Of a DNA stretch of 33,425 nucleotides, positions 1-33,425 are shown piece after piece. The stretch lies in IMG/VR virus record IMGVR_UViG_3300018080_000085, positions 1-33,425 of that record; one strand, 5' to 3'. Every line of letters starts with the position of its first letter. Within the stretch, counting starts at the first letter, position 1. Under the pieces are notes generated by a model. That model did not search any database. It saw only the letters and a list, made by a program, of their open reading frames with translations, and had not been told where the DNA came from. This DNA is from a virus. A program made the translations under genes and the position numbers.

Positions 1-107
1 CAGGCGGTCCTCTTGAATTGAATTCAACAGGTGCTTGGAAGATGGCTCATGCATCGGCTATTACAAACGATGCGTGGATAGCAAATCTTAAATCTACACT
101 TGCATAA
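1..107 (+). CDS. Major capsid protein, 3' end (second copy of the overlap)
   Basis: This is the C-terminal end of the same major capsid gene that finishes at 33409, seen again because the circular sequence overlaps itself. It ends with a TAA at 105-107, followed by the AAGGAG ribosome binding site of the next gene. It is not an extra gene. The full protein is described under the capsid entry at 31750-33409. Confidence 0.9.
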   Translation, partial: GGPLELNSTGAWKMAHASAITNDAWIANLKSTLA

Positions 108-123
108 GGAGTTATCAAATGAA
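1..123. repeat. Terminal overlap, left copy (identical to 33303-33425)
   Basis: Bases 1-123 match 33303-33425 exactly. The segment contains the last codons and stop of the major capsid gene and the start of the next gene. Both copies run through coding sequence with no break in gene order, so the simplest reading is a circular or circularly permuted genome written with a short assembly overlap. A genuine short direct terminal repeat of the virion DNA is possible but less likely, because the repeat begins and ends at arbitrary points inside genes. Confidence 0.9.
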
Positions 124-1090
124 CGATAATGTAACAATCCAACAGGGCTCTTTCACCTCTGATGGATCTGCCAAAACTCTTAAAGTAAGGTCAGGAATTG
201 ATTGGATTAAAGTTGTTAACTTTACTCAATCAGCAGCAACAAACAACGGATATGGTTTTGAGTATTTCTGGCAATATGGAATGGGGACTACTTCTGTAAT
301 GAAGTATCACCCGGCAGGAGATCACACTGTAGCAGTTAATACATCCGCTAATTCATTGCAGGTTATTGACACATCTAACTATGCTTTAGGTGCAAATGTA
401 GCTGTAACTGGCGGAACTAATGTAACTCAGCCGGTATATTCTACTGCAAGCACTTCTGGTATGTCTGACGGATCTATTGTAAGAATCAACAGTACCAATC
501 ATGACAACATTAACGGATTAGATTTTTCTGTTGATACTGTTGTTTCCAATACATCTTTTAGGCTAGCTAACACTTTAGCTACAGCGCCTGGAAGAATAGC
601 TGGAGCAAATGGTTACTATAGGGTTGTGGCGCCTAATATTGAAATCTATAGAATGTTTACGCCAACAAACAGAAACATATCCAACATAACTCAAGCAACA
701 AGCGCTGTTGTAACAACACTTGTTGACCATGGATATGCTGTAGGACAAAGGGTTAAGTTTCACATTCCTGATGATAACGGAATGGTTCAGCTTGATGGTG
801 TTACAGCAAACATAACGGCTGTAACAGACAGTACGTTTACTGTTGATGTTGATACAAGTGCCTTTACAGCATTTGTATTTCCAACATATTTATTGTCACC
901 ATTTACACCTGCTTCTGTTGTTCCTATTGGAGACAACCCAGGGTATTCTGGTTATATGACTGCGCCAGGCAAGTTTGATAATCAGTCCTATGTAGGTGTT
1001 GTTTTAAATGCTGGAACAACTGCTCCTGCAGGAAACAATAACGATGTTATCTATTGGTGTGCTGGAAAATCGGAAACGATTACTAGCTAA
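119..1090 (+). CDS. Virion structural protein with E1-FCCH-like beta domain (candidate head decoration)
   Basis: A 323-aa, Ser/Thr/Asn/Gly-rich protein with no signal peptide or membrane segment. Residues ~190-250 carry the pattern 'TTLVDHGYAVGQRVKFH...LDGVTANITAVTDSTFTVDVD', the compact beta module usually annotated as ubiquitin-activating E1 FCCH-like in phage structural proteins. A related, less clear pattern lies at ~90-150. The gene starts 11 nt after the capsid stop with a good AAGGAG site, so it is co-transcribed with the capsid gene and ends at a strong terminator. Position and fold suggest a capsid decoration or head-associated protein made in large amount. That role is inferred; membership of a phage virion beta-protein family is more secure. 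Confidence 0.65.
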   Translation: MNDNVTIQQGSFTSDGSAKTLKVRSGIDWIKVVNFTQSAATNNGYGFEYFWQYGMGTTSVMKYHPAGDHTVAVNTSANSLQVIDTSNYALGANVAVTGGTNVTQPVYSTASTSGMSDGSIVRINSTNHDNINGLDFSVDTVVSNTSFRLANTLATAPGRIAGANGYYRVVAPNIEIYRMFTPTNRNISNITQATSAVVTTLVDHGYAVGQRVKFHIPDDNGMVQLDGVTANITAVTDSTFTVDVDTSAFTAFVFPTYLLSPFTPASVVPIGDNPGYSGYMTAPGKFDNQSYVGVVLNAGTTAPAGNNNDVIYWCAGKSETITS

Positions 1091-1102
1091 TCAATAGTGT
1101 TA

Positions 1103-1141
1103 GTGGCCGGGTTATCTATCACCTTTCCCCGGCCACTTTTT
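1103..1141 (+). terminator. Rho-independent terminator after the capsid/decoration genes
   Basis: A 9-bp perfect GC-rich stem (GTGGCCGGG at 1103-1111 with CCCGGCCAC at 1128-1136) is followed directly by TTTTT. It would end or attenuate the capsid-decoration transcript, separating these abundant products from the lower-copy tail genes downstream. Confidence 0.85.
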
Positions 1142-1176
1142 AGAGGCAGCCATAAACTAATTTATTAGGAGGCCAT

Positions 1177-1536
1177 ATGGCAAATATCGCAGATAAGAAA
1201 CCAGCAATAAAAAATAAACCAACACTAGAAGAAATGAGAAAAAGCGACGCAGAGTTAGTAAGGGGAAAGTTTAGCTTTTTAGAGGCTCCTGGAGCAACGC
1301 TTAAGTTTTCCTATAGGAAGTATAAAGGCGACCAAATAAAAACCTACTCTTTGAAGGATGGAGAGATTTATACCATACCTAAAGGCGTAGCTAAGCATCT
1401 AGCGAAATCTGGCAGCTATCCAATACATGAGTATGCTACAGATGAAAACGGTAAGCCCCTTATTAGAATTGGCAGGGTTAAGAGAAGGTATAATTTTGAA
1501 AGTTTAGAGTTTTTTGATGTGAAAAGTTCTAAATAA
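1177..1536 (+). CDS. Conserved hypothetical phage protein, 119 aa
   Basis: A 119-aa basic, Lys-rich protein preceded by a textbook AGGAGG site 5 nt before the ATG. The N-terminal ~35 residues look flexible and charged. The remainder reads as a small beta-rich domain ('KFSYRKYKGDQIKTYSLKDGEIYTI' style, broken by turns). No catalytic motif or membrane segment is visible. It lies between the decoration gene and the head-tail adaptor, so a minor head or connector role is plausible, but I do not assign a function. Confidence 0.6.
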   Translation: MANIADKKPAIKNKPTLEEMRKSDAELVRGKFSFLEAPGATLKFSYRKYKGDQIKTYSLKDGEIYTIPKGVAKHLAKSGSYPIHEYATDENGKPLIRIGRVKRRYNFESLEFFDVKSSK

Positions 1537-1557
1537 TAACTATTAAGGATAGGTGCT

Positions 1558-2535
1558 ATGCCAGATTCAACACTTTCTACTTTAGAGCAAATAAGGGTTA
1601 AGGTCAGAAGGCTCACAAGAAGCCCGTCTACGGAACAGATATCTGATGCAGATATAGATAGCTATATAAACACATTTATACTTTATGACCTGCCAGAGTT
1701 GATTAAGATAGAGCCAATGAAGGAGATTCTGTCTTTTTATACTAAGCCTTATATCGAGGAGTATTCAACAGATACAATAGACCCTAACGATACTCTTTAT
1801 AACTTTAAGAATAGGTATGTTAATGTGGCAGCACCTGTCTATGTTTCTGGAATAAGGGCTAACTTTGTTCAGTCTGTAGAAGAGATGTTAAGTCTTTATC
1901 CAAGGATTAGCGATGAGGAGATAGTTGATACAGGTGATGCCATCGCAACAACATTTACTGGAAATATATCCAGTGTTCCTGTCACTAGAAACGTAGTAAC
2001 AATATCGTCTGTTGATGCCAATGGAACAGCTTTGATAGTACGGGATGATGGCCAAGGTAATCTTATTGGTGATATTGCAGCTGGAGTTAATACTATAGAC
2101 TACCTTACAGGTGCTTATAACGTAACTTTTGCGTTTGCTCCAGGAAACGGAGAATCTGTATATGTTAGTTATGTTACATATGTAGCCGGAAGACCGGACT
2201 CAGTTTTATTTTATTCTGATTCATTTATAGTGAGACCAATTCCAGATAAGACTTATAAGATAGACATTACTACCTATAGAAGACCTACGGAACTGCTAAA
2301 CGCATCTGATATGCCTCAGCATTCAGAACTGTTTGAATACATATCTTACGGGTCTGCAATAAAAATACTGCAAGATAGGATGGATATAGATAGTGTCGCT
2401 ATTTTAAATCCAGAATTTAATAGACAGGAAAAGCTAGCAATGCGCAGAGTTATAATGCAGAACTCTGCTAAGCGCGTAGCTACAATTTATTCAAATAGCA
2501 ATGATATAGATTATCCATTTGGAATTAATAATTAG
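1558..2535 (+). CDS. Head-tail adaptor / head-completion protein candidate with inserted beta domain
   Basis: A 325-aa protein. The N-terminus (~8-55) has the helical layout common to phage head-completion adaptors ('IRVKVRRLTRSP', then 'ISDADIDSYIN' and a Leu/Glu-rich helix). Residues ~130-210 carry a separate beta module: 'FTGNISSVPVTRNVVTI', a 'DDGQGNLIGD' turn, 'NTIDYLTGAYNVTFAFAPG' and 'VYVSYV'. This pattern is frequent as an insertion in phage structural proteins. The C-terminus (~245-325) returns to helices with 'YISYGSAIKILQDR', typical of the adaptor family. Its place between capsid and stabilisation genes supports an adaptor under the portal, as for P22 gp4. The exact role is inferred. 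Confidence 0.6.
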   Translation: MPDSTLSTLEQIRVKVRRLTRSPSTEQISDADIDSYINTFILYDLPELIKIEPMKEILSFYTKPYIEEYSTDTIDPNDTLYNFKNRYVNVAAPVYVSGIRANFVQSVEEMLSLYPRISDEEIVDTGDAIATTFTGNISSVPVTRNVVTISSVDANGTALIVRDDGQGNLIGDIAAGVNTIDYLTGAYNVTFAFAPGNGESVYVSYVTYVAGRPDSVLFYSDSFIVRPIPDKTYKIDITTYRRPTELLNASDMPQHSELFEYISYGSAIKILQDRMDIDSVAILNPEFNRQEKLAMRRVIMQNSAKRVATIYSNSNDIDYPFGINN

Positions 2536-2543
2536 GAGGCGTG

Positions 2544-3116
2544 ATGGCATACGATGAAAATACACCAGCAAACATAAATGAGAGGTTTTCTGTTAGTCAG
2601 CAGAAGATAAGAGATAATTTTATTTCTTTAAAGTCTGCTATTGAGCAGGATCATGTTGCAATTGATGATGCAAATGAAGGTAAGCATAAGAGGGCTGTGT
2701 TTACTGAGCAGGCAGCGGACCAAGCCACATTGGCTTCTGAGATTGCTCTTTATGCAAAAGACAATGGTGCAGAGGCAAACATTTACCTAAGAAAGGAGTC
2801 TAATGGTGATGTGTTTAATCTTACTCCGTCTACTGCCGGTCATCTTGGGACTGGATATGAGTCATTGCCATCTGGGTTGCTAGTTAGATGGGGAACGCTG
2901 ACTCTTCCAGCTGGTCAGCAGAGTGGAACAGTAGCTGCAGTTTTTCCAACAAATATGTTTTCTGTTCAGCTAACTCCATCTGCTATTCCAACAGGAGACG
3001 CCAGAGATTACGTTCTTCACGCTGTCATAAATAGCAATGTTCAGTTTACTGTGTGGAGGACAAATGCATATAAGGGCACTGCTGCGCAGTTTCATTATTT
3101 AGCTATAGGAAATTAA
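2544..3116 (+). CDS. Short tail fibre protein with gp53-like C-terminal domain
   Basis: A 190-aa protein. The first ~80 residues are helical and charged ('NERFSVSQQKIRDNFISLKSAIEQDH'), consistent with a coiled stalk or attachment region. From ~105 the sequence has the tail-fibre pattern 'LPSGLLVRWGTLTLPAGQQSGTV...FPTNMFSVQLTP', with the aromatic, Thr-rich ending seen in gp53-like fibre C-terminal domains. A GTG codon directly precedes the chosen ATG; the AGGAG site at 2534-2538 fits the ATG better. It is packed between adaptor and stabilisation genes with 1-8 nt gaps, so it is part of the tail operon. Trimerisation and receptor contact are inferred from the family. Confidence 0.65.
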   Translation: MAYDENTPANINERFSVSQQKIRDNFISLKSAIEQDHVAIDDANEGKHKRAVFTEQAADQATLASEIALYAKDNGAEANIYLRKESNGDVFNLTPSTAGHLGTGYESLPSGLLVRWGTLTLPAGQQSGTVAAVFPTNMFSVQLTPSAIPTGDARDYVLHAVINSNVQFTVWRTNAYKGTAAQFHYLAIGN

Positions 3117-3117
3117 A

Positions 3118-5331
3118 ATGTCTTATGATCGCTTTTTGATAGCACCATATCGAAGCGGAATAGTAAATGATTTGCCTACTTGGCTCACTCTTCCGGAGTC
3201 GTTTAAGCAGCTTGAAAACGCCAATGTTTTTAGGGGAAGAATCAAGAAAAGATTTGGTGCTGACCTAATTGGTGACATCCTTACGTCTAGGGTGAGGTGC
3301 TCTCTTGGTGCCACAGACGTTACCGGTGCTGCAGCTGGAACAGTTCCTGGGAATATTTTTGGAACAATAGGGCAATTATTTTCTGTTGGAGACCAAATAT
3401 TTACGGTTAATCAGGCTGGGACACCTGCCCCGATGCTTGTTTCAACCGGGCCTGGCGGAGGCACATATAATACTACTACTGGTGCATATGTTTTTGCTGG
3501 AGTAACTCCGTCTACACAAGTCTATTGGTATCCTGCACAGCCAATTATGGGAATAACTCACTATGAATCTGGGTCTGTGAACGAGCACGTGACTTATGCA
3601 ATGGATACTCAGTTTATATATAAATATTCTGGTACTGACTGGATTAGGGATACTACATTTGCAGGTGCTTTTCAGGGAGATAACAAACAGTTTTTTTGGT
3701 CTGCAAACTATGTTGGTGCAGACGCTGGAAGTATAGCGCTGTTCACAACGAACTTTAATGCAATAACTTCCGGTGTTGCTCCTGCGTCAGATGACGCGAT
3801 GTATTTTTATAATGGAACAGCTTGGGCAGACTTTTCTGCTCAAACACAGTTTAACTCAAACCAAGATTTTGTTGCTTCTGCAAAAATGATACTTTCTTGG
3901 AAGAACAGGCTTCTTTTGTTAAATGTTATTGAGCAAAATAACGCTGCTGGTACTAACTCACACATAGCAAATAGAGTTAGATTTTCCCATAATGGCAGCC
4001 CAATAAAACCAACAGCTGCCGGAACATTTGGTCACCCTTGGCTTGAGAGACGTCAAACATATGTATCTGGAGCCACAACCTACATTGGTGATGGCGGAGG
4101 ATTCATTGATCTGCCAACGGAACAAGAGATAGTATCTGCAGCTATAGTTAAAGATAGGTTTATAGTCTACTGTGAAAGGAGTACTTGGGAGTTAGCTTAT
4201 ACTGGCAACCCTGCTATTCCATTTGTTTGGAAATCTATTGACATAAGTATTGGATCAGAGTCTACATACTCTACCATTCCATTTGACAATGCTGCTATTA
4301 CTGTTGCCACTACAGGTGTATATGCATGCGATGGAATAAGCGTAAACAGGATAGATAAGAAGATTCCAGACGAAATATTTTATTTTTTAAATACATCTGA
4401 AGGAACCTCAAGGGTTCATGGAATTAGGGATTTTTATAATGGTATGGCTTATTGGACATTTCTTGAAAACGAGAACTCTGGTATAGACACTTATCCAAAT
4501 AAGTTAATGGTACTTAATTACGAGACTGGTGCGTGGTCTTTTTATGATGATTGTATAACAACATTTGGTTTTTTTGAGCAATCTTCTGATTTTACGTGGG
4601 CATACCCGAGTTCTTGGGATACTAATGATAGTTGGGGTAGTTTTTATAATCAAGACCAGTCTAGGTTAATTGTAGCAGGGAATCATCAAGGTTACTTATT
4701 CACACTAAATAACGATAAACCAGAAAATGCCGATGTTATGACTGTTGCAGATTTTAATAATAACACGTTTTTGGTTCCTGATCATAATCTTGATACCGGA
4801 GACTTCATACAATTTAATTATGATACTATTTCTTCTATTCATAGAGTAAATAGAACAAGCAGTGATGAGTTTTATATTGTTGGTCCAGTTATTACTCCAA
4901 CATACGTTGGAGGTGGCACTATCAAAAGGGTAAGTAAGATAAGCATAATATCTAAGGATTGGAACCCATATGTAAAAACAGGAGATAGGGTTTATCTAGC
5001 AAGGATAGACTTCTGCGTTAAAAACACATTTGATGGCGAGGCTACAGTCTATTACTCAACAGACCTTACTGATCTAGATTTAGTTAACCAAGGAAGTTTA
5101 TCTGGGGCACAGATTGGAACAAATATTCTTGAAATGCATAAATATGCCATAGAATCCAATTTTTCAAATTATAAAGATATTTTATGGAGATCTATATATT
5201 TTCAGTCGTATGGAGATTCGATAAGTATTAATATATCGTTATCAGACGACCAAATGGTTAATAAGGACATATCTTTGTCTAATTTCGAGCTTCAAGGAAT
5301 GATTCTTTATACTATGAAAAACGGGAGATAG
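3118..5331 (+). CDS. Large tail-hub/stabilisation protein (P22 gp10-like role)
   Basis: A 737-aa protein, the largest in the tail operon. It has the repeated aromatic blade-like pattern of podovirus stabilisation proteins: 'YWYPAQPIMGITHYE', 'FFWSANYVGADAGSIALFTTNF', 'KNRLLLLNVIEQNN', 'RVRFSHNGSP', 'GGGFIDLPTEQEIVSAAIVK', 'YCERSTWELAYTGNPAIPF', 'RIDKKIPDEIFYFL' and 'MLVLNYETGAWSFYDD'-type strands. Near ~540-600 it has a module like the FCCH/beta units of other virion proteins ('NTFLVPDHNLDTGDFIQFNY'). No signal or membrane segment is present. It starts 1 nt after the previous stop, so translation is coupled. The gp10-like role (sealing the DNA channel below the adaptor) is inferred from family and position. 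Confidence 0.65.
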   Translation: MSYDRFLIAPYRSGIVNDLPTWLTLPESFKQLENANVFRGRIKKRFGADLIGDILTSRVRCSLGATDVTGAAAGTVPGNIFGTIGQLFSVGDQIFTVNQAGTPAPMLVSTGPGGGTYNTTTGAYVFAGVTPSTQVYWYPAQPIMGITHYESGSVNEHVTYAMDTQFIYKYSGTDWIRDTTFAGAFQGDNKQFFWSANYVGADAGSIALFTTNFNAITSGVAPASDDAMYFYNGTAWADFSAQTQFNSNQDFVASAKMILSWKNRLLLLNVIEQNNAAGTNSHIANRVRFSHNGSPIKPTAAGTFGHPWLERRQTYVSGATTYIGDGGGFIDLPTEQEIVSAAIVKDRFIVYCERSTWELAYTGNPAIPFVWKSIDISIGSESTYSTIPFDNAAITVATTGVYACDGISVNRIDKKIPDEIFYFLNTSEGTSRVHGIRDFYNGMAYWTFLENENSGIDTYPNKLMVLNYETGAWSFYDDCITTFGFFEQSSDFTWAYPSSWDTNDSWGSFYNQDQSRLIVAGNHQGYLFTLNNDKPENADVMTVADFNNNTFLVPDHNLDTGDFIQFNYDTISSIHRVNRTSSDEFYIVGPVITPTYVGGGTIKRVSKISIISKDWNPYVKTGDRVYLARIDFCVKNTFDGEATVYYSTDLTDLDLVNQGSLSGAQIGTNILEMHKYAIESNFSNYKDILWRSIYFQSYGDSISINISLSDDQMVNKDISLSNFELQGMILYTMKNGR

Positions 5332-5334
5332 CTA

Positions 5335-5844
5335 ATGGCAATAGATAGCTCAACCCTCATACCGACAAACAATCTAATAGATCCGTCTAAAATTACATCT
5401 ATCGATGTTAAGTCTAAGGAGTTTGCAAGTTTTATGGTTGATCTTGTAAATACCGTTAATAATTTGATGCTGTCGGTAAACTCAAAGGATATTGGCATAT
5501 ATAATGACTCTGAAGTAGTAACTGGACAATTATATTTTAATAATAATAGTAATGAATTGAGGCCAGTTTATAGGAAAGTAATTGATTTTGGAGGTTTACC
5601 AAACAATGCTATTAAGCAAGTTGCGCACGGTTTAGACTCTACTTGGAATTATAAGTTTACAAGAATTTATGGTGCAGCTTCAGATTCTACAAACCAAGAA
5701 TACATACCTCTTCCTTATGCAACCTCTGTAGTTTTAGAAAGTATTGAGGTTTATGTTGATAACACTAATATTAATATAAGAACTAGAATTGATTATACGT
5801 CGTTTGACACTACGTATATTGTTTTAGAATATTTAGAAATATAA
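5335..5844 (+). CDS. Conserved phage virion protein (tail-associated), 169 aa
   Basis: A 169-aa protein with a short helical N-terminus ('SKEFASFMVDLVNTVNNLM') and a C-terminal beta domain beginning 'RKVIDFGGLPNNAIKQVAHG' and ending 'IDYTSFDTTYIVLEYLEI'. The pattern 'DFG.LPN...K.V.HG......F..IYGAA' followed by 'TYIVLEYL' recurs in small phage structural proteins downstream of the stabilisation gene, usually of unnamed function. It lies 3 nt after the preceding stop, with GGGAG upstream. A capping or fibre-attachment role is possible but not shown. Confidence 0.55.
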   Translation: MAIDSSTLIPTNNLIDPSKITSIDVKSKEFASFMVDLVNTVNNLMLSVNSKDIGIYNDSEVVTGQLYFNNNSNELRPVYRKVIDFGGLPNNAIKQVAHGLDSTWNYKFTRIYGAASDSTNQEYIPLPYATSVVLESIEVYVDNTNINIRTRIDYTSFDTTYIVLEYLEI

Positions 5845-5855
5845 AGGAGATTGTA

Positions 5856-6437
5856 ATGGCAATTGATCCAATAACGGCATTAACGCTTTTAAATGTCGCA
5901 TCGTCTGCTGGCGGAGCGCTGGCGTCACTTCTTGGTAAAAAGAAGCAAGCTGAAACAGTTCAGATCCCTGGCCTTACGCCAGAGCAGCAACGGGTTCAGA
6001 GTAATATATTGGAGCAAGCACTATCTAGATTATCTGGTAATATGGCAGGATTTGATCCTATAGCTCAAAAGGCTAGAACAGACTTTCAGACCCAAACTGT
6101 TCCGTCTTTAGCAGAAAGGTTTACGTCTATGGGCCAAGGAGCACAAAGATCTAGTGGATTTAGGGAGGCGCTTGGGGCTGCTGGGTCTGGCCTTGAGGAG
6201 TCGCTTGCATCGATGGGGTCTCAAAGATCTCTTCAGGAACAAGGGTTGCTTCAGTCTCTTTTGGGGTTGGGGCTGAGACCATCATTTGAAAGTCTTTATA
6301 TGCCGCAGCAGCTCGGTGGAGCCCAGCAGTTTGGGGCCTCTTTGTTTCAAAATTCTATGCAAAACATGGCTCCGTTGTTGCAGTTAAGGCAGTTATCTAA
6401 GATGAGTGCTGGCGGTGGTCTTTCTAGTCTTTATTGA
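5856..6437 (+). CDS. Internal virion / DNA ejection protein candidate (short, gp7-like)
   Basis: A 193-aa protein whose N-terminus ('AIDPITALTLLNVASSAGGALASLLGKKKQ') is an Ala/Gly/Leu-rich amphipathic helix. It is followed by Gln-rich helical sequence ('LTPEQQRVQSNILEQALSRL', 'ARTDFQTQTVPSLAERF') and a Gly/Ser/Met/Gln-rich tail. This composition, lack of Cys and size resemble the small internal proteins that podoviruses pack inside the head and eject ahead of DNA. It heads a run of three such genes (5856-9018). The AAAGGAG site lies 7 nt before the ATG. Ejection is inferred; no enzymatic motif is visible. Confidence 0.55.
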   Translation: MAIDPITALTLLNVASSAGGALASLLGKKKQAETVQIPGLTPEQQRVQSNILEQALSRLSGNMAGFDPIAQKARTDFQTQTVPSLAERFTSMGQGAQRSSGFREALGAAGSGLEESLASMGSQRSLQEQGLLQSLLGLGLRPSFESLYMPQQLGGAQQFGASLFQNSMQNMAPLLQLRQLSKMSAGGGLSSLY

Positions 6438-6448
6438 AGGGGTTAAGA

Positions 6449-7675
6449 ATGGTAAAAATTTTAGACAGACCCTCTCCGGGTTCGGTTTTAGGTGCAGCTC
6501 TAGGTAGTGGCTTAGCTGGAGGATTAAATAGACTTATAGAAAGCAAGCTTAGCCAGCTTCAAAGAAAGCAAGGGTTAATGTCTCTTGTTGATCCTGGTCA
6601 AGCTGAGTCTTTGTCGTATGTTCCGGATAGTATGCTATCAAACATAATTCCAACTCTTGCCAGAGAGAGTCAAAGGCAGAGTAATTTATCGATGCTATCT
6701 TCTATATTTCAGCCTGATGCAGCTCCCGGCGTTGGTGCACCACTAGGAGTTGATCAGTCTGCTGCTCTTTTACAGCCACCTGTTGATCAAGGTCAGCAGA
6801 TCCAAGCTGCACAAGTTCCGGGACAAGCGTTTAAGCCTGGAGAGACTGCAATGAGGGCATTGTCGTCTGGTCTGGATCTTGGAAATGCGCTGCGGCTTGA
6901 GCAGGAAGCTGCAAAGCTTGCACAAACAGAAAGGCTGGCTAAGGAGAGGAAAGCTGAGCGAATGGAGCAGGAACAGTTTAGGTCTAAAGAGAAAGTAAGG
7001 CTTGCCGACCTTCAATCTATTAGGAAGGATGTTCAAGACATAAATAAAGGTATTCAATCTAAAGACGATTCAATTAGGGCAAACGAAGACGTTTTAAGGT
7101 TACTTGATACAGGGAGAGTAGATACTGGATTAACTTATCTATTTAAAGATATAGCAGGACTGTCAAAGGCTGGAGCTAGCCCAGAAACTCAGACCGTTGC
7201 TAAGATATTAGCTGCCGAGCCAATAAGGTCTTTGGCCACGATACCTGGACAATCCGCAAGATTAAGCAAGGTGTTTGATACAATTTCAGACATGACTCCC
7301 CAGCTAGTCAATACTGAGGCGGGTTTAAGGTCTATAGCAAGGGTTAGGATAGCAGACTCCAGGGCTTCAAAGATATTTGATGAGGCAAAGCTAAGAGAGC
7401 TTCAAAGAATACGAAATTCGGGAGAGTTGATTCCTTTTGATATAGACGAAAGAGTTCGTAAAAAGGTTCAACCCAAGCTAAACAAGCAGTACAACGAAGT
7501 TGAAAGAATAATAGCTGGTAGAATAGGATCAGATAATCCAGAAGAGTTACCAGATAATTTTGAGGTTGGACAAAAAGCCATTTGGCCAAGAAATGGGCTA
7601 AGTTATATAGTCAAGATTGATAATGGTAAAAAGGTTTGGGCACCATTTAAACCCAAGAAAAGGGTTAAAGAATGA
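6449..7675 (+). CDS. Internal virion / ejection protein candidate with central coiled coil
   Basis: A 408-aa protein from the ATG at 6449. A TTG five codons upstream overlaps the previous stop, but GGGGTTAAG fits this ATG. It begins with a Gly/Ala-rich hydrophobic stretch ('GSVLGAALGSGLAGGLNRL'), a typical membrane-active start in ejection proteins. Residues ~145-215 are a strongly charged coiled coil ('LRLEQEAAKLAQTERLAKER' onward). The C-terminal half is helical and ends with a small beta motif ('KAIWPRNGLSYIVKIDNGKK'). The next gene overlaps it by 4 nt (ATGA), indicating coupled translation. No lytic transglycosylase or peptidase motif was recognised. Confidence 0.55.
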   Translation: MVKILDRPSPGSVLGAALGSGLAGGLNRLIESKLSQLQRKQGLMSLVDPGQAESLSYVPDSMLSNIIPTLARESQRQSNLSMLSSIFQPDAAPGVGAPLGVDQSAALLQPPVDQGQQIQAAQVPGQAFKPGETAMRALSSGLDLGNALRLEQEAAKLAQTERLAKERKAERMEQEQFRSKEKVRLADLQSIRKDVQDINKGIQSKDDSIRANEDVLRLLDTGRVDTGLTYLFKDIAGLSKAGASPETQTVAKILAAEPIRSLATIPGQSARLSKVFDTISDMTPQLVNTEAGLRSIARVRIADSRASKIFDEAKLRELQRIRNSGELIPFDIDERVRKKVQPKLNKQYNEVERIIAGRIGSDNPEELPDNFEVGQKAIWPRNGLSYIVKIDNGKKVWAPFKPKKRVKE

Positions 7676-9018
7676 TATTAATAGACGATTTTGGAAATAG
7701 GATAAAGCCCAAAGGCATAGATAAAGAAACCGATAGGTTTATACCTTCAGAGGAAAGTATTTCTGCAAAAATAGCTAGAAATATTTATAAGCCTGTTAGA
7801 GAAGTAGGAAGCGCTGCAATTGGAGCAATACCATCAATGTGGAATCTGTTAGCATCTGGTGCAAATATAGCCGTTCCGACACTAAACAGAATAGCCTCTG
7901 CTCCAGCAAAAGCTCTTGGGCTAGAGCGGCTATTAGGCATACAACGACTCTCAAGGGTTCCGCTTATTCCAGATGAAGCAACAATTAGCGGTCTTAAGGA
8001 AGGACCATTTAAGTCGCTTGGGGAATCAATTTTTGGAAAAGGCTCTCAAGACCCACAGCCGGGATTTGTTGAGGGTCTTACTGACAGGGCTTCTCAAGTT
8101 TTACCGTTTGCCCTTCTGGGTCCAGGAGGAGTAGGGAGGGCTATTGGGACATCCGGACTTCAGGCTCTTGGCGGAGAGGTTGTGAAAAAACTTGGTGGAG
8201 GACAGTTAGCACAGCTTGCAGGAGAGATTGGTTTAGGAATAGGCGTCCCTACAATATCAGCCCTAGCGTCAAGCAGGATACCTAAAGCGGCTTCTGCATT
8301 AAGGAGGAGCCTAATTGAAAAGGGTCGAGAGCAAATTTCAAAAGCCGGATCTATTCCTGTTAAATCTTTTTACGATAGCGCAAATAGGGCTATGAATTTA
8401 GCGAAGGAAACTCTTTCGTCATCAGAGAGGGGGTTTATTGCTAGAAATTTAGGAGAAATAGAGTCTGTATTGGGACCAGAGTCAGGAACAGCCCCTATTA
8501 AAAAGCTTATAAACGTAACAAAAAAACTGAAAGGCGTTTCAAATAGCATAAAAAGCTCTTCTGGCAAAAAAATTATATCAAATCTAAATAATTCAATTAT
8601 TAATAACTTAGATGAGGCAATATCTGTTAGACCAGAAATAAGAAAACTAAGTCGAGCAATAAACCAGCATCCCTTTTTTAATAAAATGGTAGATAAGGCA
8701 GGTCAGAAATCAAAAGGCATCATCAGTTCCGCCATATCACTTGGTAAATACGGAGCACTTCCGTTGGCTTATGGATTAGGAGGCGTTAAGGGAGCTGTTG
8801 GGCTTCTTGGAACAGGTGGCCTTGTTATTGGAAAAAAAGCACTAGATAACGCAAAATTATTAAAGTCTAGTCCAAAGCTATTTAAACTTTCTAGAGAACT
8901 TGTATCTGATATAGCTAAAGGAAATCTAACTACTGCCGCAAGAAAGGTCGATGCGATATCAAAAAGAATGGACGGAAAAGATTACAAAAAATTAAAAAGC
9001 AGTATGATACTAATTTGA
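7672..9018 (+). CDS. Internal virion / ejection protein candidate, Gly/Ala-rich, 448 aa
   Basis: A 448-aa protein, last of the structural run. The N-terminus is charged. Residues ~35-75 ('AAIGAIPSMWNLLASGANIA' style), ~140-200 and ~355-385 ('YGALPLAYGLGGVKGAVG', then 'LLGTGGLVIG') are Gly/Ala-rich and hydrophobic, the mark of proteins that insert into or cross the host membrane at infection. Basic helical segments separate them. It overlaps the previous gene by 4 nt and is followed by a strong terminator. A role in forming the DNA translocation conduit is inferred from composition and neighbours; I cannot tie it to a named family. Confidence 0.5.
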   Translation: MILIDDFGNRIKPKGIDKETDRFIPSEESISAKIARNIYKPVREVGSAAIGAIPSMWNLLASGANIAVPTLNRIASAPAKALGLERLLGIQRLSRVPLIPDEATISGLKEGPFKSLGESIFGKGSQDPQPGFVEGLTDRASQVLPFALLGPGGVGRAIGTSGLQALGGEVVKKLGGGQLAQLAGEIGLGIGVPTISALASSRIPKAASALRRSLIEKGREQISKAGSIPVKSFYDSANRAMNLAKETLSSSERGFIARNLGEIESVLGPESGTAPIKKLINVTKKLKGVSNSIKSSSGKKIISNLNNSIINNLDEAISVRPEIRKLSRAINQHPFFNKMVDKAGQKSKGIISSAISLGKYGALPLAYGLGGVKGAVGLLGTGGLVIGKKALDNAKLLKSSPKLFKLSRELVSDIAKGNLTTAARKVDAISKRMDGKDYKKLKSSMILI

Positions 9019-9024
9019 TTCTAC

Positions 9025-9078
9025 AGCCGGACGCCGATAATTTTTGCTGGGTTTTCTATTGGTGTCCGGCTATAGTTT
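9025..9078 (+). terminator. Rho-independent terminator of the virion operon
   Basis: AGCCGGACGCC (9025-9035) pairs with GGTGTCCGGCT (9061-9071), 11 bp with one G-U, around a 25-nt loop. TATAGTTTTG follows. It lies 7 nt after the last virion gene stop and closes the + strand operon. The region 9018-9317 has no convincing gene. Confidence 0.7.
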
Positions 9079-9202
9079 TGTGTTGGGTTGCTTTTAAAAA
9101 AGATATTATTATTGGTGTTCATAAGCGCTTTATAATTTTAGGCTTTAAGCCAATAAAATTAATACAAATTAATGCTATACTGAATCAATTATTCCTTAAA
9201 CC

Positions 9203-9258
9203 GTAGGCGCGAGTTTTTATCCCCTAAAGAGTTGTACTCGCGCCTACTCAAATTTTTT
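9203..9258. terminator. 12-bp GC-rich perfect inverted repeat between convergent genes
   Basis: GTAGGCGCGAGT (9203-9214) and ACTCGCGCCTAC (9236-9247) are perfect reverse complements with a 21-nt loop. A TTTTTT run starts 5 nt after the right arm on the + strand. It lies between the + virion operon and the end of the - strand gene at 9318, so it probably works as a backup terminator. Its high GC in an AT-rich genome and perfect symmetry also allow a protein-binding or recombination site. Confidence 0.5.
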
Positions 9259-9317
9259 ATCCTTCAAAGATGCAGTACAGTATACACGTTGCTAGTATTA
9301 TCATTATCCAAGACATT

Positions 9318-9761
9318 TTATGCTCCAATATTTATTTGTTGTTTTATTGCTGTTATAGCCAGGCTGGATATTGTGTCTGTAAACTTTTTGAATATACCAG
9401 ATCCAACTTCTTTTGCTGTGAGTATAGTTGCTATTTTCCCTAGTTCTTTGGGGTTTTTTGCCATTCCTTTTATAATTCCTTCTGCAATTAGAGAGTTAAT
9501 TTTAAGAAACGCTTCTCCGGATTTTTCGCTTATTTTAATAAGCTTTTCTGGGTGGTAATAGAAGTATGGTGCTCCAACCAATGCAACTGCCTTGAGAGTC
9601 TTTGTTGACAATATAACATCGCTGCTCTTGCTTAAATAGCTTATGGTTTTAAGCAGCGCCAAAGAAGTATTCCTGGTATGTGTCTTTATTTTATCCTTGA
9701 CGCCGCTCTGGAGAAAGCAAGCATTTGTTATCATTAAAATTATTATTACTATCTTTTTCAT
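9318..9761 (-). CDS. Secreted/exported 147-aa protein of unknown function
   Basis: A 147-aa protein. The N-terminus 'MKKIVIIILMITNACFLQSG' is a typical signal peptide (two Lys, hydrophobic core, small residue before the cut). The Cys at position 15 gives only a weak lipobox (T-N-A-C). The mature part is basic and helical, with hydrophobic patches near ~57-68 and ~112-147. It lies downstream of and on the same strand as a ribbon-helix-helix gene, 27 nt away, and is expressed against the flow of the virion genes. No strong Shine-Dalgarno is visible (only a G-run about 11 nt upstream). This arrangement suits a moron carried for the host's benefit or for superinfection exclusion. Function is unknown. 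Confidence 0.5.
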   Translation of the reverse strand: MKKIVIIILMITNACFLQSGVKDKIKTHTRNTSLALLKTISYLSKSSDVILSTKTLKAVALVGAPYFYYHPEKLIKISEKSGEAFLKINSLIAEGIIKGMAKNPKELGKIATILTAKEVGSGIFKKFTDTISSLAITAIKQQINIGA

Positions 9762-9788
9762 GATTTTTTATGCCCCCCGGTATAGTGT

Positions 9789-9962
9789 TTATCGTGTCCC
9801 CTCTAATAAGTCTCTTTCTTTATTTAAGAAGTTCTTTATTAGCCTCGTAACCAAACATTTCATAGTTATATTTCTAGCCGCAGCCGCTTGTTTTATTTGT
9901 ATATGTGTACCTAGACTTACGTCTATCAATATTCTTTTTGGTGGTTTCTTTTCTTTTTGCAT
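9789..9962 (-). CDS. Ribbon-helix-helix (Arc/CopG-type) DNA-binding protein, 57 aa
   Basis: A 57-aa ORF found by reading the - strand. It starts with ATG at 9962-9960, preceded by AAGGA at 7 nt spacing. The sequence 'KRILIDVSLGTHIQIKQAAA' followed by 'ARNITMKCLVTRLIKNFLNK' fits the ribbon-helix-helix plan: a beta-strand of alternating residues that contacts the operator, helix A with Ala-rich core, an 'NIT' turn, and helix B. Such proteins dimerise and usually autoregulate through palindromic AT-rich operators; one lies at 10027-10066. It shares a transcript with the 147-aa exported protein. It could be a small repressor of the divergent fibre operon or an antitoxin-like regulator; the first is favoured by context. 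Confidence 0.65.
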   Translation of the reverse strand: MQKEKKPPKRILIDVSLGTHIQIKQAAAARNITMKCLVTRLIKNFLNKERDLLEGTR

Positions 9963-9996
9963 TGCGTTTCCTTCTAGGATTTGCCCATCTATTTAT

Positions 9997-10025
9997 AGTA
10001 TATACTTTTATATAAAGCCTGTAAA
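9997..10025 (-). promoter_or_regulatory. Sigma70 promoter for the RHH / exported-protein unit
   Basis: Read on the - strand, TTTACA (10025-10020) is followed by exactly 17 nt and TATACT (10002-9997). Transcription would begin near 9990, giving a short leader before the AAGGA site and ATG of the RHH gene. The spacing and hexamers match the sigma70 consensus well. Confidence 0.65.
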
Positions 10026-10026
10026 C

Positions 10027-10066
10027 ATATAAATGTATAAATATATAACATATTCTATATTTATAT
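10027..10066. promoter_or_regulatory. AT-rich inverted repeat, candidate RHH operator
   Basis: Two nested inverted repeats share a centre near 10050: ATAAATATA (10037-10045) with TATATTTAT (10056-10064), and ATATAAAT (10027-10034) with ATTTATAT (10059-10066). They lie directly upstream of the - strand -35 box and between the divergent RHH and fibre genes, the expected place for an autoregulatory operator. AT-rich DNA yields such symmetry by chance, so this is a candidate only. A + strand promoter for the fibre gene probably lies in 10067-10120, but no convincing hexamer pair was found. Confidence 0.35.
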
Positions 10067-10132
10067 TGATTTTATCCATTTAAAGTAATTAGATTTAATT
10101 AGGTTGATAGTTTAACATTTTTAGGAGTTGTA

Positions 10133-12289
10133 ATGTCTGTATATAAGAAAAACAAGAGAGCTTACGGTATAGTTTCTCCGTTTGTTGATGTCTTTAATTT
10201 TCCAATAGTTTCCAAAAGAGCTCCAACAACAAGAGATACAGCTGAGGTTGGTTCTATATGGGTTTATCAGAACGATGCCGGTACTGATGATGTTTTTATA
10301 CTCTCAAGAGTTTCTGCTGGAACATCTACCTGGGTTTCTGCTGGAGGTGGAGATCCAGTATTTGACTCACTTGAGGTAGAAAACGATGTAACAATTAATT
10401 CTGGGGATTTAATTGTTACTGCTGGAGGTATTGACTTAGTTGCAGGAGATCTTACTTTGGGTGCTGGTGACATCACTGTTACTGGTATAGCTCAAGCTAA
10501 TCCATCTGTAGCTTTGGTATCAGCTGCTGGTGTTATAAGTACCGATATTGGAAGTGAGACCGCAGGTAACGTTTTAATTGGCGGAAGTACTGGTGTTGCT
10601 TGGAGTACATTAACAGCTGGTGCAGGAATAAATATTGTAAATGCAGATAATTCAATAACAATATCTAACCCTGGTGCAACTGGAACATCTATGTCTACAG
10701 ATGTTGGTGGACCAGTGTTGCCTGATGGTGCTGGCGTTACTGATGTGGTTGGATATGATGCAAATATTTCAACAGATGGTGCAACTGCAAATACCTTGAG
10801 AATAAGGTTGGCAGACAATATTACATCTGTTGGCAAAATCACTTCTTCGGCTAGCTTTGAGGTAACTAGTGGTACTACATCAATAACATCAAATACTAAC
10901 GTTGGTGACGACATATTTATTCATGCAAATGGCGGTGTTAACGAAGGCATAGGTATTAGGTCTACGCAGGGAACTCAATCAGATGCAATATATTTAACTT
11001 CTGTTGCTGGTGGAGTTGATATTAATGGCGGAGGTGCACTATCTGATGCTGTAGCAATAGAGGCAACAAATGCGGCTGGTGGAGTTGAACTTAGAGCTGG
11101 AACAGCTGGTATTGGGTGTTATATAACTAATGGTGTCTTTGCACTTGAGACTGGAACTGGAGATGTGCAGTTAGGCGCAGACTCTGCTGATCACGACATA
11201 TACATTGGTGATAATACTGGGTCTAATGCTTTGCTTGTTCTTTCTGGAACAGGGCACTCTACGTTTACATCTTCAGGGGCTACGCATATAGACTCTGTTG
11301 GAACAGTTAATATAAACTCATCTACAGATGAAATTAATATTGGTGACGATGCTGTTGCGCAAAATATCAATATTGGTACAGGTGCTGCAGCAAGGACAAT
11401 AACAGTAGGAAATACATCTGGAGCTTCTGCTGTTGTAGTAGACTGCGGAACAGGCGGTGTGTCTATTGGTGCTTCTGCTAATGCACATACAACAACTGTA
11501 GGTTCTACAAATACAACATCTGGAACAGTTCTTCAGGCGGGAACAGGTGTTTTATCTATAGATGGTGGTGGAGACTTTGAGTTTGATGCTGCTGGAGACA
11601 TTTATATTAATTCATCTGCTGGAACAATTAATATTGGTGACGATGCTGTTGCGCAAAATATCAATATTGGTACAGGTGCTGCAGCAAGGACGATAACAGT
11701 TGGTAATATTACAGCTGCTTCTGCTGTTGTAGTAGACTGTGGAACAGGTGGTGTATCTATTGGTGCTTCTGCCACTGCACATACAACAACTGTAGGTTCT
11801 ACAAATACAACATCAGCTGCAACAATTCAATCAGGTACCGGAGCAATGACATTTACGGCTGGTGGAATATTTGATGTTAATGCAACGGGAGATGTCACCA
11901 TTGATACAGCTGGCGTTGTAGAGCTTAATTCAACAGCTGGTGCAATAGGTATTGGTAATGATGCAGACGCTCAGGCAATTAACATTGGTACAGGTGCTGC
12001 AGCAAGAACCATAACTATAGGTAATAATACGGGTGCTACAGCAGTTGATATTGTTGCTGGAACCGGTTCTGTAAGCTCTAATACAGACATTGAGTTTTTG
12101 ACGGCAACGACAGGACTTATTTTCCAAGAGGGTCCAAAAGTTATAGCTGGTGCTGGTTCTCCTAGTGCAGTTGTTAACGCACCTAAGGGGTCTTTGTACC
12201 TAAGAACCGATGGGACAACGACTAATGATAGAATATATGTAAATACTGACGGTGTAACTGCTTGGACATCTATAACAACAGCTTCATAA
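10133..12289 (+). CDS. Large repetitive tail fibre-like protein 1 (718 aa)
   Basis: A 718-aa fibre. Residues ~1-75 form an N-terminal module with 'APTTRDTAEVGSIWVYQND' and 'TSTWVSAGGG', recognisably related to the N-termini of the fibres at 16069 and 18470; this is probably the virion-anchoring part. The rest is low-complexity beta repeats rich in G, T, A, S, N and V. Three repeats contain 'AQNINIGTGAAARTITVGN' or a close variant (about residues 405, 505 and 610). The C-terminus ('SLYLRTDGTTTNDRIYVNTD' then 'AWTSITT') is a common fibre ending. An AGGAG site precedes the ATG. A trimeric beta-structured host-recognition fibre is inferred from family style. Confidence 0.7.
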   Translation: MSVYKKNKRAYGIVSPFVDVFNFPIVSKRAPTTRDTAEVGSIWVYQNDAGTDDVFILSRVSAGTSTWVSAGGGDPVFDSLEVENDVTINSGDLIVTAGGIDLVAGDLTLGAGDITVTGIAQANPSVALVSAAGVISTDIGSETAGNVLIGGSTGVAWSTLTAGAGINIVNADNSITISNPGATGTSMSTDVGGPVLPDGAGVTDVVGYDANISTDGATANTLRIRLADNITSVGKITSSASFEVTSGTTSITSNTNVGDDIFIHANGGVNEGIGIRSTQGTQSDAIYLTSVAGGVDINGGGALSDAVAIEATNAAGGVELRAGTAGIGCYITNGVFALETGTGDVQLGADSADHDIYIGDNTGSNALLVLSGTGHSTFTSSGATHIDSVGTVNINSSTDEINIGDDAVAQNINIGTGAAARTITVGNTSGASAVVVDCGTGGVSIGASANAHTTTVGSTNTTSGTVLQAGTGVLSIDGGGDFEFDAAGDIYINSSAGTINIGDDAVAQNINIGTGAAARTITVGNITAASAVVVDCGTGGVSIGASATAHTTTVGSTNTTSAATIQSGTGAMTFTAGGIFDVNATGDVTIDTAGVVELNSTAGAIGIGNDADAQAINIGTGAAARTITIGNNTGATAVDIVAGTGSVSSNTDIEFLTATTGLIFQEGPKVIAGAGSPSAVVNAPKGSLYLRTDGTTTNDRIYVNTDGVTAWTSITTAS
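11333..11814 (+). repeat. Near-identical 188-bp direct repeat inside fibre gene 1
   Basis: Copies at 11333-11520 and 11627-11814 are offset by 294 bp (98 codons) and differ at few positions, mostly silent. A third, more diverged copy of the core begins around 11944 (offset 318 bp from the second). The in-frame periodicity means copies can be gained or lost by recombination without breaking the gene, giving fibre length variation. Confidence 0.8.
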
Positions 12290-12296
12290 GTTAGTT

Positions 12297-12332
12297 TGTG
12301 CAGATTCTAATATAGATATTAGCATCTGCACA
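12297..12332 (+). terminator. Long stem-loop after fibre gene 1
   Basis: TGTGCAGAT (12297-12305) pairs with ATCTGCACA (12324-12332). After one mismatch, CTAAT (12307-12311) pairs with ATTAG (12318-12322) round a 6-nt loop, giving about 14 bp. There is no T-run on the + strand, so it may act as an RNA-stabilising or processing hairpin rather than a classic terminator. It lies 8 nt after the fibre stop. Confidence 0.5.
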
Positions 12333-12411
12333 ACATGCAAAAAAAAGCTTTGTGTGTTAAATTATTAAAGTTTGTCAGTGTTTTGTAGTAATATTTTCAT
12401 GAAAGGAAAAG

Positions 12412-12645
12412 ATGGAAAATAGCAAAAAAGATCCTAAGGATTTATCTGTTACATCAGTTGTTAATATTGAAGTTGTAAGAGACGACAGGCGGTATGTGTT
12501 TAGCATTCCTGCAGGAGCTCCTTTTGGTGAGTCTTTTGATGCTGCATTTGAGGCTTTAGATATTATATCTGGGTGGTACAAGAAGGCTCAGGATAAAATG
12601 AAGGAATCTAGACCTCAAGATGATAAAAAGGATAAAAAAGATTAA
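12412..12645 (+). CDS. Small acidic/Lys-rich protein, 77 aa, unknown function
   Basis: A 77-aa protein with an AAAGGAAAAG site just upstream of the ATG. The centre ('VVNIEVVRDDRRYVFSIPAG' and 'PFGESFDAAFEALDIISGWY') looks like a small beta hairpin followed by an amphipathic helix. Both ends are charged, low-complexity Lys/Asp runs ('DDKKDKKD'). It lies alone between two hairpins in the fibre cluster, so it may have its own expression level. A chaperone or assembly partner for the fibres is a guess from position only. Confidence 0.5.
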   Translation: MENSKKDPKDLSVTSVVNIEVVRDDRRYVFSIPAGAPFGESFDAAFEALDIISGWYKKAQDKMKESRPQDDKKDKKD

Positions 12646-12673
12646 TTTATTTATCTTTTGATTACTACTAACA

Positions 12674-12707
12674 AGGGCCTAATAGATCTCCGCTATGGGC
12701 CCTCTTT
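12674..12707 (+). terminator. Rho-independent terminator after the 77-aa gene
   Basis: AGGGCC (12674-12679) pairs with GGCCCT (12698-12703), with an inner ATAG/CTAT helix, followed by CTTTAATATTT. The T-run is short but the stem is GC-rich in an AT-rich setting. Confidence 0.6.
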
Positions 12708-12754
12708 AATATTTGTATTAAGTTAATTTATATTTTTAAGGTTGGGAGTTAGTG

Positions 12755-13093
12755 ATGTCGGCTAAGATAAAATTAAGGTTTGAAGATGTAAGATCTTTAG
12801 GTTTTGCATCTATTGGAGCAGCGTATGTTGCTGTTGGTTCAAAAACAGCTAATCCAGCAAGAATGATATTAATTCAGAATTTTACTGATGAGTCTTTAAT
12901 GTTTTCTTTTGATGGTGTATCAGACCATATTCCAGTTAAGGGAGATAGTTCTATTTTATTAGATTTGTCTTCAAATAAGACTATAGATGATGGCTTTTTT
13001 TTGCCGGCTGGTGAGACCCTTTATGTTAAAGAAATAACAACTCCAACTTCTGGTTCTGTTTATTTTTCTGTATTTTATGGCGAAGATAATTAA
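12755..13093 (+). CDS. Small virion-type protein, 112 aa, preceding fibre 2
   Basis: A 112-aa protein, started at ATG 12755 (a GTG sits one codon earlier; GGAG is 7 nt before the ATG). It is beta-rich: 'SLGFASIGAAYVAVGSKTAN', 'ARMILIQNFTDESLMFSFDG', 'IPVKGDSSILLDLSSNKT', ending 'GSVYFSVFYGED'. The layout resembles small jelly-roll or capping proteins in podovirus tail regions. It sits 9 nt before the 968-aa fibre gene and is probably co-translated with it. Fibre 2 lacks the N-terminal anchor found in the other fibres, so this protein could be its attachment partner; that is inference. Confidence 0.55.
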   Translation: MSAKIKLRFEDVRSLGFASIGAAYVAVGSKTANPARMILIQNFTDESLMFSFDGVSDHIPVKGDSSILLDLSSNKTIDDGFFLPAGETLYVKEITTPTSGSVYFSVFYGEDN

Positions 13094-13102
13094 GGATAGA
13101 GT

Positions 13103-16009
13103 ATGTCTCAAATTACAAATTTTGGAACTCGAGGTGCTTGCTCAATTATCACCGTTACAGGTGATGTTGGCGGTGCTGTTTCGCCAGACGGTGTTGGAAA
13201 TTTAAATGTTTTGGGTGGTAGCAATATAACAACTACTGGAACATTAAATACTATAACTATAGACCTTGATTCTACCATTACTTTGACTGGTGTTAATGCC
13301 ACTACTTTTGATACTAATGTAGCTGCTGCTGGTGTTACTTTATCTGGAACTACACTTTCTGCCGATGGTACGGATGCTAATATAGATATAAACATTACTG
13401 CTAAGGGTACAGGTAAGGTTATTCTTGATGACCTTCAGGTTGCAACATTAACTAGGGGTGTTGTTCAGTCTAGTTCTACAGGTGTTATAACCTCCTCTGA
13501 GGGGACTGACGGCCAGATGCTTATATCTTCGTCGTCTGGTGCGCCTACATGGGCTGCGGTAACTTCATCTGCAAATGTCTTAGATGTTACGCTTGGTTCT
13601 AATAGTGTTTCTATTGACACATATGAGGTTCTGCAGTCAGATACGGGTTTTGCTTCTTGGAAGGCAGCCGGGCCTTTTTACGATGATACCGTTTTGGGTG
13701 ACTTTACTTTGCTAGTTGGTGGAGATGGGTTCATAAAGGGAGTTCCTGTTTCTTGGGTTGGTCCACAGACTATATCAGGACTTGCATCTGGAAACACATA
13801 TTATATTTACATAGACGACACTGGAACCATAGGTAAGTCTTCAACTAGAACAGATGCTATGTTTCGTGATTATATAGTTCTTTTTGAGTGTTGGAGGGAT
13901 GCGTCTTTACCTACAAATATTCAATTTACAGTTAAAGAGAATCACCCATATACCTTTCCTGTTGAAAGTTCTAACTTTCTTCATAATACCGCAGGACCAG
14001 TTATAGAGAGTTATAATAATGGAGCCAATATAACACTTAATGGGACACAAAAGATAGAAATATCTGGGGCTGATGAGCTTGATGATCATGGACTTGAGAC
14101 AATAATACCAGATAGTGGTGGTGTAGCGGAAACATTTGCTCATGTTTATACTAATGCTTCTGGTAAGTGGGTTGTGGATAAGTCAACAGATACATTTCCA
14201 GGTGAGTATAATAATGCTGGCGTAGTCACCGCGCTTGGTACAAATAAATACGGAGTTTATAAGTTGTATGTTAGTAAGGACGACTTAAACAGCTCGACAC
14301 CTACATATATAGCAGTGATAAATGATGCTCAATACAACAATTTAGCTTCCGCTGAGACTGCTGTTTCTAATGGAGAAATATCTGCTGCAACTGGAGAGCT
14401 TGCAGCTTTAGAGCTTGCAAGGCTTGGTTATATAATATTTTCGGAATCTTCAACTTCTATAGTTGAGGTAATAATAGACAAGAACACCCTTAGGTCTTCT
14501 AGTACTACCGGAGGTACAAACACCGCTGCTTTAGTTATAACTGATGTTACAAACTTTGATGGAATGTTAAGTTCTGCTGACACTAATGTTCAGGCGGCTT
14601 TAGAGACAATTGATGATTGGGGTAAGGCTCCTGCATTGCCAACTACAACTGGAACTGATGGCCAAATAACAATAAACAGCAATAGCTTTATGCATTCTTA
14701 TGGAACAGATAACGTGTTTCTTGGTGATTTGGCTGGTAACTTTACGCTTACTGCTACAGATTGTATTGGGATTGGCCCATCTTCATTATCTTCATTGACT
14801 GATGGAAGTCACAATATATCTATTGGCCACGATTCTGGGGTTGCTTTGACAACTGGTGATAATAATATATTGCTTGGTGAGTCTGCAATGTCATTTGCTA
14901 CTGACGTTAATAACGCAATTGTCATTGGTTATAACTGTTATACGACTGGAAATGCTACTGACGGAGATGTTGACAGTATCTTGATAGGAAATAATATAGC
15001 GTCTATTGATGCTGGATCTAACAATAGAATTTCCGACAATGTTATTATTGGCCACGACGCTTTAACAAAGCTTGAGGATAACTTAGAAGCTAATGTTATC
15101 ATAGGAAATGAAGCATTGAGCATTGCTGTTGGTGGTCCAGACGTTAATGTTATTATTGGGCACGCTGCATTGGCCCAAGCAGTTGGTGGTGGGGTCAATG
15201 GTATTAGGTGCAATGTTGCAATAGGTTACCATTCAATGTATGGCTGTACTGGGACGCCACAATATAATATTGCATTAGGCGAATCGACTGGGTCTTCGTG
15301 GACCGGGTCAGAGTCTAGTAATATTATATTTAGTAATGTCGGAGTGTCTGGAGAAAATAATACTATAAGAATAGGTACTCAAGGCACAGGACAGAAGCAA
15401 CAAAATAGGGCGTTTATAGCCGGAGTTTATAATACTTCTGTAGGTGCTACTGCTGATGCTATGATAATTGATTCGGCAGGTCAGATTGGAGGGTTGACTG
15501 GTGCATCGGGTCAGGTTTTACAGGGTGGAACTAAGCCATCATTTTCTACCGCGACTTACCCCTCTACGACATCAATAGGAGACATACTGGTTTCTAGTGC
15601 TGCAAATACTATATCTGCTACTACTGGCGCAACCACTTCAGGTCATGTTTTGATGGCAAACGGTACTGGAACAGCCCCGACATTTCAGGCGCGTCTTAAT
15701 ACGATTGCTTTAAATGCGCAAACTGGAACGACTTATACGTTTGTTATTGGTGACGCTGGAAAAATGGTTACTCTGACTAATGGTTCTGCAATAGCTTTAA
15801 CGGTTCCGCCAAATAGCTCTGTTGCTTTTGAGGTAGGAACTCAAATAATTATATATCAAGGTGGCGCAGGTACCGTTACTGTTGGTCCAGGTTCTGGTGT
15901 GACAGTTAATAGTGCGGGTTCTTTATTAGATCTTAATGGCCAATACGCCCAGGCTACACTTACTAAGATTGGTACTGATGTATGGGTCGCGTCTGGTAAT
16001 TTGGCTTAG
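13103..16009 (+). CDS. Large tail fibre-like protein 2 (968 aa) with YadA-like repeats
   Basis: A 968-aa fibre without the 'RD...GSIW' N-terminal anchor of the others. Residues ~1-170 are beta repeats ('GDVGGAVSPDGVGNLNVLGG'). Residues ~180-460 form a distinct globular region ('GPQTISGLASGNTYYIYIDD', 'YGVYKLYVSKDDL'). Residues ~520-770 carry left-handed beta-roll repeats of the 'NIxIGxxA/S' type resembling YadA-like adhesin heads ('GIGPSSLSSLTDGSHNISIG'). 'RAFIAGVYNTSVGATADAMI' resembles the motif before fibre tip domains. The last ~110 residues ('NAQTGTTYTFVIGDAGKMVT', 'TVPPNSSVAFEVGTQIIIYQ') are a widespread phage fibre C-terminal domain. Receptor binding is inferred. Confidence 0.7.
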   Translation: MSQITNFGTRGACSIITVTGDVGGAVSPDGVGNLNVLGGSNITTTGTLNTITIDLDSTITLTGVNATTFDTNVAAAGVTLSGTTLSADGTDANIDINITAKGTGKVILDDLQVATLTRGVVQSSSTGVITSSEGTDGQMLISSSSGAPTWAAVTSSANVLDVTLGSNSVSIDTYEVLQSDTGFASWKAAGPFYDDTVLGDFTLLVGGDGFIKGVPVSWVGPQTISGLASGNTYYIYIDDTGTIGKSSTRTDAMFRDYIVLFECWRDASLPTNIQFTVKENHPYTFPVESSNFLHNTAGPVIESYNNGANITLNGTQKIEISGADELDDHGLETIIPDSGGVAETFAHVYTNASGKWVVDKSTDTFPGEYNNAGVVTALGTNKYGVYKLYVSKDDLNSSTPTYIAVINDAQYNNLASAETAVSNGEISAATGELAALELARLGYIIFSESSTSIVEVIIDKNTLRSSSTTGGTNTAALVITDVTNFDGMLSSADTNVQAALETIDDWGKAPALPTTTGTDGQITINSNSFMHSYGTDNVFLGDLAGNFTLTATDCIGIGPSSLSSLTDGSHNISIGHDSGVALTTGDNNILLGESAMSFATDVNNAIVIGYNCYTTGNATDGDVDSILIGNNIASIDAGSNNRISDNVIIGHDALTKLEDNLEANVIIGNEALSIAVGGPDVNVIIGHAALAQAVGGGVNGIRCNVAIGYHSMYGCTGTPQYNIALGESTGSSWTGSESSNIIFSNVGVSGENNTIRIGTQGTGQKQQNRAFIAGVYNTSVGATADAMIIDSAGQIGGLTGASGQVLQGGTKPSFSTATYPSTTSIGDILVSSAANTISATTGATTSGHVLMANGTGTAPTFQARLNTIALNAQTGTTYTFVIGDAGKMVTLTNGSAIALTVPPNSSVAFEVGTQIIIYQGGAGTVTVGPGSGVTVNSAGSLLDLNGQYAQATLTKIGTDVWVASGNLA

Positions 16010-16019
16010 TGTATATTTT

Positions 16020-16046
16020 GGACCGGGATAATCCTGGTCCTCTTTT
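16020..16046 (+). terminator. Rho-independent terminator after fibre 2
   Basis: GGACC (16020-16024) pairs with GGTCC (16036-16040) and, inside it, GGAT with ATCC, followed by TCTTTT. It separates fibre 2 from fibres 3 and 4. Confidence 0.7.
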
Positions 16047-16068
16047 GGTTTATTAGGAGTTATGAATA

Positions 16069-18468
16069 ATGTCAAAGTTCACTAGTCGTCCCAGGTCATA
16101 TGTGGGTGTTCAGGCCCCCACTCCACCAAATTTTTTAAGAGAGAAGAGGGATCCTACTCAAAGGGATAATAAAAATTATAATATTGGTGATATATGGTTA
16201 ACCAATAACGAACGCTTGTTTATGTTATTTGATCTTAATGGTGGGTTAGCTAATTGGGTTGAGTTATATCCTGCTGGTGCTTCTGCTGCCAGTCAGTTTC
16301 CTGCTGATGTTGGTATAGCGGTTGCCGTTAACAATTCTGTTAATGTTTATGGGGGAAATAATATAAATACTGCTGGTGTTGGCAACGATTTAACGATTAA
16401 TTTAGATGATAATGTATCTTTGATTGGGACTCTTAGTATTCCTATTTTGGGTGAAGGAATAGTTACTGTTGATGGTGCTGGCCTCATTGGATCTAGTGCT
16501 GGAACTGATGGGCAGGTTATTATTGGTGCAACTGGTGCAGCCCCTGATTGGGGAAATATAACCTCTTCTGATGGTTCTGTTGTTGTTGTTGAGGGTCCAA
16601 ATTCCATTGATTTACGTGCAGTTGGTGGAGGAGGAGGTGGAGGAATTTCACAGTTTGACGCAGATATAGGAAGTGCTCTACCTGCGATGGGAATAATCAA
16701 TGTTTATGGTGGAACAAATATAAACACCGATGCTGCAGTTGACACTATGTATATAAACCTGGACGACAATGTTTCTCTTGCCGGGTCTTTGACCATATCA
16801 ACATTTACTGATGGTGTAGTTGTTTCTGATGCTACTGGCTTATTGTCTTATAGTGCTGGCACTGATGGGCAGGTTTTAATTGGTTCAACGGCCGGTGTTC
16901 CAGCATGGAATAATGTTATATCTAGCGACGGAACAATTACGATTACAGATGGAGCAAACAGTATAGATTTAACAGTTACTGGTGGTGCTCCTGTTGGAAC
17001 GGTTACTGGAATTTCTGATGATATTGGTGGTGTGGCAACTCCTGCTGCTGGAATAATCCAGATAGCTGGTGGTGACAACATTAACACGGCACTATCTGGA
17101 ATGTCTGTAATTACTGTTAATTTGGATGAGTCTATATATCAGCCGGTTACAAATGCTGCTGGAACTCAGGGGTTATATGCTCTTGGTGGACTAGATTTCA
17201 TGCACGCTTATGGTGGAGATAATACATTTCTTGGAATTCAGGCTGGTAATAGGACTTTGACTACTGCTGATTATAATGTTGGCATTGGGTCTTCTGCGTT
17301 AAGTGGTTTAACTACTGGAGAATATAATACGGCAGTCGGGTCTAATGCTGGTTCTAGTATTACTGATTCTGATTATAATACGGCTATTGGTTCTGCAGCT
17401 TTTGAGTCTGCTACAACATCTAATGATTATAATACAGCTATTGGTTATGAAGCAATGGGTGGGGTTATTAATAATAATAGTTCTAATGTTGGTATAGGTT
17501 ATAGGGCTTTATATGCTAATACAGCTAATGGTATCGTTTATAATACTGTTGTTGGTTCTCTTGCTGCCGAGACCTTAGTTGGTGGTGATGGTAATGTTAT
17601 ACTTGGTTATAATGCGGCTAACAATCTAGTTGGCGGTGATGAAAATATAATTATTGGTTATAATTCCGGTTCTGCATATACTGGAATAGAGAGCAATAAT
17701 ATTTTGATAGGATCTAATTTATCTGGAGTTTTAGGTGATTCAGATACGATTCGCATTGGAGTTAATGGAACTCATGACAGGACTTATATCGCAGGAGTAT
17801 ATGATGGTACTGTCACTGGTTCTGTTCCCAAATTGGTTGGTGTTGACTCAACTGGAAAGCTTGGTGCGTTATCTGCTGGTGCAGATGGACAGGTATTAAT
17901 AGGATCTGGTACCGGTGCTGCTGCTTGGGCAAATATAACATCTACTGGTGGAACGATAAATATCACAAATGGTCCTGGAACCATAAATCTTGAGGTTTCT
18001 GGAGCGGTTGATTTTACATATTCTTTTCTTGGTCTTCAGGCGGCTAACGTTGCCAATGTGACTGGTGATAACACTACATATTTTATTGGATTTAGTTCTG
18101 CTTTGACGGAGATTTTTGATACTGGAAATAACTATAATCCTGGTGGTGGCGGTGTTCCAGCTACATTTACTGCACCTATAGATGGTATTTATTATCTTGA
18201 GTGCTCTATTCTTGTTACAAGCCTTGCTGTTACAACTACTTACACTAATCAACTTGAGATTATTACAGATAATAGGACATATTCTTGTTATAACACGTTG
18301 CTTGGTTCAAATGCTACTCAATCTATAGTTTATTCTACTATGGCCGATATGTCTGCTGGTCATACGGCTACATTTAGGTTTAGGGCTAACGTTACTGGTT
18401 CTGGCAAGACGGTTGGAGTTGGAGCAACTGATACGTTTGTGTGTGGGCATTTGATAAGGGGTACCTAA
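16069..18468 (+). CDS. Large tail fibre-like protein 3 (799 aa), YadA-like repeats and C1q-like tip
   Basis: A 799-aa fibre. The N-terminal anchor (~1-75) has 'RDPTQRDNKNYNIGDIWLTN' and 'NWVELYPAGA', homologous to fibres 1 and 4. Next come beta modules ending in 'GTDGQVIIGATGAAPDWGNI' (~145) and 'GTDGQVLIGSTAGVPAWNNV' (~265). Residues ~370-560 hold YadA-like beta-roll repeats ('GIGSSALSGLTTGEYNTAVG', 'YNTAIGSAAFESAT'). The last ~150 residues have the C1q/TNF-like tip pattern: 'NVTGDNTTYFIGF', 'FTAPIDGIYYLECSI' and a final strand 'TFVCGHLIRG'. Such tips trimerise and bind ligands; receptor binding is inferred. A TAGGAG site lies 8 nt upstream of the ATG. Confidence 0.7.
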   Translation: MSKFTSRPRSYVGVQAPTPPNFLREKRDPTQRDNKNYNIGDIWLTNNERLFMLFDLNGGLANWVELYPAGASAASQFPADVGIAVAVNNSVNVYGGNNINTAGVGNDLTINLDDNVSLIGTLSIPILGEGIVTVDGAGLIGSSAGTDGQVIIGATGAAPDWGNITSSDGSVVVVEGPNSIDLRAVGGGGGGGISQFDADIGSALPAMGIINVYGGTNINTDAAVDTMYINLDDNVSLAGSLTISTFTDGVVVSDATGLLSYSAGTDGQVLIGSTAGVPAWNNVISSDGTITITDGANSIDLTVTGGAPVGTVTGISDDIGGVATPAAGIIQIAGGDNINTALSGMSVITVNLDESIYQPVTNAAGTQGLYALGGLDFMHAYGGDNTFLGIQAGNRTLTTADYNVGIGSSALSGLTTGEYNTAVGSNAGSSITDSDYNTAIGSAAFESATTSNDYNTAIGYEAMGGVINNNSSNVGIGYRALYANTANGIVYNTVVGSLAAETLVGGDGNVILGYNAANNLVGGDENIIIGYNSGSAYTGIESNNILIGSNLSGVLGDSDTIRIGVNGTHDRTYIAGVYDGTVTGSVPKLVGVDSTGKLGALSAGADGQVLIGSGTGAAAWANITSTGGTINITNGPGTINLEVSGAVDFTYSFLGLQAANVANVTGDNTTYFIGFSSALTEIFDTGNNYNPGGGGVPATFTAPIDGIYYLECSILVTSLAVTTTYTNQLEIITDNRTYSCYNTLLGSNATQSIVYSTMADMSAGHTATFRFRANVTGSGKTVGVGATDTFVCGHLIRGT

Positions 18469-19355
18469 AATGAAGGCTAAAAAGATAAATTCTTTAAGGG
18501 CTCTTGGGTATGTTGGTGTTGCGGCTGAAACTCCAATACCTTTAGTTATAGAGGATCATTCTCCTACCCAGAATTATTCTAGGAGGGATACAGTTGGCAC
18601 GTTATGGATGGTGCTTGAAGACTCTCCTAGTTTGGTTAGGGAGTTATGGATTTTAATAGATCTTTATGGATCTAAGGATACTGGTACTATATTAGCTGAT
18701 TGGGTTCAGCTTTATCCTTCTTCATCTGAGGGTGCCTTATATTTTCCAACTGATTTTGGGTTGGCTACTTCTGTTAACTCTGTTTTAAATGTTATTGGTG
18801 GAGATAATATTTATACTGGTGGAGTTAATGACACTATAACTATTAACTTAACCGATAATATATCAATATCTGGAACGCTTACTGTTCCGGTATTATCGGA
18901 GGGAATAGTTACTATTGATAGTGCTGGCCTCATTGGATCTAGCTTTGGTACAGATGGACAAGTTATTATTGGTGCAACTGGTGCAGCCCCTGATTGGGCT
19001 AATATAGTTTCTGGAGACGCTTCTATGGTCGTTACTGGTGGTGCTAACAGCATAGATTTAGTTGTAGCCGGAGGAGGCGGTGGTGCAGATATAAATGCAA
19101 TAAACACTGATAATGGCGTTGCTACGTCTAATGCTTTGTTTATTACCAATATGGTTACTAGGGATAATTTAACTACATCTGTTGTTCCCAACCTTGGAAA
19201 CACTATTTATGTTGATTTAGATCCCAATGTTTCTATATCAAACAGTTTGGCAATGGCGTCATTTGGTTCTGGGGCAGTATTCAGCAATGGTGCTGGTTTG
19301 CTTTCATCGGTTGGTGGAACAAATGGACAAGTTATTATTGGTGCAACTGGTGCAG
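16516..19355 (+). repeat. Shared 25-bp direct repeat linking fibre genes 3 and 4
   Basis: The same 25-nt string encoding 'VIIGATGA' occurs at 16516-16540, 18962-18986 and 19331-19355, each in the same reading frame and flanked by further similar sequence. This shows duplication or exchange of fibre modules between the two genes and within fibre 4, and makes the copies potential recombination sites. The coordinates span first to last copy; the stretch between is not itself repetitive. Confidence 0.75.
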
Positions 19356-21793
19356 TTCCAGATTGGGCTAATATAACCTCATCTGATAGTAGTGTTATAG
19401 TTAGTGTTGGTCCAAATACCATAGATTTGCGGTCTGCGGTAAGTGGTTCTCTGACTGGATTGTCTGACGATGCTTCTAATGTTGCTGTTCCTACAGGTGG
19501 GGTTATAGGCATAGAGGGTGGTTTGAACATTAATACTGTATCTGCTGGAAATGTTTTAACTGTTAATCTCGACGAGTCTATTTTTCAGCCAAACAGTAAT
19601 GCTGTTGGTGATGAGGGTGTTTATTACATAGACCTTGTTAGGTTTATGCACAATTATCCAGGTACTAATGCGTTTCTAGGTCGTCAGGCTGGCAACTTAA
19701 CTAATACTGGATTAGACAATGTTGGTTTAGGGACTAATTCGTTATTGTTGTTGAGTGGTGGTGATGACAATGTAGGGGTTGGTTATTTTTCTAATGATTC
19801 TTTACAGAATAAAAACGACACAGTTGCTTTGGGTGCGTTATCTGACCTTGGTATAGGTTCTGGTGCTATTGGAATAGGTTACAACAATATAAGTGCTGAT
19901 GATTATGATGTTTCTATAGGTGGTAATATAGATTCTAGTTCTGGTGGTAAGAACGTTAAGATTGGCAGGTATGCTGGTAATGTTCCTGGTGAGACCTTAA
20001 GGTACAGTGTTATTGTTGGCTATCAGGCTGCTACTAACATAGGTCCAGAGGGTAATGCTTATAGGAATATAGGTATAGGAATAGGTGCTGGAAGTAATTG
20101 GAATGGTTATGCTGATGATCAGATTGCGATAGGGAGTCCTGGATTTTACGATACTCCCACTAATATTCACGATAGGATTTTCCTTGGTGATGAGGGCACT
20201 CATACTAATACTTATGTTGCAGGAATACATGGTACTACGTTATCTGGTAATTATGTTCCGGTTATTGTGTCGTCTGATGCTAGTGTTGAAGGAACGTTTG
20301 ATTTGAATTCAAATGGTGAGGTTTTTATAAGTAATAATCCTGGTTGGGATGATGCTTATGGCGCTTATCCGTTTGTTTTATCTGATGTGTCTGGTGTTGT
20401 TGGTGATGATTCTGATATTATTGCGATATCTAACACTAATTTCCTGTCTTATTCATTTAACGATCTTGCTTCTTGGAGTCAGGTATTAATAAGTGAGATA
20501 GGTGTAAACACTACTAATTATATTGGTTATTGTGACAGTCAGTATGCGTTTATTTGTGCTTCTGGTGTTGACAATGTAAGGATTGTAAGGGTTAAGATAG
20601 ACAGTCCTGCTACTAGAAACTATAGTGCTACTACTGCGGTGTTGGGAAATATTTTGTGTGGTGCAGCTAATAGTACTGGTGATTTATGTGTTGGCACGCA
20701 GATTAATGGTTGTTATCTTCTTGATTCTACTACTTTAGCGGTAAGTTCTGCTATAGCTGGAAGTCCTAATGGTCTTATAGACATGAGTATGTTTAATGCG
20801 TATGTCTTGGGTGTTGATGGAACAGTTAACTTCCATGTTTATAATGGTTCTGCGTGGTCTATTCAGGTTGCTACTAATAACTTGAGGGCGATGTCTAAGA
20901 GTACGGGCATTTCTCCGATTGTTGTTATTGTTGGTGATGGTGGTGTTATATATACTTGCACCCAGACTGGTGGAAGTTTTACTCAAAGGGTTTCTTCTTT
21001 TGGTGTTACTGATATAAATGACGTTGTTTATTCGACGTATGATGATAAGTTTTATGCTTTTGGTGATGCTGGAAAGATAGCTTCTTCTCCAGATGGCATT
21101 AACTGGACTCAGGAGACTAATTCATTTGGCGTGGCTAATGTTATTAGTGGTTATGCCAGTGATAGCCCGGGAGAAGAGAGGGTTTTTGCGTTTGGCTCTA
21201 CGCCACTTATTGAAAACCTTGACATTCGCAACACAGAGGATTTTTATGTAAACACTATTACAGGTACTACGATATCTGTAACTAATGGTTCTAATAGTAT
21301 AAATTTGGAGACTAACCTGGCTTCTTCTGGTACTAGGCCGGCATTTATGTTGTATCAGACGGTTGATGAGAACAATGTAACTGGTGATGGTACTTTATAC
21401 TATTTGTTTAGTAATCCGTCTAATTATTCGGTTATTTTGGATAATTTTTCTGGTTTTTCTGGAGGTCAGTATACTACTAATTTGTCTACGTATGGAAAGT
21501 GGTATATGTATGTTTCTATTAATCTTGGTGGTTTATTGACGCCTCCAGCTCCACCTCCTCCTGCGTACATTGATCCATTGATAATTGATACATCTAATAG
21601 GGTATATTCGTTACAGAATAGTCCTATTTTATATTTGGGTGGCATATCTCATCAGACATTATATTTTAGTGCTGTTGTAGATTTAGATTTTGCAGACGTG
21701 TGTAAGTTTGCATTTGGAACATGGGTTACTGGGTCTAGCAAACCTTTAGGAATTTTAGCCGAGACGGTTTGTGCTGGCTATAGGATTGAATAA
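18470..21793 (+). CDS. Large tail fibre-like protein 4 (1107 aa), BNR-like region and C1q-like tip
   Basis: The longest gene, 1107 aa. The N-terminal anchor (~1-90: 'RRDTVGTLWMVLEDS', 'ADWVQLYPSSSEG') matches fibres 1 and 3. Two 'GQVIIGATGA.PDWANI' modules and divergent beta-roll repeats follow to ~580. Residues ~620-900 differ from the other fibres: tandem strands such as 'VVIVGDGGVIYTCTQTGGSF' and 'FYAFGDAGKIASSPDGINWT' resemble BNR/sialidase-type beta-propeller blades. The C-terminal ~150 residues ('NNVTGDGTLYYLFSN' to 'ETVCAGYRIE') are a C1q-like tip related to fibre 3. It starts 1 nt after the fibre 3 stop without a clear Shine-Dalgarno, so it is translationally coupled. Glycan binding or cleavage is possible, not shown. 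Confidence 0.7.
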   Translation: MKAKKINSLRALGYVGVAAETPIPLVIEDHSPTQNYSRRDTVGTLWMVLEDSPSLVRELWILIDLYGSKDTGTILADWVQLYPSSSEGALYFPTDFGLATSVNSVLNVIGGDNIYTGGVNDTITINLTDNISISGTLTVPVLSEGIVTIDSAGLIGSSFGTDGQVIIGATGAAPDWANIVSGDASMVVTGGANSIDLVVAGGGGGADINAINTDNGVATSNALFITNMVTRDNLTTSVVPNLGNTIYVDLDPNVSISNSLAMASFGSGAVFSNGAGLLSSVGGTNGQVIIGATGAVPDWANITSSDSSVIVSVGPNTIDLRSAVSGSLTGLSDDASNVAVPTGGVIGIEGGLNINTVSAGNVLTVNLDESIFQPNSNAVGDEGVYYIDLVRFMHNYPGTNAFLGRQAGNLTNTGLDNVGLGTNSLLLLSGGDDNVGVGYFSNDSLQNKNDTVALGALSDLGIGSGAIGIGYNNISADDYDVSIGGNIDSSSGGKNVKIGRYAGNVPGETLRYSVIVGYQAATNIGPEGNAYRNIGIGIGAGSNWNGYADDQIAIGSPGFYDTPTNIHDRIFLGDEGTHTNTYVAGIHGTTLSGNYVPVIVSSDASVEGTFDLNSNGEVFISNNPGWDDAYGAYPFVLSDVSGVVGDDSDIIAISNTNFLSYSFNDLASWSQVLISEIGVNTTNYIGYCDSQYAFICASGVDNVRIVRVKIDSPATRNYSATTAVLGNILCGAANSTGDLCVGTQINGCYLLDSTTLAVSSAIAGSPNGLIDMSMFNAYVLGVDGTVNFHVYNGSAWSIQVATNNLRAMSKSTGISPIVVIVGDGGVIYTCTQTGGSFTQRVSSFGVTDINDVVYSTYDDKFYAFGDAGKIASSPDGINWTQETNSFGVANVISGYASDSPGEERVFAFGSTPLIENLDIRNTEDFYVNTITGTTISVTNGSNSINLETNLASSGTRPAFMLYQTVDENNVTGDGTLYYLFSNPSNYSVILDNFSGFSGGQYTTNLSTYGKWYMYVSINLGGLLTPPAPPPPAYIDPLIIDTSNRVYSLQNSPILYLGGISHQTLYFSAVVDLDFADVCKFAFGTWVTGSSKPLGILAETVCAGYRIE

Positions 21794-22110
21794 TGAAAAT
21801 ATATTTAGATGATGAGTTAGTGTTTGATTTATCTGATATTAAAGAGGTTCTATTGAACGATCTCCACAGTTGTGATTTTAAAGAATACATAATTAGGCTT
21901 ATAAAAACGTCTATAGACTATAAATATAAGTCTAGTTTATCAAGATTGTTGAAAGAGTGGACCAATAAGTATAAAATCTTGGGAAAAGACATTCCTGACG
22001 ACACGGATAAGTTTATAACTAAGATATTTTCTGATCCTAGTTATAAGAGTCGTGATGCAAGGCAAAACCCATTGCCGGGAAACATAAAAGACTTCAAGCT
22101 AAACAATTGA
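21793..22110 (+). CDS. Small conserved phage protein linked to fibre genes, 105 aa
   Basis: A 105-aa protein whose ATG overlaps the preceding fibre stop by one base (TAATG), so it is translationally coupled to fibre 4. The sequence 'MKIYLDDELVFDLSDIKEVL', followed by helical segments with 'YIIRLIKTSIDYKYKSSLSR' and 'LLKEWTNKY', and 'KFITKIFSDPSYKSRDARQN', fits a small helical family often placed beside tail fibre genes in phages. Its role is unnamed; a fibre assembly factor is a reasonable guess from constant linkage. No membrane segment or enzymatic motif is visible. Confidence 0.55.
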   Translation: MKIYLDDELVFDLSDIKEVLLNDLHSCDFKEYIIRLIKTSIDYKYKSSLSRLLKEWTNKYKILGKDIPDDTDKFITKIFSDPSYKSRDARQNPLPGNIKDFKLNN

Positions 22111-22119
22111 TTACTTTTC

Positions 22120-22446
22120 TCATTTTTCTTCCTTTTCCGGAGACCCTAATAGGTCTCCGGAATAATTATCAGAGATCCACTTTAGTATTTTTTTTATTAC
22201 CATAGCTGTGGTATGTAGGTGTATGTGGTGTATTGTTGAGTATGTCCTTATTACATCCTTAATTTTATTATTTTTATTTGCCTTGAAGTAGTCCGTTATT
22301 AGGTTTAGGTGTGTTGTCGATAGAATATTTCCTATCTCTTCGATATTTGTTATAAATGTTCTCCTGTCATAATCTCTTGTCTTGTATAGTACCGTTAGTT
22401 GTTCCTGGAGCCTTCTTTGCAATATTCCTTTTTCTATTGAGCCCAT
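22120..22446 (-). CDS. Hypothetical helical protein, 108 aa, opposite strand
   Basis: A 108-aa, basic, largely helical protein on the - strand, with AAGGG 5 nt before the ATG. 'LQEQLTVLYKTRDYDRRTFI', 'NLITDYFKANKNNKIKDVIR' and two His-rich positions ('TIHHIHLHTTAMV') are the main features; no known motif was recognised. It is transcribed divergently from the ERF gene, and the intervening region carries a perfect palindrome (22529-22551). That arrangement would suit an early regulator or accessory replication factor, but the sequence does not show a DNA-binding fold. It could be a spurious ORF, although length, ribosome site and lack of any + strand gene favour reality. Confidence 0.45.
   Translation of the reverse strand: MGSIEKGILQRRLQEQLTVLYKTRDYDRRTFITNIEEIGNILSTTHLNLITDYFKANKNNKIKDVIRTYSTIHHIHLHTTAMVIKKILKWISDNYSGDLLGSPEKEEK
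22137..22160. terminator. 9-bp perfect hairpin between convergent genes
   Basis: CCGGAGACC (22137-22145) and GGTCTCCGG (22152-22160) form a perfect stem with a 6-nt loop, just past the stop of the 105-aa gene and inside the last codons of the - strand 108-aa gene. Neither side has a T-run, so it is a weak intrinsic terminator at best. The stem may protect mRNA ends or insulate the two transcripts. Confidence 0.45.
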
Positions 22447-22528
22447 TGAAACCCTTATGGTTTTATAACAATTAAAATATTATCTGATTACTTTTTATTA
22501 TATTGGTTATTTGGGTTAAATGTTAGTT

Positions 22529-22551
22529 CTATACTTTGATTCAAAGTATAG
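22529..22551. promoter_or_regulatory. Perfect 10-bp palindrome in divergent intergenic region
   Basis: CTATACTTTG (22529-22538) and CAAAGTATAG (22542-22551) are exact reverse complements separated by 3 nt. It lies between the - strand 108-aa gene and the + strand ERF gene, in 22447-22679 which is otherwise non-coding and AT-rich. A dimeric repressor operator is the natural reading; a short hairpin terminator is less likely because neither gene ends here. Promoter hexamers nearby are too weak to call. Confidence 0.45.
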
Positions 22552-22679
22552 ACTCTAAATTGTCTAGTTATGACGTCCCAGTCAGGATATTTTGCATTTT
22601 GCCCGCTTGTAGTTTTATATAAAATATGTTACTATAAGTTATAACTGATTTGATTATTAATATTATAGGGAATTTAGAC

Positions 22680-23168
22680 ATGGAATCATCGAATAAGATT
22701 GATCTTGTTGCAAGGGTCAAGGAGTTGGAGTTAAAAAATAGTGATTTAGTCTCTAGGTCTAAGGCAAAGATAGACGATTTGATCAGTAGGTTATCTGAAT
22801 ATGAGTTATCTGAGAAGAATATTGAGTTGTATAAGTCAATGTTTCAGGCCAAGAAAGAGATAACGGCCAGCAAGAATGGTCATGTTAGGGGTAATTTTTC
22901 TTATAAGTACTTTACTTTTTCTGACATATACAAGGCGATAGATTCTGCATTATCAAACAACGGTTTATTATGCATTCAGGGTCCTAAGGATGGTAATATT
23001 ATGGAGACTAGGATTATCCATGCAGAGACTGGTCAGAAGATTATATTTAGGTGTAAAATAGTTCCTAGTAGCAACCAGGACACTAATAAGGCTATAGGGG
23101 CAGGTTTTACGTACGCTAAGAAATATTCATTGCTGTCTATTTTTGGGATTGTTGATTCAGAATCTTAG
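22680..23168 (+). CDS. erf: ERF-family single-strand annealing recombinase
   Basis: A 162-aa protein from the ATG at 22680, with AGGGA upstream (an earlier TTG at 22650 lacks a site). Residues ~1-45 are a coiled N-terminus ('VARVKELELKNSDLVSRSKA'). The rest follows the ERF pattern: 'YKSMFQAKKEITASKNGHV', then 'SYKYFTFSDIYKAIDSALSN', 'NGLLCIQGP', 'METRIIHAETGQKIIF', and the diagnostic 'NKAIGAGFTYAKKYSLLSIF'. ERF proteins anneal complementary single strands and, in P22-like phages, circularise incoming DNA. It is the only recombination gene seen here and could also serve replication or repair of duplicated fibre modules. It is shorter than P22 Erf, lacking a long C-terminal domain. Confidence 0.75.
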   Translation: MESSNKIDLVARVKELELKNSDLVSRSKAKIDDLISRLSEYELSEKNIELYKSMFQAKKEITASKNGHVRGNFSYKYFTFSDIYKAIDSALSNNGLLCIQGPKDGNIMETRIIHAETGQKIIFRCKIVPSSNQDTNKAIGAGFTYAKKYSLLSIFGIVDSES

Positions 23169-23215
23169 AAAAATTTAGGGCTAGTAGGAGAAACACTAGC
23201 CCTAAATTTTTCTAA
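23165..23215. terminator. 21-bp perfect bidirectional hairpin after the ERF gene
   Basis: Arms at 23165-23185 and 23195-23215 are perfect 21-base reverse complements with a 9-nt loop. The inner half is GC-containing (GGGCTAGT/ACTAGCCC) and the outer half supplies A-rich and T-rich flanks in both directions. The left arm begins in the ERF stop codon. It should terminate the ERF transcript and block antisense reading from the rep side. Confidence 0.8.
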
Positions 23216-23330
23216 ATAACAATTTGTTCTAGACGATCACTCTAAAAAAAATTATTATTTATCTTGCATTACGAGAATAAACATCATTCATAAAATATTT
23301 CCGAGGTATTTTACAAACGAAAGGAAACAA

Positions 23331-23465
23331 ATGAAACACAGAGCAGCAATAACGAAACTCAAGTTGAAATCAAATGAATCTTTATTTCTCGAATTATATA
23401 ATTTTAACATTAAAAACCATAAGTTTTTGAGATGTCTAACAACCTTAAAAACCAAGGGCTTTTAA
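23331..23465 (+). CDS. 44-aa leader peptide coupled to the replication gene
   Basis: A short ORF with a strong AAAGGAAA site 4-6 nt before its ATG. It encodes a 44-aa Lys/Leu-rich peptide ('MKHRAAITKLKLKSNESLFL' to 'LRCLTTLKTKGF'). Its TAA ends one base before the ATG of the 527-aa gene, which has no ribosome binding site of its own. The layout matches leader-peptide translational coupling used to limit synthesis of plasmid and phage replication initiators. Whether the peptide itself acts is unknown. Upstream, 23216-23330 is AT-rich non-coding DNA with a possible TTGCAT -35 box but no firm promoter. Confidence 0.55.
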   Translation: MKHRAAITKLKLKSNESLFLELYNFNIKNHKFLRCLTTLKTKGF

Positions 23466-23466
23466 A

Positions 23467-25050
23467 ATGGTAGAATTATATAACGTGTTACAGACTATAA
23501 CACATGACTTATCTTCGTCAAGTAAGAATGAAAAGAGGCTTGATTTCTCTACCATTCCTGAGCTTTTAGCTTGTATTTCCGGACATTATTTTAAAGGTAA
23601 GCGCAAGCTACTTTCCGTTTTTGAAAAATATTCAAACAAAAATAACAGAACTAAGTTAAGCGTTAAGTCACTATCATTGTTAACAGGTTTAAGCGAGCGT
23701 CAGGTAATAAGGAATATAAAGTATCTTGGTTCTATGTATTTTAATGGTGTTCCTATCTTAAGGATAAGGAGGTCTCGTCAGATTGGTTCTTTAAAGTCTA
23801 GGGTAAATGTTTATAGGCTTCATCCGTGTTTTATGTGCTTTGATTTTCATGTTGGACTTATGCACCTAGAAGAATTCTCTCACCATAAGAAATATAATCA
23901 AGCCAAAAGGTTAAATTATGACCCATCTAATGATCATAATTTAACCTTTAAAAATGCTGGACAGAATCCATATGTCACCCCTTATAATAATAAAAGGGAG
24001 TTAAGAAATTATAATTATTCTAATACTTCCCTTAGAAATGATAATGAAAGATTAAATAATTATAATTTCTACAAGCGGTTAATACGTAAGAAGAGTGATG
24101 GTTATTCTTGGCATAGGTCTAAGCTTGAGAGTAGGATGGATAACAAGAATATAAGTTGTTATGACTTAGATAAGATTTCGGTAGATTATTTTGAGTCTAG
24201 AGCGATGGAGATCCCAAAAAGGGGAAGCTCTGGTGTAAATATTCTTCGCATACACTCTCTTTTTGGTTTAGAGAGAAGCAATTTTCCGACGCTATCTTCA
24301 AGTAAGTATCCGTCTTTTGTGGAGTTAAGTGAAAAACTAACTCTGTTCCTGAGGGGGAAGTGCATGCTATCGCAACGAGAATCGATTGTGGTGAACAAAA
24401 CAGGTGGGCATGCAGTGATCGGTCCACGCAGCTCATTATCGATTCTTAATAGGCTAAATACTACTGTTCTTGGGTCGCTAATCATTATCTCTTTTGGTAA
24501 GCGCGTTATATCTGAATTGAACGCAAAGATTAAAAATAAAAACATTGACTTTAAGCCGTTTTTTATGCTCGCCGTTAAAGAGGCTAAGCAACAAGATAGA
24601 GTTAAATATAGGTTTTTTAATGAGTTTATTGCGAATTATAGTGAAATAATTTCAATAATGATTAATATTGGTGCTGTTGGTCAACCACTAACAACAGATG
24701 GAAATTATAAATTTAGCAAAAAAGAGTATGATATTAATAAGGAACTTATAGGTAACGCTATGAGCAATACATTTCAATATGGAGACGCCTTTGTAGACAA
24801 GGGCCAATCAAGAAAGACCTATAGGGAGAAGATGGAGAAGTTTTCATCAGAGCTACACAGTCAGGGTATGAGGCCGTTTAATGCTTTTGTTGAAAATGAC
24901 AGCTTTATTTGTGAGCTGCGTGAAAAGCTTAAAGACCTTAAGCAGATGTTGTTTACGTGTTCAGAAGAAGAGTTTGGTCACATAGATATGCAGATTAAAA
25001 AAATAGAAAACACAATGAGGTTTACTAAGTCGTTAGTCAAATTATCTTAG
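23467..25050 (+). CDS. Replication initiator-like protein with N-terminal winged helix
   Basis: A 527-aa basic protein. Residues ~35-120 form a helix-turn-helix/winged-helix domain: 'LLACISGHYFKGKRKLLSVF', then 'LSVKSLSLLTGLSERQVIRN' (recognition-helix region) and a wing 'PILRIRRSRQIGSLKSRVNV'. This is the style of phage and plasmid replication initiators that test ploidy or iterons. Residues ~170-200 are an Asn/Tyr/Arg-rich linker encoded by very AT-rich DNA with a 15-bp inverted repeat. The C-terminal half is helical with no polymerase, helicase or primase motif I can recognise. Position beside ERF and absence of other replication genes support an initiator role that recruits host machinery. 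It could instead be a regulator; confidence is moderate. Confidence 0.55.
   Translation: MVELYNVLQTITHDLSSSSKNEKRLDFSTIPELLACISGHYFKGKRKLLSVFEKYSNKNNRTKLSVKSLSLLTGLSERQVIRNIKYLGSMYFNGVPILRIRRSRQIGSLKSRVNVYRLHPCFMCFDFHVGLMHLEEFSHHKKYNQAKRLNYDPSNDHNLTFKNAGQNPYVTPYNNKRELRNYNYSNTSLRNDNERLNNYNFYKRLIRKKSDGYSWHRSKLESRMDNKNISCYDLDKISVDYFESRAMEIPKRGSSGVNILRIHSLFGLERSNFPTLSSSKYPSFVELSEKLTLFLRGKCMLSQRESIVVNKTGGHAVIGPRSSLSILNRLNTTVLGSLIIISFGKRVISELNAKIKNKNIDFKPFFMLAVKEAKQQDRVKYRFFNEFIANYSEIISIMINIGAVGQPLTTDGNYKFSKKEYDINKELIGNAMSNTFQYGDAFVDKGQSRKTYREKMEKFSSELHSQGMRPFNAFVENDSFICELREKLKDLKQMLFTCSEEEFGHIDMQIKKIENTMRFTKSLVKLS
24005..24069. other. AT-rich 15-bp inverted repeat within the rep gene (candidate origin)
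   Basis: GAAATTATAATTATT (24005-24019) and AATAATTATAATTTC (24055-24069) are perfect reverse complements 35 bp apart, inside the low-complexity linker of the initiator-like gene. The flanking 23930-24070 is extremely AT-rich and contains a smaller CCCTT/AAGGG inverted repeat. Lambdoid phages place their origin inside the initiator gene, in just such a linker. No clear iterons are visible, so this is a candidate. Confidence 0.35.
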
Positions 25051-25082
25051 TGATTTACTATAAGATTTTTTATAGGAGCGTA

Positions 25083-25580
25083 GTGAAAATTAAGAAAAAA
25101 ATACCCCATACTACAGTAACACGCGCTAGGAGGCCAAAACAAGTAACAAAAACTAACTGGAAGAATAAATATAAGTTTTATAACCATAAGGGTATACCGG
25201 ATGCAGCACTAGATGATCTGGCAGAGCATATGGTAGAGTGGGTTAATTCTGATCCCAATATTATGGTTTTTGGCGAGTTTTTAATAAAATATGCTGTATC
25301 TAGAAATTCTATGAGAAGATTTTTAGAGCGATCTGATAAGCTTAGGGACGCCAAAAGCTACGCAATGCATGTCATAGGAGTCAATAGGGAGAAAGCTGCC
25401 CTATTTAAGAAGATAGATTATAATACAATGAAGTTGAAGCAGCATCAGTATGATTCTGATTGGGGAGAAGCTGAGGAGAGGGCCTCTAGGCTTAGATCCA
25501 AGCACAGCGCAGAAGCTCTAAGTAAGGACGATCTTAAGCAAGTTGTTGAAAGCATTCTTAAACCTGTGAGTGTAGACTAG
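25083..25580 (+). CDS. terS: Small terminase subunit candidate
   Basis: A 165-aa protein immediately upstream of the large terminase (1-nt gap). The GTG start at 25083 is chosen because AGGAG lies 4 nt before it; the longer reading frame overlaps the rep stop and has no site. The basic N-terminus ('KIKKKIPHTTVTRARRPKQV') is followed by helices with 'DAALDDLAEHMVEWVNSDPN', 'FGEFLIKYAVSRNSMRRFLE' (a helix-turn-helix-like DNA-binding segment), and a charged helical C-terminus. This layout (HTH, oligomerisation helices, C-terminal tail) and position match small terminases, which recognise the pac/cos site and stimulate the large subunit. Sequence families of TerS are poorly conserved, so the call rests partly on context. 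Confidence 0.6.
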   Translation: MKIKKKIPHTTVTRARRPKQVTKTNWKNKYKFYNHKGIPDAALDDLAEHMVEWVNSDPNIMVFGEFLIKYAVSRNSMRRFLERSDKLRDAKSYAMHVIGVNREKAALFKKIDYNTMKLKQHQYDSDWGEAEERASRLRSKHSAEALSKDDLKQVVESILKPVSVD

Positions 25581-25581
25581 C

Positions 25582-27723
25582 ATGGATGATTTTGAGTTCA
25601 GAGATTATCAGAAGCCTATTGTTGATGCCATAGAAAATAAAGGTATAAGGAAAGCTCTGGTGTTAATGCCAAGAAGATGTTTAGCGCATGACACTAAGAT
25701 TGTTATGTATAATGGCAAGGTAAAAAACATTAGCGAACTTAAGCCAGGAGACAGAATTATTTCCTTTGATGGTGAAAAGCCCGTCATTGATACGGTTAAG
25801 AATGTTTGGGATGCTGGTCATAAATCTACTGTTCCAATAAGCGCCTCAAGATTTGGGAGCATTAGGGCCACAAGGGATCACAAGTTTTTAACCAAGAATA
25901 GGTCTTGGGTTCAGGCGGCTAACCTTAGGGATAACGACATACTGTATCAATATCCTGGATTTAAGGGACACATTTCTTGTCCTGAGGATGCAAAAATGCT
26001 GGGAGAAGAAATATATGCTCCAGGCTTTCAGCAAGAGTCTATTCCGGAAGCTGTATTTGATTACGATGATGAATCTGTTATTAGTTTTATTGCTGGTGCT
26101 ATAGCTGTATCAGGAAACATAATCACAAGAGAGGTTGTTGTTGACGATAACAGGTGTCAGGAGGTATTTGAGATACAGGTTCTTCTGGGTGAAAACGAAA
26201 GCCTTGCGCGCGATACTTATTGGCTCCTTAGAAAGGTCGGTATAGTTAGTCAGTCCGTGTCGTACATAAAGAATTCGTGGAGAATTAAGATAGGTAGGCA
26301 CCTTCAAATAAGGAGGCTTGCTTCAAATAGATATATTTCTGAACTTATTGGTGATGCGAGATTAATACTTAATTGTAAGTTCAAGTATGCAGGTAAAAAA
26401 TTTAACCCGTCTTCTATTAAGATTAACTTAATGCGGTCTCGCAAGGTTTCTACGTATGATATAGAGACTGAGAAATACCATAATTTTTATGCTAACGGTT
26501 ATCTTGTTCATAATTCCGGAAAGGATATGGTAGCCTTTCAAGTGGCAATTAGGCAGGCGCTAAAAAAGGTTTGTACTATTTATTATATATTTCCAACATT
26601 TAGTCAGGCCAGGAAGGCCATCTATGACGCTGTTACCATAGATGGCAAAAAGGTTTTAGACTTTGCACCAGATACTTTGTGTAAAAAAAACTCTTCAGAG
26701 ATGAAAATTACCTTTATAAACGGAAGTATTATACAGTTTTTAGGGTCTACAGAATATGATAGATTACGTGGTTCTAACCCTTATGGTATTATTTACAGCG
26801 AGTATGCTTATCAGAACCCTATGGCGTATATAACCGCTCGACCTATACTAGCGGTAAACAATGGGTGGGCTTTATTTATCTCAACGCCATTTGGCAAAAA
26901 CCATTTTTATGACTTATATAAGGTTGCAAAATCATCAAACGACTGGTTTTGCTACAAGCTCACAGTTGACGATACAAGACACCTATCTGAGAAAGAATTA
27001 GGCAAAGAGCGCGCAGAGATGTCTAATGATATGTTTATGCAAGAATACTATACATCGTTTGATCAAGGTGTTTCTGGTTCTTATTATTCTAAGTATTTAA
27101 ACGATTTAAAAATAAATAACCAAATATCTAATGTTCCATGGGATCAATCTAACCTTGTTCACACTGCCTGGGATTTAGGGTATACAGACAGTACTGTAAT
27201 TGTATTTTTTCAAGTTATAGGATCGGCCGTTAATGTTATAGATTTTTATGAAAATTCAAAAGAGGGCTTAGAGCACTATCTTAAGTTTTTAGATACTAAG
27301 CCCTATAAGTATGGAAAACACATAGCGCCACATGACTTAGCCAACCACAGCTATTCCACCGGAGTCTCTCGAATTGAGACTGCAAGAAGGCTTGGGGTTG
27401 ATTTTATATTGGCCCCAAAGCTTTCTATACTTGATGGAATAGAGGCGGTTAGAGCTACCTTGCATAGGTGTTACTTTGACTCTGTTAGGTGTGCCGATCT
27501 TATTAAGAGTCTTAATAGTTACAGGCAAGAATGGAATGACAAAAGGCAGGACTATAATCCAAAACCGCACCACGGAAAAGAGTCGCACGCAGCAGACGCG
27601 TTTAGGATGTTGTGTGTCACGTTAAGAAAGGTTAGTTCGTTTAGTTCGCCAAGAGATTTAGACGATAGATATCAAAGGGTTGTTTACGGAGAAGTAGATA
27701 AGTTTAATCCTCTTTCTGGGTGA
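25582..27723 (+). CDS. terL: Large terminase subunit (ATPase/nuclease) interrupted by an intein
   Basis: A 713-aa precursor. Residues 1-32 and 312-713 are the terminase; 33-311 are an intein. Joined, the Walker A reads 'LVLMPRRSGKDMVAF'. Downstream are a Walker B-like 'YGIIYSEYAY', the coupling motif 'WALFISTPFGKNHF', and an RNase H-like nuclease: 'HTAWDLGYTDSTVIVFF' (first Asp), 'HIAPHDLANHSY' (second Asp), and 'HHGKESHAADAFRML' (C-terminal acid). The protein pumps DNA into the prohead and cuts concatemers. The mature extein is 434 aa, within the usual range. Because the P-loop is split, packaging ATPase activity should need protein splicing. It lies between TerS and a small membrane gene, with the portal next. 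Confidence 0.88.
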   Translation: MDDFEFRDYQKPIVDAIENKGIRKALVLMPRRCLAHDTKIVMYNGKVKNISELKPGDRIISFDGEKPVIDTVKNVWDAGHKSTVPISASRFGSIRATRDHKFLTKNRSWVQAANLRDNDILYQYPGFKGHISCPEDAKMLGEEIYAPGFQQESIPEAVFDYDDESVISFIAGAIAVSGNIITREVVVDDNRCQEVFEIQVLLGENESLARDTYWLLRKVGIVSQSVSYIKNSWRIKIGRHLQIRRLASNRYISELIGDARLILNCKFKYAGKKFNPSSIKINLMRSRKVSTYDIETEKYHNFYANGYLVHNSGKDMVAFQVAIRQALKKVCTIYYIFPTFSQARKAIYDAVTIDGKKVLDFAPDTLCKKNSSEMKITFINGSIIQFLGSTEYDRLRGSNPYGIIYSEYAYQNPMAYITARPILAVNNGWALFISTPFGKNHFYDLYKVAKSSNDWFCYKLTVDDTRHLSEKELGKERAEMSNDMFMQEYYTSFDQGVSGSYYSKYLNDLKINNQISNVPWDQSNLVHTAWDLGYTDSTVIVFFQVIGSAVNVIDFYENSKEGLEHYLKFLDTKPYKYGKHIAPHDLANHSYSTGVSRIETARRLGVDFILAPKLSILDGIEAVRATLHRCYFDSVRCADLIKSLNSYRQEWNDKRQDYNPKPHHGKESHAADAFRMLCVTLRKVSSFSSPRDLDDRYQRVVYGEVDKFNPLSG
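25678..26514 (+). other. Intein in TerL P-loop (279 aa) with decayed LAGLIDADG domain
   Basis: Insertion begins at Cys33 ('CLAHDTKIVMYNGKVKNISE') and ends at 'YANGYLVHN' before Ser+1 of the extein, the residues needed for splicing: Cys1, block B 'GSIRATRDHKFLTKNRSW' with its Thr and His, block F 'YDIETEKYHNFYANG', penultimate His and terminal Asn. The middle (~residues 95-260) resembles one LAGLIDADG domain. Its signature reads 'FIAGAIAVSGNI' (codons 26089-26115 for IAGAIAVSG), with the catalytic acid replaced by Ser and the preceding Asp by Ala. The intein should splice but the endonuclease is probably inactive. A second LAGLIDADG motif is not seen. Confidence 0.88.
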
Positions 27724-27726
27724 CAT

Positions 27727-27915
27727 ATGAACTATATTACCAGGAATCGCATAATTGCGGTTATGCTTGCTGTGTGTGAATGTATTGTTTTAGGGTATTG
27801 CTTAGGGTTGTTTATTGAGCCGGCGTTTACTTTAAGTAATTTAGCTGTTTCTATTGTAATGATAGTTTCTTTGTCGCTATATTTTAGTTTGTTGGTTAAT
27901 TTTATTTTAAGTTAA
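27727..27915 (+). CDS. Small two-TM membrane protein (holin candidate)
   Basis: A 62-aa, strongly hydrophobic protein with two predicted membrane spans: ~9-30 ('IIAVMLAVCECIVLGYCLGL') and ~37-60 ('LAVSIVMIVSLSLYFSLLVN'). The short N-terminus is 'MNYITRNR'. It starts 3 nt after the terminase stop, with GGGTGA just upstream, and precedes the portal gene. Size and topology fit a class II/III-like holin, and no other holin is evident, but small membrane proteins with unrelated roles are common in this position. No endolysin adjoins it. Confidence 0.45.
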   Translation: MNYITRNRIIAVMLAVCECIVLGYCLGLFIEPAFTLSNLAVSIVMIVSLSLYFSLLVNFILS

Positions 27916-27934
27916 ATAGGGTTGTGTGGTGAGT

Positions 27935-30022
27935 ATGAAAAAAAAAGGACTGTTCCCATCTGGAAGATCTGATCTTTACTCTGAGAAAGGGAATATTGTA
28001 AAAGACAAGATGGAGGATTTCTATAATCAGGTAAGTGCCAAAAACCAAGAGTTTTGGTATCAGGCAGACCTTGATCACAGGTTTGAGGCTGGAGACCAAA
28101 GCGTATGGTCTGAGGTTTATAGAAACGCACCAATTAAGCGTAAGAGTATATTTAGTTTTAATAGAATAAGACGCATAGTTAACATGGTTTCTGGGCATCA
28201 GAGAAGGGGGCGCAAGTCTACTGTTGTGGTTCCTGTGGAAAATGGGGATCAAAGAACTTCTGATCAATATACAAAGGTTGTGTCACACATACACAGAAAA
28301 GGACATGTTCTTGAGACCATATCCGATGCATTCCATGATGCAATGGTAACCGGACTGTCATTCCTGCATCTCTGGAACGATTATAGGCAAGATCCTGTTA
28401 GCGGCTCTCTGAAGGTGGATTATATGTCATATAATTCATTTCTTATTGATACTAATTTTAAAAAGCCAGACATGTCTGACTGTAATTCAATTTGGAAGAG
28501 GACGTTTATATCTAAAAATCAGGCCATGTCATTACTTCCAGACAAAACTAAGCAGGTTGAAGAGATTTGTGATGAGAGTGTTGATAATCTTTTCAGTTTT
28601 CTTCCTGAGGCCGACGACTATAACAGAAAAAGCTTATTGGCCTACGATGAGTATTATTATTTAGACAGTAGGAAGCAGCTGCTTTTGATTGACACCACTA
28701 CAGGAGAAAGCATGGAGTGGTCAGGGAGCAGTGACGAGTCTCCAGGCTCTCCGCTAGCCAGATTTTTAACTGCCTATCCATCGGTGATATTGTCTAGGGT
28801 GAGTGTTCCCTGTGTCAAATTGGCCACCCTTCTTCAGGGAACACTGCTCTATGACGATAAGAATCCACTAGGTATAGACGGATACCCTTTTGTTCCAGTT
28901 TTTGGATATTTTAATCCAAGTTCTCCAGATTATTCGCTTAAGATTCAGGGGCTTGTTAGGGGACTTAGAGATGCGCAATATTTATATAATAGAAGAAAGA
29001 ATATAGAGCTAGATATATTTGAGTCACAGGTAAATTCTGGGATAATATACAAGGAAGACGCTCTTGTTAATCCTGACGATGCGTTTCTTTCTGGACAGGG
29101 TAAGGGCTTGGCTCTTAAGGCAACAGCCCAAATGTCTGACGTGCAAAAAATTACCCCGCCACAGGTTCCGCCGTCTATGATACAAATAAGCGAGCTGCTT
29201 GCAAGGGAAATATCTGAGATATCTGGGGTCAACGAAGAGCTTCTTGGATCCGCTGTTGATGATAAGGCTGGAATACTTTCTATGCTTAGGCAGGGGGCAG
29301 GGTTGACAACACTTCAGGGTTTATTTGATCAGCTAGATAGATCGCAAAAGATATTGGGGTCAATCACTCTTTCTGCGATACAGGCAAACTATACTCCTGG
29401 TAAGATAAAAAGAATAATAGAAGAGGAACCAGCGCCTCAGTTTTATAGCAAGGCGTTTGGCAAGTATGACGCTGCTATAGAAGATGGATTTAACACAACA
29501 ACCCAGAAGCAAACAGAGTTTGCACAATTATTGAGATTGAGGGAGCTTGGTGTTCCTGTTCCAGATTCAACTATAATAAATGCAGCAACCCTGCAAAATA
29601 AGCAAAATCTAATTGAAGACATAGAGGCTAGTCAGCAACAGTCAGCACAAAGAGAGGCTGCTGTGCAGGAAGTCGTAAATAAGAAGCAGTTAGCTGAGAT
29701 AGAGCTCGCTAAGGCCAAGGTTGAGTCGGATATATCACTGGCAAAGGAGAGGGATTCTAGGGTTTATTCAAATATAGGGTTAATGCAGGAGCGTAGGCTT
29801 GAAGCGGAAAAAGATAAGACCCAATCACTTTTAAACCTGGTTAAGACGCTTCAGGAGATTGATGATGTTGATATTAACCAGTTAGTTAAGTTACTTAGTC
29901 TTTCAAAGATTGTTGATAAAACAACAAACACAGACAAGGTTCCGCTAGTATCTACTGCCATAGTTTCTGGAGTTACTAAAGACACAGATGCTGGCGGAGA
30001 TTCTAATAAGCCGGTGTTATAG
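27935..30022 (+). CDS. Portal protein (P22 gp1-like)
   Basis: A 695-aa protein from ATG 27935; GTG codons at 27926 and 27929 are alternatives (the AGGG at 27918-27921 fits them better). The N-terminal region matches P22-type portals: 'QAGDQSVWSE'-like 'RFEAGDQSVWSEVYRNAPIK', 'INMVSGHQRRGRKSTVVVPV' reading 'VNMVSGHQRRGRK', 'SFLHLWNDYRQDPVSG', then 'FVPVFGYFNPSSPDY', 'GLVRGLRDAQYLYNRRKNIE', and a helical crown (~555-640, Gln/Glu/Ala-rich coiled coil). Twelve copies form the DNA gate at one vertex and dock the terminase. Length agrees with the P22 family. It sits directly after TerL and before the scaffold-like gene, the normal order. Confidence 0.85.
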   Translation: MKKKGLFPSGRSDLYSEKGNIVKDKMEDFYNQVSAKNQEFWYQADLDHRFEAGDQSVWSEVYRNAPIKRKSIFSFNRIRRIVNMVSGHQRRGRKSTVVVPVENGDQRTSDQYTKVVSHIHRKGHVLETISDAFHDAMVTGLSFLHLWNDYRQDPVSGSLKVDYMSYNSFLIDTNFKKPDMSDCNSIWKRTFISKNQAMSLLPDKTKQVEEICDESVDNLFSFLPEADDYNRKSLLAYDEYYYLDSRKQLLLIDTTTGESMEWSGSSDESPGSPLARFLTAYPSVILSRVSVPCVKLATLLQGTLLYDDKNPLGIDGYPFVPVFGYFNPSSPDYSLKIQGLVRGLRDAQYLYNRRKNIELDIFESQVNSGIIYKEDALVNPDDAFLSGQGKGLALKATAQMSDVQKITPPQVPPSMIQISELLAREISEISGVNEELLGSAVDDKAGILSMLRQGAGLTTLQGLFDQLDRSQKILGSITLSAIQANYTPGKIKRIIEEEPAPQFYSKAFGKYDAAIEDGFNTTTQKQTEFAQLLRLRELGVPVPDSTIINAATLQNKQNLIEDIEASQQQSAQREAAVQEVVNKKQLAEIELAKAKVESDISLAKERDSRVYSNIGLMQERRLEAEKDKTQSLLNLVKTLQEIDDVDINQLVKLLSLSKIVDKTTNTDKVPLVSTAIVSGVTKDTDAGGDSNKPVL

Positions 30023-30025
30023 ATT

Positions 30026-30241
30026 ATGAAAAAGGGTTTTTATGTATTTATATTCATTGTTATCATAATTGAATTACTTGCAGCAATAGTGTTTATTTCA
30101 AGGGTTGAACACAAGTTAAATTATATTCTTCCAATACTTGAGGATGAGCACAAGACGCTTTCTGATTATTGTGATAGATGTTTTATTGGTGATTGTGCAA
30201 AGCTAAAGGAGCATGAAGATGATATATCTACTATGCTATAG
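30026..30241 (+). CDS. Small single-TM protein, 71 aa
   Basis: A 71-aa protein with one N-terminal membrane span (~5-27, 'YVFIFIVIIIELLAAIVFIS') preceded by Lys-Lys, and a ~44-residue acidic tail with three Cys (in 'DYCDRCFIGDCAKLKEHEDD'). The topology could be an inner-membrane anchor with a periplasmic tail. The span could also serve as an uncleaved signal. It starts 3 nt after the portal stop. A spanin-like or accessory lysis role is possible, but no family is recognised. The clustered Cys residues stand out in a Cys-poor genome and could form disulfides. Confidence 0.45.
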   Translation: MKKGFYVFIFIVIIIELLAAIVFISRVEHKLNYILPILEDEHKTLSDYCDRCFIGDCAKLKEHEDDISTML

Positions 30242-30306
30242 CTTTGGGGCGTTTGTCTGCAAATGCTCCGGAAAAAAGGGTGGAAAAAGAAAGGGCGGAA
30301 AGTCTA

Positions 30307-30795
30307 ATGGCAAAAAAAGGTAAAAAGATACAGTCGCCAGAAACATTTACGCCTATTGGAAAAGAATACCTTGATAGAGCCTCTAGGCCTACAGATGATA
30401 CTGTGGCTGTTGGGGATCTCTCAAGGTCCATGAGCAGTGACTATATGAAAAATCTTGTTGATACTGCACTTAAGGCAAGGGGCTCGTATAGTGAAAGGTA
30501 TTATATTGTTGTTCTTACTAAGGTTGAGCGCCTTATAGGTACAGCAATTAGGAACTATTTTGTTGCCAGACAGTCTTGTCCGACTCCAAACTATGGGCAA
30601 ACCGTTTACTCATTTGATCCAAAAGATGAGAGCTTTGAGCTTTTATGGTTAGTTCCCATTAAAAAGGTTTGTGATAAGATGTATTCTGATAGGTTTAACG
30701 TTGAATTAATTAATGATCCATTAATTAATTATGTGGTAGATTATATTGAGGGAAGGCTTTTAGGCCTATGTATGAAGTTAAATAAAGAAGTTTAG
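30307..30795 (+). CDS. Conserved podovirus protein of unknown function, 162 aa
   Basis: A 162-aa protein from ATG 30307, with AAGGG about 11 nt upstream; a TTG at 30244 would add 21 residues but has no site. The N-terminus is basic ('MAKKGKKIQSPETFTPIGKE'). The core has the pattern 'GSYSERYYIVVLTKVERLIG' followed by 'RNYFVARQSCPTPNYGQTVY' and 'LLWLVPIKKVCDKMYS', a conserved family found between portal and scaffold/capsid genes in N4-gp56-type podoviruses. Function is not established. The SCPTP motif is distinctive. A minor head component is plausible. Confidence 0.55.
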   Translation: MAKKGKKIQSPETFTPIGKEYLDRASRPTDDTVAVGDLSRSMSSDYMKNLVDTALKARGSYSERYYIVVLTKVERLIGTAIRNYFVARQSCPTPNYGQTVYSFDPKDESFELLWLVPIKKVCDKMYSDRFNVELINDPLINYVVDYIEGRLLGLCMKLNKEV

Positions 30796-30803
30796 GTGGT
30801 CAT

Positions 30804-31481
30804 ATGTTAGAAGAAACTGCGGTTAAAGATCAAGAAGTTGTTGATACTGCTAGCGTCTCAGAGGAGCAAATTGAAGCCCCAGAGTCTGTGGTTCCCGTAT
30901 CCGAAGAGCCTGCCGAGGTTGGGCAAGAGATAAGCAACAAAGAAGAGAATATGCGTGCCTTAAGGGAGTCAAGAAGGAAGTTGCAACAGGAGAGGGACTT
31001 GTTGGCTGAAGAATTAAATAAAGCAAGACAATCCAAGCTAGAAGACTATGATTATGACGACGACCATAGTGAAAAGGAGCTTGGCAAGATAAAGCAGTAT
31101 GTTGCACAGATGTCTGTTGATAATATGAAACTAAAACTTAGCTCAGAGTATCCGGACTTCAAAAAAGTTGTTAATGAGGACTCTATAGCAATACTTAAAG
31201 AAAGATATCCAGACATTGCAAGAACACTTGATCATGGAAATGATATATATTCAACCGGCGTTTCTGCGTATAACATAATAAAAAAATTTGGTCTTCATGT
31301 TGGTGATGATGTTATAGAGCAAAAGGCTAAGGTTGCTAAGAATATATCGAAACCTGTTCCGTCGGCGGCTATAAAAAACACGTCTCCGCTGGCTCATGCA
31401 AACGACTATTCTGATTTAGAGAACGAAGAGGTTCGTTCTGCTATTATAAAGCAAGCTATGGAATATTCTAAGAACATATAG
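30804..31481 (+). CDS. Scaffold-like protein upstream of the capsid gene
   Basis: A 225-aa protein. The first ~50 residues are highly acidic ('EEQIEAPESVVPVSEEPAEV'). Residues ~50-80 form a coiled coil ('MRALRESRRKLQQERDLLAE'), then a second acidic run 'YDYDDDHSEKEL' and helices to a basic C-terminal segment ('KAKVAKNISKPVPSAAIKN'). Acidic, helical, coiled-coil proteins encoded just before the capsid gene are typical internal scaffolds; the C-terminus contacts the shell. The AGGTGGT site lies 4 nt before the ATG. Sequence does not identify a named family, so the call rests on composition and position. Confidence 0.6.
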   Translation: MLEETAVKDQEVVDTASVSEEQIEAPESVVPVSEEPAEVGQEISNKEENMRALRESRRKLQQERDLLAEELNKARQSKLEDYDYDDDHSEKELGKIKQYVAQMSVDNMKLKLSSEYPDFKKVVNEDSIAILKERYPDIARTLDHGNDIYSTGVSAYNIIKKFGLHVGDDVIEQKAKVAKNISKPVPSAAIKNTSPLAHANDYSDLENEEVRSAIIKQAMEYSKNI

Positions 31482-31499
31482 TATTACTCTCTTTTTCAG

Positions 31500-31532
31500 C
31501 TACTGCAGTTTTGCTTATGCTGGCTGCAGTAG
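31500..31532 (+). terminator. Stem-loop between scaffold and capsid genes
   Basis: CTACTGCAG (31500-31508) and CTGCAGTAG (31524-31532) form a perfect 9-bp stem with a 15-nt loop, followed by ATTTTATCTT. It lies 18 nt after the scaffold stop and just before the capsid promoter, so it probably ends or attenuates the early packaging transcript. The T-run is broken, making it a moderate terminator. Confidence 0.6.
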
Positions 31533-31568
31533 ATTTTATCTTATAGCTTCTATTTTATTTTTTTTATC

Positions 31569-31577
31569 TGATATAAT
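31569..31577 (+). promoter_or_regulatory. Extended -10 promoter for the major capsid gene
   Basis: TGATATAAT combines a perfect TATAAT (31572-31577) with the upstream TG of extended -10 promoters; no good -35 box is seen 17 nt upstream, as is usual for this class. Transcription would start near 31584, leaving a ~165-nt leader. Placement after a terminator fits a dedicated capsid promoter. Confidence 0.6.
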
Positions 31578-31703
31578 TATGTTTCGTAAAAGCTAAATTA
31601 TACGTATTGGGTTCGTATTCCTTGTTTTTGTGATCGCTGTATTAGGGGCTCGCAATCCCAGGACTGTATTGGATTATCAATATCCATTTCAAGTTTCGTC
31701 CGG

Positions 31704-31740
31704 CTTGAGTTTAAGGTTTTTTATTAAATTTTTACTCAAG
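31704..31740 (+). promoter_or_regulatory. Hairpin overlapping the capsid ribosome binding site
   Basis: CTTGAGT (31704-31710) pairs with ACTCAAG (31734-31740). The right arm contains the first part of the AAGGA Shine-Dalgarno (31738-31742) of the capsid ATG at 31750. The structure could modulate capsid translation or protect the mRNA. A 7-bp AT-rich stem with a 23-nt loop is weak, so regulation is only suggested. Confidence 0.4.
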
Positions 31741-31749
31741 GAAATTATA

Positions 31750-33409
31750 ATGGCACGGGTAACTACAACAATATTACCGCCACCAGTTCAGGTTCATTAT
31801 GATAGAGTTCTTCTTTCTATGTCAGATCCAAATTTAATTCATAGCAAAGTGGCTATGAAAAAGAATCTTGCAGCAAGAAGTGGGAACATTATCAGAATGG
31901 AAAGATATGATGATATAGGCACAGCTCCTGTTCCTTTGGGGAATTCTGGAATAACGCCTCCGTCAAAGTTAATGTCCTCTATATTTGTTGATGCTCAAAT
32001 CAATTGGTACGGTAAAGTGTGTGCCGTAGTAAAATCTTCTCTAATTGACTTGGAAGCCGAAGTGGTTTTTAACTAACTGGCGACAGGGCGGAAGGTTTTT
32101 TATGATTACTGTTAATATATCTGGATCTGAGATGAAATTTCTCTCTTGCGTTTCTAGCTTCTTTAGTGACGTGCACTCCAGTTTTTCCAACAGTCTTCCG
32201 GAATTCAATGGCATTAATAATCTGTTGTTTTTTTATTATGCTAAATTCACGAATTCCATTAAGGATATTCTCAAGGTTTTTTCCGAAGGCGTGCCAAGCA
32301 AAGCACTCTACGCTTCCAAGAGAATGTTTGTTATTCTTTATGGATATTTTTCCACCAAAGTTTCGGCATATCCATTTCATAAGATCCTTATTGGTGTTTG
32401 TAATTGTGAGTCTAGCTGTATAAACAGGGTATTTTCGTATTTTAGCAGTGCTTTTTTCTACGGAAATAGTCCCTTCTCCATCGATTATTCCAGCAAGATA
32501 AATAAAGCAATCTCTACTATCCATAATATTCCTTTGAATTTTGTTAATGATATGGTTAAGGGTACCATACTATTTATAAATAACCACCGTGAACGACTTA
32601 ACGAGAGGACTCCTGCTTGTAGCGGGGGATGCGAAAGTCTGAACTCCGATCGAAAGACGGAGAGGCGAATCCGAAGAGTTTTGCCCGCCATAGTAAATAT
32701 GGTCACAAAAGTAACAGAAATGACATGGGTTGAAATCAACGAACAAGTTGATTTAACTTCTCAATCACCTGTTTTGAATCAAAGAGCTATGCTTCTTGGT
32801 AGATCAATGAGGTTTACTGAGGATGATCTCATTAGAGATATGTTAGCAACAACAGCGTTTGCAATTTTTGCAGTTGGTGGTGTTAATGGAGATGCTCCTA
32901 CTGAAATGGCATTATCTGATGTTCAGGATGTTGTAAAAACGCTGTTGTCAAATGATGCAAAACCTGTTTCAAGTTCTATAGAAGGCACAAATAGATTTGG
33001 AACAGCGCCTATTCCTAATGCTTATATTGGCTTAAGTCACACAGACCTTTCGTCAACACTTGAAAACATGAATGGATTTGTTGGAACACACCAATATTCA
33101 AACCAAAGAACACTTGATATGGCAGAATGGGGTACCGTTGGAAGAGTTAGATTCTTGCTGTCTTCTCGCGGATCAGTAACTGCAAACTCCTCGGCCTTAG
33201 GTGAAGATGTATACAACACACTTATTTGTGGTATGGAAGCATACACAACAGTTGGTCTGGAAAACAGCAACGCCAAGTTTATATATCATGATTATAAGCT
33301 TGCAGGCGGTCCTCTTGAATTGAATTCAACAGGTGCTTGGAAGATGGCTCATGCATCGGCTATTACAAACGATGCGTGGATAGCAAATCTTAAATCTACA
33401 CTTGCATAA
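31750..33409 (+). CDS. Major capsid protein (N4-gp56-like), split by a group I intron
   Basis: Exons 31750-32013 (88 aa) and 32723-33409 (228 aa plus stop) join to a 316-aa protein. ATG 31750 has AAGGA 7 nt upstream; the longer open frame to 31630 has no site. Exon 1 holds 'TTTILPPPVQVHYDRVLLSM', 'GTAPVPLGNSGITPPSKLMS' and ends 'DAQINWYG'. Exon 2 begins 'TWVEINEQVDLTSQSPVLNQ' and continues 'RAMLLGRSMRFTEDDLIRDM'. The join restores the family's 'YG.....NEQV' spacing, characteristic of N4-gp56-type HK97-fold capsid proteins. It builds the icosahedral head. Without splicing, translation would run into the intron and stop at 32074-32076 (108 aa). The gene continues past the window break into 1-107. 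Confidence 0.88.
32014..32722 (+). ncRNA. Group I self-splicing intron in the capsid gene (709 nt)
   Basis: 5' exon end TACGGT (32008-32013) pairs with guide GCCGTA (32023-32028): P1, with the required U-G at the splice site. 3' exon ACAT (32723-32726) pairs with GTGT (32019-32022): P10. The intron ends in G (32722). P3 is TTCTCT (32037-32042) with AGAGGA (32604-32609). P7 is GACTT (32595-32599) with AAGTC (32635-32639). P8 is CTCCTGC/GCGGGGG (32610-32616/32622-32628), J8/7 is 6 nt, and P9 is CTCCG/CGGAG just after. A GGTT/AACC helix (32064-32067/32582-32585) would be P6, its loop holding the endonuclease gene. The RNA splices itself using guanosine. Confidence 0.88.
32069..32524 (-). CDS. 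LAGLIDADG homing endonuclease, antisense within the intron
   Basis: A 151-aa protein on the strand opposite to the capsid gene, inside the P6 loop. AAGGA lies 5 nt before its ATG (32524). The motif 'YLAGIIDGEGTISVEK' (residues 9-24) is a single LAGLIDADG signature with Glu17 as the catalytic acid. 'YTARLTITNTNKDLMKWICR', 'FGGKISIKNN' and 'FSIIKKQQIINAIEF' follow the family's beta-beta-alpha order. One motif and this length indicate a homodimer that cuts intron-less capsid alleles and drives intron spread by repair. All key residues are present, so it looks active. Its promoter is uncertain; a TATAAATA-type box lies upstream on the - strand near 32570-32580. Confidence 0.85.
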   Translation of the reverse strand: MDSRDCFIYLAGIIDGEGTISVEKSTAKIRKYPVYTARLTITNTNKDLMKWICRNFGGKISIKNNKHSLGSVECFAWHAFGKNLENILNGIREFSIIKKQQIINAIEFRKTVGKTGVHVTKEARNAREKFHLRSRYINSNHKKPSALSPVS

Positions 33410-33425
33410 GGAGTTATCAAATGAA
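33303..33425. repeat. Terminal overlap, right copy (identical to 1-123)
   Basis: Exact repeat of bases 1-123, covering the capsid C-terminus, the AAGGAG site and the first codon of the decoration gene. Joining the ends here gives a continuous circle in which the capsid gene flows into the decoration gene at 119. Confidence 0.9.

Follow-up and report, generated by a model that had tools for sequence, protein, structure and literature searches.

In 2013, mycobacteriophage LittleE was reported to have a major capsid gene interrupted by a group I-like intron that carries a LAGLIDADG-like gene, gene 14, on the bottom strand; splicing of the capsid intron was established by RT-PCR (PMC3706429). Antisense endonuclease genes in group I introns are also known from the nuclear rDNA of myxomycetes, as in Dsq.L2066, which encodes I-DsqI, and Dir.S956-2; activity was shown for I-DsqI, and the Dsq.L2066 gene is inserted in P9 and carries a spliceosomal intron (PMC9548176). 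In the td, nrdB, and nrdD introns of phage T4, I-TevI, II, and III are expressed from their own promoters, separately from the host gene, and hairpins gate the ribosome site (PMC2988022). T4 segD is an endonuclease gene in reverse orientation beside a capsid gene. For an intron inside a gene that is essential and expressed at very high levels, it is an open question how the mobile gene can be expressed while splicing is left intact.

Here we describe an intron that, like that of LittleE (JF937101), interrupts a major capsid gene and has an antisense LAGLIDADG-like gene inside it. The two introns are of different lineages, as model R1 matches the LittleE intron at only E=0.04, the LittleE gene sits 3′ of the core whereas the gene described here lies in P6a, and the two proteins have the motif region alone in common. 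The layout is thus already known from LittleE, and the present family is a separate intron lineage, of which we found no account in the open-licence literature searched. The T4 intron endonucleases differ in that they are encoded on the sense strand, belong to other endonuclease families, and reside in non-capsid genes; segD is a free-standing GIY-YIG gene with no intron, and the myxomycete cases involve eukaryotic rDNA and the His-Cys family.

The window, that is, the whole stretch of 33,425 nucleotides that was analyzed, is a phage contig from IMG/VR (record IMGVR_UViG_3300018080_000085). It has a direct terminal repeat of 123 bases (1-123 and 33303-33425) and is therefore probably a complete, circularly closing genome of ∼33.3 kb; the repeat falls inside the end of the capsid gene. 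At the right end of the window, a P22-like portal gene (27926-30022) is followed by further head genes and then by the interrupted major capsid gene, which has the following features.

31750-32013, plus strand: major capsid gene exon 1, 88 codons ending in ...INWYG, placed by tblastn to intron-less relatives
32014-32722, plus strand: group I intron of 709 nt with G as its final base, identified from empty sites in eight relatives, the core model, and covariation
32069-32524, minus strand: predicted LAGLIDADG homing endonuclease gene, 151 amino acids, ATG start, in the P6a loop
32530-32535, minus strand: Shine-Dalgarno-like AAAGGA, about six bases upstream of the ATG, read from the sequence
32559-32569, minus strand: candidate extended -10 element, (TA)TGGTACCCT, with TGGTACCCT at 32567-32559 and an inferred RNA start at ∼32552
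32723-33409, plus strand: major capsid gene exon 2, starting TWVEIN..., placed by comparison with intron-less relatives

The protein encoded by the joined exons matches the N4-gp56 capsid family (TIGR04387, E=1e-50) and PHROG 1357 (E=4e-40). Eight related contigs (L002-L005, L007-L009, and L012) carry a capsid gene that is uninterrupted at exactly the 32013/32723 codon boundary, which confirms the exon limits proposed in the first-pass annotation. Another contig, L010 from a second metagenome, starts within the intron (1-146, plus strand), which may mean that the population is mixed in its intron state.

Within the intron, the following elements of a group I core were placed, all on the plus strand.

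32008-32028: P1, exon TACGGT (32008-32013) with intron GCCGTA (32023-32028), by inspection
UGU just before the P1 element: possible P10, able to pair with exon 2 ACA, by inspection
32035-32041: P3 5′ strand, pairing with 32603-32609 at 7/7 pairs, with compensatory changes in the family
32049-52/32084-87: P4, within 32049-32097
32056-58/32079-81: P5
32088-91: P6 5′ strand, partner 32587-90
32094-97: P6a 5′ strand, partner 32582-85
32590-32692: 3′ core, with P7 (32595-99/32635-39), P3 3′ (32603-09), P8, P9, and P9.1

The U.G pair at the splice site is T32013.G32023, the final intron base is G32722, and the junction is set by the intron-less relatives; the P1 pairing is alike in L006 and L011, which have an intron at the same site. 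By inspection, P3 in the window is TCTTCTC/GAGAGGA and P7 is GACTT/AAGTC. A pattern made from the 3′ core common to the window, L006, and L011 recovered 20 stretches from IMG/VR, and 36 distinct cores were gathered once later loci had been added, 30 of which were aligned. Compensatory change was observed at 16 of 23 pairs in these 30 cores, and the window core scored 96 bits (E=2e-18) against the family covariance model, the window being among the model's 30 sequences. In nine gene-free relatives, 99.4% of cells were paired over the full core from P3 to P9.1, including the P3/P7 pseudoknot, with 23 pairs changed on both sides and two-sided changes at all seven pairs of P3. This level of pairing was reached by none of 500 shuffles and fell to 45-50% when the partner was shifted by one column.

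The intron was not detected by Rfam at gathering thresholds or at E values up to 10, and the family model was therefore built. Rfam also misses the gene-free relatives, and because the RT-PCR-verified LittleE intron is missed as well, this result speaks of the reach of the models, and an Rfam match is no defining feature. By sequence comparison, 32014-32722 is a group I intron, and its structure implies that it would self-splice. The empty sites and the core score likewise bear out the earlier placement of the endonuclease gene antisense within a capsid group I intron.

The 151-amino acid protein contains the motif YLAGIIDGEG and matches Pfam LAGLIDADG_1 above the curated cut-off (E=2e-7) as well as PHROG 5046 (E=1.7e-22). 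A profile search of the PDB and the predicted fold both led to I-CreI, I-MsoI, and I-CvuI, with I-CreI as the best PDB match; the AlphaFold model (pLDDT 90, pTM 0.82) retrieved I-CreI in Foldseek at E=5e-8. The predicted protein and these three enzymes have in common a single-motif LAGLIDADG fold and a length of ∼150-170 amino acids (TM-score ∼0.76), and differ in sequence, with ∼15% identity. I-CreI, I-CvuI, and I-MsoI are encoded by sense genes in organelle introns. Residues E17 and K98 are invariant across 32 relatives, and E17 aligns with I-CreI D20, which we take to mark the likely metal-binding position. Based on the predicted fold, the gene product appears to be an I-CreI-like single-motif LAGLIDADG endonuclease and should act as a homodimer. 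The first-pass annotation had described the open reading frame as complete, its motif as intact, and its ribosome site as good, a description that the Pfam match, the fold, the conserved E17, and the AAAGGA sequence support; it had also noted that the gene needs its own antisense transcript, which follows from its position on the strand opposite to the capsid gene.

At its end, the reading frame of the endonuclease enters the P4-P6 strand for 26 nt and then stops, and the last residues, PSALSPVS, are encoded by the complement of P5′/P4′/P6 5′. The same tail is present in L017, L019, L038, L059, L097, and L101, and its model confidence in the window protein is low (∼60), as for a disordered tail. 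We take the tail to be a by-product of the ribozyme strand.

No close relatives of the endonuclease were found in IMG/VR by a scan with the window protein alone; relatives were reached instead via capsid and core patterns. The closest of these, L011, carries an intron at the same site and the same antisense gene (61% amino acid identity), in whose frame no ATG, GTG, or TTG was found ahead of the motif; the sub-lineage may therefore be decaying. In L006 the intron is present and the gene is deleted, leaving a C-terminal remnant. The states of this one site thus comprise the intact window copy, a copy without the usual start, a deleted copy, and eight empty loci, a series that fits the usual cycle of gain, decay, and loss of homing endonucleases. 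Comparison of filled and empty alleles at one site among relatives indicates that the intron is mobile. Identity that is higher in the intron core than in the exons was not taken as proof of transfer, because constraint on the ribozyme gives the same pattern.

A profile scan of IMG/VR was seeded with an alignment of antisense genes and the best 80 loci were kept, and cores were placed with model R1. Among the 65 distinct loci, 44 genes are antisense to the flanking core, 9 are sense, and 12 have no core nearby, a ratio that is biased by the antisense seed and by the selection of the best 80. The first core-pattern scan, which was blind to orientation, gave nine introns with an antisense gene (the window included); the one sense gene that it gave is L020's second endonuclease. 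A tree of 73 genes, 49 of them antisense, requires 4 label changes, compared with 20.2 in shuffles, and groups the window gene with L038 (on the L011 contig) at 100/99. Nearly all antisense introns interrupt one capsid family, that of the window, at many positions, and several capsid genes hold two to five introns. The first-pass annotation had considered the arrangement rare, which is wrong for this family in view of the 44 to 9 count and the stability of orientation on the tree. Nor is the arrangement new in kind, LittleE having been reported in 2013. The antisense layout appears instead to be the usual one, the majority state of a large, old family of capsid-invading introns.

Individual loci add to the range of arrangements. 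Capsid genes of L021, L030, L031, L042, L081, and L083 each hold at least three family introns, which makes the capsid gene an intron hotspot. In L020, one capsid gene has two endonuclease introns, one antisense (core 2877-2974, minus; gene 3028-3534, plus) and one sense (core 3904-3998, minus; gene 4008-4472, minus). In L022 (4201-5100, minus) and also in L032, a double-motif LAGLIDADG gene of ∼300 amino acids lies antisense 3′ of the intron core, not in P6a. We rejected the idea that orientation is set by the class of gene interrupted, because introns with sense genes also occupy capsid and other structural genes.

A scan of bacterial and archaeal genomes found 59 related genes; a core could be clearly recognized in just two contigs, and lay on the antisense strand. 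Cultured phages gave cores in other settings, and no cultured relative was found that has both this intron and its antisense gene. In Stenotrophomonas phage StenR_269, the annotation gives a related endonuclease a gene to itself, in sense orientation between the scaffold and capsid genes (L118, 2962-3411, plus), and no family intron core was found at this endonuclease locus. In Desulfovibrio phage 7757 (L181, 3080-3854, plus), a family core is followed by an unannotated sense open reading frame with HNH-like cysteines that adjoins an apparently split ribonucleotide reductase gene. In MW202674 (L180, 2692-4207, plus), a single coat protein is annotated as two genes with a family core (75.8 bits) between them.

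The region upstream of the antisense genes contains a TGGYAYNCT-type element, to which TGGTACCCT of the window belongs, in 15 of 48 cases, compared with 0.3% in shuffles. Extended -10-like sites upstream of antisense genes have a mean score of 6.04 versus 4.74 in shuffled sequence (Fisher p=4e-9, relatedness uncorrected); the TATAAT match of the window, taken alone, is not significant (p=0.80). The candidate -10 element refines an earlier expectation of a minus-strand start at 32560-32600, moving the predicted start to ∼32552. Antisense genes show enrichment of an inverted repeat around the promoter (Fisher p=0.001; window p=0.88). In L019, L027, L039, L041, L043, and L054, the loop of such a repeat contains the -10 region, and the 3′ arm of the repeat adjoins the ribosome site. 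The arrangement resembles that in T4, where the ribosome site is hidden in long transcripts and freed by a promoter located within the hairpin (PMC2988022). Because the window has no convincing inverted repeat, we keep this observation as a lead for other clades.

We consider it likely that this is a mobile capsid-gene intron whose antisense endonuclease has a promoter to itself and is expressed independently of capsid transcription. The intron would self-splice, and capsid protein would accordingly be made from the joined segments 31750-32013 and 32723-33409, as the structure suggests. A short antisense mRNA would begin at ∼32552, driven by a promoter that lies within the P6a loop a little ahead of the start codon. 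To judge from its family and from the alleles with and without the intron, the enzyme would cleave capsid alleles that lack the intron where the two exons meet, with an intron-bearing copy serving as the template for repair. In terms of established phage biology, the reversed layout would allow the enzyme to be expressed without, and before, late capsid transcription and would keep ribosomes off the folding intron in the capsid pre-mRNA.

An antisense RNA could also act on splicing itself; the first-pass annotation suggested that it might disturb the folding of the intron or tie homing to capsid expression. An RNA from ∼32552 to 32069 or beyond would cover P6a, P6 5′, P4′, and P5′, and also P1-P3 if it ran on, and the stretch from the endonuclease stop codon to exon 1 showed no terminator-like site on the minus strand; on this geometry, interference with splicing is possible. 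It is unlikely, in our view, that the RNA lowers splicing by base-pairing with P1-P6, the 5′ half of the intron, and so makes endonuclease and capsid expression mutually exclusive in time: the conservation of orientation over deep divergence would suit such regulation, but selection for independent expression accounts for the same facts, and late in infection a weak antisense RNA should be greatly outnumbered by capsid RNA. A broader proposal, that the antisense position is ancestral and under selection in an intron and endonuclease lineage specialized on capsid genes, with a P6a-loop promoter (within an inverted repeat in several clades) driving early antisense expression, a tail co-encoded with the ribozyme strand, and antisense RNA tuning capsid splicing, is offered tentatively, and as a whole we regard it as doubtful.

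The gene might alternatively be a passenger or decaying relic without current expression, its orientation left from one ancient insertion. The closest relative without a start codon, the relative with the gene deleted, stops in 7 of 49 antisense relatives, and the weak promoter match of the window would all suit this reading, which we nevertheless judge quite improbable, since the window copy is intact and has a ribosome site, E17 and K98 are kept, promoter elements are kept across clades, and dN/dS is 0.27 between the window and L038 (dS about 1.0) and 0.05-0.09 within the clade L019/L020/L027/L101. The matched stretch is stop-free in 42 of 49 antisense genes, and none is stop-free in the other frames of that strand; by these measures the antisense genes are under purifying selection. 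The intron strand of the window also has an open frame of 454 codons (32045-33409, plus) that continues in register into exon 2; an ATG at ∼32102 is preceded by GGAAGG, and a similar open frame exists in L006. That this frame is the real product, an alternative capsid N terminus with the minus frame as its shadow, is very improbable indeed: its intron part has no family match, it is broken in L011, and the register-matched frame is open in 21 of 49 antisense relatives, as expected of a codon shadow, against 42 of 49 for the minus frame, to which the LAGLIDADG family, fold, and selection signals belong. We therefore rejected it as a gene and read its openness as a codon shadow of the minus gene.

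Independent expression of the endonuclease from the antisense strand thus remains our preferred explanation. The open-licence literature searched has one phage case of this layout on record, LittleE, and at least 44 distinct cases are described here, along with introns missed by Rfam and a protein tail whose codons lie opposite a catalytic RNA strand. With at least 44 antisense genes, mostly in one capsid family and over deep divergence, the question of how the mobile gene of an intron is expressed without spoiling splicing becomes testable by comparison.
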